Below are positions 1 through 64,000 of a stretch of DNA of 64,000 nt, one piece after another. This DNA comes from Robiginitomaculum antarcticum DSM 21748. GTDB lineage: Bacteria > Pseudomonadota > Alphaproteobacteria > Caulobacterales > Maricaulaceae. Below the pieces are notes generated by a model. It did no database searches. It was given only the letters and a program-made list of their open reading frames with translations, and had not been told where the DNA came from. The DNA lies in contig NZ_KB823011.1 in the NCBI RefSeq assembly GCF_000365025.1, forward strand, positions 702,621 to 766,620. Reading direction: 5' to 3'. Position 1 is the stretch's first letter, and every line of letters starts with the position of its first letter. The position numbers and the translations under genes were made by a program.

Positions 1-1079
1 ACGAGCGTCGCATCTGCACCAGGCGCTGCAAAGGTCGGAGACACTGCCGTCGCGTCACTCAACGTAACAGCAGTCCCGCTCGTCTGGGTCCACATATAAG
101 TCAGTGGATCGCTATCGGCGTCCATTGAGGCCGAGCCATCCAATGTAATACTCGTGCCGGCCACAGCCGTTATCGCTTGATCTGCACCCGCATCAGCTAC
201 CGGAGCTGTATTGGTGGCGACGGCTGTAAAGGCGATCCGCACACGGTCCGCCACAGAATCGACCGTGCCATCATTTACGATTAAGTCAAAGAAAAGTGTT
301 TCATCCGCAGCTGGCGCCGGGAAGGTCGGAGAGACCGTATCCGCGCCCGTCAATGTGACGGACGGCGTTCCTGCCTGAACCCACATATAAGTTAGCGTGT
401 CGCCGTCGATATCCGTTGAACCCGAACCGTCCAGCGTAATTGTCGTGCCAGCGGCCGCTGTGATGTCTTGATTAGGCCCCGCATTGGCTTCAGGCGCCGT
501 ATTGGTAGCAGAGAAAGTATACGTCACAGTCGCTGTAGCCGGAGCGGAGTCTACAGTGCCATCATTGACGACAAGACTGAACACGAGCGTCGCATCAGCA
601 TTCGGCGCGGAGAATGTCGGCATGACAGCCGTCGCATCACTGAGAGCAACCGCTGTTCCGCTGGTTTGTGTCCACATGTAAGTCAACGGGTCACCGTCCA
701 GGTCTGAAGAGGCGGAACCGTCGAGAGTAATCGTTGCGCCGCCAGCCGCTGTGATAGTTTGATCTGCACCCGCATCAGCCGTTGGAGCTGAATTACCTGC
801 TACAAATGTGAAGTTCACTGTTGTTGTGGACGGAGCGGAGTCCAGAGAGCCGTCGTTCACAATAAGGCTAAAGACTAGCGTAGTGTCCGCATTAGGGGTT
901 GGGAACGTAGGCATGGCAATATTGGCGTCGCTGAGTGTAACGGTCGTTCCGCCTGTTTGGGTCCAAGTATAATTTAACGTATCACCCTGAGGATCTGAAG
1001 ATGCAGCGCCATTCAACGTAACTATTAGCCCTGCATCAGATGTGATATTTTGGTCTGGACCCGCATCAGCCGTTGGCGC
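1..1079 (-). repeat. tandem 291-bp (97-codon) PKD-domain repeats
   Basis: Equivalent codons of the A-P-x-A-D-A-G motif fall at 1079, 788, 497 and 206, so the period is exactly 291 bases each time. Three units are complete and the fourth (206-1) is truncated by the window edge. The units diverge in sequence but not in length, so this is an old domain array with length conserved by selection rather than a fresh tandem duplication. Confidence 0.8.
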
Positions 1080-1628
1080 CGTGTTAACCGGATCTATCGA
1101 ATTGGCAATCGCCTCACACTCACCGCCGGCAGCTCGCAGAATAGCCGGAGTAATTTCGGTAGAAGACACAACATCACCATCGCTGGCACCACCTGTGTGA
1201 TTATCTCTTTCAGTCACATTAAAGAACAAGGACATCGCGCTTCCAACCGACGCAACGCTAAGGTCATACATTGCAGACGCTTGCTCGGTAGTTCCCTTTG
1301 TAACAGTTGCGTTCCCATTAGGCGCACCAATAGAGGGGGTTCCGCCAGTGGTCCCGTTTCGAGTAATCCGTGTGCGATATCGATCCTGCCCATTAGTTCG
1401 ACCGTCAGTATCCACCCCAGTTATCGTGTAGGATCCCGTTATTGTGCATACTCCGCCTGAAGATGTGGCCGATATAGAAGGCGGCACAGTGACATCAACC
1501 GCATGCGCACTAAGACTGTAAGTAAGAAAAGTCACAAGCATAACGCTCAGGACTTTTAGTTTAGCCGCAATGCTCCCTGCAGCTAAATAGACACGCTCAC
1601 GACAGATAAACCGATTAAAATTAGACAT
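1..1628 (-). CDS. secreted PKD-repeat (K319L-like) protein, 5' part only; continues past the left edge
   Basis: The frame stays open from an ATG at 1628 to the window edge, about 542 codons. A GGGAGG ribosome site lies 5 bases upstream. Residues 1-43 form a long signal peptide with a hydrophobic core (LSVMLVTFLTY) and an AHA cleavage site. Residues about 44-183 form a Thr/Ser/Gly-rich beta-type region that I do not recognise. After that come PKD-like domains of the K319L type, each opening with a motif like APTADAGPDQ and containing LDGSASSD, DGDPLTY and WTQ; three are complete and a fourth is cut by the window edge. Such domains are Ig-like spacers in surface or secreted adhesins and enzymes. 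No anchor or catalytic domain is visible because the C-terminus is outside the window. The gene diverges from the EF-hand gene across about 220 AT-rich bases. Confidence 0.85.
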   Translation of the reverse strand, partial: MSNFNRFICRERVYLAAGSIAAKLKVLSVMLVTFLTYSLSAHAVDVTVPPSISATSSGGVCTITGSYTITGVDTDGRTNGQDRYRTRITRNGTTGGTPSIGAPNGNATVTKGTTEQASAMYDLSVASVGSAMSLFFNVTERDNHTGGASDGDVVSSTEITPAILRAAGGECEAIANSIDPVNTAPTADAGPDQNITSDAGLIVTLNGAASSDPQGDTLNYTWTQTGGTTVTLSDANIAMPTFPTPNADTTLVFSLIVNDGSLDSAPSTTTVNFTFVAGNSAPTADAGADQTITAAGGATITLDGSASSDLDGDPLTYMWTQTSGTAVALSDATAVMPTFSAPNADATLVFSLVVNDGTVDSAPATATVTYTFSATNTAPEANAGPNQDITAAAGTTITLDGSGSTDIDGDTLTYMWVQAGTPSVTLTGADTVSPTFPAPAADETLFFDLIVNDGTVDSVADRVRIAFTAVATNTAPVADAGADQAITAVAGTSITLDGSASMDADSDPLTYMWTQTSGTAVTLSDATAVSPTFAAPGADATL

Positions 1629-1847
1629 ACAGCCTCCCAAAACCTCACCCATTTTTACCATTAATAGTATAAATAAGACAAATACAATAAAAAAGTTCAG
1701 TAAGACTATACTTTTGTTAATTGAAGTCCCAAGAAAACGGTTAAGTACGGTAGTTTATAATGATAAAAATCGTCCGCAGGATTTCACGGCTTCAATCGTT
1801 TAGAGGGCATAAGACTATATAAATTCTGCGAATACAGGAATAAAACT

Positions 1848-2391
1848 ATGAAGAGAAAAGCACATTATATCGCATCAGCATCTTTGTTGACTTTTTTTTC
1901 AATGCCAATTAGCAACCGCCGCGCCCGCGGCCGATACGAACAAAGATAGCGTAATTTCAAAAAATGAATTTATGGCAGCGTCAGCGACGCGTTTCGAACT
2001 TACCGACAGAGACGGCAACCATGTGCTTTCGAAACAAGAAATTAGTCATTTCCGCAAAGCGCGTCGTTCTCAGCAAAAATCTAGCAGCTTTAACCGCGCC
2101 GACATTAACAATGATAACATCATAGACAGGGACGAATTCACACAATATGACTTTCGTCGACATTCCTCCGACCACTCTGCAACGGCTTCTCGTCCAAGCT
2201 CACGCCATAAAAAACGTGCAAACAGAAGGAAACAAAGGAACTCTGATCGATATCAAGGGCTGGACGGAAATAAAGACGGACAGATTACGCTCCCAGAATA
2301 CCAAAGTGCAGCAGAGCAGCTATTTTTGAAGCTCGATTCTAATAGCGATGGCGAGTTGACACGGGGTGAAAATAGAATGCGTAAAGTTTAA
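1848..2391 (+). pseudogene. exported EF-hand calcium-binding protein, split by a single-base frameshift
   Basis: An ATG at 1848 opens a signal-peptide-like start (MKRKAHYIASASLLTFF) whose frame ends at a stop near 1948. The next frame, open from about 1891 to 2391, continues as LATAAPA followed by an acidic mature protein. Joining the two frames with a one-base shift between about 1892 and 1908 gives a normal export signal and a protein of about 180 residues. An eight-T run at 1892-1899 is the likeliest slip site. The mature part has five canonical EF-loop cores: DTNKDSVISKNEF, DRDGNHVLSKQEI, DINNDNIIDRDEF, DGNKDGQITLPEY and DSNSDGELTRGEN. A basic Ser/Arg/Lys-rich linker separates loops three and four. 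It may be a true pseudogene, a phase-variable gene, or a sequencing error; the intact loops argue for recent breakage or an error. Confidence 0.65.
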
Positions 2392-2534
2392 GCTGAAACT
2401 TAAGGCCCGTTGCGTCTGATAGACCTCACACGTAACTATTGTTGTAAACCTCGATACCTTCATGTGCTGATAACTGATGCCGCGCTAAGGTTATAGATAC
2501 CTTATTTGGTAAGCACGTAGCTGCACGAAAGTCT

Positions 2535-4082
2535 TTATTTGGCCGCTAGTTCTTTAAGGCGAGATTTAACCTGCTTGCTCAAAACGATGGAATCCTCGTA
2601 CGTTTCACCATATTCTAAAAGCTCTACACTCAACGATTGAATGATTTCCGTATAAGCTGGATCCGTGAAATAATTCACGGTCTCTGTAGGGTCTTTTTCT
2701 AAATCGAATAACCAAGGTTGCGTCTTAGTCTTCTCAAATACCAGCTTGTAACGGTCGGTAAAAGCACCTGCCCACCCATTATACCTCACAAACGTCAAAT
2801 CTTTCAATAATGCGCTCTCACGCCCTTCTAACCATGGTGTTAAGTCCCGTCCATCAGTCGTAGTTTGGTCATAGTTTTTAACATCCATAAGACTTAAAAC
2901 TGTATCCATCATATCGGTGTTATTGGCAGCTTTATCGATGACCGTGCCAGGCTTAATTTTACTCGGGTAGTACACAATGAATGGCACTTTTGCGGAGCCT
3001 TCATATGGAACACCTTTGTTGTCACGCCCGTGCTCACCCAAAAGGTCACCGTGATCTGCCGAGAAGATGATGACCGTATTCTCAAGCTCACCAGTTTTTT
3101 TTAAAGTTTCGATTATCCGTCCAATATTGTCATCAATCGCTTTGACCATACCAAAATATTGCGTAGTATTTTCGCGTATCATCCGCTGCATATCTGCATT
3201 AGATATTTTAGGACGCCCACGATATTGTTCCTTCGTTTTCGGATCTTTAAATTTTGTGGCAGCGTCAATCTCTGGATTCCACCACTTCGGCATGTTGTCA
3301 TCATAATGCACATTCCATGTGGCCGGAACCTTAATGTCCTCCAAAGCATACATCGTATCATAAGGTGCACGCACAGTATTTGGAGTGTGGGGATCAAGAA
3401 TGCTAAGAACATGGAAGAATGGTTTATCCGTATCTTTGCTGGCCTTAATGAAGTCCAATGTACGTGTCGTCAGCCAATCAGTCGCAAAGGATGTTTGATC
3501 CGTCCCTTTGGGCCTTCTCATAACTTTGGGCGTACCATTTTTATCAAACTTAAAGCCCTTCCAATGACCGCCATTGAACATATAGGCTTTGTCTTCAAAT
3601 CCGTAACTGTACTCCGGGGCCCACATTGGTTTTTCGTTGCCGATAAGGTGCCATTTGCCAACATATCCTGTCCTGTAGCCCCTATCTGCTAAAACATTTG
3701 CAATAGTCGGGACATCTCTTCTTAGTGATTTTCCATTCTTTTCTATGCCATTTGTTTGAGGATAATCCCCTGTAAACATGGCAGCCCGTGACGGCGTACA
3801 AGATGGAGATGTTGCATACATGCTTGTCAGGATTGCGCCGTTGTCTGCCAGATAGTCGAGGTTCGGAGTCTCGACAACTGTTTCGCCCCACATTTTAGCC
3901 TGAGCCTCGGGCAGCAAGTCACGATAAGCGCCAATGGTTCTGAAATTATGCTCGTCAGTCATAATGTAAAGAAAGTTTGGCTTTCCCTCAGTGCGCGTTT
4001 CCAACGAGGCGCTGGCCACAGGTTGGCAGCCAGCCAGGCACAGCCCTAAGAAAGACAAACTAATAAGGGAAATAGAATTCAT
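2535..4082 (-). CDS. lipoprotein sulfatase (arylsulfatase family, formylglycine type)
   Basis: Hydrolyses a sulfate ester, probably on a sulfated polysaccharide, at the cell surface or in the periplasm. The ATG at 4082 is preferred over an upstream in-frame ATG at 4154 because AGAGG sits 7 bases before it and it begins a lipoprotein signal ending LAGC (Cys19). The 515-residue protein has the N-terminal metal motif TDEH (Asp43), the sulfatase signature CTPSR with Cys95 as the residue converted to formylglycine, and the distal metal motif SADHGDLLGEHG. Length fits the family. No formylglycine-generating enzyme or polysaccharide lyase is nearby. It lies in the AT-richer stretch behind the integrase, consistent with transfer. 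Substrate cannot be told from sequence. Confidence 0.9.
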   Translation of the reverse strand: MNSISLISLSFLGLCLAGCQPVASASLETRTEGKPNFLYIMTDEHNFRTIGAYRDLLPEAQAKMWGETVVETPNLDYLADNGAILTSMYATSPSCTPSRAAMFTGDYPQTNGIEKNGKSLRRDVPTIANVLADRGYRTGYVGKWHLIGNEKPMWAPEYSYGFEDKAYMFNGGHWKGFKFDKNGTPKVMRRPKGTDQTSFATDWLTTRTLDFIKASKDTDKPFFHVLSILDPHTPNTVRAPYDTMYALEDIKVPATWNVHYDDNMPKWWNPEIDAATKFKDPKTKEQYRGRPKISNADMQRMIRENTTQYFGMVKAIDDNIGRIIETLKKTGELENTVIIFSADHGDLLGEHGRDNKGVPYEGSAKVPFIVYYPSKIKPGTVIDKAANNTDMMDTVLSLMDVKNYDQTTTDGRDLTPWLEGRESALLKDLTFVRYNGWAGAFTDRYKLVFEKTKTQPWLFDLEKDPTETVNYFTDPAYTEIIQSLSVELLEYGETYEDSIVLSKQVKSRLKELAAK

Positions 4083-4315
4083 TTTAAATCCTCTGGCTTC
4101 CATAGTATCCACAATTTTATCGTTGGCTCCGGCCTCCCAACCGACGCCACCCACATACTACTTATAGGGAACTTGCATGTTCTTATTTATAGTATAATTG
4201 AGAGTATCACGCCGGGGTTTTAAATGTAAAGTCATCCAAGCATAGCACTAAAAGCTTCGCCCTTTGCGAAACTGGTAACATGGAGAACCGAGAACTTGAT
4301 TTTATCAAACGTTGC

Positions 4316-5713
4316 TCAACCAATGAAAATTCTAGACGAAAATGGGTGAGTTATTTTCAGTAACTCATCACGTCGATACTCCATTGAACCGCCATCACCG
4401 TAGGCAGGCCGGTCATTCTTGTGCCCCATTAACAAACATCGCAAAGCGTAATCAATATTCGCTTCTTGCATGCGTTTCTCAAATGCATGGCGGAGAGAAT
4501 AGATTACATGGTTCTTCGTCGGCAATAGGTCCCGGTTACGAAAAGCCTTGATGAGATTAGCTGAGACAAGAGTCCCCCTGCCCCTATATTTCTCAAAACC
4601 ATTTGGAGTTAGCTTCATAGCTTCTAAGGCCACGCCAACAAGCGGAATTTCGCGCTCTGAATCAGGTGTCTTTAACTCTCGGTCATCTCTTGGGCGTATA
4701 GATATAAACGGGATTTGCTCTTCCATTTTAATATCTTCTGGCATGAGGTTACAAATCTCACTCATACGTGCCCCAGTTTCTATGAGAACATATATCATAA
4801 CTTTTAAATCTAGATTGAGGCCATCAAAGAGGCCGGGCACAAGTATACGGTCTCGCACCCACTCATTTTCAAAAGCTTCTACAGATGACTTGCTGGTCCC
4901 TGTGAAATGCATATTTCGGAATGGGTTCAGTCTGTCTTCGTCACCAATATATTTGTAGTAGGCTCCATAAAGCCCTCGAATATTTCCAAGATGCCGATTG
5001 GCAGTGTTTGGCTTTATCCCGCGCTTACCGTTCTTATTGGTCTTCATCCGGGTTCGCCACCAATCTTCATATTTCAACGCATGCTTCCGAGTAATTTCGT
5101 CCATATTGAGGTCACCCATCACCTCAATAAAATAGTCTCTTGATGTCCGCTTTACTTTCTTCCAGCTATAGAGCTGATCGGCATCTTTGTTATATTGGTC
5201 ATCAAATGATATCTTCTCAAGATATAACTCAAAAGCTTCTGAGACTCTCATCGCAGTATGAACGGGTTTCTTTATAGCCCCCAAAAGCGAGTCAGTGACA
5301 TGCTCAGTCGCTACCCCTTTTGGCCCTGCGGTTTGCTCTAGGTGATTCAGCCTCTCTAATATTTCCTGTGTCGTGCCATCCTTTGCAAGTACGTCAGTGG
5401 GTATGTAAGCGAAGCCCAGAGCTAACGCGCGTGAAGCGGCGGCTAAGTGTCGTTTTTTTTCAACTTCACGCGTGGCAGCGCTTACGCCGCCATTGGCTGC
5501 AGATTCGACGCATAGTACTTGCCAGAAAGCGTTATCCGCAACCTCTAAGGCGTCACGCCTGACCCTGGCGTCTTGCAATGAAACTGTCTTAAGGGAGTGC
5601 CGTATTAGCGCACGAGGCTCTACATGTTTGAATCGCTTAGGTGGGCGCCGATTATAATACCAGCGCTTACCCTTTAAGAGTAAAAATCTATCTGGGTCAG
5701 ACGCCTTAGACAT
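4316..5713 (-). CDS. tyrosine-type site-specific recombinase (phage/island integrase)
   Basis: Catalyses integration or excision of a mobile element. The protein is 465 residues from ATG 5713; a TTG at 5752 would add 13 residues encoded by short direct repeats and is less likely. The N-terminus (RFLLLKGKRWYYNRRPPKRF) resembles the DUF6538 domain common in alphaproteobacterial integrases; a SAM-like core-binding domain follows. In the C-terminal catalytic domain I see the first Arg in ETGARMSEICNL, the box II Arg in YSLRHAFEKRM (the usual first His is Tyr), a His in LMGHKN, and a candidate nucleophile Tyr in the following YGDGGSMEYRRDE. It is transcribed away from tRNA-Asp, whose 3' end is 127 bases upstream, the usual arrangement for a tRNA-targeting integrase. 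No obvious ribosome site precedes either start. Confidence 0.88.
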   Translation of the reverse strand: MSKASDPDRFLLLKGKRWYYNRRPPKRFKHVEPRALIRHSLKTVSLQDARVRRDALEVADNAFWQVLCVESAANGGVSAATREVEKKRHLAAASRALALGFAYIPTDVLAKDGTTQEILERLNHLEQTAGPKGVATEHVTDSLLGAIKKPVHTAMRVSEAFELYLEKISFDDQYNKDADQLYSWKKVKRTSRDYFIEVMGDLNMDEITRKHALKYEDWWRTRMKTNKNGKRGIKPNTANRHLGNIRGLYGAYYKYIGDEDRLNPFRNMHFTGTSKSSVEAFENEWVRDRILVPGLFDGLNLDLKVMIYVLIETGARMSEICNLMPEDIKMEEQIPFISIRPRDDRELKTPDSEREIPLVGVALEAMKLTPNGFEKYRGRGTLVSANLIKAFRNRDLLPTKNHVIYSLRHAFEKRMQEANIDYALRCLLMGHKNDRPAYGDGGSMEYRRDELLKITHPFSSRIFIG

Positions 5714-5718
5714 AGTGT

Positions 5719-5751
5719 TTGTGTGCAAATTTGTGTGCAGTTTTGTGTGCA
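5719..5751. repeat. three direct 9-bp repeats at a 12-bp period before the integrase
   Basis: TTGTGTGCA occurs at 5719-5727, 5731-5739 and 5743-5751, exactly 12 bases apart. The repeats lie between the integrase ATG and tRNA-Asp. They may be arm-type integrase binding sites or an autoregulatory operator; alternatively they are coding if translation begins at TTG 5752. This is inference from position and periodicity. Confidence 0.6.
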
Positions 5752-5778
5752 AGTTTTGCGCTACACATAGACATAAGA

Positions 5779-5805
5779 AAACCTCAGTTCTAAAAACTGA
5801 GGTTT
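5779..5805 (-). terminator. rho-independent terminator after tRNA-Asp
   Basis: A 9-bp perfect stem (AAACCTCAG / CTGAGGTTT) with a 9-base loop is followed on the minus strand by TTTTCTT. It is 35 bases beyond the tRNA-Asp 3' end and separates it from the integrase gene. Confidence 0.7.
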
Positions 5806-5839
5806 ATCATGCACTTATCAATCTGTCCATTCCGAAAAA

Positions 5840-5916
<77 letters not shown>

Positions 5917-6088
5917 GCAAATCATTGCGCTTAGCGAGCGCGCTTACTAGCCGCGCCCTATAGACCCGTCAACACGGATTCACGTTTGTTATGCAGAAAA
6001 CTCATCTTTTATGAGACAAAATTTCTGACAGGTTGAAAGCCCTGAAGGGCAATCAATTTATAAAAATTTCAGGAAGATGTTTTGAAAA

Positions 6089-6164
6089 TGGTGGGCGGTA
6101 ACGGGTTCGAACCGCTGACCCTCTCGGTGTAAACGAGATGCTCTACCAGCTGAGCTAACCGCCC
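6089..6164 (-). tRNA. tRNA-Val (TAC)
   Basis: 76 bases with encoded CCA. Acceptor GGGCGGT pairs with ACCGCCC, D-stem GCTC/GAGC, anticodon loop TTTACAC (anticodon TAC), T-loop TTCGAAC. It lies 60 bases downstream of lon on the same strand and upstream of tRNA-Asp. A short GCCC/GGGC hairpin lies beyond it near 6044, without a clear T tract. Confidence 0.97.
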
Positions 6165-6225
6165 CCATGGACGAAGACGCGCTATATCGCCCGTGTCTGA
6201 TTTTTGCAACGCCTTTTATGCAGAA

Positions 6226-8631
6226 TTAATGCGCGACAACATTTCCCGTACCGCCTTCGCTGCGGCTGATAATGCCAGCCAGATCAGCGGCGTCCTGCGC
6301 CGTCCATTCAATCGCCGTAATCGGCGCGACAAGCGCATGTTTCAAGACTTCATCGACATGGCTAACCGGGATGATAGTCATACCTTTTTTGACATTGTCA
6401 GGCACGTCCGCAAGGTCTTTTTCATTCTCCTGCGGGATGATAACCGTTTTCACACCGCCGCGTAGAGCCGCCAGCAATTTCTCTTTCAATCCGCCGATCG
6501 CCGTGACGTGACCACGCAAAGTCACCTCGCCGGTCATGGCGATGTCTTTTTTGACTGCAATGCCGGTCAGCACAGATACAATCGCCGTGGTCATGCCGAT
6601 CCCGGCGGACGGCCCGTCTTTGGGCGTAGCTCCGTCCGGGACATGAACGTGAATATCAGTGCTGCGGAAGGTCCGCGGACTAATACCAAATTCAGGTGCC
6701 CGCGATTGCACATAGCTATTGGCCGCGCTGATGGATTCTTTCATCACGTCTTTCAGGTTACCTGTGACTTTCATCATGCCTTTACCGGCCATGGAGACCG
6801 CTTCAATGGTTAGAATGTCGCCGCCGGTTGAGGTCCATGCCAGGCCCGTCACAACGCCGACGCGGTCATCTTTATCGGTCTCGCCGAATTTAAATTTGCG
6901 AACGCCCAGATAGTCGCCAAGCACTTCAGGCGTAATCGTGACGGATTTAAAATCTCCGCCGACAATCTTGCGTAGCGCTTTGCGCGACAGGCTGGCCAAT
7001 TCGCGCTCCAGCGAGCGCACGCCCGCTTCGCGCGTATAATAACGCACAATATCGCGAAGTGTCGCATCTGTAATATCCAGCTCGCCTTTTTTAAGGCCAT
7101 GATCTTTGATCTGTTTGGGAATTAAATGACGTTTCGCAATCTCGACTTTTTCGTCCTCAGTATAGCCCGGGATACGGATAATTTCCATGCGGTCCAGCAA
7201 AGGCTGCGGCATGTTCAGGCTGTTCGCCGTTGTGATAAACATGACATTGGAAAGGTCGTAATCGACCTCCAAATAATGATCATTAAACGTGCTGTTTTGT
7301 TCCGGATCTAAAACCTCCAATAGGGCGGAGGACGGGTCACCGCGAAAATCGCTACCCATTTTGTCGATCTCATCGAACAGGAACAGCGGATTATTATGCT
7401 TGGCTTTTTTCATGGACTGGATAACGCGTCCGGGCATAGAGCCGATATAAGTGCGGCGATGCCCGCGGATTTCACTCTCATCACGCACGCCGCCCAGCGA
7501 CACACGCACAAATTCACGGTTGGTCGCGCGCGCAATCGAGCGCCCAAGGGATGTCTTGCCTACGCCCGGAGGGCCGACAAGACACAGAATCGGGCCTTTA
7601 AGTTTTTTGGTGCGGGTCTGCACAGCCAAATGCTCGATAATACGCTCTTTGACTTTTTCGAGGCCGTAATGATCCGCGTCCAGAATATCCTGTGCTTTGC
7701 CCAGATCTTTCTGCGTGCGCTTGGTTTTTCCCCACGGCACGGAGAGCAGCCAATCCAGATAATTGCGGCTGACATTAGCCTCGGCGCTCATCGGGCTCAT
7801 CTGTTTGAGCTTTTTGATCTCAGCATCAGCTTTATTGCGCGCTTCTTTGGTCAGCTTGGTTTGCTCAACTTTCTCAACAAGCTCGCCAATTTCGTCATTG
7901 GCTTCTTCACCGCCGCCAAGCTCAGTTTTAATCGCCTTCATTTTTTCATTGAGATAATATTCGCGCTGCGTTTTTTCCATCTGGCGTTTAACGCGGCCGC
8001 GGATTTTCTTCTCAACCTTGAGCACGCTGATTTCGCCATCCAGCAATGTAAATATTTTTTCCAGGCGTTTGGATACGGACAACTCTTCGAGCAGGGTCTG
8101 TTTCTGGTTCATTTTGACGTTCAAATGCACGGCGACAACATCGGCCAGACGCGACGCAGACTCGGCCTCAGCTACTGAGGTCGCAACCTCCTCGGCAATT
8201 TTTTTGTTCAGTGAGACATAGCTCTCGAAATGTTCGGTGACACTGCGCATCAGCGCTTCGGTTTTAGACGGCGCTTCATCGATATCGACAAGCGGCTGAG
8301 CAAACGCTTCGAAATAATCATCATTATCGGTAAATTTGTCGACCTGCGCGCGCATCTCACCTTCGACCAGCACGCGAACCGTGCCGTCAGGCAGCTTAAG
8401 AAGCTGCAAGATCGTGGCAATACAGCCCTTGTGATGAATATCATCAATTGTCGGATCATCATCCTTGGCGCTTTTCTGCGTCAGAAGGAAAATCCGTTTT
8501 TCGGACTTCATAACTTCTTCCAGAGCTTTGACGGACTTATCGCGCCCGACAAAAAGCGGCACCACCATATGTGGAAACACCACGATATCGCGGAGCGGAA
8601 GAACAGGAAGGCAGATTGGCGCATCACTCAT
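6226..8631 (-). CDS. lon: ATP-dependent Lon protease
   Basis: Cytosolic AAA+ serine protease that degrades misfolded and regulatory proteins. The start is ATG 8631 ([20 protein letters not shown]), the usual Lon N-terminus; an upstream in-frame extension overlaps clpX and does not look like Lon. The 801-residue protein has the N-terminal substrate domain (about 10-200), a coiled-coil linker, Walker A GPPGVGKT, Walker [12 protein letters not shown], and the C-terminal protease domain with Ser675 in DGPSAGIG and the Lys of GGLKEK. Length matches the family. It is the last protein gene of the tig-clpP-clpX-lon series, 94 bases after clpX. Confidence 0.98.
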
Positions 8632-8725
8632 TAGGCATACCCTTATCAAATTCAGACAGCGATTCGTCACCGCTGTCTTATGAAGGTGGGATAGCCCGCC
8701 GTTTAATTCAACCGCGCGGGTGCAG

Positions 8726-9991
8726 TTAAGACGCTTTTTCCTGCGCCTTACTCTGCTTTGCATAAATTAGCAGCGGCTGGGCTTTCCCGTCCACCACTTC
8801 ACCATTGATGACGACTTCTTCTACGCCGTCATAAGACGGTAGGTCGTACATTGTATCGAGCAAGATGCTTTCCATAATGGACCGCAATCCACGCGCGCCT
8901 GTTTTTCTCAAGATAGCGCGTTTAGCGATGGCCTTAAGCGCTTCTTCGTTAAAGGTCAGACGCACATCTTCCATAGCGAACAGCGCTTGATATTGTTTCA
9001 CCAGCGCATTTTTCGGCTGGGACAAAATCGTGACCAAAGCCTCTTCATCCAGATCCGTCAGCGTGGCAATGACGGGAAGACGGCCGACAAATTCCGGAAT
9101 AAGGCCAAATTTAACCAGATCTTCAGGCTCAACCTGCTGCAATATCTCACCTGTTTTGCGTGTTTCGACATCTTTGACATTAGCGCCAAAGCCGATTGAG
9201 GCTTTTTCGCCGCGATTCGAGATGACTTTATCCAGTCCGGCAAAGGCCCCGCCCACGACAAATAGAATATTGGTTGTATCGACCTGCAGGAATTCCTGCT
9301 GTGGATGCTTGCGGCCGCCCTGCGGCGGTACGGAGGCCACAGTGCCTTCCATAATCTTGAGAAGCGCTTGCTGCACGCCTTCGCCCGATACGTCTCGGGT
9401 GATGGAGGGATTGTCGGATTTACGGCTGATTTTATCGACTTCGTCAATATAGACAATGCCGCGCTGCGCGCGCTCAACATTGTAATCCGCGCTTTGCAGC
9501 AATTTGAGAATAATATTTTCAACATCTTCACCGACATAACCGGCTTCGGTTAATGTCGTTGCGTCCGCCATCGTAAAGGGAACATCGAGAATGCGCGCCA
9601 GTGTCTGCGCCAGGAGCGTTTTACCGCAGCCTGTTGGTCCGACCAGCATAATATTGGATTTCGCCAGCTCGACTTCAGAATTTGCGCCGGCGTGGTTCAA
9701 ACGCTTATAATGATTATGAACGGCAACAGAGAGCACACGCTTAGCCATGCTTTGGCCAATGACATAGTCATCCAGAACGTCGCAAATCTCTTGCGGTGTC
9801 GGCACACCTTCTTGCGGTTTGCCCACAGAGGCTTTGCCCTCTTCGCGGATAATATCCATGCACAGCTCTACGCATTCATCACATATAAACACGGTAGGTC
9901 CGGCAATTAGCTTGCGAACTTCGTGTTGTGACTTCCCGCAGAACGAGCAGTAAAGCGTATTCTTAGAATCGCTTCCGGCAGATTTGCTCAT
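8726..9991 (-). CDS. clpX: ATP-dependent Clp protease ATP-binding subunit ClpX
   Basis: Unfoldase that feeds substrates to ClpP. It has 421 residues. The N-terminal zinc-binding domain shows Cys15, Cys18, Cys37 and Cys40; Walker A is GPTGCGKT, Walker B is VYIDEVDK, and the pore motif region GYVGEDVE is present, as is the IGFGA ClpP-contact loop. GGGAGA lies just before the ATG. It sits between clpP and lon, 135 bases after clpP, in the order typical of proteobacteria. Confidence 0.98.
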
Positions 9992-10126
9992 ATTTTCTCC
10001 CAGTGTCGCGCTGACAATTACATATCAGCTCCACTTTGCAATTTTTATGCCCTAGGGCCGTTACCATGACCGAATATGACAGTTAAGTTACAATATCATT
10101 GATACCGTGCTGTCAATATCGCGGCT

Positions 10127-10759
10127 TTAGCCCGGAAGGACGTCTTTTGTATCCGTACGGCTCTCATAAACATGATCGACAATGCCGAAATCCTTGGCTT
10201 CCTGCGCTGTCATAAAGAAGTCACGGTCCAGCGTTTTCTCAATCGTCGCGTATTTCTGGCCGGTATGTTTAACGTAAATCTCGTTCAGGCGCTTTTTCAT
10301 CGCCAGAATATCATTGGCGTGACGCTGGATATCAGAAGCCTGACCGCGGAAGCCGCCCGACGGTTGATGAACCATGACGCGCGCATTGGGCAGTGCCACG
10401 CGCATATCTTTCTCGCCGGCACATAATAGAAGCGAGCCCATAGAGGCCGCCTGCCCCATTACAACCGTGCTAACCGGCGCTTTGATATACTGCATGGTGT
10501 CGTAAATCGACATCCCCGCCGTCACAACGCCGCCCGGACTGTTGATATACATGCTGATTTCTTTTTTCGGGTTCTCTGATTCTAAAAACAGAAGCTGCGC
10601 GCAGATCAGGCTGCTCATCCCGTCCTCGACCACGCCCGTCAGGAAGATAATGCGTTCCTTCAGCAGGCGGGAGAAAATATCAAATGCGCGTTCACCGCGG
10701 CTGGTTTGCTCCACGACCATCGGAACGAGGTTCATCATAACGTCTTTAGGATCTTGCAT
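10127..10759 (-). CDS. clpP: ATP-dependent Clp protease proteolytic subunit ClpP
   Basis: Serine protease that forms the tetradecameric chamber of ClpXP and ClpAP. The 210-residue protein carries the catalytic triad Ser106 (GQAASMGS), His131 (VMVHQPSGG) and Asp180 (LDRDFF), with spacing equal to the E. coli enzyme. Start at ATG 10759 with AAGGA 6 bases upstream. The C-terminus (TDTKDVLPG) is short, as usual. It lies upstream of clpX and downstream of tig, separated from tig by a 356-base gap containing the tig terminator. Confidence 0.98.
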
Positions 10760-10911
10760 CTTTATTCCTTAAATAAATTTCTCACCGCGACTCGCGCCGA
10801 TCTTCAGACACTGTGGTGAACAAAAAGTGTTACCGTTATATTGATATGCCCATCTTTAATGGCAAGAGCGTATGTGGGTTTGGTTCAGTTTTAATTAGCA
10901 GTCTCACAGCC

Positions 10912-11007
10912 TTAGGCATTAGAATGATCACTATCTAAGCCCAAACTTACAGGATTACCTTGAATATCGGTTTCAATTAGAAACGTTAGCGTCTTCGTTT
11001 CGTTCAT
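10912..11007 (-). CDS. possible small protein, 31 residues, unrecognised
   Basis: In the 356-base gap between clpP and tig an ATG at 11007, preceded by GGGG at about 8 bases, opens 31 codons ending at TAA 10912. The peptide (begins MNETKTLTFLIETD, ends SDHSNA) has no membrane segment or motif I know. It begins beyond the tig terminator. It may be chance; the rest of the gap shows nothing else convincing. Confidence 0.2.
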   Translation of the reverse strand: MNETKTLTFLIETDIQGNPVSLGLDSDHSNA

Positions 11008-11067
11008 ATAGACCCCGGATGGATTAGAATTTTATGAGACACGGGACGCGGATTTAAGCAAACAAAA

Positions 11068-11089
11068 AGCCCGGCGCAAAGGCCGGGCT
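11068..11089 (-). terminator. rho-independent terminator after tig
   Basis: Stem AGCCCGGC / GCCGGGCT (8 bp) with a six-base loop, followed on the minus strand by TTTTTG. It lies 27 bases past the tig stop codon and separates tig from clpP. Confidence 0.85.
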
Positions 11090-11115
11090 GTTCAATTCGT
11101 AACCTAAGTCAAAGA

Positions 11116-12456
11116 CTAAATGCCTTCGTCTTCGGCAAAGAGAACGTCGCGTTTAACTTTTTTGTCTTTGACTTCGGCGGCTTCGATGATCAGGTCCACG
11201 ACCTTTTCTTCATAAATCGGCGCGCGAAGCTGGGCGACAGCATTCGGGTTCTTTTGGTAGAATTCGAACACTTGCTGCTCTTGACCCGGATAGTTGCGGG
11301 CTTCGCGAACCATAGCGGCTTGCAGCTCTTCATTAGTGATTTGGATGTCCTGCTTGGAGCCCATTTCCGCTAAAACGAGGCCAAGACGCACGCGGCGCTC
11401 GGCAATCTTGCGGTAATCTTTCTCAAGCTGCTTATCTGTTTTCTTGGAGTCGTCCTCGTCAAGCTGTCCGGCTTCTTTTTCAGCCTGAACCTGCTGCCAG
11501 ATCGCGCCGAATTCGGCTTCAACCATGCCCGGCGGCAGATCGAAATCATGGAGTTTGTCCAGCTCATCTAAAATGACGCGCTTAAGCTTCATGCGCGACT
11601 GACCGTCAATTTCGGCTTTGGCTTGATCACTAATGGCGGCTTTGAGCGCGTCCATATCAGCCACGCCGAAACGCGCGGCAAATTCATCGTTCATCTCGGC
11701 GTCTTGCGCGCCCTGGACTTCATGCACTTCAGTTTCAAATACCGCGTCTTTACCGGCCAGATCTTTAGCCTGGTAATCTGCGGGGAAAGTGACTTTCACG
11801 TCCAGCTTGTCACCGGCTTTAACGCCGACGAGCTGCTCTTCAAAACCGGGGATGAAAGAGTTGGACCCCAGTACAAGCTGATGGCCTTCCATCGCGCCGC
11901 CGTCAAAGGCCTCGCCGTCAACGCGGCCGGTAAAGTCGATCAGAACCGCGTCGCCGTCTTTGGCTTTGGCGGTTTTGGCTTTTTTCTTATAGGTTTTTTG
12001 GCCTTCGCCAAGCTTTTCAAGACGCTCTGTAATGTCTTTATCGTCAACATCCATGGTCAGGCGCGTCAGCTTAAGTTTTGACGGATCAGCCGGTTCAAAT
12101 TCAGGAATAATCTCGACAGACAATTTATAGTCCAGATCCACATCACCCGTGGTCAGCTTTTCCGCATCAGACTTCATTTCAATTGAGGGCTGTACGGCGG
12201 GACGGAGCTTTTTCTCTTCGAGAACTTTCTGACTGGTCTCGGTCACAGTCTCAGTGATGACATCGCTCATGATCGATTTGCCGAACATTTTACGGATATG
12301 AGAGACAGGAACCTTGCCGGGACGGAAGCCCTTTAAGCGCACTTCGCCCTTCATTTGTTCAATCTTGGCTGTCAGCTTAGTCGCCAGTTCGTCTTTGGGG
12401 ACGATAACTTCATAAATATGTGACAGACCTTTGGTGTCGACGTCTTTAATTTGCAT
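11116..12456 (-). CDS. tig: trigger factor
   Basis: Ribosome-bound chaperone and peptidyl-prolyl isomerase. The 446-residue protein has the N-terminal ribosome-binding domain with the signature GFRPGKVP (about residues 44-51), the FKBP-type PPIase domain (about 155-245, with DFTGRVDGEAFDGG), and a helical C-terminal chaperone domain. ATG 12456 is preceded by AGGAT. It is the first gene of the tig-clpP-clpX-lon block and ends at a strong terminator, so it is probably transcribed separately from clpP. Confidence 0.97.
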   Translation of the reverse strand: MQIKDVDTKGLSHIYEVIVPKDELATKLTAKIEQMKGEVRLKGFRPGKVPVSHIRKMFGKSIMSDVITETVTETSQKVLEEKKLRPAVQPSIEMKSDAEKLTTGDVDLDYKLSVEIIPEFEPADPSKLKLTRLTMDVDDKDITERLEKLGEGQKTYKKKAKTAKAKDGDAVLIDFTGRVDGEAFDGGAMEGHQLVLGSNSFIPGFEEQLVGVKAGDKLDVKVTFPADYQAKDLAGKDAVFETEVHEVQGAQDAEMNDEFAARFGVADMDALKAAISDQAKAEIDGQSRMKLKRVILDELDKLHDFDLPPGMVEAEFGAIWQQVQAEKEAGQLDEDDSKKTDKQLEKDYRKIAERRVRLGLVLAEMGSKQDIQITNEELQAAMVREARNYPGQEQQVFEFYQKNPNAVAQLRAPIYEEKVVDLIIEAAEVKDKKVKRDVLFAEDEGI

Positions 12457-12865
12457 GGTAATATCCTACGCTCGGGCGGGCGGCATGTGATTATATCTGG
12501 CCCGGGGAATCTAATTAGCGCGCCTTATAGCGGCTCGCGCGCGCAAGGCAACATGCCACAGCGTCCATTCACATCAATTTTGCAGAGCTTGTCGGCACAG
12601 CGGAATCGCTCAACACTCCTGCCTTCACGACTTTCATTGTCGCCGCCATACCTTTCGGGATGCTTTTATCAGACATGTGGCAATACTGACCGGGCTATCC
12701 GGCCGCCGCGTGTCGCAGAATGTACTCGCCAGATACATATACGCGGCAACACCGGCAAAATTCTGTTCAGCGTGCGGTTTTTACCGCTGGCACGCATTTC
12801 CGCCAAAGCCTGCGCCAATGATGAGCGTCTTGATCTCTTCGGGCAAGCCAGTCTGCACGGAAGGG
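12457..12865. other. 409-base intergenic stretch upstream of tig
   Basis: Holds the tig promoter region near its left end. Open frames across it have unlikely composition and start codons without ribosome sites. One plus-strand frame reads KFCSACG near 12756 and a faint Nudix-like string after it, too weak to call. I see no RNA gene. Confidence 0.5.
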
Positions 12866-13051
12866 CTAGGCCGCGTCGAAGCGGGCTTTATTCTCCGCCA
12901 TCCAGCGCATACCGTCTTCTTTGGTTTTGCTACTGTCATTCATGACGTCGCTATGCGCCGTCTTGTAATGCGGCATCAGCTTTTGCATCCAGTCGTCGAA
13001 AGTCTCCGCGCTTGCTTTGTGATCACATAAATCGCATGTCAGGGTTTTCAT
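12866..13051 (-). CDS. small Cys/His protein, DUF1059-like
   Basis: A 61-residue protein with a strong AGGAG ribosome site 6 bases before ATG 13051. The N-terminus has TCDLCDHKA, a C-x-x-C knuckle, followed by HYKTAH, so it could bind a metal; this pattern resembles DUF1059-type small proteins. No signal peptide or membrane segment. It diverges from the acyl-CoA dehydrogenase at 13165, with a 20-bp palindrome between them that could control both. The family name is tentative. Confidence 0.55.
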   Translation of the reverse strand: MKTLTCDLCDHKASAETFDDWMQKLMPHYKTAHSDVMNDSSKTKEDGMRWMAENKARFDAA

Positions 13052-13091
13052 AATCGTCTCCTATTCATTCGTGTAGACCCATTAAAGCGGT

Positions 13092-13111
13092 ATATGCAAT
13101 GATTTGCATAT
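13092..13111. promoter_or_regulatory. 20-bp palindromic operator candidate, site 1
   Basis: ATATGCAA-TGAT-TTGCATAT, a perfect 8-4-8 inverted repeat located 53 bases before the acyl-CoA dehydrogenase ATG (13165) and 40 bases before the divergent small gene. Near-identical sites occur at 21245 and 26710. The size and symmetry fit a TetR-type dimer site. Function is inferred. Confidence 0.7.
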
Positions 13112-13164
13112 TAAGGCCTGCGCCATTACGCTGTTCTAACATTCTTATTACTGCCGGACGAAAC

Positions 13165-14322
13165 ATGGATATCTACACTGACGAGCACCGCGCCATTGCC
13201 GGGACAATGCGTAAAATCATTGAAAAAGACATTAACCCCTATGTTGATCAGTGGGAGAAAGACCGCATTTTTCCGGCGCATGACGTCTTTAAAAAACTTG
13301 GCGATGCAGGGCTTCTCGGCATTCAAAAACCGGAAAAATATGGCGGCATGGGTCTTGACTATACTTACCAGGTCGCCGCCGTCGAAGCGCTGGGCGCAAT
13401 TAACTGCGCGGGCATCCCTATGGCGATCGGCGTACAAACTGATATGGCGACGCCCGCGCTCGCCAAATATGGCAGCGAAGCTTTGTGTAATGAGTTTCTG
13501 GTCCCCGCTATAGCGGGCGATATGGTCGCCTGCATCGGCGTGTCTGAACCTTCCGCCGGCTCAGATGTGGCCGCGATCAAAACCAAAGCCCGCAAAGACG
13601 GCGATGATTACATCATCAATGGCGGCAAGATGTGGATCACTAACAGCTATCAGGCCGATTTTATGGTTGCCCTTTGCAACACTTCGGACGGCCATAAACA
13701 CAGCAATAAAAGCCTGATCGTGATCCCGATGGAGACACCGGGCGTGGTGCGCGCCAAAAAGCTGGAAAAGATCGGCAATCACAGCAGTGATACCGGACAG
13801 ATATTTTTCGAAGATGTGCGCGTGCCGCAAGCCAACCTGATCGGCACCGAGGGCGCAGGCTTTATGTATCAGATGCAGCAATTCGAAGAAGAGCGCCTCT
13901 GGGCGGCGGTCTCCACCCTGCCCGGCCTTCAAGCCTGTATCGACGAGACCATTGAGTATACGCGGCAGCGCGAAGTCTTCGGCAAACCGATCCTTGATAA
14001 TCAGGTCGTGCATTACCGCCTCGCCGAGCTCCAAATTGAGGTCGAGCTATACCGCGCCCTTGTCGAAAAATGCGTCACGCAATATGCGCGCGGCGAAAAC
14101 ATCACCAAGCTGGTCTCTATGCTGAAAGTCAAATCCGGGAGGCTCTTACGCGAAGTCACGGATGCCTGCCTGCAATATTGGGGCGGTATGGGCTATATGG
14201 ACGAAACACTCATAGCGCGGCGCTTTCGCGATGGCCGCCTCGCCTCTATTGGCGGCGGCGCAGACGAAGTCATGCTCGGCGTAATCTGTAAAATGCTGGG
14301 AACGTTGCCGGGGCGGAAGTAG
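13165..14322 (+). CDS. acyl-CoA dehydrogenase (complete, single-subunit type)
   Basis: FAD enzyme that introduces a 2,3-double bond in an acyl-CoA. Start ATG 13165 (MDIYTDEHRAIAGTMRK); an upstream in-frame ATG at 13099 would overlap the palindrome. The 385-residue protein has the N-terminal helical domain, the signature VSEPSAGSD in the beta domain, and the second signature QYWGGMGYMDE near the C-terminus; GGGADEVML closes the domain. Length is normal. It is transcribed alone, in the opposite direction to the big dehydrogenase operon but within the same catabolic island. Substrate unknown; the overall look is of a citronellyl/isovaleryl-type dehydrogenase, which is only a guess. Confidence 0.95.
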   Translation: MDIYTDEHRAIAGTMRKIIEKDINPYVDQWEKDRIFPAHDVFKKLGDAGLLGIQKPEKYGGMGLDYTYQVAAVEALGAINCAGIPMAIGVQTDMATPALAKYGSEALCNEFLVPAIAGDMVACIGVSEPSAGSDVAAIKTKARKDGDDYIINGGKMWITNSYQADFMVALCNTSDGHKHSNKSLIVIPMETPGVVRAKKLEKIGNHSSDTGQIFFEDVRVPQANLIGTEGAGFMYQMQQFEEERLWAAVSTLPGLQACIDETIEYTRQREVFGKPILDNQVVHYRLAELQIEVELYRALVEKCVTQYARGENITKLVSMLKVKSGRLLREVTDACLQYWGGMGYMDETLIARRFRDGRLASIGGGADEVMLGVICKMLGTLPGRK

Positions 14323-14370
14323 TGTATCCAGGTTTCTGGTGTGGATGAAGATTGAGCACCTCTCCCAATT

Positions 14371-14560
14371 ACCGTCATCCTCGGGTCAAGCCCGAGTCGA
14401 ACCGGCGTTCCGGATGACGGTTCGGAGTGTTAAGAGCTTTAGTTTGGTGGATATAAATAAATTCATCCCCACCCCTGAATCCTGCCCTATCTTCAAATTG
14501 TTCTTATCGCATTGGGCAGGCAAGCGTACGTTGGCTGGCTGGCAGGTAAGACGGTGTTGG
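14371..14560. repeat. dispersed intergenic repeat with a palindromic head
   Basis: Begins with ACCGTCATCC and the palindrome CTCGGGTCAAGCCCGAG; GGATGACGGT closes the 51-base head at 14421. The following stretch (GATATAAATAA, CATCCCCACCCC, TGCCCTATCTTCAAATTG) is recognisably similar to 63845-63935 next to the REPIN-like element. It is intergenic in both places, with no coding content, so it is likely a non-autonomous dispersed repeat. Boundaries are approximate. Confidence 0.6.
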
Positions 14561-14899
14561 GTGTAGGTTCGACGGGTAACGCCGGAGAGGCCGGCCCGCT
14601 AAGCGTGAGCTGTCTAGCGCCTCGACTGGCTAATTCGGCCGTTTAGCAAAGACATTGCTGTGCTGACGCTCAAACAGAGTTTGGGCGCCATGTCGGGTAT
14701 GCGGCGCAATCCGTATTTCCGGCAGGGACTTTAAGAAACGAAATTATATTTACGCGTACCCAAACAGGTAGCCCCTGTTTTTTAATGTCCCGCACAGACG
14801 CCCTTTTTAACACGAGATAAAGAGACGCAGATAAAAGAGAAATCAGAGATACCGCGTTACGCCCTATACAAACTATCTTCAATGCGACATGGGCAGGCC
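14561..14899. other. non-coding stretch ending in a plus-strand terminator
   Basis: Between the repeat and the methyltransferase gene. Several short hairpins (for example GGCCGGCC near 14590) but no credible protein gene. It could hold a short transcript that ends at the terminator at 14762. Confidence 0.4.
14762..14783 (+). terminator. rho-independent terminator with no gene directly upstream
   Basis: Stem AAACAGG / CCTGTTT with a five-base loop, running into TTTTTTAA. It lies 440 bases past the acyl-CoA dehydrogenase stop and 117 bases before the methyltransferase start. It may end the dehydrogenase transcript, an unannotated RNA, or act as a leader attenuator for the methyltransferase. 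Confidence 0.6.
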
Positions 14900-16036
14900 A
14901 TGAACAGCGCAACAAAATTTGAAATATTCCTCGGCACGCAGCCCGGGCTGGAGCGCGTCTTGCGCGACGAAGCGATTGAGGCCGGCTATAAAAAAGCCAA
15001 GACAGTTAATGGCGGCGTGACCTTTTGGGGGGATTGGAGCGATGTGTGGCGCGCTAATTTAACCCTACGCGGGCCGTCCAAAGTGCTCGCGCGTATCGGT
15101 ACAATCCGCGCCTTTCATTTGGCACAGCTCGATAAACGCGCGCGCAAATTCGCCTGGGGGAACACCATTCCGCCCGGCCTGCGGGTGCGCGTCGAAGTCG
15201 TCACCAGTCAGAAAAGTAAAATCTATCATGCCGGCGCAGCCGCCGAGCGCATAGAGCGCGCTATGGCCGAAGACCACGGCGTAATCATTGCTAAAGATGC
15301 CGATGACGCGCAGATCGTAATCAAAGCACGCATAGACGATAATAATGTCATTCTCTCCGTCGATACCTCCGGCGCGGGCCTTCACAAGCGCGGTCATAAA
15401 CAGGCCATGGGCAAAGCGCCGCTGCGCGAAACGATGGCGGCGCTATTGCTGCGCGCTTGCGAATATAACGGCACCGAGCCTGTGCTGGATCCGATGTGCG
15501 GCTCCGGTACATTTATCATTGAGGCCGCCGAGATCGCTGCAGGATTTATGGCCGGACGGTCGCGCCGCTTTGCGTTTGAACAGCTCGCTACATTTGACGC
15601 GGCGCAGGTCGCGCAGATCCGCCGCGATTGGCAAGAGGCGCATCCGGCGCCGTCCAAACTGCAAGGGTTTTACGGCTCTGATCGCAATGAAAAAGTTATC
15701 GGTTTTGCGAAGCAGAACGCAAGGCGCGCCGGAATAGAGCAATTCTGCACCTTCGCCCCGCTCGCCATATCGTCGGTGAAACCGCCGGCTGGCCCGCCCG
15801 GATTGGTTATGGTCAACCCGCCTTATGGGTCGCGTATCGGCAATAAAAAAGAGCTGTTTTCGCTCTATCACGCCTTTGGGGAGGTCATGCGGGATCGTTT
15901 TTCAGGCTGGCGCATCGGCATGGTCACGTCTGATACTATGCTGGCAGAGTCTACAAAATTGCCGTGGCTCCCGACGAATGCGCCGATTGCCCATGGCGGG
16001 TTAAAAGTAAAATTGTTTCAGACCGGGCCGCTATAA
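14900..16036 (+). CDS. THUMP-domain class I SAM-dependent RNA methyltransferase (RlmL-like)
   Basis: Probably an N2-guanine methyltransferase of 23S rRNA. The 378-residue protein (start ATG 14900, GGCAGG before it; ATG 14882 is possible) has an N-terminal ferredoxin-like/THUMP region (about 1-155), then a Rossmann methyltransferase domain with the SAM motif DPMCGSGTF and the catalytic NPPYG motif characteristic of N-methylation of exocyclic amines. It corresponds to the first half of E. coli RlmKL; the second (RlmK) half is absent. It converges on the MaoC gene with a 9-base gap. Exact target base not proven. Confidence 0.9.
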   Translation: MNSATKFEIFLGTQPGLERVLRDEAIEAGYKKAKTVNGGVTFWGDWSDVWRANLTLRGPSKVLARIGTIRAFHLAQLDKRARKFAWGNTIPPGLRVRVEVVTSQKSKIYHAGAAAERIERAMAEDHGVIIAKDADDAQIVIKARIDDNNVILSVDTSGAGLHKRGHKQAMGKAPLRETMAALLLRACEYNGTEPVLDPMCGSGTFIIEAAEIAAGFMAGRSRRFAFEQLATFDAAQVAQIRRDWQEAHPAPSKLQGFYGSDRNEKVIGFAKQNARRAGIEQFCTFAPLAISSVKPPAGPPGLVMVNPPYGSRIGNKKELFSLYHAFGEVMRDRFSGWRIGMVTSDTMLAESTKLPWLPTNAPIAHGGLKVKLFQTGPL

Positions 16037-16045
16037 TGGTGCCTT

Positions 16046-16504
16046 TTAGCCCGTGAACTGCATGCCGAGCCAGTCGGCGATAAGCGCCGGTTTTTCAACG
16101 CCTTCAATCTCGACGGTGATTTCATAGGTGAGCAAATGCTGGCCCGGTTTTTTCTCAACCGCGTCTTTAAGTTTGAAATGGCCGCGCACTTTGCTGCCAC
16201 TGGGAACGGGATTGATGAAGCGGACTTTTTCAAATCCGTAATTCACACCCATTTTCACGCCTTCAATGACAAGGCCGGCGCCTTCACTGAATTTAGACAA
16301 TAGAGACAAAGTCAGAAAGCCATGCGCAATCGTTCCGCCAAATGGCGTCATCTTAGCGGCCGCTTCGTTAACGTGAATAAATTGATGATCTTCAGTGACT
16401 TCTGCAAATCTATTGATGCGGTCTTGACTGACAGTTATCCAGTCACTCGTGCCAATATCGCTGCCGATCATACCCTGTAATTCAGATGCTTTAACGGTTT
16501 TCAT
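16046..16504 (-). CDS. MaoC-family (R)-specific enoyl-CoA hydratase
   Basis: Hot-dog fold hydratase of 152 residues, adding water to a trans-2-enoyl-CoA. The catalytic region reads EDHQFIHVNE followed by FGGTIAHGFLTLS, with the Asp/His pair of the family. GAGGGAGAG precedes the ATG. It is the last gene of the minus-strand operon (thiolase, small gene, SDR, two dehydrogenases, MaoC), 19 bases after the second dehydrogenase. With the SDR next door it suggests the hydration and dehydrogenation steps of a beta-oxidation-like cycle. Confidence 0.92.
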   Translation of the reverse strand: MKTVKASELQGMIGSDIGTSDWITVSQDRINRFAEVTEDHQFIHVNEAAAKMTPFGGTIAHGFLTLSLLSKFSEGAGLVIEGVKMGVNYGFEKVRFINPVPSGSKVRGHFKLKDAVEKKPGQHLLTYEITVEIEGVEKPALIADWLGMQFTG

Positions 16505-16523
16505 GGTCTCTCCCTCTTATATT

Positions 16524-17639
16524 TTAGTAATGACTTTGCGTGGCCAGTTGATCAAAATGATAACTCGCATCGCCCAGCAGTTCTTGCAATACGCGGATGC
16601 GTTTCATGTAAAGGCCGATATCATATTCGTCAGTCATACCGACACCGCCATGCATTTGCACGCCTTCTTGGCTGGCCAGCTTGGCAAAACTGCCCAGCTT
16701 GGCCTTCGCCATAGCGCAATATTTCGCGGCGTTTTCATCGCCCTCATCCAGCGCCGTCAGCGAAGCAAGTACAGCCGAGCGCGCCAGTTGATATTCGGAA
16801 TAAAGATGCGAGGCGCGGTGCTGCAAGCCTTGGAACTCGCCAATGATTTTGCCAAATTGCTTCCGCTCTTTGATATAGGCGACGGTCATCTCAAACGCCG
16901 CCCCGCCCGCACCGAGAAGCTCTGCCGCGACAACGGCCCGGCCTGCGGACATGACTTTGGTCAAAACATCATCGCCTTCGCTGAGACGCGCGTCACCCGT
17001 CACTTCAACGTCTTTCAGGTCGATGCGCGCCGCATTACGGCTGTCGACCATGATTGTGCGTTCAATATCCACGCCCGCCGTTTTCGGATCAACCAGAAAC
17101 AGACCGATTTGCTCATCATCCATGCGCGCCGCGACGATCAACTGATCAGCCACATGGCCATCAACGACCATGGCTTTCGCGCCATTGATTTTAAAGCCAT
17201 TGCCCGACGTTTCCGCGCGGGTCTGGATACCCTTTGGATTGTGCTTTGCGCCTTCATCCAATGCGAGCGCCATAACCGCCCGCCCGCCTGAAATGGCGGA
17301 TAACCATTTGGCTTTCTGCTCAGCCGTGCCGCCGTGGCGGATCGCTGTTGCGGCCAATATAGCCGTGGACAGAAACGGTGACGCCGAGAGATTGCGGCCC
17401 ATTTGCTCGGCCAGCAGTCCGGCCGCCATAAAGCCCATATCCACGCCGCCATGATCTTCATCGACGCAAACGCCGGCAAAGCCCATATCGGCCATTTCCG
17501 CCCAAAGCGCGCGGTCAAAACCAGTCTCATCGCGTGCATCGCGCAGTTTGCGCAGTGCCGTGACGGGCGCTTTATTGGCAAAGAAGCCTTCCGCTGTGTC
17601 GCGCAGCGTGACTTCGTCTTCGTTTAATACAAGTGCCAT
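16524..17639 (-). CDS. acyl-CoA dehydrogenase, divergent subunit of a tandem pair
   Basis: 371 residues of dehydrogenase fold. The usual FAD/substrate signature (S-E-P-x-x-G-S-D) is not conserved; the matching region reads ALALDEGAKHNPKG. The C-terminal signature QMHGGVGMTDEYDIG is kept. The gene starts 2 bases after the preceding dehydrogenase, which has the reverse pattern. Tandem pairs with complementary loss of motifs are known to form alpha2-beta2 enzymes (for example the mycobacterial FadE pairs acting on steroid side chains). I infer that these two make one heteromeric enzyme for a bulky acyl-CoA. Cytosolic; substrate unknown. Confidence 0.9.
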   Translation of the reverse strand: MALVLNEDEVTLRDTAEGFFANKAPVTALRKLRDARDETGFDRALWAEMADMGFAGVCVDEDHGGVDMGFMAAGLLAEQMGRNLSASPFLSTAILAATAIRHGGTAEQKAKWLSAISGGRAVMALALDEGAKHNPKGIQTRAETSGNGFKINGAKAMVVDGHVADQLIVAARMDDEQIGLFLVDPKTAGVDIERTIMVDSRNAARIDLKDVEVTGDARLSEGDDVLTKVMSAGRAVVAAELLGAGGAAFEMTVAYIKERKQFGKIIGEFQGLQHRASHLYSEYQLARSAVLASLTALDEGDENAAKYCAMAKAKLGSFAKLASQEGVQMHGGVGMTDEYDIGLYMKRIRVLQELLGDASYHFDQLATQSHY

Positions 17640-17641
17640 AT

Positions 17642-18814
17642 TTACGCCCCGGGAAGCTGAAGGATATGTTTGGAAATGATGTTGAGCTGCACTTCGGATG
17701 TGCCGCCTTCAATCGAATTGCCTTTGGTGCGCAGCCATGTACGGGCCAAATTGCCCTCTTCGCTACGCTCGCTTTCCCATTCCAGACCGTCATGTCCGGC
17801 GGCGTCCATCAACAACTCAAACTTACGCTTATTCAGCTCTGTGCCGTAATATTTTAGCATAGAGCTATTCGCGCCCAGCGACGCGCCCGCTTTGGCCTCC
17901 GCGAGCATACGCGCCATGGTCATGGACATCGCCCAGTCATCAATCTCGGCTTCGGCAATTTTACCGCGCAAATAGGGGTCAGGCATTTTACCCTCGACCG
18001 TGCCGGTTTGCTGCACCGCCATTTCAGACAGGCTACGCGAGAGCGGCGACTCGCCAATCATTTCGCGCTCATGGGTCAGCAGGTATTTGGCGATATTCCA
18101 GCCCTGTCCCTCTTCACCAACCAAATTTTCTTTGGGGACTTTGACGTCATTCATGAAGGTTTCGCAGAAGGGCGATTTACCGGAAATCAGTTTGATCGGG
18201 CGGGTTTCAACACCTTCGCTTTCCATATCGAACAGAACGAAGCTGATGCCTTGATGTTTTGTGCCGGAATTATCCGTGCGCACCAGACAGAAAATCCAGT
18301 CGGCTTGGTCGGCATAACTGGTCCAGACCTTTTGGCCATTGACCAGATAATAATCACCTTTGTCTTCAGCCTTCGTGGCCAGAGAGGCGAGATCAGATCC
18401 TGCGCCCGGCTCGGAATAGCCTTGGCACCAGCGGATTTCGCCGCGGGCTATTGGCGGTAAAAACTCTAATTTTTGGTCTTCGCTACCGAATTTTAAGAGT
18501 GCGGGGCCAAGCATCCAAATACCAAAGGACGGCAGCGGATTGCGCGCATTAATACGTTTCATTTCCTGTTTCAGGATCTGGGCTTGCGCGCGGTTCAGGC
18601 CCGCGCCGCCATATTTTTTATCCCAGCTGGGCACGGTCCAGCCCTTGGCGAGCATACGCTCAAACCAGAGTTTTTGGTCTTCGGATTGAAACTTTGCGCC
18701 GCGGCCGCCCCAATACATCTCGCTGTCAGATTTGACGGGTGCGCGCATTGATTTCGGACAGTTTTCTTCAAGCCAGGCGCGCGTCTCCGCGCGAAACTGT
18801 TTTAAATCGCTCAT
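17642..18814 (-). CDS. acyl-CoA dehydrogenase, partner subunit of the tandem pair
   Basis: 390 residues. Starts MSDLKQFRAETRAWLEENCP, typical of the long-N-terminus group found in heteromeric dehydrogenases. It has the FAD-contact signature YSEPGAGSD and, near the C-terminus, IEGGTSEVQLNII. Its ATG overlaps the SDR stop codon by 4 bases (ATGA), and the second dehydrogenase starts 2 bases after its stop, so translation is likely coupled. Together with the neighbour it probably forms a two-gene dehydrogenase. The W-rich region AKGWTVPSWDKKYGG is usual for the group. Confidence 0.93.
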   Translation of the reverse strand: MSDLKQFRAETRAWLEENCPKSMRAPVKSDSEMYWGGRGAKFQSEDQKLWFERMLAKGWTVPSWDKKYGGAGLNRAQAQILKQEMKRINARNPLPSFGIWMLGPALLKFGSEDQKLEFLPPIARGEIRWCQGYSEPGAGSDLASLATKAEDKGDYYLVNGQKVWTSYADQADWIFCLVRTDNSGTKHQGISFVLFDMESEGVETRPIKLISGKSPFCETFMNDVKVPKENLVGEEGQGWNIAKYLLTHEREMIGESPLSRSLSEMAVQQTGTVEGKMPDPYLRGKIAEAEIDDWAMSMTMARMLAEAKAGASLGANSSMLKYYGTELNKRKFELLMDAAGHDGLEWESERSEEGNLARTWLRTKGNSIEGGTSEVQLNIISKHILQLPGA

Positions 18815-19725
18815 GTAAACTCTCCCTTTTGGACGCGGGTCAGGAATTTCGCGCCCTGCTGGCCGCCATTTGTAAATTCTTCTTGACCGGCTGTGTCACG
18901 GATTTTATCAATATTTGCCGCAACATTCTCCGCCGTTTGATCGCCCTCAGCCAAATTAATGCCTTGGGTCTCAAACACTTTGGTTTCACTATAGCCGCCA
19001 GCACCCGCGCAGAGGATCATTCTGTTCGGCGCGTCATCGCAGCATAGATAAACCAGACCCGCAGAAACAGACTCAACGGTCAATTTCTCAAGGATTTCTT
19101 CTGGCATAAGATTTTCAGTCATGCGTGAGCGCGCTGTTGGCGACAGCGTATTGACGCGGATATTATATTTCGCGCCTTCAAGGCAGAGCGTGCGCATCAT
19201 GCCTGACAGCCCGGCCTTGGCAGCGCCGTAATTCGTCTGCCCGAAATTACCATACATACCGGAGCTGCTCGTCGTCATCACAATACGGCCATAGCCGTTT
19301 TCTTTCATGTGGTTCCAGACGGCCTTGGTGCAATTGGCAGAGCCGATAAGATGCACATCGACAACAAGGCGAAAATCAGACATCTCCATTTTGGAAAAGC
19401 TTTTATCACGCAAAATTCCGGCATTATTGATCAGGATATCAACCTTGCCCCATTTATCGATGGCCTGCGCCACCATGGCCTGAACGTCGTCCATTTTCGT
19501 GACATTCGCGCCATTGGCGATGGCCTCGCCGCCTGCCGCTTCAATCTCAGCGACGATGTTCTCAGCCATTGTGGCGCTGCTTCCGCTACCGTCGACGGAG
19601 CCGCCCAGATCATTGACGACAACTTTGACGCCGCGCGCCGCCAATGCCAAAGCATGACTTCGGCCCAAACCGCCGCCCGCGCCCGTTATAATCGCAACAC
19701 GATTATCAAATTTAATTTCGCTCAT
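18811..19725 (-). CDS. short-chain dehydrogenase/reductase, MFE-2-like 3-hydroxyacyl-CoA type
   Basis: NAD(P)-dependent oxidoreductase of 304 residues. The cofactor motif is TGAGGGLG, the structural motif is NNAG, and the catalytic motif is YGAAK. The overall sequence (NDLGGSVDGSG after the second strand) resembles the SDR domain of peroxisomal multifunctional enzyme 2, which oxidises (R)-3-hydroxyacyl-CoA and so matches the MaoC hydratase in the operon. A C-terminal tail of about 60 residues follows the core. Start at ATG 19725, which overlaps the stop of the small gene upstream by 4 bases; an upstream in-frame ATG at 19755 is less likely. Confidence 0.92.
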   Translation of the reverse strand: MSEIKFDNRVAIITGAGGGLGRSHALALAARGVKVVVNDLGGSVDGSGSSATMAENIVAEIEAAGGEAIANGANVTKMDDVQAMVAQAIDKWGKVDILINNAGILRDKSFSKMEMSDFRLVVDVHLIGSANCTKAVWNHMKENGYGRIVMTTSSSGMYGNFGQTNYGAAKAGLSGMMRTLCLEGAKYNIRVNTLSPTARSRMTENLMPEEILEKLTVESVSAGLVYLCCDDAPNRMILCAGAGGYSETKVFETQGINLAEGDQTAENVAANIDKIRDTAGQEEFTNGGQQGAKFLTRVQKGEFT

Positions 19726-20024
19726 CTTAAATAATTCTCGCTCATTTTTGACCATTCTAATTCGGTTCCGAATGGAAAATTTGGTTTGTCAAACGGACCT
19801 GATATTACGGTTATTTCGACTTCAGGGATGGCCCCTTGATCTAAAAGTTTCGGATGCTGACGCTCCTCAGCACTCCTATCCATATTCTTTTTTGCCAGAC
19901 GTTTTGCGTCTGCTTCGTTTTCGGCCCCGACAGAGATTTTGCATGTATACTTAAATGGCTTCAAAGCTCCCGAATGAAGCCGAAATAAGTTCTTCGCGAC
20001 AATCTCAAAATCGTACCAAGCCAC
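19722..20024 (-). CDS. unknown 100-residue protein inside the thiolase-SDR operon
   Basis: Starts with GTG immediately after the thiolase TAA (no spacer) and ends in a 4-base overlap with the SDR ATG, so it fits the operon's reading pattern exactly. The protein (begins VAWYDFEIVAKNLFRL; middle YTCKISVGAENEADAKRLAKKN) is soluble with no signal peptide and no motif I recognise. Its DNA is clearly more AT-rich than the genes on both sides, suggesting a later insertion or a different origin. A role in the catabolic pathway is possible only by context. It could also be a chance open frame, but the exact junctions argue against that. Confidence 0.6.
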   Translation of the reverse strand: MAWYDFEIVAKNLFRLHSGALKPFKYTCKISVGAENEADAKRLAKKNMDRSAEERQHPKLLDQGAIPEVEITVISGPFDKPNFPFGTELEWSKMSENYLR

Positions 20025-21200
20025 TTATGCGACTTCGAACAACCCGGCCGCGCCCATGCCGCCGCCAATACACATCGTGCTGACAACATATTTCGCGCCG
20101 CGGCGTTTGCCCTCAATAAGCGCGTGTGCGCTCATCCGTGCGCCGCTCATACCATAAGGATGGCCGACAGAGATTGCGCCGCCATTAACGTTGAGTTTAT
20201 CCATCGGAATCCCGAGCTTGTCCGCGCAATACAGAACCTGCACAGCGAAAGCCTCGTTCAGCTCCCACAGGTCAATATCATCAACCGTCAGGCCATGGGC
20301 TTTAAGCAGTTTCGGCACGGCGTAAATCGGGCCAATGCCCATTTCGTCCGGTTCCAGCCCGGCCACAGCCATGCCGCGATAAATCCCCAGTGGGGTCAGG
20401 CCGCGCTGTGACGCCATTTTGCTGTCCATCAGAACGGAGACAGATGCGCCGTCGGAGAGCTGCGAGGCATTGCCCGCCGTGATCGTCTTATCGGGGCCAA
20501 GCACAGGCTTCAGACCCTGAAGACCTTCAAGCGTGGTGGACGGGCGGTTGCCTTCGTCTTTTTCCAGCGTCACGTCCTGTTTGGAGACTTCTTTCGTTTC
20601 TTTATTCATCACCATCATGGTGGAGGCAAATGGCACAATCTCGTCGTCAAAGGCGCCGGCTTGCTGCGCAGCATGTGTGCGCTGCTGGCTCATCAGCGCA
20701 TATTCATCCATGCGCTCGCGCGATACGCCGTAACGCGACGCAACAATTTCAGCGGTTTGAAGCATCGGCATATAAGCCGCCGGATGCTTGGCAATGACAG
20801 CCGGGTCAGGCGCAACGCGCAATTCCGGGGTTTGCACCATAGAGATGCTGTCCACGCCGCCGCCAATGGCGATATCGACTTCGCCGCACATAATCTTTCG
20901 CGCGGCAATGCCGATGGCGACCATGCCGGAACTACACTGACGATCCACGCTCATGGCCGGAACCGTGACAGGCAAGCTGGAGGCGAAAACGGCGTTACGG
21001 CCAATTGTAACCTGTACGCCCTGTTGTAGGGCACAGCCCATGACGACATCTTCTACTAACGCGCCATCAATGCCTGCGCGTTTGACGGCGTGATCGATGC
21101 AGTGACCGGCAAGGCTGGGTGACGGCGTGGCGTTAAACGCCCCGCGATAGGCGCGGCCAATCGGTGTACGGGCGGTGGATACGATTACGGCTTCTCTCAT
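20025..21200 (-). CDS. acetyl-CoA C-acyltransferase (thiolase)
   Basis: Cleaves 3-ketoacyl-CoA with CoA to release acetyl-CoA or propionyl-CoA. 391 residues with nucleophile Cys89 in VDRQCSSGM, the His motif [11 protein letters not shown], and the second Cys in [10 protein letters not shown]. It is the first gene of the six-gene minus-strand operon and lies back to back with the AtuA gene, with palindrome site 2 between them. Length and motifs are normal for a biodegradative thiolase. The chain-length preference is not visible. Confidence 0.96.
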
Positions 21201-21244
21201 GGGAGGCTCCCCTTTAATGTGTCTTGAATTTCGTTATCCAACTG

Positions 21245-21264
21245 ATATGCACTTAATTGCATAT
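21245..21264. promoter_or_regulatory. 20-bp palindromic operator candidate, site 2
   Basis: ATATGCAC-TTAA-TTGCATAT, an 8-4-8 inverted repeat with one mismatch, in the 85-base divergent spacer between the thiolase ATG (21200) and the AtuA start (21286). A single dimer here could control both operons. Same family as the sites at 13092 and 26710. Confidence 0.7.
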
Positions 21265-21285
21265 AATCAAGGGGAACTGCATCAA

Positions 21286-23082
21286 TTGAGCGCGACGCAT
21301 CAAAATGTGAAGATTGGCGGCGCCAGCGGCTATTGGGGCGAGAGCGCTATGGCGACCCCTCAACTCCTCGCTTCGGGCGGGCTGGATTACATCGTTTACG
21401 ATTATTTGGCCGAAATCACGATGTCGATTCTCGCCCGCGCTAAGGCCAAAGACCCCGCCAAAGGCTATGCCACGGATTTTGTCGATTATGTGATGAAACC
21501 CTTTCTGCCGATGATTGCAAGCAGCGGCGTGAAAATCATCGCCAATGCGGGCGGCGTTAATCCGCAAAGCTGCGCCGAAGCTGTCCGCGCACTCATTGCC
21601 GAAAAGGGCCTCAATTTGAAAGTCGGGATCGTCACTGGCGACGACTTTATGCCAAATAAAGAGGCTATAGCAGCGGAAGGTTTGACCGATATGTTTAGCG
21701 GCGCGCCCTTCCCACCCGTTGATACAATCATGAGCATTAACAGCTATCTCGGTGCATTTCCTATCGCAAAAGCGCTGGATATGGGCGCGGATATTATCAT
21801 CACAGGCCGCTGCGTCGATAGCGCGGTGACACTTGGCGCGCTAATCCATGAATTTGGCTGGCGTGAGACCGATTGGGACAAGCTGGCCAGCGGATCACTC
21901 GCCGGACACATCCTTGAATGCGGGCCACAAGCCACGGGCGGCAACTTCACCGATTGGGAAGCGGCGGGCGATATCGTCAATATCGGCTACCCCATCGCGA
22001 TATGCAGCGAAGACGGCAGCTTTGACGTGACGAAGCCCGAAGGCACAGGCGGGCTCGTCAGTGTTGGCACCGTGTCCGAGCAAATGCTCTATGAGATTGG
22101 CGATCCGCGCAGTTATATCCTGCCGGACGTGGTCTGCGATTTTTCAAATGTTGAGATATCACAGATTGGCAAAGACTGTGTTCATGTTAGCGCCGCACAT
22201 GGCCTGCCTGCCCCGCCAGCTTATAAAACCTGCATGACCTATATGGACGGCTATCGCGCAGGTACATATTTGACGCTTTATGGCGCTCGCGCTGATGAAA
22301 AAGCCCAAAAACTTTGCGATGCCGCCTTTGCACGCGCCCGCAAAACAATGGCCATGTTTGGCCTTGGTGATTTTACCGAGACATCCGTCGAAATTATCGG
22401 TGCAGGCAGTCAGATGGGGGCGCCGCGCAGCAGCGATGAAGTCGTTGCGAAAGTGGCCGTCAAACATCCTGACATGCGCGGGGTCGGCATATTTCTCAAA
22501 GAGCTGGCGGGCATTGGCCTCGCCACCCCGCCCGGACTATCAGGCTTCACAGGCGCAGGCCGCCCGCGCCCCTCACCCGTTGTGAGGCTGTTTTCCTACC
22601 TCAACCCTAAAGACGGCGTTCAGATCACGATTGATGTCGACGGGCAAACACAGAGTTTCGAAGATCGCGTTCAGCCGCCCCTGCTCGATGAAGGCCATGG
22701 CCCGACGCCGAAAAATGTGGCAGATGCTAGTCTTGAAATCCAGCTTATCAAACTCGCCTTTACCCGCTCAGGCGATAAAGGTGACACAGCGAATATTGGC
22801 GTTATTGCGCGCAAACCGGACTACCTCCCTTATATCTGGGCAACGCTTACGCCGGAATATATTGCAAACCATTTCAGTCACTTCGGCGCAACACCTGAGT
22901 CTATAAGTCGATTTTACATGCCCGGCGCACACGCCATGAACATCCTGATCAACACCGTTTTAGGCGGCGGCGGCGCGGCGAGCCTTCGAAATGATGCTCA
23001 AGCGAAAGGCTATTCCCAAATCCTTTTGAATGTTCCAATCAGCGTTACTGAAGACATCGCAAAGCAAGTTGGACTCAATTAA
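21286..23082 (+). CDS. AtuA-family protein (acyclic terpene utilisation, DUF1446) with C-terminal AtuA-like domain
   Basis: 598 residues from TTG 21286, chosen because AAGGGG lies before it, because the family begins shortly before the IGGASGYWGES motif, and because a start further upstream (ATG 21247) would place the operator inside the gene. The large N-terminal domain (about 1-450, IGGASGYWGES, NAGGVNPQSC, ITGRCVDSAV) is the AtuA/DUF1446 domain. Residues about 490-598 form the separate AtuA-like domain with the motif RSGDKGDTANIG. The biochemical role of AtuA is not established; in Pseudomonas it is encoded with geranyl-CoA carboxylase. The carboxylase ATG overlaps its stop by one base (TAATG), so the two are probably made together. 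Confidence 0.9.
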   Translation: MSATHQNVKIGGASGYWGESAMATPQLLASGGLDYIVYDYLAEITMSILARAKAKDPAKGYATDFVDYVMKPFLPMIASSGVKIIANAGGVNPQSCAEAVRALIAEKGLNLKVGIVTGDDFMPNKEAIAAEGLTDMFSGAPFPPVDTIMSINSYLGAFPIAKALDMGADIIITGRCVDSAVTLGALIHEFGWRETDWDKLASGSLAGHILECGPQATGGNFTDWEAAGDIVNIGYPIAICSEDGSFDVTKPEGTGGLVSVGTVSEQMLYEIGDPRSYILPDVVCDFSNVEISQIGKDCVHVSAAHGLPAPPAYKTCMTYMDGYRAGTYLTLYGARADEKAQKLCDAAFARARKTMAMFGLGDFTETSVEIIGAGSQMGAPRSSDEVVAKVAVKHPDMRGVGIFLKELAGIGLATPPGLSGFTGAGRPRPSPVVRLFSYLNPKDGVQITIDVDGQTQSFEDRVQPPLLDEGHGPTPKNVADASLEIQLIKLAFTRSGDKGDTANIGVIARKPDYLPYIWATLTPEYIANHFSHFGATPESISRFYMPGAHAMNILINTVLGGGGAASLRNDAQAKGYSQILLNVPISVTEDIAKQVGLN

Positions 23083-24704
23083 TGCCCGTTTATAAGTCCA
23101 AGATTAATACGTCCTCTGATCGGTATAAGAAAAACCGCACCGATATGCTGGCATTAATTGATCGCCTGTCCGAGCTTAACGCCCGCGCGCCCGCGCTCTC
23201 GGCCAGCAAAAAAGACCGGTTTGAAAAACGCGGGCAACTCTTACCTCGTGAACGTTTGGGCCGCCTGCTTGACCCCGGCATGCCCTATGTCGAGATCGGT
23301 AATCTTGCAGGCTATTTACAGGACACCAAGAAAGAGGCGCGCAGCATTCCCGGCTCAACCATCATGGCGGGGATTGGCTATATTAGCGGCGCTCGGTGCG
23401 TGATTGTCACAGATGATAGCGGCATTAAAGCCGGCGCACTGACGGTTGGCGGCGGCTATCGTCTTCAGCGCGCCCAGGAAATTGCGCTGGCGCAAAAGCT
23501 TCCCTTTATTCATCTCGTCGAGAGCGCGGGCGGGGATCTGATGAATTATACCGTCGAGGGGTTTTTCCAAGGCGGGACGCTCTTTGCCAATCTGGCGCGC
23601 CTGTCCAAAGCAGGCATTCCGGTGATCTCTATTTTGCATGGCAGCTCGACCGCGGGCGGCGCTTATATGCCCGGCCTGTCCGATTATGTCATTGCAGTGA
23701 AAGGCGGCGGTAAGGCCTTCCTTGCCGGGCCGCCTCTGCTCAAGGCCGCAACAGGTGAAATCGCGACCGAAGACGAGCTGGGCGGCGCGGAAATGCACGC
23801 GACAGTCTCGGGCCTTGCCGAATATCTGGTCAATGATGACGGGCAAGCCGTCGCCCTGCTCCGCGATATTATCGATAACCTGGACTGGCCATCGCGGTCA
23901 CCAAAAGCTGGCGAAATTCTAGTTGACGACCCCATTTATGACTCCGACGAAATCGCGGGCATTGTCCCGACGGATTACAAAGTCCCTTATGATGTCCGCG
24001 AAGTTGTCGCCCGGATTGTTGACGGCTCTGACTTTACCGATTTTAAAGCCAATTACGGCGTTTCCACGGTCTGTCTGCAAGCGAGCATATTCGGCTATCG
24101 CGTTGGACTTATTGGTAATAACGGCCCGATTGACACACAAGGCGCAACCAAGGCCGCGCAGTTCATACAGCTTATGGATCAGGCTGATACGCCCGTTATC
24201 TTCCTGCAAAACACCACTGGATATATGGTCGGGACGCAATTTGAGCGTGCCGGCATGATCAAACATGGCAGCAAGATGATACAGGCCGTCACCAATATGA
24301 GCGTGCCACGCATTACCCTGATGATTGGCGCTAGTTTCGGCGCAGGTAATTACGGCATGTGCGGCCGCGGATATGACCCTGACTTTCTGCTGACATGGCC
24401 CAATGCCAAATCCGGCGTGATGGGCGGTGAGCAGGCCGCAACTGTTATGAGCATTGTGGCTGAGGGCCGCGCAGAACGCAGCGGCGTAGAAATCGATCCA
24501 CAAATCGCCGCGCAGCAAAAAGCTATGCTCACTCATATTTTTGATAGTCAGTCGGATGCGTTTTATACCTCCGGCCATTGTCAGGATGACGGCATGATTG
24601 ACCCGCGCGATACCCGCAAAGTGCTGGGCTTTCTGCTCGCCACCGTCTGGGAAGGCCGCCGCAAAAAGGTCAAAGACAACAGCTTTGGCATAGCGAGGAT
24701 GTAA
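23082..24704 (+). CDS. acyl-CoA carboxylase beta subunit (carboxyltransferase; geranyl/methylcrotonyl-CoA type)
   Basis: Transfers CO2 from carboxybiotin to an acyl-CoA. The 540-residue protein has both halves of the carboxyltransferase fold, with a CoA-site motif GSSTAGGAYMPG in the first half and ASFGAGNYGMCGR in the second, as in methylcrotonyl-CoA and geranyl-CoA carboxylase beta subunits. It follows AtuA (one-base overlap) and precedes an enoyl-CoA hydratase by 2 bases, an order seen in atu-type clusters. No biotin carboxylase/BCCP alpha subunit is present in the window, so it must pair with one encoded elsewhere. Assignment to geranyl- versus methylcrotonyl-CoA is not possible from sequence alone. 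Confidence 0.95.
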   Translation: MPVYKSKINTSSDRYKKNRTDMLALIDRLSELNARAPALSASKKDRFEKRGQLLPRERLGRLLDPGMPYVEIGNLAGYLQDTKKEARSIPGSTIMAGIGYISGARCVIVTDDSGIKAGALTVGGGYRLQRAQEIALAQKLPFIHLVESAGGDLMNYTVEGFFQGGTLFANLARLSKAGIPVISILHGSSTAGGAYMPGLSDYVIAVKGGGKAFLAGPPLLKAATGEIATEDELGGAEMHATVSGLAEYLVNDDGQAVALLRDIIDNLDWPSRSPKAGEILVDDPIYDSDEIAGIVPTDYKVPYDVREVVARIVDGSDFTDFKANYGVSTVCLQASIFGYRVGLIGNNGPIDTQGATKAAQFIQLMDQADTPVIFLQNTTGYMVGTQFERAGMIKHGSKMIQAVTNMSVPRITLMIGASFGAGNYGMCGRGYDPDFLLTWPNAKSGVMGGEQAATVMSIVAEGRAERSGVEIDPQIAAQQKAMLTHIFDSQSDAFYTSGHCQDDGMIDPRDTRKVLGFLLATVWEGRRKKVKDNSFGIARM

Positions 24705-24706
24705 AG

Positions 24707-25522
24707 ATGAGCCTGCCTGAAACGACTAAAGTCCTGACTACGCTGGATCGCGGCTGGCTGACCGTTACGCTGAACTCACCGGAAAACCGCAATGCGTTGT
24801 CAGCAGAGCTGACGGCAGAGTTAAGCGCTGTGCTCGATCACTGTCACAACAATTACGATATTCGCGGCATCACCCTGCGCGGCGCAGGCGGAACATTTTG
24901 CGCAGGCGGCGATCTGAAAAGTTTCGGCAAAATCTTATCCGGCGGCGGGGATCACGACGCCGTCAAAGCCATGAACTGCGCAGGCGGAGACCTGTTTACA
25001 AAGATCGAGGCCCTGCCCCAAGTCGTAATTGCCTATGTTGAAGGCGCGGCGATTGCCGGCGGACTGGGGATGATGTGCTGCGCCGATATCATTGTCGTGC
25101 ACACGGATGCCAAATTTGCGCTCACAGAAACCGCGCTGGGCATTGTGCCCGCGCAAATCGCGCCCATCGTCGTTGCCCGCGTAGGAATAGCCACCGCGCG
25201 GCGGCTTATGCTGACGGCGGCGCGCTTTACAGGAGCGCAGACCAAAGAGGCCGGCCTGTCGGATTATGTCGTGAGTCATGAAGGCGAATTTGACGAGATA
25301 GAGCGCGACATAAGAACGGGCGTGCTGTCCTGCGCGCCGCGCGCCAATGCCCTGACGAAAGAAATTTTACTCGCCAGCCGCGACATGCCGCGCGCTGAAC
25401 TGCTGGATTATGCGGCTGATAAATTCGCTGACGCCATGCTGTCCGATGAAGGCAAAGAGGGTATTATGAGCTTTGTGACCAAACAAAAACCGTCATGGGC
25501 CGCGCAGAGCGGTGAGGATTAA
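24707..25522 (+). CDS. enoyl-CoA hydratase/isomerase family protein
   Basis: 271-residue crotonase fold. The oxyanion-hole segments GTFCAGGDLKSFG and EGAAIAGGLGMMCCADI are clear; the region around ALTETALGIVPAQIAP carries one of the usual acidic positions. In atu and liu pathways the hydratase follows the carboxylase and acts on an isohexenylglutaconyl- or methylglutaconyl-CoA, which fits the gene order here. It starts 2 bases after the carboxylase stop and ends 1 base before the next start. Confidence 0.94.
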   Translation: MSLPETTKVLTTLDRGWLTVTLNSPENRNALSAELTAELSAVLDHCHNNYDIRGITLRGAGGTFCAGGDLKSFGKILSGGGDHDAVKAMNCAGGDLFTKIEALPQVVIAYVEGAAIAGGLGMMCCADIIVVHTDAKFALTETALGIVPAQIAPIVVARVGIATARRLMLTAARFTGAQTKEAGLSDYVVSHEGEFDEIERDIRTGVLSCAPRANALTKEILLASRDMPRAELLDYAADKFADAMLSDEGKEGIMSFVTKQKPSWAAQSGED

Positions 25523-25523
25523 A

Positions 25524-26336
25524 ATGATGATGCAAGACCTCAGCCGCGCCTTTAACATTGAATGTCACTCTATCGCCGATCTGCTCGAAAATCACCGCGA
25601 GGATATTTTCAGCACGGTCACCTTGTTCAAAGGCTGGACGATAGGCGATATTATGGCTCATCTTCATTTGTGGAATATCGCGGCCGATATGACCCTAAAT
25701 GAACCTGATAAATTCCAGAGCTTCATGATGAAAATGATGAGCGCTCTGGTTGGCGGGCAGTCTCATATCGCTTTGCAAAACGCCTATTTCGGTAAGCAAT
25801 CCAAAGCGCAAATTTTCGCGGCATGGCAGAGCCGATGCGAGGATATAGCGCAGACATTTGCGCAGGCCGACCCCGAGGCGCGGGTGAAATGGGCGGGGCC
25901 GGATATGAGCGTCAAAAGCTGTATCATTGCCCGCCAGATGGAGCATTGGGCCCATGCCCAGGCTATTTTTGACGCGCTCGGCGTGGAGCGCAAAAACGGG
26001 CCTCGCCTCAAAAATATCGCCCATCTGGGCGTCACTACCTATAGCTGGAGCTTTAAGGTCAACCAAATCGCGCCGCCCTTGCCTAAACCTTATGTGCGCC
26101 TGAACGCGCCGGGTGGCGAGATATGGGAATGGAACGACAAACAACTGGATAACCGCGTGACAGGAACGGCCGAGCAGTTCTGCCAAGTCGTCACCCAATG
26201 CCGCAATATCGCAGATACAGAGATTAAAACGATCGGCGATACGGCGCGCAAATGGATGGAGATCGCCCAATGCTTTGCCGGCGGCGCAGAGACCCCTCCC
26301 ACTAAAGGCTCGCGGCACCTTTACTCAGAGCCCTAA
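25524..26336 (+). CDS. TIGR03084-like metal-binding protein (DinB/maleylpyruvate isomerase fold)
   Basis: 270 residues from ATG 25524, with GAGG before it; an earlier ATG at 25512 overlaps the hydratase. The N-terminal four-helix part shows GWTIGDIMAHLHLWN, and HWAHAQAIFDALG later supplies further His residues, the layout of the DinB/MDMPI metal-binding fold. The C-terminal part (about 160-270) matches the wyosine-base-like half of TIGR03084 proteins. Members of this family often sit beside AtuA genes, but their reaction is not known to me. It ends the plus-strand operon. Confidence 0.85.
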   Translation: MMMQDLSRAFNIECHSIADLLENHREDIFSTVTLFKGWTIGDIMAHLHLWNIAADMTLNEPDKFQSFMMKMMSALVGGQSHIALQNAYFGKQSKAQIFAAWQSRCEDIAQTFAQADPEARVKWAGPDMSVKSCIIARQMEHWAHAQAIFDALGVERKNGPRLKNIAHLGVTTYSWSFKVNQIAPPLPKPYVRLNAPGGEIWEWNDKQLDNRVTGTAEQFCQVVTQCRNIADTEIKTIGDTARKWMEIAQCFAGGAETPPTKGSRHLYSEP

Positions 26337-26399
26337 CGCCGCCGGAACGCTCTGGCGCAATTCAAACTTCTGCACCTAACCTGTCGCATTACGCGGCAA

Positions 26400-26711
26400 T
26401 TATTCCATACAATAGACGTAAAGCGGCAATTTATACTTTGCGAGTTTCCCACCCAGATATGCTAATACCGTTTCAAGCGGCAGTTCTACACCCGGCTTAA
26501 TCACCGCGCGAATGCAGCCCGCCTCGCCCCAGTCATGGGCATAGGGCCGGATTTCGGTTTTGATGCAGCCTGCCACCATTTCGCGAAAGGCGCGGCGCTC
26601 CTCTGTGTCAAATGGGTGCACCAACACGGCGTAATCTCCCCATCCGCCGCCATTTTGATGGCATGTCAGATTATATTTTGCCTTTACATTCTTTGCGGAT
26701 GGCGGTTTCAT
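26400..26711 (-). pseudogene. chimeric remnant: acyl-CoA dehydrogenase N-terminus joined to acyl-CoA ligase C-terminus
   Basis: An intact 103-codon frame from ATG 26711. Residues 1-30 are unrecognised (contains CHQNGGGWGDY). Residues about 30-64 (FDTEERRAFREM, KTEIRPYAHDWGEAG) are a typical acyl-CoA dehydrogenase N-terminal helix. From about residue 65 (IRAVIKPGVELPLETVLAYL, KLAKYKLPLYV) it matches the extreme C-terminus of AMP-forming acyl-CoA ligases. Neither enzyme could work. The simplest reading is a deletion scar that fused the ends of a lost dehydrogenase and a lost ligase gene. It sits at the end of the catabolic operon and its ATG overlaps palindrome site 3. Expression as a small protein cannot be excluded. 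Confidence 0.65.
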
Positions 26712-26729
26712 ATGCAACTCTTTTCATAT
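26710..26729. promoter_or_regulatory. 20-bp palindromic operator candidate, site 3
   Basis: ATATGCAA-CTCT-TTTCATAT, the same 8-4-8 layout with one mismatch in the right arm. It is 19 bases before the nitroreductase ATG and overlaps the start of the chimeric remnant on the other strand. The left arm is identical to site 1. Confidence 0.65.
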
Positions 26730-26748
26730 GAATTTTACCGGAGCCGAT

Positions 26749-27411
26749 ATGAGTCTCACTGATATTCTTGCCTCGCGCTACTCTGTGCGCGGCTTTCTGC
26801 CTAAGCCCGTCCCTCAGAAGGAACTGGAGGATATATTCGCAGCGGCGCAGATGTCGGCGTCTAATTGCAATACCCAGCCCTGGCAGCCTTTGGTGGTGTC
26901 AGGCGACAAGGCCAAAACTGTCTCGAGTGCCATGCTGGCCGAGATCATGAGCGGCACAGCGCCATATCCTGACTTTGAATGGAATGTAAAATACCAAGAC
27001 GAGCACCGCACACGCCAGTTCGGCAGCGCCAATGCGCTATATTCCGCCATGGGAATCGCGCGCGAAGACAAACCGGCGCGCAATATGGCGATGGGCCGTA
27101 ACTGGCAATTTTTCGGTGCGCCGCACGCCATCTTTTTTACAATGGAAAAATATCTGGGCATTATGGGAGCCGTTGATGTTGGCATCTACGCGCAGACCCT
27201 GTCTCTGCTAATGAAGGAGCGCGGCATTGATAGCTGTATGCAGGGCGCGCTGGGTCAATTCCCCGGCCCCGTTAAAGAGATATTTGATGTCCCTGAGGAG
27301 CGCGGCATCCTCTTTGGCATGAGCTTTGGCTATGCCGATCCTGATCATTCGGCCAATCAAGCGCGGACAGACCGTGCACCCCTGGGCGATAGCGTCCGAT
27401 TTGAAAGCTAA
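26749..27411 (+). CDS. nitroreductase family protein (FMN)
   Basis: 220 residues from ATG 26749, preceded by GGAG at 7 bases; ATG 26728 is in frame but inside the palindrome. The N-terminus SRYSVRGFLPKPVP and SASNCNTQPWQPLVV are the FMN-binding signature of the NfnB-like group; the closing part (GILFGMSFGYAD) is normal. Reduces nitro compounds, quinones or enoates with NAD(P)H; physiological substrate unknown. Control by site 3 would tie it to the CoA-ester island. Confidence 0.93.
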   Translation: MSLTDILASRYSVRGFLPKPVPQKELEDIFAAAQMSASNCNTQPWQPLVVSGDKAKTVSSAMLAEIMSGTAPYPDFEWNVKYQDEHRTRQFGSANALYSAMGIAREDKPARNMAMGRNWQFFGAPHAIFFTMEKYLGIMGAVDVGIYAQTLSLLMKERGIDSCMQGALGQFPGPVKEIFDVPEERGILFGMSFGYADPDHSANQARTDRAPLGDSVRFES

Positions 27412-27505
27412 GCAGCGAAAGCTGAATATAACTATTGACGGCGCGCGCGATGAGAGGCAAATCGCGCGCACTACTATGGTATCACTTTGATATCGATTGC
27501 ATCGT

Positions 27506-27590
27506 GCGGGTGTGGCGGAATTGGTAGACGCGCCAGATTTAGGTTCTGGTATCGAGAGATGTGGAAGTTCGAGTCTTCTCACCCGTACCA
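27506..27590 (+). tRNA. tRNA-Leu (TAG)
   Basis: 85 bases with encoded CCA. Acceptor GCGGGTG pairs with CACCCGT, the anticodon stem CCAGA/TCTGG holds the loop TTTAGGT (anticodon TAG), a long variable arm follows (class II), and the T-loop is TTCGAGT. No strong terminator is visible after it; an AT-rich imperfect palindrome lies near 27617-27640. Confidence 0.97.
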
Positions 27591-27772
27591 TTCGCAGACG
27601 CTTCGCGCAGCGAATAATTTAATCCAGTGAATTAAATCAAGTCGTAGAATGCCCCGGCAGTGGCCTTCGCTCTGACTGTCTTCTGCTGTAAGGCCAATTT
27701 GGCATTAATAGATAAATCGCTCAACAAAAGTGCCGCAATGTTGTCACGCCCTAGCCGTAGGACAGCGGCGGA

Positions 27773-29221
27773 CTAACTCTTGCGCGCGGTCATTGGCGCT
27801 TTGTGAAGCGTCCAGTACCGCGCAAGTAATCCTGATACAATATTAGCGATTGCTATGCCGATAAATGCGCCCATCATGCCGCCATAATTCACGCCCAGCG
27901 CCACAAGCGGAGCGTAAAGAACGAGTGAGCGGATGATGGTAAAAGCTAGGCCATAGAACGGACGGCCCAATGCATTATATCCGGCCGCCGTGACGAAGAC
28001 AAAGCCATATCCAGCGATCGTTATCGGCACGATCCAGAAATAAGATTTCGCCAGAGCGTACACTTCAGGATCATTTGTAAACAAGCCCGTGATCGGCCCG
28101 GCCAGTAGCGCCAGGACAACGGCCATTCCCGTGCTCCAATAGATGCAAATGCGGTAGCTCACGCGAAAAGCTTCTTCCACGCGGTCTGTCCGTTTGGCGC
28201 CTCCATTCTGCCCTATGACAGCCCCGATACAGGCCGATAAGCCATAAAGCAGACCCACAGAGATTAGCTCGGCGCGGCTGACTAATGTGAAAGCCGCATT
28301 ATAAGTGTCACCGCCCTCGCGCGTAACTGCCGCAACGGCTACCATTGCACCGACCGGGACAATCACATTTGTCACAGCCGCAACAGCTCCAACCTGGGCA
28401 ATGACGCCCCAGGCATGGCGGATGGAGGCAAAGGTCATTTTGGCGAAAGACACCGCCTTGCGCCTGAACTGCACAATGTACAAGCCGAATATGGCCGCGA
28501 CCGTATTGCCGAAAACGGTGGCAATCGCCGCGCCCTGAACTTCCAGTCTGGGGAACGGCCCCCAGCCGAATATAAGGAAAGGATCAATAATGATATTCAG
28601 CAGCGCGCCCAAAATCATGATAGCGCTTGGCAGTATAGCCTCGCCACCAGCCCTTAAAATATTGTTTGAAATCATAGAGATAGAGACAATAACTAATCCA
28701 GGCAGAGAGATTGCCAGATAAGTCGTCGCCATCTCCCGCGCCTCATCCTGCGCGCCTAGCAAATCAAGCGATATAGGCAGAGTGAACCAGATAAGGGCTG
28801 TCACCAGCGTCATGACGCATATTGCAAAGAGTATTGCCGCCGCGCCGTGGCGGGCTGCGCGCTGGCTGTCTCCGCCCCCTATGGCGCGCGACAGAGCGCT
28901 CATCGTCCCTGCGCCAAGGCCTATATTCACGCTATTGCCGAAGAATGTCAGCGGATAGGCAAACCCAACAGCGGACAGCGCCAACACGCCAAGCGCCGCA
29001 GACCCGTCGGCGGCGGTCAGATTTCCCAGATAGATTGTATCGACAATACCGGCAGACAGCAGCGCGATCACAGCAATCGCAAACGGGCCAAGCATACGCA
29101 GGATATGTCCCTGCACCGGGCCTTTCGTCAGATCGATCTTTCCCTTGCCGCTTGTCACGGGCGGCATAACGGCTTCAGGCAGAACCGCTGCGAGCTTTTC
29201 CTCTAAAGTCCCGTCACTCAC
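27773..29221 (-). CDS. MATE-family efflux transporter
   Basis: 482-residue inner-membrane antiporter exporting drugs or metabolites with Na+ or H+. The sequence has a polar N-terminal tail of about 35 residues, then about twelve hydrophobic segments in two halves, with the repeated family pattern (PFAIAVIALLSAGIVDTIYLG early; matching GAMVAVAAV in the second half). Starts at GTG 29221, 3 bases after the malic enzyme stop, so probably co-transcribed with it. Substrate unknown. Confidence 0.9.
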   Translation of the reverse strand: MSDGTLEEKLAAVLPEAVMPPVTSGKGKIDLTKGPVQGHILRMLGPFAIAVIALLSAGIVDTIYLGNLTAADGSAALGVLALSAVGFAYPLTFFGNSVNIGLGAGTMSALSRAIGGGDSQRAARHGAAAILFAICVMTLVTALIWFTLPISLDLLGAQDEAREMATTYLAISLPGLVIVSISMISNNILRAGGEAILPSAIMILGALLNIIIDPFLIFGWGPFPRLEVQGAAIATVFGNTVAAIFGLYIVQFRRKAVSFAKMTFASIRHAWGVIAQVGAVAAVTNVIVPVGAMVAVAAVTREGGDTYNAAFTLVSRAELISVGLLYGLSACIGAVIGQNGGAKRTDRVEEAFRVSYRICIYWSTGMAVVLALLAGPITGLFTNDPEVYALAKSYFWIVPITIAGYGFVFVTAAGYNALGRPFYGLAFTIIRSLVLYAPLVALGVNYGGMMGAFIGIAIANIVSGLLARYWTLHKAPMTARKS

Positions 29222-29224
29222 GAG

Positions 29225-31522
29225 CTAGCTGTCTTCAGGCTCGCGGCCGGGGTCAAAGGCGGCCAGTGTCGCCATGCGGATAATCTCCGAGGCTGTTGCG
29301 CCAAGGCCGCATATCTGCACAGGACGTTCCAGTCCCGTCAGGAACGGGCCAAGCACAGTTGCGCCGCCGACACAGTCCATCAATTTTGTTGATATCGACG
29401 CGGAGTGAATGGCCGGCATAACCAGGACATTGGCCGCGCCGTTTAGGCGGGAAAATGGATATTTCAGGCCGTGCAGCGGGTCTAGCGCCACATCAGCGGC
29501 TAAATCGCCCTCATAGACAAAGTCCGCGCCGCGCTCGTCCAGAATGCGGACAGCGTCGCGCACTTTTTCCATACGTTCACCAACCGGATTACCGAATGTC
29601 GAATAGGATAAAAAGGCCACTTTGGGTTCGAACCCGAACCGGCGTGCAAATTTCGCTGTTGTTGTCGCGATATCCGCCAAATCCACTGCGCTCGGCAATT
29701 CGGTGATATTGGTATCGGCGATGAACAGCGTTTTACCCCGGCTGATGATTACGGACACCCCCATAGTGCGCTCATTAGCATCATGGTTTAGCACCAAACG
29801 GACGTCGCGTAGCGCAATATCATAGCTTCGCGTCACGCCGGTCACCATGCCGTCAGCCAGATTGTGGTGCAGCATCAGCGCAGAGAAGACGTTCCGGTCA
29901 TTATTGACCAGGCGCTGGCAATCCCGGCGCAAATAGCCCCAGCGCTGCAGCTTGGCATACAGCGTTTCGGTAAATTCCGGATTACGGTCAAACAGGCGCG
30001 CATTGAGAATTTCGAGACTTCCGTCATCTTCCATGCCCAGCAGCTTCATATTATCCCGGATAGGTTTTTCACGGCCAATCAGGATAGCCTTGCCCAGCCC
30101 GCGCTGTTGATAGGCCTGCGCGGCGCGGATAACAGCGGGCTCCTCGCCCTCCGCAAAGACAATCGTTTTAGGGTTATCAATAACGGTCGACTGAATGCCT
30201 TGAAGCAGAGACGCTGTCGGATCCTGACGACGGGCTAATGAATGCTTATAAGCCTCCATATCCTCAATCGGCTTACGTGCCACGCCTGTATCCATGGCGG
30301 CCTGAGCCACATAAGGCGGAATTTCACTGATAAGGCGCGGGTCAAATGGTGCAGGAATAATATATTCGGGGCCATATTGCGGGCGTTTGCCGTGATAAGC
30401 GGCGGCCACTTCTTCGGGAACGTCCTGACGCGCGAGATCAGCCAGCGCATGGGCACAGGCCAGTTTCATTTCTTCATTTACATTACGCGCGCGCACGTCA
30501 AGCGCGCCGCGGAAGATGTAAGGGAATCCGAGCACATTATTGACTTGATTAGGGTAATCGCTTCGGCCTGTCGCAATAATAGCGTCGCTTCGCGCTTCTT
30601 TAATAAGCTCCGGACTGATCTCGGGATTGGGGTTGGCCATCGCAAAGATAATAGGATTTTTAGCCATGGATTTGACCATGTCCTTATTCACAATCCCGGC
30701 CACGGACAGGCCCAGAAACACGTCTGCGCCAACCATGGCTTCGGCAAGCGTGCGCAATTTTGTATCAACGGCGTGCGGCGCTTTCCATTGATCCATATAT
30801 TCTGCACGACCCTTATATACCACACCGCGGCTATCGAGGACTATCGCGTTTTCATCTTTTACGCCCAGACGTTTAATTAAGCCCAGAACCGACAGACCCG
30901 CTGCGCCCGCGCCGGACAAGACAACTTTAATGTCTTCGAATTTACGGCCCGTCAGATGACAGGCATTGATAAGCCCCGCCGTCGCGATAATCGCTGTGCC
31001 GTGTTGATCATCATGAAAGACAGGAATGTCGAGCTTGTCGCGAAGTTCCTGCTCAATAATAAAGCATTCCGGGCTGCCAATATCTTCGAGATTAATGCCG
31101 CCGAATGTATTGCCGAAACGCTGCACGCATTCGATAAATTTCTGCGCGTCTTCTTCCTCAACCTCGATATCGAAACTATCGATATCGGCGAAGCGTTTGA
31201 ACAGGACGGATTTACCTTCCATAACGGGTTTGGACGCCATGGCGCCCAGATTGCCCAGTCCCAGGATGGCTGTTCCGTTTGAGATAACAGCGACCATATT
31301 ACCCTTGGACGTGTAATCATAAACGCTGTCAGGATCTGCAGCAATCGCCTCGACGGGTACGGCGACCCCCGGGGAATAAGCCAGCGAAAGATCGCGCTGC
31401 GTCGCCATGGGTTTCGTTGGCAATAAGGCCAATTTTCCTGGCGTGGGATAGGCGTGAAAATCAAGCGCCTGTTTATCAGTAATATACGTGCGCTCAGGCA
31501 CATCTTTTTCGTTTTTTGGCAT
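29225..31522 (-). CDS. maeB: NADP-dependent malic enzyme with C-terminal phosphotransacetylase-like domain
   Basis: Decarboxylates malate to pyruvate with NADP+. The 765-residue protein (ATG 31522 with GAGGG 6 bases upstream) has the malic enzyme part at about 1-430, with YSPGVAVP, the NAD-binding GAGAAG and FAMANPNPEI, and a phosphate acetyltransferase-like half from about 440, as in proteobacterial MaeB, where the second half is regulatory rather than catalytic. Length is normal for the fused type. Precedes the MATE gene in the same direction and diverges from glnB across 277 bases. Confidence 0.97.
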   Translation of the reverse strand: MPKNEKDVPERTYITDKQALDFHAYPTPGKLALLPTKPMATQRDLSLAYSPGVAVPVEAIAADPDSVYDYTSKGNMVAVISNGTAILGLGNLGAMASKPVMEGKSVLFKRFADIDSFDIEVEEEDAQKFIECVQRFGNTFGGINLEDIGSPECFIIEQELRDKLDIPVFHDDQHGTAIIATAGLINACHLTGRKFEDIKVVLSGAGAAGLSVLGLIKRLGVKDENAIVLDSRGVVYKGRAEYMDQWKAPHAVDTKLRTLAEAMVGADVFLGLSVAGIVNKDMVKSMAKNPIIFAMANPNPEISPELIKEARSDAIIATGRSDYPNQVNNVLGFPYIFRGALDVRARNVNEEMKLACAHALADLARQDVPEEVAAAYHGKRPQYGPEYIIPAPFDPRLISEIPPYVAQAAMDTGVARKPIEDMEAYKHSLARRQDPTASLLQGIQSTVIDNPKTIVFAEGEEPAVIRAAQAYQQRGLGKAILIGREKPIRDNMKLLGMEDDGSLEILNARLFDRNPEFTETLYAKLQRWGYLRRDCQRLVNNDRNVFSALMLHHNLADGMVTGVTRSYDIALRDVRLVLNHDANERTMGVSVIISRGKTLFIADTNITELPSAVDLADIATTTAKFARRFGFEPKVAFLSYSTFGNPVGERMEKVRDAVRILDERGADFVYEGDLAADVALDPLHGLKYPFSRLNGAANVLVMPAIHSASISTKLMDCVGGATVLGPFLTGLERPVQICGLGATASEIIRMATLAAFDPGREPEDS

Positions 31523-31769
31523 GGATCCCTCGAACGACATGAATGGTCTAGCTAAGTAAAGCGGTCTAACGTCCTTCAACCCAAAGATATAGGGTTAAAC
31601 GTGACGATTCACCCGAAAATTCCGTTTCACATGATAAAATCAATGATGAATATTTCAGCGCAAAGCATATGAACTGCATAATTAGAGTGCACAATTTGCC
31701 TGAATATCGAATTAGCCTCTTCAATACTGCGCTTTTGCTCGACTCAGCCTAGGGCTCTTTTATCACTAG

Positions 31770-32138
<369 letters not shown>

Positions 32139-32204
32139 TAAAATCACAAAAGACGTCTTAAACGTCGCCATATGTTCACATTCAACAAAGGGAATAGATG
32201 AAGA

Positions 32205-33608
32205 ATGTCAAATAAGATATTGAAAAAAATCAAAGATGAGGAGATCGGTTATGTCGATCTGCGCTTTACCGATGTTAAAGGCAAAATGCAGCATGTGACC
32301 TTCGATGCCTCTATGGTTGACGAAGACTTGTTCGAAGACGGGACCATGTTTGACGGCTCCTCTATTGAAGGCTGGAAATCGATTGATAAATCGGACATGG
32401 TTTTGCTGCCTGATCCGGACACAGCGGGCATAGATCCGTTCTATCAACAGGATACCATGACGATTTTTTGCGATATTCTGGAGCCTGATACAGGCGAGCC
32501 TTATAACCGCGATCCGCGCGGCACGGCGAAAAAGGCTGAAAACTATATCAAATCTGCGAAAATCGGCGATGAAGTCTATTTCGGACCGGAGGCGGAATTC
32601 TTCGTTTTTGATGATGTCCGCTGGAATACTGCATCTAATAAAACCGGTTACAGCTTTGACAGCCTTGAAGGCCCTTACAATACCGGCACGGAATATGTTG
32701 GCGGCAATAAAGGTCATCGTCCGGGCATTAAAGGCGGCTATTTCCCTGTTCCGCCCATTGATAGCGAACAGGATATGCGCACGGAAATGCTCGCGGTCAT
32801 GACAGAGCTGGGCCTGCAACCTGAAAAGCATCACCACGAAGTTGCACCGTCACAACATGAGCTGGGCATGAAATTTGCCACCTTATTAAAGATGGCGGAC
32901 AGCATGCAGCTTTATAAATACATCGTGCACAATGTCGCCCATGCTTATGGCAAGACAGCGACATTTATGCCCAAGCCGGTTCATGGCGATAATGGCTCAG
33001 GCATGCATGTTCATCAATCAATCTGGAAAGACGGCAAGCCGCTTTTTGCGGGCGATGAATATGCGGGACTGTCCAAAGACTGTCTGTATTACATTGGCGG
33101 CGTGATTAAACATGCCAAAGCGATCAACGCATTTGCTAACCCGTCAACCAACTCTTACAAACGTCTGGTTCCCGGATTTGAAGCGCCTGTTATGCTGGCC
33201 TATTCCGCGCGTAACCGTTCGGCCTCCATCCGTATTCCGTGGACGGCCTCGCCGAATGGGAAACGTATGGAAGCGCGCTTTCCTGATCCGATGGCAAACC
33301 CTTATCTGTGCTTTACCGCATTGCTTATGGCCGGTTTGGACGGAATAAAGAACAAAATTCATCCGGGCGATGCCATGGATAAAGATCTATATGATCTTCC
33401 GCCGGCAGAAGCTGCGCAGATCCCGCAAGTCTGCGGAAGCTTGAAAGAAGCGCTGGAGTCTCTGGACTCTGACCGCGACTTTTTAAAAGCCGGCGGCGTC
33501 TTCGACGATGATCAGATTGATGCTTACATTAATCTGATCATGAAAGATCATCACCGCGTCAATATGCATCCGCATCCGGTCGAATTTGATCTATATTACA
33601 AAGCGTAG
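32205..33608 (+). CDS. glnA: glutamine synthetase type I
   Basis: Makes glutamine from glutamate, ammonia and ATP in a cytosolic dodecamer. The 467-residue protein has the beta-grasp N-terminus with [10 protein letters not shown], the catalytic [10 protein letters not shown] segment and a KLVPG-like motif [10 protein letters not shown]. Tyr396 in DLYDLPP is the adenylylation site. Ends before a strong bidirectional terminator. Second gene of the glnB-glnA operon. Confidence 0.98.
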
Positions 33609-33631
33609 ACTGTTTGCCAGACCATAAAAAA

Positions 33632-33652
33632 AGCCCGGTCGATGACCGGGCT
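33632..33652. terminator. bidirectional terminator between glnA and the autotransporter gene
   Basis: Stem AGCCCGGTC / GACCGGGCT with a three-base loop, flanked by an A run on the left and TTTTCTTTTTT on the right, so it can stop transcription on both strands. It serves the converging glnBA and autotransporter transcripts. Confidence 0.9.
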
Positions 33653-33679
33653 TTTCTTTTTTAAGATTTTGACAATATT

Positions 33680-36600
33680 CTAGAACAGCATGCGCAGGAC
33701 CAGGCGGGCAATATGGCGGCTATAGCCGTCACGTATGTCCGCATCATAATCAAATCCAAAGGAGCTGTAACCGCTGCCAGCCATAAAGGTTACGCCCAGC
33801 ACCATGCCGGTATCAGGAAATTCCTGGCTGGTGACACTGAACGGAGCCCCGATATTGGCGAATGACGCCGTAGTTGTGATCGGATCGTTGGCGAAGTCAT
33901 TGCGCACGCCAATACGCGCAGACGGCGCGTACCAGACTTTTTCGCCCTCAAAGCGCGCGCCAAAATTAAACAGGGCTGTCGCACTCCCGTAATCGGACTG
34001 ACGCTCTTCTACACTCAGACGGATCGCGTCGGAACCATCCTCAATATAGCTTTGTTCTTTCAAGGACAAATATGTCACCGTCACAGCCGGGCGCGCGAAA
34101 TACCGGCTTCCAATATCGAAATCATATCCGACACTCGCCGTGGCATTATAATGATAGCCCTGCCAATCCCCTTCAGCCTGCCGCGCAAAGCTTCCGATAG
34201 TGATATTCCGGCGGCTTTCAAAGCTGTTATAGCCTGCGCCCACATAGCCGTCGGCATATATATTGCCGCGCTCAATACCGCCATATATCCCCGTCTGGAA
34301 TGTTGAGACATTAAGCGGATCATCAATGCCGATCACATCTTCGACTTCTGTGGCACTATAGGATAGATTGACACCCACCGTATGGAACGGGCCCCACTGC
34401 GTATCCAGACCACCGGTAAAGCCGAACCCATAGCCGCGATAGGCGTCAGAAAGACCCACAAGCTCACGGTCTGCGAAATAAGCAAATTCTTCGACCCATA
34501 CGCCGCCGGGTTTTTCATCGGACAGTCGGGCATTATTCAGATGGGTAGCAACTGCGCCTGTCGCGCCATCGACATTGGAGAACACAAAGCGGCCCGCGGC
34601 CGCGTTAAATTCGGGCAGGATCTGATTGTAGGCTGCGTTAAAAGTCTCCTGCGTCGTCAAGCCTGCAAAGGCGGCGCCCAAATCGGAATCCGCGCCAAAT
34701 GCGCCAAATGCAGCATCAAATGCCGCTGTCTGAGTGCTATCCAAGCCGAGTTCCTGCGTGCTGCGCAGGCGCAATGTAGCAATCAAAGCATTGGCATTCG
34801 TCGGATCAAGGCTAATCTGAGTATCGTATAAGAACGGCGCATTTTCAGGCTGATATGTAGAAATATCGTCGCCGAGCGTCAATGTACCGGCATTAATCAA
34901 GGTAAATGTCCCGCCGCCGCCAATAATATTGCTGAGTGTCGGCGTGATACGCGCGCCGGATTCGAAACTAACCTGTCCGGTAGCATTTAATGTCGAGGCC
35001 TGTCCGGTTGCGCCATTGATAAGAGTCGACAGTATAGACGTCCCGTCAAAATTTGCCGTCGTCACATTCAAAGGCACAGCGTCATTTAAGGCCAGCGTAG
35101 ACCCTCCCGTTACGTCGACCGTCAACAGACCGTCACTGTCAGTGACTGAGCCCACCAATACAGTTCCCCCGGACAATATTAATTGATCATTGCCATCACC
35201 AAAGCTGACATCGCCGACCAAAAGACCGGCGCTGGAATTAAGCGTGTCATCGCCGCTGCCGAGCATAATATCGCCGACAATGCGCGGAGCGACAGGCGTG
35301 ATATCATCGTCAGGATCTTCGTCGGCGAGTTGGGACTGAGTGATCGTCACGCCGGTTGTGTTTGCGCGAACGTCGATGGCCACAAGCGTAAATACCGGCG
35401 CTGCGTCTGTCGAAAGGGCATTAGAATCCGACGTCGATCCGGTCGCCTGGATATAACCTTGATTGTTTATAACAGCCAGAGAACCGGATTGATCAACAAT
35501 GGCATAGGCCTGTCCGCTGCGTCCGGACAGCAAGGCTTCTATTATGCCTTGATTATCGATCTGTGTCAGTGATGCACCCGCATCAATCTGAATGCCTGTC
35601 GCGATGACATTATTGGCGCCCTGAATATTGTCGCCATCTTCATAGACCAGGTCAGTGGCCTCTGAAGCTACAGCACGGACAGTCCCGGTATTATTGAACG
35701 TACCGGCTTGACCGCCATCCGCGACCCGTATGCCATAAGCATGGGCCACATCGCCGTCGACATTCGCGCTGCCGTCCGTTGGGACGCCCGTGCGAAAAGT
35801 TTGCGTGCTCATTTGTCCTGTGTTGGAAAAGCCATTTGTGAGTTGCGCATTTTCAATGCGCAGCGCCGTCGCTGAGCGGTCATCAAGTACGGCGCTGGAG
35901 CCGATCGTGCCTTCATTAACGAAGCTATATTGCAGCCGCTCTTCATATCCCTCGGCGGTTGGGTCGGTGATATCAGCGAGCAGTCCGATAACAATCGGCG
36001 TGCCGTCTCCTGCAATGAGCACAGCCGCTGCAACGCCGCCCTGCATTACTGTTGGTGTAGCTGTTACCAAGCCTGCATCAGATCGCGTCGCCTCAAATAT
36101 GACGCCGCCATCGACATTACCGCCAATCCGCACAGCATTGCCGCCTTCCTGCGTATCTTCGGCACCATAAAGCGCACGAACGGTTCGGAATTGACGTGTT
36201 GAAACACGGTAACCCGAGCTACTGGTCGCTCCGGTAAAGCTGACGCGTCCGCTGACATCACCGTCAACACGTGCAGCCGACGCATCTTCGCCGCCCACCT
36301 GAATATTGCCACCAACATCAACGTCGCCGTTAACATTACCGGCCACATCCATTCCGACGCTACGATCACCCAAAACTTGAATATTGCTGTTAAAGTCCAA
36401 ATTACCGTTGACAGTTGTCATATTTGCAAGGCGGAAACCTGCACTGTCATTGCCTTCAATTTGAATCGTACTGCCGGCTGTTGATACGATATTCCCGGTA
36501 AAAGGGCTGGCGCCGGTAATAAGTATTCCGGTGCGGCCGGTTCCCTGCGCGCGCGGCCCGTCATTTATGCCATCGTTATCCGTGTCCGTAGAGGTATAAT

Positions 36601-36937
36601 CTTCGAGGATTGTTATATTGCCGCTAAAATTGACGTTGCCCGTATTGCCGCCCTGAACGAGAATGCCCGTCGTGTCATCAGCATTATCAATATCAACCGT
36701 GCCGGCAACAGTAACATCATTATCGCTATCCAGCGTCACGGCTGCGCCTGTTGTGGTCTCAAAACGGCCCGTAGACGTGACCACAATGTCGCCCGGTGCG
36801 CCATTATCAACCGTACTTGTCGCGACGCCAGTCGTCCGGGTATCGGAGATTTCAACCTGCGCAAAGCCTGTTGCGGCTGATGTGAGGCATAGCGCGCTGA
36901 CTGCAGCACTGCGGAGCAATAATTTATTCAACGACAT
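33680..36937 (-). CDS. autotransporter-domain outer membrane protein
   Basis: 1085 residues from ATG 36937 (a longer in-frame start at 37012 lacks a signal peptide at its N-terminus). Residues 1-25 are a Sec signal ending GFA. The passenger (about 30-800) is Asn/Gly/Thr-rich, with many short beta-helix-like repeats such as NVDGDVDVGGNIQVGG and DINAD-type turns. The last about 280 residues form a beta-barrel autotransporter domain that ends in Phe (RMLF), the outer-membrane assembly signal. No protease triad is evident in the passenger, so it is probably an adhesin or surface layer protein. An 18-base inverted repeat lies 20 bases upstream of the start. Confidence 0.88.
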   Translation of the reverse strand: MSLNKLLLRSAAVSALCLTSAATGFAQVEISDTRTTGVATSTVDNGAPGDIVVTSTGRFETTTGAAVTLDSDNDVTVAGTVDIDNADDTTGILVQGGNTGNVNFSGNITILEDYTSTDTDNDGINDGPRAQGTGRTGILITGASPFTGNIVSTAGSTIQIEGNDSAGFRLANMTTVNGNLDFNSNIQVLGDRSVGMDVAGNVNGDVDVGGNIQVGGEDASAARVDGDVSGRVSFTGATSSSGYRVSTRQFRTVRALYGAEDTQEGGNAVRIGGNVDGGVIFEATRSDAGLVTATPTVMQGGVAAAVLIAGDGTPIVIGLLADITDPTAEGYEERLQYSFVNEGTIGSSAVLDDRSATALRIENAQLTNGFSNTGQMSTQTFRTGVPTDGSANVDGDVAHAYGIRVADGGQAGTFNNTGTVRAVASEATDLVYEDGDNIQGANNVIATGIQIDAGASLTQIDNQGIIEALLSGRSGQAYAIVDQSGSLAVINNQGYIQATGSTSDSNALSTDAAPVFTLVAIDVRANTTGVTITQSQLADEDPDDDITPVAPRIVGDIMLGSGDDTLNSSAGLLVGDVSFGDGNDQLILSGGTVLVGSVTDSDGLLTVDVTGGSTLALNDAVPLNVTTANFDGTSILSTLINGATGQASTLNATGQVSFESGARITPTLSNIIGGGGTFTLINAGTLTLGDDISTYQPENAPFLYDTQISLDPTNANALIATLRLRSTQELGLDSTQTAAFDAAFGAFGADSDLGAAFAGLTTQETFNAAYNQILPEFNAAAGRFVFSNVDGATGAVATHLNNARLSDEKPGGVWVEEFAYFADRELVGLSDAYRGYGFGFTGGLDTQWGPFHTVGVNLSYSATEVEDVIGIDDPLNVSTFQTGIYGGIERGNIYADGYVGAGYNSFESRRNITIGSFARQAEGDWQGYHYNATASVGYDFDIGSRYFARPAVTVTYLSLKEQSYIEDGSDAIRLSVEERQSDYGSATALFNFGARFEGEKVWYAPSARIGVRNDFANDPITTTASFANIGAPFSVTSQEFPDTGMVLGVTFMAGSGYSSFGFDYDADIRDGYSRHIARLVLRMLF

Positions 36938-36956
36938 AGACGGTCCATACAGATAG

Positions 36957-36974
36957 GCCTGCAAATATGCAGGC
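36957..36974. promoter_or_regulatory. inverted repeat upstream of the autotransporter gene
   Basis: GCCTGCA-AATA-TGCAGGC, a perfect 7-4-7 inverted repeat in the leader region 20 bases before the ATG at 36937. Could be an operator or a hairpin in the 5' untranslated region. No second copy seen in the window. Confidence 0.4.
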
Positions 36975-37225
36975 GATTCAGATGTGTGTTTAGACCAGTG
37001 CCGCGCCCCCACGCAATGACCGATTTCAGCCTTTGCATGGCAGGGTGATTAAGATTGCGTAAGACGGTAGCGTTCTGAAGGCACAATGCGAGTCTTCTGA
37101 ATTTCTGCCGCGTGATGACTGTTTTAAAATCGAGATGATGCGGCGTATATAAGTTTGGGAAAACCAATTGCCGCATCTTGCGATTTGGCTTGCTGCGCAG
37201 GGGCGGTTTTGTTTACAAGACCGCC

Positions 37226-38623
37226 ATGAAAACACCATTTAAACTCTGCCTAGCCCTAACAGCCGCGCTGGCGCTGTCGGCTTGCGATACGTCATCAGAT
37301 AAAACCGACGCGAAAAATGACGGCGATGCTCCGGCGATCAGTTATGCCTCGACCTATAAGGCTCTGCCCAGCCGCACGACGCTCATCACCAATGCCAATA
37401 TATATGACGGTAAGGGCGAAGAAATTCTGGGCGGTTATGTTCTGATTGTCGACGGCAAGATTTCCGCTCTTGGCGAAGGCAGTATCGGCGCGCCCGAAGG
37501 CGCCCTGACCGTCGATGCTAATGGCGCGTGGGTAACGCCGGGCATTATCGATATTCATTCCCATCTGGGCGATTACGCCACCCCGGGCGTGAACGCCCAT
37601 AGCGATGGCAACGAAGCGACCAGCCCGATCACAGCCGAAGTTTCTGCCGAACATGGCGTGTGGCCCCAAGATCCCGGTTTTGCCGAAGCTCTGGCCGGCG
37701 GCGTGACCACGTTGCATATCCTGCCCGGCTCAGCCAATCTGTTCGGCGGGCGCGGCGTAACCCTGCGAAATATCAGCTCACGCAGCGTCCAAGGCATGAA
37801 ATTTCCCGACGCGCCTTACACGCTGAAAATGGCCTGCGGCGAAAATCCAAAACGGGTCTATGGCGGAAAAGGCGGTCCCGCTTCCCGCATGGGTAATTTC
37901 GCGCATTATCGCAAAAACTGGATTAAAGCGGCGGATTATAGACAAAAGCGCGATGACGGAGAAGATTATACGCGCGATCTGCAGCTTGAAACGCTGGCCG
38001 ATGTTCTGGACGGCAAAATTCTGGTGCAGATGCATTGCTACCGCGCTGACGAAATGATGCAGGTTCTCGATATGGCCCGGGAATTTGACTATAAAGTCAC
38101 GACATTCCACCACGCGGTTGAGGCCTATAAAGTGGCCGATAAACTCGCCGAAACAGGCACATGCGCCGCCGTTTGGGCCGATTGGTGGGGCTTTAAAATG
38201 GAAGCCTATGACGCCATTCGCGAAAACCTGCCTTATCTTCACGCGGCGGGGGCCTGCGCGATGATCCACTCTGATAGCGCAGACGGCATTCAACGGCTTA
38301 ATCAGGAAGTCGCCAAGACCTTGGCTGACGGAAACCGCGCCGGACTTGATATCAGCAAGGCCGACGCGTGGACATGGCTATCGCTTAATCCTGCCAAAGG
38401 GCTGGGCATTGACGAGGAGGTCGGGTCGTTAGAGCCGGGTAAACGCGCCGATGTCGTGATCTGGTCGCGCAATCCCTATTCGACCTACGCCCGCGCCACC
38501 CGCGTCTATCTAGACGGCGCATTGGTCTATGACCGCGCCAGCGGCCTTAAACCTGTAAGTGACTTTAGGTTGGGCCAGCCCGGAACTGACGCTCCCGTCC
38601 TTCAACCGACAACCCCGCAATAG
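37226..38623 (+). CDS. exported amidohydrolase lipoprotein, metal site intact
   Basis: 465 residues from ATG 37226; a lipoprotein signal ends LSAC. The C-terminal part has the TIM-barrel hydrolase fold of the imidazolonepropionase/amidohydrolase group. Metal-site residues visible: HSH in GIIDIHSHLG, His in VQMHCYRADEM, His in TTFHHAVEAY, and Asp in IHSDSADG. The closing motif GSLEPGKRADVVIW is standard. Likely periplasmic and anchored to the inner or outer membrane; substrate (a cyclic amide or dipeptide) unknown. Followed 11 bases later by a second, related gene without the metal ligands. Confidence 0.92.
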   Translation: MKTPFKLCLALTAALALSACDTSSDKTDAKNDGDAPAISYASTYKALPSRTTLITNANIYDGKGEEILGGYVLIVDGKISALGEGSIGAPEGALTVDANGAWVTPGIIDIHSHLGDYATPGVNAHSDGNEATSPITAEVSAEHGVWPQDPGFAEALAGGVTTLHILPGSANLFGGRGVTLRNISSRSVQGMKFPDAPYTLKMACGENPKRVYGGKGGPASRMGNFAHYRKNWIKAADYRQKRDDGEDYTRDLQLETLADVLDGKILVQMHCYRADEMMQVLDMAREFDYKVTTFHHAVEAYKVADKLAETGTCAAVWADWWGFKMEAYDAIRENLPYLHAAGACAMIHSDSADGIQRLNQEVAKTLADGNRAGLDISKADAWTWLSLNPAKGLGIDEEVGSLEPGKRADVVIWSRNPYSTYARATRVYLDGALVYDRASGLKPVSDFRLGQPGTDAPVLQPTTPQ

Positions 38624-38634
38624 GAGAGACGACA

Positions 38635-39918
38635 ATGAGAAAATTACTAACCACCGCCCTCTCCGTCTCTTTACTGGCCATCGCTATACCGGCCATGGCT
38701 CAGGATAGCTTTGCGATTATCAACGCCAAGGTCGTGACGAATACCGGCCCGACAATTGAGAACGCGACAGTCCTGGTTCAGGACGGTAAAATCCGCGGCA
38801 TTGGCGCAACAGATTCCTCCGCCGCTGCGCCCAAGCCAAATGGCACAAGCATTATTGACGGCACAGGCCTATGGGTCACGCCCGGCATTTTTGCGCCTTA
38901 TGGACAAGTCGGCCTTGTCGAAGTGTCATTGGAATCCTCAACGCGCGACACGCGCGCCGGTGACAGCATAAGCCAGGCCAGCCTAAAAGCCGCAGAAGGG
39001 TTTAATCCTAAATCCTCCTCTGTCTCCGCCACGCGCGGCGAAGGCGTCACCCATGTGGCCATCGGGCTGTCCCCCCGAGCCTCCGTATTTGGCGGCATCG
39101 GCGCAATTGCCACGATGAGCGGTGATTTTGACAGCGTTCAAACCCCCGAAGCCTTTGCCTATGTGCAACTGGGCAGCAATGGCGCCAATCTTGCGGGCGG
39201 CAACCGCTCTGCATCTATGGCGCAGCTGCGCCAAGGCCTATCCGACGCCACGCGCCGTTATACCTCGCCCGATGACGGTGATGCTGTGCGCCGCGCCGAT
39301 GCGCTGGCGCTGCGCCCCGTTGTCGCCGGACGCATCCCGCTGATGATCGGGGCTGATCGCGCCTCTGACTTGCAGGCCATTGCCGGACTAAAACGCGACT
39401 TTCCAAACCTTCGTCTTGTCGTTCTGGGCGCATCTGAAGGCTGGATGGTTGCAGACGCGCTGACAGCGGCTAATGTCTCAGTGCTGATCGATCCGCAGGA
39501 AACCCTGCCTTACAGCTTTGATCAGGTCGCGACCCGTGCCGATAATGGCGCGCGCCTACAAGCAGCGGGCGTTCGCGTGGCCTTCATGCAGCGTAGCAGC
39601 GAGTTTAGCCATAATGTACGGCTACTGCCGCAACATGCCGGTAATGCCGTCGCGCAGGGCTTTACATGGGATCAGGCGTTCAAAGCGATCACATTGACGC
39701 CCGCCCAAATTTTCGGACGTCCGGATTTGGGCACATTGACGGTTGGGCAAACAGCAAATCTTGTCGTGTGGGACGGCGATCCTCTGGAAGTCATGACCGG
39801 CGCAAGGCGCGTTGTGATTGATGGCGAGGTTCAGGATATGACCAGCCGCCAAACAGAACTGGCCAAGCGTTATAACCCGAATAATACTTCGGATATGCCG
39901 CACGGCTATCGCAGGTAA
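38635..39918 (+). CDS. exported amidohydrolase-like protein lacking the HxH metal motif
   Basis: 427 residues with a clear signal peptide ending AMA. It keeps the N- and C-terminal amidohydrolase parts (WVTPGIF, GTLTVGQTANLVVWDGDP) but the HxH motif that should follow TPGI is replaced by FAPYGQVG, and the later His and Asp ligands are not evident. It is therefore probably not a metal-dependent hydrolase by itself. Next to the intact amidohydrolase it may be a non-catalytic partner or a different binding protein. Ends just before a strong terminator. Confidence 0.85.
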   Translation: MRKLLTTALSVSLLAIAIPAMAQDSFAIINAKVVTNTGPTIENATVLVQDGKIRGIGATDSSAAAPKPNGTSIIDGTGLWVTPGIFAPYGQVGLVEVSLESSTRDTRAGDSISQASLKAAEGFNPKSSSVSATRGEGVTHVAIGLSPRASVFGGIGAIATMSGDFDSVQTPEAFAYVQLGSNGANLAGGNRSASMAQLRQGLSDATRRYTSPDDGDAVRRADALALRPVVAGRIPLMIGADRASDLQAIAGLKRDFPNLRLVVLGASEGWMVADALTAANVSVLIDPQETLPYSFDQVATRADNGARLQAAGVRVAFMQRSSEFSHNVRLLPQHAGNAVAQGFTWDQAFKAITLTPAQIFGRPDLGTLTVGQTANLVVWDGDPLEVMTGARRVVIDGEVQDMTSRQTELAKRYNPNNTSDMPHGYRR

Positions 39919-39945
39919 GCTCGGGAAAGTCTTGAGAAATCAAAA

Positions 39946-39970
39946 AGCCCCGCCTGTTATGGACGGGGCT
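39946..39970 (+). terminator. rho-independent terminator after the amidohydrolase pair
   Basis: Stem AGCCCCG / CGGGGCT with an 11-base loop, followed by TTTTTTG. An A run on the left side could make it work on the minus strand as well, for the cytochrome gene that ends at 39979. Confidence 0.8.
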
Positions 39971-39978
39971 TTTTTGTT

Positions 39979-41106
39979 TCATCCCCGGTCGCAGCGGCCG
40001 TCCATCTGCGCAATCCATTGAGTGACCAAATCGACGCCTTCGTCGTGACGCAGTGACCGTCCAAGTTCGGGCATCATTTCCGCCGGATTGGTCGAGGCCA
40101 TGCGATAGGTAAAGATGGACTGTTCCGGCTTGCCCGGTACGATATCAAAATCTCGCCCGCCGGTTCCTGTTCCCGCCGCAATGGGAAGTTTACATATCCC
40201 TAAAGCGGGGCCATGCGGCGCGTCCGGCTCAAGGTTTAATCCTGACGTATCGGCAGGCCCGACCGGATTATGGCAATGCGCGCAATTTATATCCAGATAG
40301 GCCCGTGCGCGCGCGGCGGCTGTTTGCGCGCTATCCGTCCAGTCCGCATTTTTGGGCGCGTCACCCAAGATTGAAATCGGCCCTAAAATACCCAGTGACT
40401 GCCAGGCCGAGAGCTGATTTTGCGATGCCGAGTCGTAATCATAATCCTTGTTTAAATGCCGCGCCTTAGGCCCAATCGGCAGAATCTCCCGCGTTGTGGC
40501 ATTGGTCGCGTGGCACCCCGAGCATTGATTGACATTGGGCACAATATAGGAGAATTGCGCCGTATCCATGTCTTCGCCGCTTATCTCGAGCGGGATAATA
40601 TCACCTATGCGTTTGAGTTTCGCCTCCGTCTGCGCGGCATTCCAAACATAAGGAAATACTGCCCAGCCTGCTTCGCGCCGCACCAAAAGCCGCGTCTCGA
40701 TCAGACGCACTTCGGATAAATCGAAACGGCCATTTAGACGTTGCGCGGTATTATCATCGGTTTTTAAAACAGCGTCAGTGTCGCCGTCGCGCGGATAGTA
40801 AAAAGTTTTGGAAATGATCGTGCCAACGGGAAACGCGAAGGTCTCTGTGTCATTATATTCGGCCATCTGCCCGTCGGGCACCCAAACTGTCCGTAATTTA
40901 TGGGCGTAGTCAGAAAACAGTGCCGAGTTTAGATCATAAGGAACAACGCGTCCTGAGAGCCGCAAGTCTTTCCCGTCAACCGACAAAATATTCCACTCGG
41001 ACAATATTTCAGGATTACCCTGCGCGTGAAAGACAGGCTCACTTGGCGTTTTGCTACAGGCGCAAAGGAGGGCTGTCACCAAACCTATAATAAATGCCCG
41101 CCACAT
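39979..41106 (-). CDS. diheme c-type cytochrome lipoprotein (SO2930-like)
   Basis: 375-residue exported protein with a lipoprotein signal (LLCAC). Two CxxCH heme motifs: CSGCH (about residue 194) and CAHCH (about residue 276). The region between and before them has no known enzyme motif. It resembles the SO2930 family, which is typically encoded next to a parallel beta-helix protein, as here. It begins at ATG 41106, which overlaps the stop codon of that gene by one base. Probably a periplasmic or outer-surface electron carrier; donor and acceptor unknown. Confidence 0.85.
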   Translation of the reverse strand: MWRAFIIGLVTALLCACSKTPSEPVFHAQGNPEILSEWNILSVDGKDLRLSGRVVPYDLNSALFSDYAHKLRTVWVPDGQMAEYNDTETFAFPVGTIISKTFYYPRDGDTDAVLKTDDNTAQRLNGRFDLSEVRLIETRLLVRREAGWAVFPYVWNAAQTEAKLKRIGDIIPLEISGEDMDTAQFSYIVPNVNQCSGCHATNATTREILPIGPKARHLNKDYDYDSASQNQLSAWQSLGILGPISILGDAPKNADWTDSAQTAAARARAYLDINCAHCHNPVGPADTSGLNLEPDAPHGPALGICKLPIAAGTGTGGRDFDIVPGKPEQSIFTYRMASTNPAEMMPELGRSLRHDEGVDLVTQWIAQMDGRCDRG

Positions 41107-42335
41107 CAGTCAGCTAAAGCGAGCGTAACAGGGGGCAGCTTCTCCAGCTCGCATTTATGATCAGCCATATCTTTGGTCGGGCTTTTATATCCGCCCGGTC
41201 CGTCCGCATTGATCATCATAGTATCGCCATTATTGATACAAATGCGCATGGCCTCCGGCATCTTTCCGTCGACCATTTTAGCGTCATTTTTAAAGCCGTC
41301 CCAGAGCACATCCGGAAAGCGTCCTGTCAGGCCATACATGGCGGTTTTCAGAGCTTTTAAATCCAGACCGTCCGGCGAATTGCCGCCGCCCGAAAATCGG
41401 TTTCCGTAAATATAAATGGCTTCGGGGTAAGGATCGTATTCCGGATTGGCATTGTCTTGCGCGTAATTCGTCGAATAGACACTGGAGATAATTACATTGG
41501 CCGTACGGTGGTCACGCACATCATTATCAAAAATTTCAACGTGGTCATTAGAGTTGACGACAATGCCTGACCCTGCCGGAATGCTGGCGACAGGCGTGCC
41601 TTTATGGCCGAAATTTTTCGTATTGTTCTCATAGACCTCATTTCTAAACAGGCGGGCTCGCTTTCCTTCCTGCGCAAGGTTCGGCATATTAAAGACGAGA
41701 ATGCCGCCGGTATTATTCGTCGCGATATTGTCGTAGACATCGGCGTCGACTGTGTTCTCGATTTCAATTCCCGCAACGTTAAATTCAGCGCGATTACGAC
41801 GCACAATCACGTTTTTGGATTGCCCGATATACAGCCCCGCATCAGACGCGCCAATGGCGACATTATCTTCCATCAGGACGTTCGTCGTTTGGACGGGATA
41901 AATGCCGTAAGCTCCGTTTTTCGTGCTCGGCCCATTTGTCCATTCTGTGCGCACGCGGCGGATGATGATATTCTCGCCCTCTGTGATTTTAAGCGCGTCG
42001 CCGGTCGTGTCTTCAATCGCCAGGTCTTCGATGGTGAAATCACTTGCCGTGACCAGCAGGCCTTCTGCCCCCGCGACTTGGTCTTTAAATGACAGGATGG
42101 ATGTCCCCATCCCCTCGCCGCGTATCGTCACCCCGTCCACGGAAAGGCTTAGCCCGCGGTTCAGACTATGCGTGCCTGCAGGTATTGTTATGATGTCGCC
42201 GGGCTGTGCGTCCAAAAGCTGTGTTTGCAGCGTGTCTTGGTAATCCGTGTCAGCCTGCGGCGCGGACGTTTCAGGTGAACAAGCCGCCAATATTGCCGTC
42301 AGCATGACGGATGAGATTAAGAGTGCGCGTGTCAT
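41106..42335 (-). CDS. parallel beta-helix lipoprotein (NosD-like repeats)
   Basis: 409 residues from ATG 42335, which has GGGGAT before it and starts a lipoprotein signal ending LAAC; an in-frame ATG at 42437 adds a non-signal extension. After an early DIITIPAGTHSLN block come right-handed beta-helix repeats (NIIIRRVRTEW, NVLMEDNVA, NVIVRRNRAEF, DADVYDNIATN). It is paired with and overlaps the diheme cytochrome, so the two probably act together at the cell surface. Such helices bind polysaccharide or act as scaffolds; nothing more specific can be read. Confidence 0.87.
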   Translation of the reverse strand: MTRALLISSVMLTAILAACSPETSAPQADTDYQDTLQTQLLDAQPGDIITIPAGTHSLNRGLSLSVDGVTIRGEGMGTSILSFKDQVAGAEGLLVTASDFTIEDLAIEDTTGDALKITEGENIIIRRVRTEWTNGPSTKNGAYGIYPVQTTNVLMEDNVAIGASDAGLYIGQSKNVIVRRNRAEFNVAGIEIENTVDADVYDNIATNNTGGILVFNMPNLAQEGKRARLFRNEVYENNTKNFGHKGTPVASIPAGSGIVVNSNDHVEIFDNDVRDHRTANVIISSVYSTNYAQDNANPEYDPYPEAIYIYGNRFSGGGNSPDGLDLKALKTAMYGLTGRFPDVLWDGFKNDAKMVDGKMPEAMRICINNGDTMMINADGPGGYKSPTKDMADHKCELEKLPPVTLALAD

Positions 42336-42489
42336 AAATATCCCCATATTTTGCTGCAGTATTAAACAAATCCACGCTGCGGGCAATCGCACTATAATAG
42401 CGCTCTGAGACGAGAGTTTCGCCAGCGCGCTCTGCAATTTCCCAATGGACGCACTTGCCCGGAGTTAGCCCCTGCCTTACATCGCGTCC

Positions 42490-43875
42490 ATGACAAAACC
42501 AGTGCATATTATCGGCGGCGGACTCGCCGGATCAGAAGCGGCATGGCAAATCGCCAGTCGCGGCGTTCCCGTAATCCTTCACGAAATGCGCCCCGAGCGT
42601 AAAACCGCCGCCCATGAGACAGATGGGCTGGCGGAGCTGGTATGCTCAAACTCGTTTCGCAGTGATGATAAGCTTGGTAATGCCGTCGGGCTTTTGCACG
42701 AAGAAATGCGGCGATCCGGCTCACTGATTATGGGTATGGCGGATATGACCAAGCTGCCCGCCGGCGGCGCGCTGGCCGTTGACCGGGATCACTTCTCTGA
42801 AGCGGTGACAATGATTTTGCACGCCCATCCGATGATCACGATTGAGCGGGGCGAAGTCAAAGGCCTGCCGCCCAAGTCATGGGGCAATACCATCATCGCG
42901 ACAGGGCCGCTCACCAGCGAACCTCTGGCGAATGCAATACTCAAGCAAACGGGCGTCGACAGTCTCGCCTTTTTCGACGCCATTGCGCCCATCATCTATA
43001 AGGATAGCATCGATTTTGATATTGCCTGGATGCAGAGCCGTTATGACAAAAAAGGGCCGGGCGGAGACGGCGCGGACTATATTAATTGCCCGCTCAATGA
43101 AGCCCAATATCTTGAATTTGTCGATGCCTTAGTTAATAGCGACCAGACTGAGTTCAAAGACTGGGAAAAAGACACGCCCTATTTTGAGAGCTGCCTTCCG
43201 ATTGAAGTGATTGCCTCACGCGGGCCGGAAACGCTGCGCTGGGGTCCGATGAAGCCGGTCGGCCTGACCAATAAACATAATCCAACCGTTAAAGCGCACG
43301 CCATTGCGCAGCTGCGTCAGGATAATGCGCTGGGGACATTATACAATATGGTCGGATTTCAGACCAAGATGAAATATGGCGCGCAAACCGAGATTTTGCG
43401 CAAAATACCGGGATTGGAGAACGCAGTTTTTGCGCGTCTTGGCGGCATTCACCGCAATACATTTATCAACTCGCCCAAGCTGCTCAATACTCAACTCCAG
43501 CTTAAGGGCCGCGAAGATATTCGCTTTGCCGGCCAGATTATGGGCGTTGAAGGCTATGTTGAAAGTGCGGCATTGGGCCTGATCGCCGGCCAAATGGCTG
43601 CAGCGCAAGCGATGGGAAATAAACGCGGCGCACCTATGCCGACCACTGCGCTCGGCGCGCTCATCGAACATGTAACAGGCGGATTCATGACCGGGCCAAA
43701 AGCCAAGTTCCAGCCCATGAATGTCAATTTTGGCCTCTTCCCGCCCATTGACGGCATCGTCTTTAAAGGCCCGAATGGCGAGCGCATACGCGGTAAAGAT
43801 AAGACCCGTTTTCGTAAACGTCACCTCGCGCAGCGCGCATTGGTCGATATTGAGAAATGGATTAAGGTGGCTTAA
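42490..43875 (+). CDS. trmFO: methylenetetrahydrofolate-tRNA-(uracil-5-)-methyltransferase TrmFO
   Basis: Makes ribothymidine at position 54 of tRNA using FADH2 and methylene-tetrahydrofolate. 461 residues with the N-terminal FAD motif [24 protein letters not shown], and the C-terminal GEVKG... through [10 protein letters not shown] region of the TrmFO family. It is transcribed divergently from the beta-helix gene and overlaps the next gene's stop codon by 4 bases in a tail-to-tail fashion. Confidence 0.97.
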
Positions 43876-44645
43876 ACCCGCCCCGTTATGACTACGCCCA
43901 TAAGGCGGAGTTGCTTGGCCAGCGGGCCCAGTGTGAGCCCGGTGGTGAGAGGGTCGAAATCACCGCCGGATTTAGCGATAAATTTCGGTACCAGACCCGC
44001 ATAAGCAATGGCCGGGATAAGGTCGGCGCTGACTTTGCCTGCACTCGCCTTTGCCACCTTATAATCCTCCAATGCGGCGGCGCGCAGATCGCCATAATCC
44101 AAATTAAGCAGCATAGCTTTATGGTAATAGCCATAAGCCCGAACCAGCCCCGCCATGCCCCAGCTGCGCCCCAGCAATCGTGCGAAATCCATATTTTCAT
44201 CAGGTGAAGCAATGCGCGCCGCTAATGTCATCAAGCGGCCCGACGTCTGCGCCGCATAATCGCGCGCTGCCGCAATATCGGCAAATGGCTCGGCCTCCAG
44301 ATCACCCATGCGGGCATCAATTAATTTATCAAGCCCAAATCGTGGCAGATTGCGGCGCCGCACCATCTGCGCCAGCGGCGTACTGACTTCGTGACTGCGC
44401 ACATTGCCGCCGCCATAAATTTCCTCAACCGCGTCACGCCACCATTGATATCGGATCGCCCCAACCATTGGTTCGCTGACCAGTTCCGGGATTTTAGCGA
44501 GCTCATAGTGAAACGCGTAAAGCGTCAGCAGATCATCGCGCACGCCCTTTGGCGCGAACAAAGCGGCGCGGCGGCGGTCAGGGTCATGTACCGCCAAGGC
44601 GTCAACCGCGGAGGGCGGCGCGGAAATTGTCTTTTCTCGGGACAA
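43872..44645 (-). CDS. squalene/phytoene synthase-like protein without the Asp-rich motifs (NDUFAF6-like)
   Basis: 257 residues with the isoprenoid-synthase helical fold, including [11 protein letters not shown] and [16 protein letters not shown]. The two Asp-rich motifs that bind diphosphate in true squalene and phytoene synthases are missing at those places. Proteins of this kind in alphaproteobacteria and mitochondria (NDUFAF6 type) are linked to respiratory complex I assembly rather than to isoprenoid synthesis; I infer that role here without direct evidence. No carotenoid genes are nearby. Diverges from sodB. Confidence 0.85.
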
Positions 44646-44749
44646 ATCAAACTCTTTTGGTAAATTCGGTCGATTACGGGTCGCAAACGGAACTGTAGCG
44701 GCGTATCAACCGTAGTAAATACAAGACCACATTATAAATGGAGAGACTT

Positions 44750-45349
44750 ATGGCTATTGAACTGCCCGACCTACCTTATGCCCGTGACGCCCTTGCCCCG
44801 ACAATTAGCGAAAATACGCTGAACTATCACTACGGCAAGCATCATCAGGCTTATGTCAACAAACTCAATGACATGATCAAAGACACGGATTTTGAAGATG
44901 CCAGCCTTGTTGCGATTGTCAAAAATACAGCCGGCGAGAAAGAACGCCAAGGCATGTTTAACAATGCCGCGCAGGTTTGGAACCACACATTTTACTGGCA
45001 CTCCATGACCCCTAAAGGCGGCGGCAAGCCGTCCGGTAAAATCGCTAAAGCGATTGATGAGAGCTTTGGCAGTTATGATAAGTTCTGCGAAGCCTTTAAA
45101 GCTAAAGGCGGCGGCCAGTTCGGCTCCGGTTGGGCCTGGCTTGTTCAAAATGAAGACGGCTCTTTAGAGGTACGCAATACGCCAAATGCAAAAACGCCTC
45201 TGACAGATGAGAGCGTCACGCCGCTCCTGACCATGGATGTCTGGGAACACGCCTATTATTTGGACTACCAAAACAGTCGTCCGAATTACATGAATTCGTT
45301 TCTCGATAAATTAGTCAATTGGGAATTTGCTGAACAAAATATGTCTTAA
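44750..45349 (+). CDS. sodB: superoxide dismutase (Fe-type)
   Basis: Cytosolic enzyme that converts superoxide to peroxide and oxygen. 199 residues from ATG 44750, with GGAGAG before it. Metal ligands are His27, His79, Asp163 and His167; the surroundings ([19 protein letters not shown]) fit the iron or cambialistic group. No export signal. Ends at a strong hairpin terminator shared with secF on the other strand. Confidence 0.97.
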
Positions 45350-45385
45350 TTCCTCCAGCCATTTGATGGCGATACTCCCCAATAA

Positions 45386-45409
45386 ATAAGCCCGCGCAAG
45401 CGGGCTTAT
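45386..45409. terminator. bidirectional terminator between sodB and secF
   Basis: Stem ATAAGCCCGC / GCGGGCTTAT with loop GCAA, followed on the plus strand by TTTTTATG and on the minus strand by TTATTGG. Serves both converging genes. Confidence 0.85.
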
Positions 45410-45433
45410 TTTTATGCAAATTAGCTTCCGCTG

Positions 45434-46432
45434 TTAGACGGCCACGGCCCTTTCAGGCTCACCTGACGGCCGCTTTACGCCCAGCAGAAGCAGAAGCGGC
45501 GAAGCCACGAAAATAGAGGAGTAGGTCCCGACAAAGACGCCCCAGATCATCGCGAAACTAAAGCCGCGCAGACCTTCACCGCCAAGAATGTAGAGTGAGA
45601 ACAATGCCAGTAAGGTCGTCAATGACGTCATAATCGTACGGGACAAAGTATCATTGATCGACAGGTTTAAAACGTCGGGCAGCAGCATCTTCTTATATTT
45701 ACGAAGGTTCTCCCGTATCCTGTCGTAAACGATCACCGTATCGTTGAGTGAGTAACCCACAATCGTCAAAATCGCGGCGACGATGGAGAGGTTAAATTCA
45801 ATCTGAAGCAGTTCGAACACGCCCAGCGTCAACGCTACGTCATGAGCCAGCGCTATAACCGCGCCCAGCGCAAACTGCCATTCAAACCGGATCCAGATAT
45901 AGAGCAAAACCATGGTCAGCGAGGCGACAACGGCAATCATGCCTTTTGTGCGAAGTTCGCCCGAGACCTTGGAGCCCAGCACGCTGGCACTCATATTGAC
46001 GCGCTGTACGCCAAATTCGGTCTCCAGCATCGTTTGGACGCGTTCCAATGTGTCTTGCTGCAGACGGGCGTCTTTGAGAGAAATTTCGTCCTCAGTGCCT
46101 TCGAACGGAGCTTCAGGATCCTGCAAGGCATAAGAGAGACGGACGCCGGGCAAATCACTGCCGGAAAGAGATATTGTCTGCACGCCCACATCCCCGATAT
46201 TAAGGGCGTTACCGGCGCTGCGAATGGCTTCGACATCCGGCTGCTGATCCATCGTAAACTGGATAACGGAGCCGCCTTTAAAGTCGATGCCGTAATTCAG
46301 CCCGTTGGAGAAAAATAGAAACAGTGAGAATAATACGGCTACGACAGAAATAATTCCTGCAATAATCCGCATTTTGATAAATGGAATTTTCGGCGACATC
46401 GGAAGGATCCGCACCATAGAAATATCAAACAT
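45434..46432 (-). CDS. secF: protein translocase subunit SecF
   Basis: 332-residue inner-membrane subunit that with SecD uses the proton gradient to assist Sec export. One N-terminal membrane helix, a large periplasmic domain (about 30-135), then five C-terminal helices with the family motif YSLNDTVIVYDRIREN. It follows secD by 9 bases in the operon yajC-secD-secF. Length is normal. Confidence 0.98.
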   Translation of the reverse strand: MFDISMVRILPMSPKIPFIKMRIIAGIISVVAVLFSLFLFFSNGLNYGIDFKGGSVIQFTMDQQPDVEAIRSAGNALNIGDVGVQTISLSGSDLPGVRLSYALQDPEAPFEGTEDEISLKDARLQQDTLERVQTMLETEFGVQRVNMSASVLGSKVSGELRTKGMIAVVASLTMVLLYIWIRFEWQFALGAVIALAHDVALTLGVFELLQIEFNLSIVAAILTIVGYSLNDTVIVYDRIRENLRKYKKMLLPDVLNLSINDTLSRTIMTSLTTLLALFSLYILGGEGLRGFSFAMIWGVFVGTYSSIFVASPLLLLLGVKRPSGEPERAVAV

Positions 46433-46441
46433 GGCAGTCTC

Positions 46442-48049
46442 CTAAATCGGCAAAGTTTTTGGCCGCGCGCGCTTATGCCAAATAGAGGTGAACAGGCGGG
46501 CAACGATGACGGCGGTAAATACGCTCATTACGATCCCGATCATCAGGGTAACGGCGAAGCCTCGGATAGGACCCGAGCCGACAAAATACAGCGTCGCCGC
46601 CGCAATTAGCGTCGTGATATTGGCGTCCAAGATCGGCGCCATAGACAGGCGGTAGCCAGTATCAATGGCGTTAAGCGGCGGACGGCCATTAGCCGCTTCC
46701 TCGCGGATACGCTCAAAAATTAAAACATTGGCATCCACAGCCATACCAATTGTCAGGATAATACCCGCAATTCCCGGCAGGGTCAGCGTCGCGCCCAATA
46801 GCGATAAGGCTGCAGCTATAAGAATAATATTAAATGTCAGAGCCAGATTGGCAAATAATCCAAAGCGAAAGCCATACATGAAGAACATAAATATAGCGAC
46901 GCCGAGCAGACCGACTGAGGCGGCAACCTTGCCCGCACGAATAGAATCTTCGCCCAGCTCCGCGCCGACCGTTTGTTCTTCTACCACAACTAGCTTGGCC
47001 GGCAGCGCGCCGGCGTTCAGCAACAGTGACAACTCACGCGCGCTCTCTGAGGTGAAATCACCTTCGATAAAACCACGCCCGCCTAAAATAGCCCCGTTAA
47101 TACGCGGCGCACTAATAACCACATCATCAAGAACAACCGCAAAACGCTTGCCAAGATTATTCGATGTTGTCCGGCCAAAGGCCACGGCACCCTTTGTATT
47201 GAATGTGAAATTAACAATTGCGTAGCCGCCCTCAGGATGCAGGCCCGCCGACGAATTTTTAAGGTCTTCGCCCGTAACTTCCGGACGTTCTTTCAAGATA
47301 TAAGGGACGCCGCCGTCGTCAAACTTCAAAATATGAAGCGGACGGACTTTGCCTTGATCTACGGCGCGGCGCAGCTCGTTTTCATCAGCTTCGCGCACCA
47401 AATGAAAGCTCATATTGGCTGTATCTTCGATCCGCGCTTTAATCTCACCCACATTTTTAGCGCCCGGAACTTGGAGTAAAATACGGCTATCGCCTTCGGG
47501 CGCCAGCGTCATTTCTGTCGTTCCGGTTGGGTCAATCCGGTTACGCAATACGTCAATAGACTGATCTACTGTGCGTTTTTTGATATCGTCCACATAATCT
47601 TCGGTCGGCGTAATGCGAAAACCGCGCTCGCCAACCTGTTCAATTTTGAGAGTCTTGGCGCCGCCAATTTGATTATCCTTAATCGAAACCGCTAAATCGC
47701 CCATAGCCGTCATTGCCGGCCCAATATCTTCAGCTTTAGCAACCCGTCCGGTAATCGTTTTACCGTCTTGAGTAATGTTAGTCGCAATAATTTTAGCTTC
47801 ACGCAGACTAAGTTTAACCGCTGACAACTCATTGGTCAGCACGCGGTTCATGACATCGTCTATATCGACTTCGAGAAGCATATGTGCGCCGCCCTGTAAA
47901 TCCAGACCCAGATTTATTGTCTCTTTTGGAAGAAACCCGGGAAGGCTTTCGCGGGTTTGTTCATTTAAGAGATTGGGCGCGGCCAGGATAATGCCTAACA
48001 GCAAAGCGATGGTGATCATAATGATCTTGAACCGGGAGAAATAAAGCAT
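46442..48049 (-). CDS. secD: protein translocase subunit SecD
   Basis: 535-residue partner of SecF. N-terminal membrane helix, GLDLQGGAHMLLEVD (the D1 motif) and a large periplasmic region, then the C-terminal membrane domain with GMAVDANVLIFERIREE. Middle gene of the operon; 34 bases after yajC. Confidence 0.98.
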   Translation of the reverse strand: MLYFSRFKIIMITIALLLGIILAAPNLLNEQTRESLPGFLPKETINLGLDLQGGAHMLLEVDIDDVMNRVLTNELSAVKLSLREAKIIATNITQDGKTITGRVAKAEDIGPAMTAMGDLAVSIKDNQIGGAKTLKIEQVGERGFRITPTEDYVDDIKKRTVDQSIDVLRNRIDPTGTTEMTLAPEGDSRILLQVPGAKNVGEIKARIEDTANMSFHLVREADENELRRAVDQGKVRPLHILKFDDGGVPYILKERPEVTGEDLKNSSAGLHPEGGYAIVNFTFNTKGAVAFGRTTSNNLGKRFAVVLDDVVISAPRINGAILGGRGFIEGDFTSESARELSLLLNAGALPAKLVVVEEQTVGAELGEDSIRAGKVAASVGLLGVAIFMFFMYGFRFGLFANLALTFNIILIAAALSLLGATLTLPGIAGIILTIGMAVDANVLIFERIREEAANGRPPLNAIDTGYRLSMAPILDANITTLIAAATLYFVGSGPIRGFAVTLMIGIVMSVFTAVIVARLFTSIWHKRARPKTLPI

Positions 48050-48083
48050 AGGGCGCGGCCTTACTGACGACTAAATATAGATT

Positions 48084-48419
48084 TTAGGATTTGGATTTCT
48101 TGCCTGTATCATTGGCAGGCGCCGGCTTGCCGCGCACATCAGCGATGGTTTGTTTGACGACTTTAACGCGCGTACCTTCGGAAATTTCAACGGTCACGTC
48201 ATTATCATCAACTTTGGTAATTTTACCTACGATCCCGCCGCTGGTCACAACCGTGTCCCCGCGCGATAATCCGGCGATCATGCCGCGATGCGCTTTCGCC
48301 CGGTTTTGTTGAGGGCGCCACAGCAGAAAATAGAATATCAGTATAAGCGGCACGAATAAAATAAGATTGCCGACAATTCCGCTGCCGCCGGGGGCGGCTT
48401 GCATAAGTGGAAAAAACAT
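48084..48419 (-). CDS. yajC: preprotein translocase subunit YajC
   Basis: 111-residue inner-membrane protein associated with SecDF. A single N-terminal membrane helix (LILFVPLILIFYFLLW) followed by the family segment RPQQNRAKAHRGMI and a small soluble domain (GDTVVTSGGIVGKITKV). First gene of yajC-secD-secF. Confidence 0.97.
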   Translation of the reverse strand: MFFPLMQAAPGGSGIVGNLILFVPLILIFYFLLWRPQQNRAKAHRGMIAGLSRGDTVVTSGGIVGKITKVDDNDVTVEISEGTRVKVVKQTIADVRGKPAPANDTGKKSKS

Positions 48420-48584
48420 AAAGTCCCCTATATAAGATTTTGCGTGGCTCAGTCGCCCGCGTTTGCAGGATATATAGAGAGCGCAGTTCTAAACGCAACG
48501 GGCCAGCAGCCAAGTTTTTTCCCTTAAAACACAAAACCGCACCTCAAAGCGGGATGCGGCCTGTTTTCAGCGATGTGCGGGACG

Positions 48585-49247
48585 TTATGGCGCGCAGTGC
48601 CCGACGGGTAATCGTAAAACCTGTCCGGGTTGAAGTTTTCCGTTCACGCTAATATTCGATAAAGCTGCAATCTGATCCGGCGTGACGCAGCTGCGACGGG
48701 CAATGGAATAGAGCGTATCACCGGGCAGAACCCCGTGCAGATTTGGATCCGGCAAAGGCGCAACGACCCGTGTTACCGCAGATGATTTATTCGTCGGCAA
48801 AATAACTGTGTTAGACGCCGTGGGCGATGATGGCGGAGTCTGCGTAACAACCATACTCTGACCCGGAACGATCAAAACCTGGCCGATATTGATATCACTT
48901 CCGTTCAGCTTATTGGCATTCATAATGGCAGACGGCTTAATGCCGCCGTAACGCCGTCCGATATTGTAAAGTGTATCGCCTGCGCCCACAGTGTGGCTGG
49001 CGATCGCCGGTACAATTTCTGCATTAGCCGGCAATTGTGCTACAGTCGTTGTCGCAGGCGTGACCGTAAGCGGACTGTTTTTAGCCTGCGGCTGTGTATA
49101 TCCGGCAGAGGCGCGCTGCTGCGCCTGATACATGCGGATAGCGTCGGCTTCCTGCGCTGTATTCGCGTAAGTTTGCGCGGCTGCAACAGGTGCAATCGTC
49201 ACCAGCGCTGCGATGGCCAAGCTTTTATAAAGTGTCAAATGTGTCAT
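48585..49247 (-). CDS. exported protein with two LysM domains
   Basis: 220 residues from ATG 49247, chosen for the GGGAG ribosome site and the signal peptide (LAIAALVTIAPVAAAQ); an upstream ATG at 49286 is unlikely. Two peptidoglycan-binding LysM domains: HTVGAGDTLYNIGRRYGG (about 87-130) and HGVLPGDTLYSIARRSCV (about 175-218). No peptidase domain, unlike NlpD or DipM, so it is truncated relative to those or a stand-alone binder. Neighbour order (surE, pcm, LysM) is the classic surE-pcm-nlpD layout, so it probably takes the place of nlpD without its M23 part. Confidence 0.88.
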   Translation of the reverse strand: MTHLTLYKSLAIAALVTIAPVAAAQTYANTAQEADAIRMYQAQQRASAGYTQPQAKNSPLTVTPATTTVAQLPANAEIVPAIASHTVGAGDTLYNIGRRYGGIKPSAIMNANKLNGSDINIGQVLIVPGQSMVVTQTPPSSPTASNTVILPTNKSSAVTRVVAPLPDPNLHGVLPGDTLYSIARRSCVTPDQIAALSNISVNGKLQPGQVLRLPVGHCAP

Positions 49248-49314
49248 AATATCTCCCAAATCTTGGGCGACATCGTTGCGCAGCAAGGTTAAATCTTGAT
49301 GAATTTAAAGGCGT

Positions 49315-49923
49315 TTACAGCGCCTTAGACCGTCCGGGCTCCAAATCCGGCATTTCCGCCGGCAATAGAGACGTCACTGTGTCGCCTTCAATAATGGTAA
49401 TCATGCCTTCTACGACGGCGACAATACGTCCGCCCGCTTTAATCTGTACGGTCAGAGCCGGCGGCACATGGCTGACATTGGCCGCGATCAGGATCTTGTC
49501 ATATGGAGCCTGCCCTGCCCACCCTTTTTGTGCGTCGCCATGACGCTGAGAGACATTGGCAATACCGCAAGCTGCAAATATGGTCCGCGCCCGGGTCAGA
49601 AGGCGCTGATAGCGCTGCACCAGATAGCTTCGCGCGCTCATTTTGGCGCATAAAGCCGCCGCGTAACCACTACCCTCCCCGATAACGAGAATCTTATCAC
49701 CTCTGGCCAGGCGGAGGGATTGAAGCATAACGGCCAGCGTAAAGGACGGCGGCATCATGGTCGCGCAAGGCAGTGGCAGCATATCTTCATTATAGGCCCG
49801 CCCCGCATCTTCAGGCGCGCAAAACCGATCACGCGGCACGCTCTCAATCGCGCGAAGGACATTATTGTCATGAATTCCTTTTTGCCGCAGCCGCAGGATT
49901 AAATCCATCTGCGCGGGGTTCAT
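49315..49923 (-). CDS. pcm: protein-L-isoaspartate O-methyltransferase
   Basis: 202-residue repair enzyme that methylates isoaspartyl residues of aged proteins. SAM motif VIGEGSGYAAAL, the family region SVPRDRFC, and MLPLPCATMMPPSF are present. The ATG overlaps the surE stop by 4 bases, so translation is probably coupled, as in many proteobacteria. Confidence 0.92.
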   Translation of the reverse strand: MNPAQMDLILRLRQKGIHDNNVLRAIESVPRDRFCAPEDAGRAYNEDMLPLPCATMMPPSFTLAVMLQSLRLARGDKILVIGEGSGYAAALCAKMSARSYLVQRYQRLLTRARTIFAACGIANVSQRHGDAQKGWAGQAPYDKILIAANVSHVPPALTVQIKAGGRIVAVVEGMITIIEGDTVTSLLPAEMPDLEPGRSKAL

Positions 49924-50687
49924 GCCCCCTCGAAGCTTTGCGCAAGGTCATCAAGGCTGCCCAGATGAGTAAGGTCTGTGTGAAGCGGCGTAATTGAGAT
50001 ATAGCCATCGTAAATAGCGCGCAGATCGGTTCCGGTAAGCGGATTGCTACGCTGTCCGCCATAAGTAAGCCAAAAATAGCTACCCCCGCGCGGATGGGCG
50101 CGTTTAACGACGTCCGTCATATGAAAATCGCGATGACCTTGGCGGGTCACTTGAATACCCGAAACCTTATCCGGCGCGCGGTCGGGAAAATTAACATTCA
50201 TTACAACGTCTTTAGGCCAGCCTGTATCGACAAGTTTTTTGACCACATCAGGGCCGTGCGCCAGTGCTGTTTCCCAAGGCAGGCTTTTGGCCCCCTGAAA
50301 GCCTCTGGCCAGAGATAACGCGATAGACGGAACGCCCATTTGCATACCCTGCAAAGCCCCCGCAACCGTACCTGAAAATGTTACATCTTCGGCCAGATTT
50401 TGCCCGCGATTAACGCCGGAGAGCACCAGATCCGGAAGGCTGTCGGCCAAAACTTCGCGCATCGCTAGAATGACGCTATCCGTTGGCGTTCCCGTGACGC
50501 TATAGACGCGGTCCTCGAGTTTTCGCAGCATGACCGGATTATGCAGGGACACGCCACGCGACGCTGCGCTCTGCTCGCTGGCGGGGGCGACGACCCATAC
50601 ATCATCGCTCAGTTTCGCTGCGATCTGCCGGAGCACATCCATGCCCGGGGCGTGGATGCCATCATCATTTGTCAGGAGGATTTTCAT
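49920..50687 (-). CDS. surE: 5'/3'-nucleotidase SurE
   Basis: 255-residue metal-dependent phosphatase of nucleotides. Begins MKILLTNDDGIHAPGM with the paired Asp of the metal site; SGTVAGALQGM and VNFPD are family motifs. Forms surE-pcm with a 4-base overlap, followed by the LysM gene. A GCCCGC/GCGGGC hairpin lies just upstream (50704-50719) without a T tract. Confidence 0.97.
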   Translation of the reverse strand: MKILLTNDDGIHAPGMDVLRQIAAKLSDDVWVVAPASEQSAASRGVSLHNPVMLRKLEDRVYSVTGTPTDSVILAMREVLADSLPDLVLSGVNRGQNLAEDVTFSGTVAGALQGMQMGVPSIALSLARGFQGAKSLPWETALAHGPDVVKKLVDTGWPKDVVMNVNFPDRAPDKVSGIQVTRQGHRDFHMTDVVKRAHPRGGSYFWLTYGGQRSNPLTGTDLRAIYDGYISITPLHTDLTHLGSLDDLAQSFEGA

Positions 50688-50741
50688 ACCGCCTGTTAAG
50701 CGAGCCCGCCGGTGCGGGCAAGATGGTTTGTAACGTCGGTT

Positions 50742-53477
50742 CTAGTAAAGACCGTCTTCAAGTACATCTTCGCGCTTCGGCTCCGGTTTTTTAGCCGGGA
50801 CATCAGGCGCGGGCGTTTTCGGCGTCGGGTTATCAATCAACAGATTATCCAGATCGTCATCCTCACCGCCATAGGGCAACGGGGCATCGTCGCCATTGTA
50901 ATCGGTGATAAAACTTCCCGTACCCTGTCCAATCGACCCGCCAAATCCGCCCGTTCCGCCAATTTGCGGCTCGGTTCCGGGCTTAAACGCTTCCAATATA
51001 GCGCCGGGCGCACCGATAAAGGACGGCTGGCCGGTCGCGCCGTTAACGGGCGCGAGCACCACGCCTTCAGGAATACGGAACGGCACAACAGGGACGTCTT
51101 TGAGCGCTTGCGAGGCAAAGCTGCGCCATATTGGCAAGGCCGCCACGGCGCCGGTCTCATTCATCGGCTCAGGCGTATCCATACCGACATAAACGCCGAT
51201 GACCAGGTCAGGCGTAAAGCCCATAAACCACGCATCCACCTCATCATTGGTCGTGCCGGTTTTACCCCCCAGCGGACGATCCAGACGGCGCAGCCCCGCG
51301 CCTGTGCCGCGCAGCACAACGCCTTCGAGCATTGAGGTCATTTGATACGCGGTCACGGGGTCAATCACCTGTTCGCGTAAGTCGGGGATCTCAGGCGGAG
51401 GGCCGGCAGTATATTCGTCTTGGTTGCATCCAATGCAGTCCCGGCTATCGGCTTTATAAATCGTAAGCCCGCGCGAGTCCTGCACGCGGTCAATAATGGT
51501 GGGCGTGACTTTCTTGCCGCCATTGACCAGTGTGGCATAGGCACCGGCGAGACGCATAACCGTCGTCTCCCCCGCGCCGAGTGACCACGCCAATTCGGGG
51601 CGCACTTCATCATAAATGCCGAAACTTTTACCGTAATCCATAATGGGCTGCATACCCATATCATTGGCCAACCGCACTGTCATGGCGTTGCGGGATTTCT
51701 CCAGACCCAAACGCAGGGTCGACATGCCGTAGAATTGTTGAGAGTAGTTTTTAGGCTTGTAAAGGCACGCACTCCCGCTGGAGCCACTGCCGCCCGAACA
51801 ATCCGCCCTGACTGTTGAAATCACAAATGGCGCGTCCAATACGGTGGTCGTCGGCGTATAGCCGCTCTCTAAGGCTGCAGCATACACGAAGGGTTTAAAC
51901 GCCGATCCGGGCTGGCGATAAGCTTGCGTGGCGCGGTTAAACTGGCTTTGCGAAAAGCTGTACCCCCCGACAAGCGCCATGACGCGTCCGGTATGCGCGT
52001 CCATCGCAATCAGGCCGCCATTGACTACCGGCACTTGCTGCAGAGCATATTCACCGGCTTTGGATTTCGCGGAGACCAATATGACGTCGCCGGTCTTCAA
52101 AGCATCATCCACTCCCGATAGAGACGGGCCGACACTTGGGCTACTTGGCAAGTCTTTGCGGGCCCATCTCATATCAGCAAAGGCTAGCGTGCCGTCTGAC
52201 TTTTTAAGTGTCTCGACCGGCGGTTCGTCATCATCGCGCTCCTCACGGACAACCGTCAACAGGCCAAGCTTCGCGCGCGTGTCATTGACATCGAGAACCA
52301 CTGCGGCTTTCCACGACTCAATATCGCGCGGTAAATCCACGGTTTGCAGCGCCTCCCCCCAGTCACCTGATACATCAATTGACCCGATAGGCCCGCGATA
52401 GCCGTGGCGCTTGTCAAATTCCTCCAGACCGCTGCGCATGGCGCGCCGGGCGGCTTGCTGCATTTTTGTGTCCAGCGTCGTACGGACGGACAGGCCGCCA
52501 GTATATACCATCTCTTCGTCCTGGCCGTACATGTCGAACACCATACGGCGGGCTTCTTCGACAAAATATTCCGCCGCCAGATATTCTTCGCCCTCGAGGC
52601 GCTCAGTTGCGACCAAAGGCTCATTAGCGGCAATATCAGCCGTGGCTTGCGTAATATAGCCATCTTCGACCATCCGTCCGAGCACATATTTACGGCGGCT
52701 GATCGCACGCTGCAACGTTTCAGGACGGTCCAAACGATAATTATTCGGGCCTTTGGGCAGCAGCGCCATATAGGCCAATTGACCAACGGTCAGTTCGCTC
52801 ATCGGTTTCCCGAAATAGTTCAGCGACGCCGCAGCAATCCCATAAGAGCGGCGGCCAAAATAAATATCGTTCAGATATAGCTCCAGGATCTGGTCTTTGG
52901 TCAGCGCTTTCTCAATCCGGCGGGCAATCGCGATTTCGCGCACTTTGCGTTTGATAGAGTAATCATCCCCGACAATAAAGTTTTTGGCTATCTGCTGGGT
53001 CAAGGTCGATGTCCCGCCGACGCGCTTGCCCTGCAATTTCGTTGGAATCGCCATAATCGCGGCGCGGGTCAAACCAATCGGATCCCAACCATTATGATCA
53101 TAAAAGCGCTGGTCTTCGGTCGCGACGAAAGCGTGTTGCAGCTCTAGGGGGATTGCGCTGATGGGAACGAAGACGCGGTGCTCCGTAGCATATTCCGCGA
53201 TCAGCTTACCGTCACCTGCATGGACGCGGGTCATTTCCGCCGGGCGGTAGTCTTTAATGGCCTGCAGATTGGGCAGGTTGCGCGTCCATGAGAATATGAC
53301 AATGGCAACCACTACCAGTCCGACAAGTCCGGTGACAAATCCACCTGCAACAGTCCATTTGGCGATTCTCCAGAATGTGTCGCGTTTACGTCTTGGCGCA
53401 GGCGTTTTTGCAACGGGAGTTACGGGCTCCACCGGAGCAGCAGGGTGTTCGGGTGTAGCGGGCGGTGTGTCGCTCAT
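50742..53477 (-). CDS. penicillin-binding protein 1A (bifunctional class A)
   Basis: Polymerises and cross-links peptidoglycan at the inner membrane. 911 residues: Pro-rich cytoplasmic tail (1-30), membrane helix (about 38-60), glycosyltransferase domain with catalytic Glu in ATEDQRFYDHNG and the motif GGSTLTQQ-type GTSTLTQQIAKN, then a transpeptidase domain with SAFK (in QPGSAFKPF) and KTG in GGKTGTTNDEVDA. An extra Ser/Gly/Cys-rich loop (CSGGSGSSGSAC) sits in the transpeptidase part and a disordered Gly/Pro tail closes the protein. It is followed by surE 54 bases later. Confidence 0.95.
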   Translation of the reverse strand: MSDTPPATPEHPAAPVEPVTPVAKTPAPRRKRDTFWRIAKWTVAGGFVTGLVGLVVVAIVIFSWTRNLPNLQAIKDYRPAEMTRVHAGDGKLIAEYATEHRVFVPISAIPLELQHAFVATEDQRFYDHNGWDPIGLTRAAIMAIPTKLQGKRVGGTSTLTQQIAKNFIVGDDYSIKRKVREIAIARRIEKALTKDQILELYLNDIYFGRRSYGIAAASLNYFGKPMSELTVGQLAYMALLPKGPNNYRLDRPETLQRAISRRKYVLGRMVEDGYITQATADIAANEPLVATERLEGEEYLAAEYFVEEARRMVFDMYGQDEEMVYTGGLSVRTTLDTKMQQAARRAMRSGLEEFDKRHGYRGPIGSIDVSGDWGEALQTVDLPRDIESWKAAVVLDVNDTRAKLGLLTVVREERDDDEPPVETLKKSDGTLAFADMRWARKDLPSSPSVGPSLSGVDDALKTGDVILVSAKSKAGEYALQQVPVVNGGLIAMDAHTGRVMALVGGYSFSQSQFNRATQAYRQPGSAFKPFVYAAALESGYTPTTTVLDAPFVISTVRADCSGGSGSSGSACLYKPKNYSQQFYGMSTLRLGLEKSRNAMTVRLANDMGMQPIMDYGKSFGIYDEVRPELAWSLGAGETTVMRLAGAYATLVNGGKKVTPTIIDRVQDSRGLTIYKADSRDCIGCNQDEYTAGPPPEIPDLREQVIDPVTAYQMTSMLEGVVLRGTGAGLRRLDRPLGGKTGTTNDEVDAWFMGFTPDLVIGVYVGMDTPEPMNETGAVAALPIWRSFASQALKDVPVVPFRIPEGVVLAPVNGATGQPSFIGAPGAILEAFKPGTEPQIGGTGGFGGSIGQGTGSFITDYNGDDAPLPYGGEDDDLDNLLIDNPTPKTPAPDVPAKKPEPKREDVLEDGLY

Positions 53478-53593
53478 GTCCAGCCTTTATAGGATATTTC
53501 CGGTGTTACGGGGCGCAATAGACGCCAAATCTGTCCTAAACATGGCACAGACCTATTGATTCTGTCGAGTAAATTGCAGCAGAAACTAAGCTC

Positions 53594-54835
53594 CTACCCT
53601 TCGACCTCGACGAAATAGCGATCAATGGCTTTGACAACCGCGCCCATTTTACGGCGGCGGTCGGGGGCGCTGTTAAGCAGCTTTTCGTCCTGTGCATTCG
53701 ACAGATATCCCATTTCAATCAACACGGCAGGCACATCCGGCGCCAGGAGCACCGCCAGACCGGCCCGGCGATGGGTATTGCCGATCACCGTCGTCACCCC
53801 CGCCAGCTCCGGCACTAATATATCGGCAAAGGCGGCGCTGTAGCTAAATGTTTTACGCTGCGCCAGATCGACCAATATATCATCGACATCTTTGGGAGTG
53901 GTGTCCAAATCAATATCCATGATCCAGTTCTGGCTGCCAACAAGATCGGTTGATCGTTTGCGCGCGTGATCGGCGATGGTGTAGACCGACGCGCCGCGAA
54001 GGCTGGACTTGCTAATACTGTCGGCGTGCAAGGAGATAAACAGATCCGCCTTGGCGCGGCGCGCCAGACGCACGCGCTCATCCAGCTCAATAAAGACGTC
54101 GCCCGCGCGGGTAAGCACAACTTTATATCGTCCGGTTTTCTCAAGCTGGCTTTTAAGCTCTTTTGCGGCGCGCAGTGAGACAGTTTTTTCATGCGTTCCG
54201 GCCCTGCCAATTGAGCCTGGGTCATAGCCGCCATGTCCGGCATCAATGACAATAACTTTTTTCTGCAGCTTAGCCTCGGGCTTCAGTGTTGGCTTGAGAC
54301 GCGGCGTGGGGAGTCCGGACGCGGAGATCTGCGGCGTACCGGCCACAGAAACCTGCTCACCAAGGACAGGTTTGAGACGCGGGATAGGAATCCCGCTCTC
54401 GCTAAGCCGCCCCCCGCCCTGCCCGTCTGCGTTATTGTCGATACTTTTATCATCGACGCCATGCAGCATGACGACAGTCTGCTGCCCGCCATGAGTGAAG
54501 CCCGTAAGTTTCGCTCCATCTGCCAAGTCAATAACGATACGCATGCCGCTGCCGCGCGGGGCGTAGCGCACGGCACTAACCGCGCCCGAAGGCGCTACAG
54601 CTTGCAAATTTGCACCGCTTACCATAGCGTCAGTAATGTCAATGACGACGCGCGGCGCCCCGTCCTCCATGGTAAAAATATTAGGCTCGGAAACTTTACC
54701 ATCATAGCTGATGATCAGATGTGTTTGCCCTCCTGAATTGCGCAGCGTCATGTCGCCCAGCGACACAGCATAGGTAGGTAACGCCAATGTAACGCCATAA
54801 GCGAAGCATACAAATATCAGGAGAACACGTATCAT
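53594..54835 (-). CDS. N-acetylmuramoyl-L-alanine amidase with AMIN domain (AmiC-like)
   Basis: Periplasmic zinc amidase that splits septal peptidoglycan. 413 residues with a signal peptide ending TYA, an N-terminal AMIN domain (about 25-125) for targeting, a Pro-rich linker, and an amidase_3 domain starting VIDAGHGGYDPG; the zinc ligands are that His, the Glu in GTHEKTVSL, and the His in SLHADSI, with Glu in LIEMGYLSN. Directly upstream of the class A penicillin-binding protein, a sensible pair for cell-wall growth. Confidence 0.95.
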   Translation of the reverse strand: MIRVLLIFVCFAYGVTLALPTYAVSLGDMTLRNSGGQTHLIISYDGKVSEPNIFTMEDGAPRVVIDITDAMVSGANLQAVAPSGAVSAVRYAPRGSGMRIVIDLADGAKLTGFTHGGQQTVVMLHGVDDKSIDNNADGQGGGRLSESGIPIPRLKPVLGEQVSVAGTPQISASGLPTPRLKPTLKPEAKLQKKVIVIDAGHGGYDPGSIGRAGTHEKTVSLRAAKELKSQLEKTGRYKVVLTRAGDVFIELDERVRLARRAKADLFISLHADSISKSSLRGASVYTIADHARKRSTDLVGSQNWIMDIDLDTTPKDVDDILVDLAQRKTFSYSAAFADILVPELAGVTTVIGNTHRRAGLAVLLAPDVPAVLIEMGYLSNAQDEKLLNSAPDRRRKMGAVVKAIDRYFVEVEG

Positions 54836-55227
54836 AGAGCTCTTTGACCACGGCTTTCTAAAAGTTTGGTTACCAGTCTCTTAATTCAGCTATCCATACA
54901 CATGTGCAATCACAGGGTGGCAGAGAATTTACCTTGCAATTTAAGCCCCCTATGCCATTTAGAGAGAGTCGTTAGAGCGCCGGGCATCGAAAAAATCCCG
55001 CCGGTTGCGACAGATCGCGCGGACATAATCCACGCCCCTTTAGAGAGTTCCTATGCACGTCACGGCATCGTTTAAACCTTCACAGCCCGGATACTGTCCC
55101 GGCGGCGAAGCTGCGCGTGCGGCAACATTAATTTATCATAGAAATATATCGTCCATGAATACGGATCACGGTGAAGGCGCGCGTCAGCGCAGCCCCGCTC
55201 CGAGGCATGCGACGGTCGGAGTTTTAC
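54836..55227 (+). other. 392-base divergent spacer: leader of rne
   Basis: Lies between the divergent amidase and RNase E genes and must hold both promoters. The long, structured leader before rne (GGCGGCGAAGC and GCAGCCCCGC-type stems near 55100-55200) fits autoregulation by RNase E cleavage of its own leader, known in E. coli, but no conserved element is recognised. Confidence 0.45.
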
Positions 55228-58197
55228 ATGTCAAAGAAAATGCTTATCGACGCCTCCCACCCGGAAGAAACACGGGTCGTTGTCGTCAACCAGAACAGAG
55301 TCGAAGAACTTGATTTTGAAAGTGCCGCCAAGCGACAGCTACGCGGCAATGTCTATCTCGCCAAAGTCACGCGCGTAGAGCCGTCATTACAGGCCGCATT
55401 CGTCGAATTTGGCGGAAACCGTCATGGCTTCCTCGCCTTTAGCGAAATTCATCCCGATTATTATCAGATCCCGCATGCCGACAAGGTCAAGCTGCTCGAA
55501 GCCGAAGCCGCGCATAGCCGTGATGACGATGATGACGACGACGATGATGAGGATAACGGCAAGGGATCACGCAATAGCCGCAATCGTAGCCGCTCTAAAC
55601 CCGCTAGCGCTAAAAAAGGCGCGCGCGTCAGTAAAAAATCATCATCAGATGACGAAGGTAAAGACCCATTGCGTAAAGCCGCGGCCAGCTTTGCTGCCGC
55701 CCTGCGCATAGCCGCGTCAAATCCCGATGACGAAATTGATCCGACGGCGCAGGCTTCCGACAATTTTGTCGTTGCCAAAAATCTACGGACGAAAGATTTC
55801 GACCCTGCTGATATCCCCGATGACTTAGATGATCATGATGACGATGAAATCGATGCGGAACTGGCTGAAGACGCCGCCGATGAGGACGACGAAGAGGTCG
55901 CGGTCGAGCAGGCCAAAATGGACAAAAAACGCCGGCAGCAGCAATTGCGCCGCCGCTATAAAATTCAGGAAGTTGTCAAACGCGGACAGGTTTTGCTGGT
56001 TCAGGCCGTTAAAGAAGAGCGCGGCAATAAAGGCGCAGCCCTAACAACTTATCTGTCGCTGGCCGGACGCTATTGCGTGTTAATGCCCAATACGCCGCGC
56101 GGCGGCGGCATTTCTCGTAAAATTTCCAATGGTGCAGACCGTAAGCGCTTAAAAGGCATTATGTCCAACCTTGAAGTGCCCAAAGGTATGGGCGTTATTG
56201 TCCGCACAGCGGGCGCAAAACGCACACAAACCGATATTGAGCGCGATTTTGATTATCTGGCCCGCCTGTGGGAAACCATCCGCAAGAAAACGCTGGAATC
56301 CTCTGCGCCAAGCCTGATTCACCAAGAAGGCGATCTGGTTAAACGCGCCCTACGCGACATGTTCAGCAAAGACACAGAACAGGTTCTCGTGGCGGGCCGT
56401 GAAGCCTATGAACAGGCGCGCGATTTCATTGAAATGCTGATGCCGGCCCAAGCTGAAAATGTTGTCGAATATACGGACGATATTCCGCTGTTTTTGCGCT
56501 ATCAGGTCGAGCAGCAAATCGAAGCCAGTCTTGAGCCCGTCGCGCAGCTTAAATCCGGCGGCTATCTGGTCATTCACCCTACCGAAGCTCTGGTCTCTGT
56601 CGACGTCAATTCCGGCCGCAGCACCAAAGAACGTAATGTCGAGCGCACAGCGCTAAAAACCAATCTTGAAGCTGCCGAGGAAGTCGCGCGCCAGATGCGC
56701 CTGCGTGATCTGGCCGGTCTGATTGTTATCGACTTCATTGATATGGACGAAAACCGTAATAACCGTGCGGTCGAAAAACGCATGAAAGACATGCTGTCCA
56801 CGGACCGCGCCCGCGTACAAATGGGCCGGATTTCACAGTTCGGACTGATGGAAATCTCCCGTCAGCGCCGCCGCCGCAGCCTTCTCGAAGGCAGCTCTGC
56901 CTCTTGCGAGCATTGCGGCGGTGTAGGCCGTAAACGCAGTGTTGAGAGCAGCGCGCTCAAAGCAATCCGCGCCGTCGAAGAAGAAGGCGTACGTAACCGC
57001 GCCAAGCGCATTCGACTGAAAGTCTCGCCAAATGTTGCGCTCTACCTGTTCAACGAAAAACGTGACCTGCTTTCCAGCGTTGATACGCGCTTTGATATGT
57101 TCACAGAAATTTTCAGCGACAACTCTATGCACCGTCCTGAGTTCGAGATTGAGCGTCTTGAAATGAACGAGGAAAAAGGCGACGATCCAGTCGAAGTCAT
57201 GGAGAAAGAGGCCAAGCGCAATGAGCGCCAGAGCCGTAATTCCAGTCCGAAACGCACAAATAATAATGATAATAAGAGCGATGACGACGATAGCTCTGAT
57301 ACTAAAGCAGGCAGCACTAGCCGTAATCGCCGCGGACGCCGCCGCAATAGTTCTGATACATCTGAGAGTGACAGCAGCGAGACCCAAAGCAAAGCCTCCG
57401 CGCCAAGCCCGACCAAAGACGATGCGTCGGATTCAGATGAGAGTAACCGCCGCAAACGCCGCCGTAGAGGCCGCCGCGGAGGTCGCGGTAAGCGCCGTGA
57501 CGAGGGCGAGACGTCCGGTGATAACTCCGGCAGTAACACCACAGACACGACGTCCAAAGCTGAAACGTCTAAACCTGTTGAAGGCTTAGAAGTTATTACG
57601 CCCGAAGCCGCTAGCAAAGCCGCCGCGCCCAAACGCCGCCGCACCCGCAAGTCTGCGCCGAAAAAAGAGAGCGGTTCATCGTCCACAGAGGGCAAACCCC
57701 CGCGCGAGTCGAAACCACAGGCCAATGATAAGCCTGCGGGCGCCGCTCCTCAAGGTGACGGTGCCACGCCCAAACGCCAGCGCGTGCGCCGCAAAGCTCC
57801 GAACAAAGACGGCGGTGAGGCTAAGCCCGCTGCAGCGGCAAAAGCGCAAGCCAAGCCTGCTGAAACGAAGGCCGCTGAGCGCAAATCAGATAAGCCAAAA
57901 CGCACGCGTACACGTAAATCCGCGCCGTCAAAAGCGGCTGATGCTCCGGTGAAAGACGCGCCTAAGGCCAAGCCTGCTGCCCGGAAGAAAGCTCCGGCTA
58001 AAGCGCAGTCCCCCGCGCCTGAGCCTGAGAAGGCTCAGGCCGGAGGCAAACCCAAACGGGTTCGCGTCAGGAGGAAAGCGCCGGGAAAGCTTGAAGGCGC
58101 GCAGGCCCAGGCCAATAGCGCGCCAAACACTCAAGAGCCCGGCAAGCCAAAGCCTAAAAAGAAAAAAGGATTTTTGGGCAAGCTCTTTAATATTTAA
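55228..58197 (+). CDS. rne: ribonuclease E/G with long acidic insert and disordered C-terminal scaffold
   Basis: Endonuclease of mRNA turnover and rRNA/tRNA maturation, centre of the degradosome. 989 residues from ATG 55228, with GGAG before it. Residues 38-95 and about 245-295 are the two parts of the S1 domain, split by a 150-residue insert (about 95-245) with a nine-Asp run (99-107). The catalytic domain shows the metal site VSVDVNSGRS and VIDFIDMDEN, and the zinc-link CEHCGG. From about residue 650 the protein is a disordered Lys/Arg/Ser/Asp-rich scaffold ending KKKKGFLGKLFNI. The insert and tail are typical of alphaproteobacterial RNase E. Confidence 0.97.
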   Translation: MSKKMLIDASHPEETRVVVVNQNRVEELDFESAAKRQLRGNVYLAKVTRVEPSLQAAFVEFGGNRHGFLAFSEIHPDYYQIPHADKVKLLEAEAAHSRDDDDDDDDDEDNGKGSRNSRNRSRSKPASAKKGARVSKKSSSDDEGKDPLRKAAASFAAALRIAASNPDDEIDPTAQASDNFVVAKNLRTKDFDPADIPDDLDDHDDDEIDAELAEDAADEDDEEVAVEQAKMDKKRRQQQLRRRYKIQEVVKRGQVLLVQAVKEERGNKGAALTTYLSLAGRYCVLMPNTPRGGGISRKISNGADRKRLKGIMSNLEVPKGMGVIVRTAGAKRTQTDIERDFDYLARLWETIRKKTLESSAPSLIHQEGDLVKRALRDMFSKDTEQVLVAGREAYEQARDFIEMLMPAQAENVVEYTDDIPLFLRYQVEQQIEASLEPVAQLKSGGYLVIHPTEALVSVDVNSGRSTKERNVERTALKTNLEAAEEVARQMRLRDLAGLIVIDFIDMDENRNNRAVEKRMKDMLSTDRARVQMGRISQFGLMEISRQRRRRSLLEGSSASCEHCGGVGRKRSVESSALKAIRAVEEEGVRNRAKRIRLKVSPNVALYLFNEKRDLLSSVDTRFDMFTEIFSDNSMHRPEFEIERLEMNEEKGDDPVEVMEKEAKRNERQSRNSSPKRTNNNDNKSDDDDSSDTKAGSTSRNRRGRRRNSSDTSESDSSETQSKASAPSPTKDDASDSDESNRRKRRRRGRRGGRGKRRDEGETSGDNSGSNTTDTTSKAETSKPVEGLEVITPEAASKAAAPKRRRTRKSAPKKESGSSSTEGKPPRESKPQANDKPAGAAPQGDGATPKRQRVRRKAPNKDGGEAKPAAAAKAQAKPAETKAAERKSDKPKRTRTRKSAPSKAADAPVKDAPKAKPAARKKAPAKAQSPAPEPEKAQAGGKPKRVRVRRKAPGKLEGAQAQANSAPNTQEPGKPKPKKKKGFLGKLFNI

Positions 58198-58222
58198 GCT
58201 TGGCCTGTATTTATGGTTTAAA

Positions 58223-58247
58223 CCAATCGGCGCAGCGCGTCGATTGG
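58223..58247. terminator. hairpin after rne, weak terminator candidate
   Basis: Stem CCAATCGGCGC / GCGTCGATTGG (10 of 11 pairs) with loop AGC, 26 bases after the rne stop. No T tract follows on the plus strand, so it may act with Rho or only stabilise the transcript end. Confidence 0.45.
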
Positions 58248-58375
58248 AAAACCGGAATCTATACACGTCCTGTCCATAGATAAAACCTGTTGGTTAATCT
58301 TGCGCCTCTAACGGTTCGCGCTTGACCGCGAAGCGCTTATCGCGTCAATTCCCTTTGAATATTCAGGGGAAAAAT

Positions 58376-59710
58376 ATGAACAATGAAACGCCCAGCAAAA
58401 GGTATCGCACCATTGTCCTCTTGTTGCTGACATTGGTCTACGCCTTTAATTTTATTGATCGTCAGATTATCGGCATTTTATCGCCTTTTATCCAAAAAGA
58501 TTTAGAACTTACAAATACGCAATTGGGAATGCTCAAAGGTATTTTCTTTGCACTGTTTTACACCTCTATTGGCATCCCCATTGCGTGGCTGGCGGATCGT
58601 TATAACCGTACAAATATCGTCACAATCTCGCTTGCAGTTTGGAGTGGATTTACAGCATTAACCGGTATGGCCGGAAGTTTTGCATCTATTGCTTTGGCCA
58701 GAATGGGCGTTGGCATTGGTGAAGCCGGCGGCTCACCACCCTCACATTCTATGATTTCTGACCTGTACCCAAAAGAAGAACGGTCTGGGGCTTTAGGTGT
58801 TTACTCTCTTGGAATACCTTGGGGTCAAGGTATCGCTTACGCCCTGACGGGATATCTACTTGGCAGCCAAGCCGTTGGGTTTACGTGGCGCGAACTACTG
58901 ATTTCACTTGGCATAGCCGGCGTGGTCTTTGCTGTGGCCGCTCGCTTGATTATTCGCGAACCACAGCGCGGCATTCAAGATACGGATACGCCCGAGCTTG
59001 CAACCAAAATTCCCTTTAAGACAGCCCTAAAAACCCTTTTATCTATTCCGTCGTGGTGGGCTATGTGCATGGGGATAACGACAGCATCATTTGTCGCTTA
59101 CGCAGTCGCGACATGGCAAGTGGACTATTTGCTTCCATTTGATGGAGCAATGGAAAATCCATATGGCTTTCAAAAAATGATGTACATCTTGGGCGCGTTA
59201 AACATTACACTTTATGCTGCCGGAACTCTTCTTGGCGGCAAGATTGTCGATAAACTCGCTAAGGGTAATTTGAGATATTACGGCATAATTCCGGCTGTCA
59301 CAGTGTTGATTTGCTTGCCCTTGATCATTGGAGCATTTTGGGCAAATTCCACATTCTTACATATGGCTTTTGGCGGCGTTTTTCTGTTTTTTATTGGCAT
59401 GTATTTGGCGCCGTCATTTGCCGTCGCTCAAACCCTTGCGCCAATCAATATGCGGGCCATGTCAACGGCAATTTTCTTCTTGATTTTAAATCTCATTGCT
59501 TTGGGTGGCGGGCCAACTCTTGTCGGGATTTTGACTGATATATTTGAAGTCAACCACACCAAAGTTGAAGCCATTCGATTTAGTCTTACTATTGTTTCAT
59601 CAGGTTTCATTATTAGTGCTCTGTGTTTTCTATACGCGGCTAAAACGCTGCCTAAGGATTGGGCCGAAGCACAAAAACGCAATGAAAGTTTAAAAGACCA
59701 GGTCAGATAA
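58376..59710 (+). CDS. MFS transporter, spinster-like
   Basis: 444 residues from ATG 58376, with AGGGGA before it; an upstream ATG at 58322 lacks a site. Twelve hydrophobic helices, with the family signature LADRYNRTN between helices 2 and 3 and GIGEAGGSPPSHSMISDLYP in helix 4-5, as in spinster-like transporters found beside steroid or aromatic catabolic genes. Substrate unknown. The DNA is clearly more AT-rich than rne and purB on either side, and codon choice shifts accordingly, which may reflect later gain. Confidence 0.93.
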   Translation: MNNETPSKRYRTIVLLLLTLVYAFNFIDRQIIGILSPFIQKDLELTNTQLGMLKGIFFALFYTSIGIPIAWLADRYNRTNIVTISLAVWSGFTALTGMAGSFASIALARMGVGIGEAGGSPPSHSMISDLYPKEERSGALGVYSLGIPWGQGIAYALTGYLLGSQAVGFTWRELLISLGIAGVVFAVAARLIIREPQRGIQDTDTPELATKIPFKTALKTLLSIPSWWAMCMGITTASFVAYAVATWQVDYLLPFDGAMENPYGFQKMMYILGALNITLYAAGTLLGGKIVDKLAKGNLRYYGIIPAVTVLICLPLIIGAFWANSTFLHMAFGGVFLFFIGMYLAPSFAVAQTLAPINMRAMSTAIFFLILNLIALGGGPTLVGILTDIFEVNHTKVEAIRFSLTIVSSGFIISALCFLYAAKTLPKDWAEAQKRNESLKDQVR

Positions 59711-59725
59711 GCGAAGCAAATTTCA

Positions 59726-59757
59726 CCCCTGCCCTTGACCTTCGGCCAAGGCGGGGG
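59726..59757. other. G/C-rich hairpin between the MFS gene and purB
   Basis: An imperfect inverted repeat of CCCCTGCCCTTG with CCAAGGCGGGGG around the loop ACCTTCGG. No T tract. It may be a weak terminator for the MFS transcript or part of a dispersed palindrome. Confidence 0.35.
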
Positions 59758-59797
59758 CAATGCGCGCGACACGTCACCTAGATAAAGAGTCGCAATT

Positions 59798-61123
59798 ATG
59801 ATCGATCGTTACGCCCGCAAAGAGATGGCCGAAATTTGGTCTGCCGCTACGAAATACCGTATCTGGTTTGAAATTGAAGCCCATGGCTGTGATGCGCTCG
59901 CGCAGTTGGGCGTTATTCCCAAAGCGGCGGCGAAAAATATCTGGGATAAAGGCGGCGCGGCGGAGTTTGACGTCGCGCGCATTGACGAGATCGAGCGCGA
60001 AGTCAAACATGACGTCATCGCCTTTTTGACCCATCTGGCCGAATTTATCGGTGAGGATAGCCGCTTCGTCCATCAGGGGTTTACCAGCTCTGACATTCTC
60101 GACACAACATTATCTGTACAGATGGCCCGCGCCACCGATCTTTTGCTGGTTGGCATGGACCGCGTTTTGACCGCGTTGGAACACCGTGCCAAAGAGCATA
60201 AATATTCGATCACCATCGGGCGCAGCCACGGTATCCATGCCGAGCCGACAACGATGGGGATCAAACTTGCGCGGTTCCATGCTGAATTTGCCCGTGGCCG
60301 CGCACGACTTGTTACGGCCCGCGAAGAAATTGCTGTCTGCGCGATCTCCGGCGCTATCGGGACATTTGCCAATATCGACCCCTCCGTAGAGGCGCATGTG
60401 GCCGAAAAAATGGGCCTCGCCATAGAGCCGGTCTCAAGCCAAATCATTCCGCGTGACCGTCACGCCGCCTATTTCGCGGCGCTCGGCGTGATCGCCAGCT
60501 CGGTTGAAAATATCGCTGTCGAAATTCGCCACTTGCAACGCACAGAGGTTCTGGAAGCCGAGGAGTTTTTCTCCAAAGGCCAAAAAGGCAGCTCGGCCAT
60601 GCCGCATAAACGCAATCCGGTGCTGACCGAAAACCTGACAGGACTGGCGCGTCTTGTCCGTATGGCCGTGATGCCCGCGATGGAAAATGTCGCTTTGTGG
60701 CATGAACGCGATATTTCGCATAGCTCCGTCGAGCGCGGCATTGGCCCGGACAGCACGGTGCACCTGGACTTTGCCCTGCACAGACTGGCGGGCGTGATTG
60801 AAAACCTTGTGATTTATCCTGAGAAAATGGCGGCCAATATGAACCGTCTGGGCGGACTTCATAACTCTCAGCGCTTCCTGCTCGCCCTGACACAGGCCGG
60901 AGAGAGCCGCGAGACGGCCTATAGCCTTGTGCAGCGTAACGCCATGCAGGTCTGGGAGCTTTTCCGCACTCAAGGTGATGCCGGCGAAGGCGCGTTTTTG
61001 AACCTTTTGCTCAAAGATGACGATGTGCGCGCCCGCCTGTCCGAAGATCAGATTCGCTCTATGTTTGATGATGAATATCACACCAAACATGTCGATACGA
61101 TTTTTTCGCGTGTTTTTGATTAA
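59798..61123 (+). CDS. purB: adenylosuccinate lyase
   Basis: Cleaves SAICAR and adenylosuccinate in purine synthesis. 441 residues with GRSHGIHAEPTTMG (catalytic His region) and the fumarase/aspartase signature GSSAMPHKRNP. Length is normal for the short bacterial type. It converges on anmK with a 13-base gap. Confidence 0.98.
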   Translation: MIDRYARKEMAEIWSAATKYRIWFEIEAHGCDALAQLGVIPKAAAKNIWDKGGAAEFDVARIDEIEREVKHDVIAFLTHLAEFIGEDSRFVHQGFTSSDILDTTLSVQMARATDLLLVGMDRVLTALEHRAKEHKYSITIGRSHGIHAEPTTMGIKLARFHAEFARGRARLVTAREEIAVCAISGAIGTFANIDPSVEAHVAEKMGLAIEPVSSQIIPRDRHAAYFAALGVIASSVENIAVEIRHLQRTEVLEAEEFFSKGQKGSSAMPHKRNPVLTENLTGLARLVRMAVMPAMENVALWHERDISHSSVERGIGPDSTVHLDFALHRLAGVIENLVIYPEKMAANMNRLGGLHNSQRFLLALTQAGESRETAYSLVQRNAMQVWELFRTQGDAGEGAFLNLLLKDDDVRARLSEDQIRSMFDDEYHTKHVDTIFSRVFD

Positions 61124-61136
61124 ACTGCCTGCGACG

Positions 61137-62270
61137 TTATTTAGGGCTAGCTAAAACACCGCCGCCCATCGGCTCAGGCGTGCCAGTCGTGCCGGGAAAG
61201 CTGAGCGGCAGACCGCAAAGCGTGCGCGCCGCCATATAAGCAAAGGCCTGGGCTTCCAGCGCGTCACCGTCCCAGCCGAGCGTATCAGCACTCACGACAT
61301 TACCGCCGCAATGGCTTTGCAGCATATATATGATGGCGCGGTTGTGCCGACCGCCGCCGCATATGATAACGGTTTGTGGGTCAAAATTAGCCATGTCGCG
61401 GGCGATCGCTTGAGCCGTAAAGCCGGCTAAAGTCGCCGCGCCATCCTCAGTGCTAATGCCTGCCAAATCGCCCAATACGTCAAATTCATAACGATCAGCA
61501 CTACGCGGCAAAGGCCGCATAAAAAACGGCGCCGTCAGCCAGCACGCGATCAAATCAAAATCGACTTTGCCCGAAAGCGACAGCGCACCGCCCGCGTCAT
61601 AATCCTTGCCAGACTTAGCCTTGACCCAACTGTCGAGCGGGCCATTGCCCGGCCCGCAATCACCAGCGATAAGCGGCGCGTCACCGTTAATCAGCGTGAC
61701 ATTGGAGACGCCGCCAATATTGACGACCGCAATGCGTCCCGTCAGGCCGCTATAATCGCACAGCGCTTTATGATAAATCGGAGCGAGCGGTGCGCCCTGC
61801 CCGCCAGCGGCCACATCGGCGCTACGAAAATCAAAGACAACAGGTAAGCCCGTGGCGGCAGCGAGACCCTCTCCGCTTCCAATTTGCAAGCTCTCACCTT
61901 TGCGCTTCGGCGTCGCCCCGCGATGCAAAACTGTCTGTCCGTGATAGCCCACCAAATCAATATCGTCTTTGCCAAGACCGCTCGCCTCCATCAATCCCGC
62001 CACAGCGCGGCGATGGGTGGCGTCTATAAGCGCTTCAGCGCGGGAAAAAATATTAGGCGGCGGGCCGGTGAAATTCCAGTTTACGGCAGCGGCCATACTT
62101 TCCGATAGGACAGTGCGCTCTGCGTCAGAATATTCAAGGGTCCGGGCGGGGCCGAAAGAAAGTATCCGCTCACCATCAGTCTCGATTATGGCCGCGTCCA
62201 CCCCGTCCAGGGAGGTGCCGCTCATTAATCCGATCACTTTTATTCGTTTGGGCATGTATTTGATGCTCAT
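61137..62270 (-). CDS. anmK: anhydro-N-acetylmuramic acid kinase
   Basis: Cell-wall recycling kinase converting anhydroMurNAc to MurNAc-6-phosphate. 377 residues; VIGLMSGTSLDGVDAAI at the N-terminus is the phosphate motif, GYHGQTVLHRG and NIGGVSNVT are family blocks, and GDCGPGNGPLD lies in the middle. AAAGG precedes ATG 62270; a second ATG 15 bases later is possible. Diverges from tyrS, a common pairing. Confidence 0.97.
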   Translation of the reverse strand: MSIKYMPKRIKVIGLMSGTSLDGVDAAIIETDGERILSFGPARTLEYSDAERTVLSESMAAAVNWNFTGPPPNIFSRAEALIDATHRRAVAGLMEASGLGKDDIDLVGYHGQTVLHRGATPKRKGESLQIGSGEGLAAATGLPVVFDFRSADVAAGGQGAPLAPIYHKALCDYSGLTGRIAVVNIGGVSNVTLINGDAPLIAGDCGPGNGPLDSWVKAKSGKDYDAGGALSLSGKVDFDLIACWLTAPFFMRPLPRSADRYEFDVLGDLAGISTEDGAATLAGFTAQAIARDMANFDPQTVIICGGGRHNRAIIYMLQSHCGGNVVSADTLGWDGDALEAQAFAYMAARTLCGLPLSFPGTTGTPEPMGGGVLASPK

Positions 62271-62330
62271 TTGGCCTTTGACGTGTCGAGTCGCTTTGTT
62301 ACACGGCTACCTTAGCTTTGGGAGAGTGCC

Positions 62331-63593
62331 ATGTCCGCTTATAAATCAGACCTGATGTCCGTTCTGACCCAGCGCGGCTATCTCTATCAATGCACGGATG
62401 AGCAGGCGCTGGACAAGGCCGCGCATGACGGCACGTTGACCGGCTATATCGGCTTTGATTGCACAGCGCCCAGCCTGCATGTGGGCTCTATGGTCCAGAT
62501 CATGATGCTGCGACGTCTGCAGCAAGCGGGTCACCGCCCGATTGTTCTTTTGGGCGGCGGCACGACCAAAGTCGGTGACCCGACGGATAAGGATAAATCG
62601 CGCCCCATCCTGACCGATGAACAGATAGAAATTAACAAGGCCGGCATCCGTCAGGTCTTTGCCAAGCTGATTGATTTTGACGGCCCGAACGGTGCCGTCA
62701 TGGTTGATAATGCAGACTGGCTCGACAAGCTGGGCTATGTCGAATTGCTGCGCGAATACGGTACGCATTTTACGGTTAACCGTATGGTTCAACTCGATAC
62801 TGTGAAGCGCCGTCTCGAGACCGAACAGCCCATGACGTTTTTAGAGTTTAATTACTCCATCATGCAGAGCTATGATTTTTGCGAACTTAACCGCCGCTAT
62901 GGCTGCACCTTGCAAATGGGCGGCTCTGACCAATGGGGCAATATTGTCAGCGGGGCCGATCTGACGCGCCGTAAAACGGGCAATATTTGTTATGGCTTTA
63001 CCACGCCGCTGATTACCACCGCCTCGGGCGGAAAAATGGGTAAAACAGCAGACGGCGCGGTTTGGCTGAATAATGAGGCTAATATTGACCCTCAATTTAC
63101 GCGCAGCCCTTATGAGTATTGGCAGTTTTGGCGCAATACCGAAGACGCCGATGTCGGCCGCTTCCTACGCCTGTTCACCGATGTGCCGCTGGACGAAATT
63201 GCTGTGTTAGAAGCGCTGGACGGCGCGGCGATTAACGAGGCCAAAGTGCGGCTGGCAAATGAGGCAACGACCATGCTGCACGGCTCGGACGCAGCCCGCG
63301 AGGCCGAGCAAACCGCCAAAACAACCTTTGAGCAAGGCGGAACAGCTGACGGCCTTCCCACCTTTGAGATCGCTGCCGCCGAGATCGAAACTATGGGCGT
63401 TTTAAACGCAGCCACGCTGGTCGGGCTGGCCGGATCAAACGGCGAAGCCCGCCGCCACATCAAAGCCGGCGCGCTAAAGATCAATGACGAAAAAGTTGGC
63501 AGCCACGAGGACACTTTGTCTGGCAAGCTGATTGACGGCGTCGTCAAAATCAGTGTGGGCAAGAAGAAACACGCGCTGATTAAGGCGGTCTAG
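62331..63593 (+). CDS. tyrS: tyrosyl-tRNA synthetase
   Basis: Charges tRNA-Tyr. 420 residues: HIGH-class motif HVGS (APSLHVGSM), the Tyr-binding GGSDQWGNI, KMSKS-class motif KMGKT, and a C-terminal S4-like RNA-binding domain (HIKAGALKINDEKV). GGGAG precedes the ATG. The last full gene of the window. Confidence 0.98.
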   Translation: MSAYKSDLMSVLTQRGYLYQCTDEQALDKAAHDGTLTGYIGFDCTAPSLHVGSMVQIMMLRRLQQAGHRPIVLLGGGTTKVGDPTDKDKSRPILTDEQIEINKAGIRQVFAKLIDFDGPNGAVMVDNADWLDKLGYVELLREYGTHFTVNRMVQLDTVKRRLETEQPMTFLEFNYSIMQSYDFCELNRRYGCTLQMGGSDQWGNIVSGADLTRRKTGNICYGFTTPLITTASGGKMGKTADGAVWLNNEANIDPQFTRSPYEYWQFWRNTEDADVGRFLRLFTDVPLDEIAVLEALDGAAINEAKVRLANEATTMLHGSDAAREAEQTAKTTFEQGGTADGLPTFEIAAAEIETMGVLNAATLVGLAGSNGEARRHIKAGALKINDEKVGSHEDTLSGKLIDGVVKISVGKKKHALIKAV

Positions 63594-63671
63594 TGGAGCA
63601 ATTTTGGTCCGGGCAAGGCTGTAATTCGCATAATATTGTGTGGATTAATAACCCTCACCTACCCACACCTA

Positions 63672-63817
63672 TGCGTCATCCTCGGGCCTGACCCGAGGAT
63701 CTATTTCTCCATTCAGGCCTGCGTGAGTAGGCATTAAACCGTTGGTTCAACACACTTATTTTTAACACGGCTCGACGACGCGCCGTGGATCCTCGGGTCA
63801 GGCCCGAGGATGACGCA
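63672..63817. repeat. REPIN-like element: two 30-bp perfect inverted copies of a palindromic repeat
   Basis: The 30 bases at 63672-63701 (TGCGTCATCCTCGGGCCTGA and ten more) and those at 63788-63817 are exact reverse complements. Each copy is itself a near-palindrome around CCTCGGG and CCCGAGG. The spacer is 86 bases. This is the layout of REP doublets (REPINs), mobilised in trans by a RAYT transposase, none of which is in the window. A single, diverged copy heads the repeat at 14371. Confidence 0.75.
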
Positions 63818-63844
63818 GGTTGAGAATGGGGGGCGTGAACCGTT

Positions 63845-63935
63845 GATATATAAAGATACATCCCCGCCCCCTCAAGTCTCCCCTATCTTTAAACTGTCTC
63901 TTGTGGCGGGCCGGGTGTCGACGTTCGGAACTTAT
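63845..63935. repeat. second copy of the dispersed intergenic repeat
   Basis: GATATATAAA, CATCCCCGCCCCCT, CCCTATCTTTAAACTG and the following bases align with 14451-14530 over about 80 bases, with a similar block further on (CGGTATTGGATTCGG against CGGTGTTGGGTGTAGG). In both places it follows the CCTCGGG palindrome in the same order. Boundaries are approximate. Confidence 0.6.
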
Positions 63936-64000
63936 GAGAGATCGGTATTGGATTCGGGAGAAGTGGGGTTACGGCCTACGTCAAACGGGTTTGGGAGCAT

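Follow-up and report, generated by a model that had tools for sequence, protein, structure and literature searches.

Introduction

Short-homology-dependent illegitimate recombination and replication slippage are a significant cause of variability in bacterial genomes (PMC2884548). The genomes of Helicobacter pylori carry pseudogenes and gene fusions created by insertions and deletions, with short direct repeats among the causes (PMC3046158). The acyclic terpene utilization (Atu) pathway of Pseudomonas includes a dehydrogenase, AtuD, and an acyl-CoA synthetase, AtuH (PMC4847356).

Here, we describe a locus in a window of 64,000 nucleotides from the marine alphaproteobacterium Robiginitomaculum antarcticum DSM 21748 (contig NZ_KB823011.1, positions 702,621 to 766,620) that is almost certainly a two-gene pseudogene, left by a deletion of about 2.4 kb that removed most of an acyl-CoA dehydrogenase (ACAD) gene and most of an AMP-forming ligase gene. 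As in other short-homology deletions (PMC2884548), the direct repeats are shorter than RecA needs and one copy is left, although here the repeat is imperfect in a living relative and two genes were fused in frame. Comparison of related genomes revealed both decay and accidental fusion, just as in Helicobacter pylori (PMC3046158). Those cases are mostly frameshifts, however, whereas most of two genes was removed here. The locus belongs to an island with AtuA-, AtuC- and enoyl-CoA hydratase-like genes, which resembles the Atu pathway but differs from it in gene order. The lost pair comprises the same two kinds of enzyme as AtuD and AtuH, which makes a corresponding role a candidate by likeness (PMC4847356).

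An open frame of dual origin

The open frame runs on the minus strand and is listed mechanically at 26717-26400, with 105 codons when counted from a TTG and 103 codons when counted from the ATG at 26711 (remnant open frame, 26400..26711, with the stop TAA at 26402-26400). The first-pass annotation had proposed a single chimeric frame, and because both halves match genes of relatives this proposal holds, with the minus strand to be added. An ACAD start of about 37 residues and a C-terminal stretch of about 43 residues from an AMP-forming ligase overlap at the joint, the former at residues ~31-69 of the frame and the latter at residues 61-104. The ACAD half is 45-57% identical to full-length ACAD open reading frames (ORFs) of relatives, with E-values down to 3.5e-10, and the ligase half is 61% identical to the end of the ligase ORF in the sister genome G002 (E 5e-13). 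The better-matching ORFs of the relatives have ~380-490 codons for the ACAD and 508-573 codons for the ligase and are separate from each other. Thus, both halves are real.

A separate search of the halves with protein profiles, as had been suggested, found both families with weak scores. Acyl-CoA_dh_N (PF02771) matched with its positions 1-31 at E 0.0048, below the gathering score, and the acyl-CoA synthetase profile PRK07470 with positions 466-506 at E 3.6e-4. The AMP-binding domain PF00501 was not found in the remnant by the Pfam search, and a search of the PDB with the remnant gave one ACAD structure at E 0.039. The weak curated-profile and structure scores are due to the shortness of the remnant pieces. 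The weak profile scores could also be taken to mean that a chance open frame resembles both families by accident, but the matches of 1e-9 to 1e-13 are to full-length genes, which several genomes carry on a single contig and in the expected order, and the DNA alignments to G002 reach E 5e-30 and 2e-21. We therefore reject chance similarity, whose probability is negligible in view of the genome-level matches and the colinear sister locus. A scan of positions 24000-29000 against Rfam gave a tRNA as the sole match.

An intact pair of genes in a sister genome

G002 is an uncultured Robiginitomaculum MAG of the same genus and colinear with the window. Its locus (L023) bears an intact 381-residue ACAD and an intact 517-residue ligase with the nitroreductase gene on one side and the TIGR03084 gene on the other, arranged and oriented as in the remnant. 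This is the intact pair that the first-pass annotation had proposed to look for at this place. The two genes are 15 bp apart on the strand opposite to the nitroreductase gene, and both are full-length by Pfam with all family domains present, including all three of the ACAD. The order in G002 is nitroreductase, ACAD, ligase, TIGR03084, enoyl-CoA hydratase, AtuC-like carboxylase and AtuA. Gene order and relative orientations are the same in the window, where the remnant occupies the position of the ACAD-ligase pair. Identities to G002 are 84% for the nitroreductase, 64% for the TIGR03084 protein, 82% for the enoyl-CoA hydratase, 91% for the carboxylase and 80% for AtuA.

Three other genera (G031, G029 and G032) likewise have the ACAD and ligase genes side by side, in G031 just beyond a run of AtuA, AtuC, enoyl-CoA hydratase and TIGR03084 genes. 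It follows that the pair is ancestral and that the window shows the derived, deleted state. As none of 80 named nitroreductase loci in other genomes has an orthologous ACAD-ligase pair alongside, except that of G002 itself (L037, on the same contig), the nitroreductase-beside-pair arrangement appears specific to the genus, as judged from these gene neighborhoods. The comparison of the full orthologous locus rests on one genome of the same genus, G002; in a closer relative within the genus, G003 (81% identity in TIGR03084), the contig ends inside the TIGR03084 gene before reaching the site.

At the DNA level, one alignment to G002 covers 283 nt from the nitroreductase start through the leader into the ACAD start (71% identity, E 5e-30). 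The ACAD of G002 begins at a GTG homologous to the one at 26627 of the window, reading VLTNPFD in G002 and VLVHPFD in the window, and the native ACAD start is accordingly most likely the GTG at 26627, as far as can be told from the alignment. The ACAD 5' end (VLVHPFDTEERRAFREMVAGCIKTEIRPYAHD) would comprise 32 codons from this GTG (26532..26627, minus strand), supported by protein and DNA alignments. It follows that the first 28 codons of the 103-codon frame (26628..26711, minus strand), which align with the G002 leader up to its GTG start, are leader DNA read through in frame. The 103-codon frame of the first-pass annotation hence exists, but its first 28 codons lie outside both proteins. If anything is translated, the product would be a 75-residue peptide from GTG 26627 to the TAA at 26402.

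The deletion junction

The two origins meet at TGGGGCGAGGCGGG (26518..26531, minus strand), the kept copy of a short direct repeat common to the ACAD (from codon 33) and the ligase (from codon 444). Reading the minus strand as ...GCCCATGAC|TGGGGCGAGGCGGG|CTGCATTCGC..., the ACAD extends through the 14 bases of the box and the ligase from the box onward. The parental boxes in G002 are TGGGACGAGGCGGG at offset 96 of the ACAD and TGGGGCGAGACAGG at offset 1329 of the ligase. They are identical at 11 of 14 positions, and both sites read W-x-E-x-G in the same frame. Similar sequence thus stands at both ends of the deletion, and the single copy TGGGGCGAGGCGGG is retained. Between the two G002 genes, 147 of 1,745,953 pairs of 14-mers match at 11 or more positions (8.4e-5), a frequency for a length of 14 that was picked after the site had been seen. 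Compared with the G002 pair, the remnant misses about 2,394 bp (G002 coordinates 4099 to 6493).

We propose that the ancestor had a minus-strand ACAD-ligase operon between the TIGR03084 and nitroreductase genes, in an Atu-like (acyclic-terpene-utilization-like) catabolic island. Two short direct repeats, nearly identical and coding for W-x-E-x-G in either gene (TGGGRCGAGRCRGG), would have been the end points of a deletion of about 2.4 kb that took away the ACAD from codon 33 to codon 381, the spacer of 15 bp and the first 443 codons of the ligase. Both repeat copies would have been in the same reading phase, leaving an open joint. Since the offsets 96 and 1329 are both multiples of three, the reading frame was preserved across the joint. 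A deletion between short direct repeats thereby accounts for the position of the junction as well as for the open frame. The sequence at the joint suggests that slippage or recombination at short homologies produced the deletion, and the ancestral repeat, 11/14 in G002, may have been perfect. The junction repeats could in principle also mislead an assembler into collapsing two intact genes, and we judged the locus from the assembly. An assembly or sequencing artefact is nevertheless very unlikely, as the imperfect 14-bp repeat is far too short for a collapse, the assembly comprises 5 contigs with 100% completeness, and the downstream stops and changes of conserved residues described below are signs of decay that an artefact would not be expected to bring.

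Decay of the remnant

After the deletion, the leftover gained stops and lost conserved residues, and it is probably not maintained. The ligase 3' end, including its decayed part after the stop, occupies 26335..26517 on the minus strand and aligns with the G002 ligase end over 197 nt (70% identity, E 2e-21). The premature TAA (26400..26402, minus strand) replaces a sense codon of functional ligases, coding for L in G002 and mostly for E in the others. Past this stop, the similarity to G002 runs for about 65 nt more, to 26335, as far as the TIGR03084 gene, beside which the final G002 ligase codons and the spacer are missing in the window. In this stretch a TAG (26376..26378, minus strand) stands in place of the invariant Lys of the ligase C-terminal motif [NG]-[AG]-[TS]-G-K, which is K in 7/7 functional copies. 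Besides this Lys, three invariant residues are changed in the ligase part and one in the ACAD part. Of the full ACAD domain set, only PF02771 positions 1-31 are left, and the domains with the FAD site and the catalytic base are gone. The disabling changes therefore include the loss of the catalytic domains as well as two stops, TAA and TAG, within the tail of the ligase.

In the ligase half before the stop, derived changes at codon positions 1/2/3 number 5/4/4 in the remnant and 0/0/3 in G002, both small counts. In the ACAD half they number 2/2/1 against 3/1/3, with few sites in a short stretch, and on their own these counts do not indicate relaxed constraint. A new small protein, in which the 75-residue fusion is translated and functions, for example, by regulating CoA enzymes or acting as a decoy for them, would agree with the frame being open from the native GTG, with the purine-rich, ribosome-binding-like GGGGAG and the conserved palindrome retained upstream, and with the partly persisting likeness of the remnant to relatives. 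However, each domain is represented by a short piece without a catalytic core, the derived changes of the ligase half are flat across codon positions, and the decay runs on into the part after the stop. Because the ligase-end DNA similarity extends beyond the stop, the locus has the look of a broken gene rather than of a small protein. Moreover, a fusion spanning both halves occurs in none of 61 relatives and in none of 249 sampled genomes of the order, where a search at E 1e-9 gave matches to the ACAD half alone and none to both halves. The conservation of the fusion in many genera, which the first-pass annotation had named as evidence against a deletion, is thus absent. We regard a new small protein as highly improbable and presume that the remnant is without any function.

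Flanking genes and a conserved palindrome

The remnant lies between a TIGR03084 family protein gene (25524..26336, plus strand; profile E 9.7e-82) and a nitroreductase family protein gene (26749..27411, plus strand; PF00881, E 2.1e-24). A palindrome, TTCATATGCAACTCTTTTCATATGAA (26707..26732), separates the remnant from the nitroreductase gene and is kept nearly entirely between the window and G002, amid a less conserved leader. The nitroreductase ORF as listed, from 26728, begins inside the palindrome, and the gene more likely starts at ATG 26749, which is preceded by CCGGAG. ATG 26711 of the remnant frame also sits inside this palindrome, in the former intergenic region. A related TATATGCAAACAGTTGCATATA is found upstream of the ACAD in G032. 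As a DNA hairpin, the palindrome has a z of -4.8. It is probably the operator of divergent promoters, retained despite the loss of the ACAD. That this ACAD promoter and operator still drive a 75-residue chimeric peptide with a selected role in a single species is, in our estimate, barely credible. A regulon search for the palindrome in the genome gave one further near match, which is not before a recognizable relevant gene. About 20 kb from the remnant, a 478-residue minus-strand ORF (4316-5752) reads as a putative phage-type tyrosine integrase.

Consequences for the catabolic island

The Atu-like island itself (21205-25522), with AtuA, carboxylase beta and enoyl-CoA hydratase, has no gene for the biotin-carboxylase alpha subunit. 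This subunit is inside the island in G031, and its closest counterpart in the present genome, at G000:C1:906577, is 59% identical.

The genome contains six PF00501 and nine PF02771 genes, and none of the six PF00501 genes lies within the window. An orthologue of the lost pair is absent elsewhere in the genome, where the best identities are 33% for the ACAD and 30% for the ligase, compared with 57-77% among relatives. We considered a paralogous backup of the pair in the same genome and rejected it at these identities. The six PF00501 genes all lie outside the window and include no orthologue, so the deletion explains the lack of a ligase in the island, in line with the earlier suggestion, which had likewise attributed the frame to a deletion of most of two genes, now supported by the intact G002 pair, the junction of dual origin and the stops.

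A deletion pseudogene of this type is ordinary gene loss of the textbook kind, and its reconstruction is unusually clear by virtue of the intact sister genome. The locus also carries a warning for annotation, which may list the pseudogene as a short hypothetical protein and place its start wrongly. A single event explains both the absence of the ligase and the odd open frame, making the locus a clean case of gene loss. In this species, an Atu-like pathway is predicted to lack one entry step, the activation of the acid and its first oxidation, and to have kept the rest.
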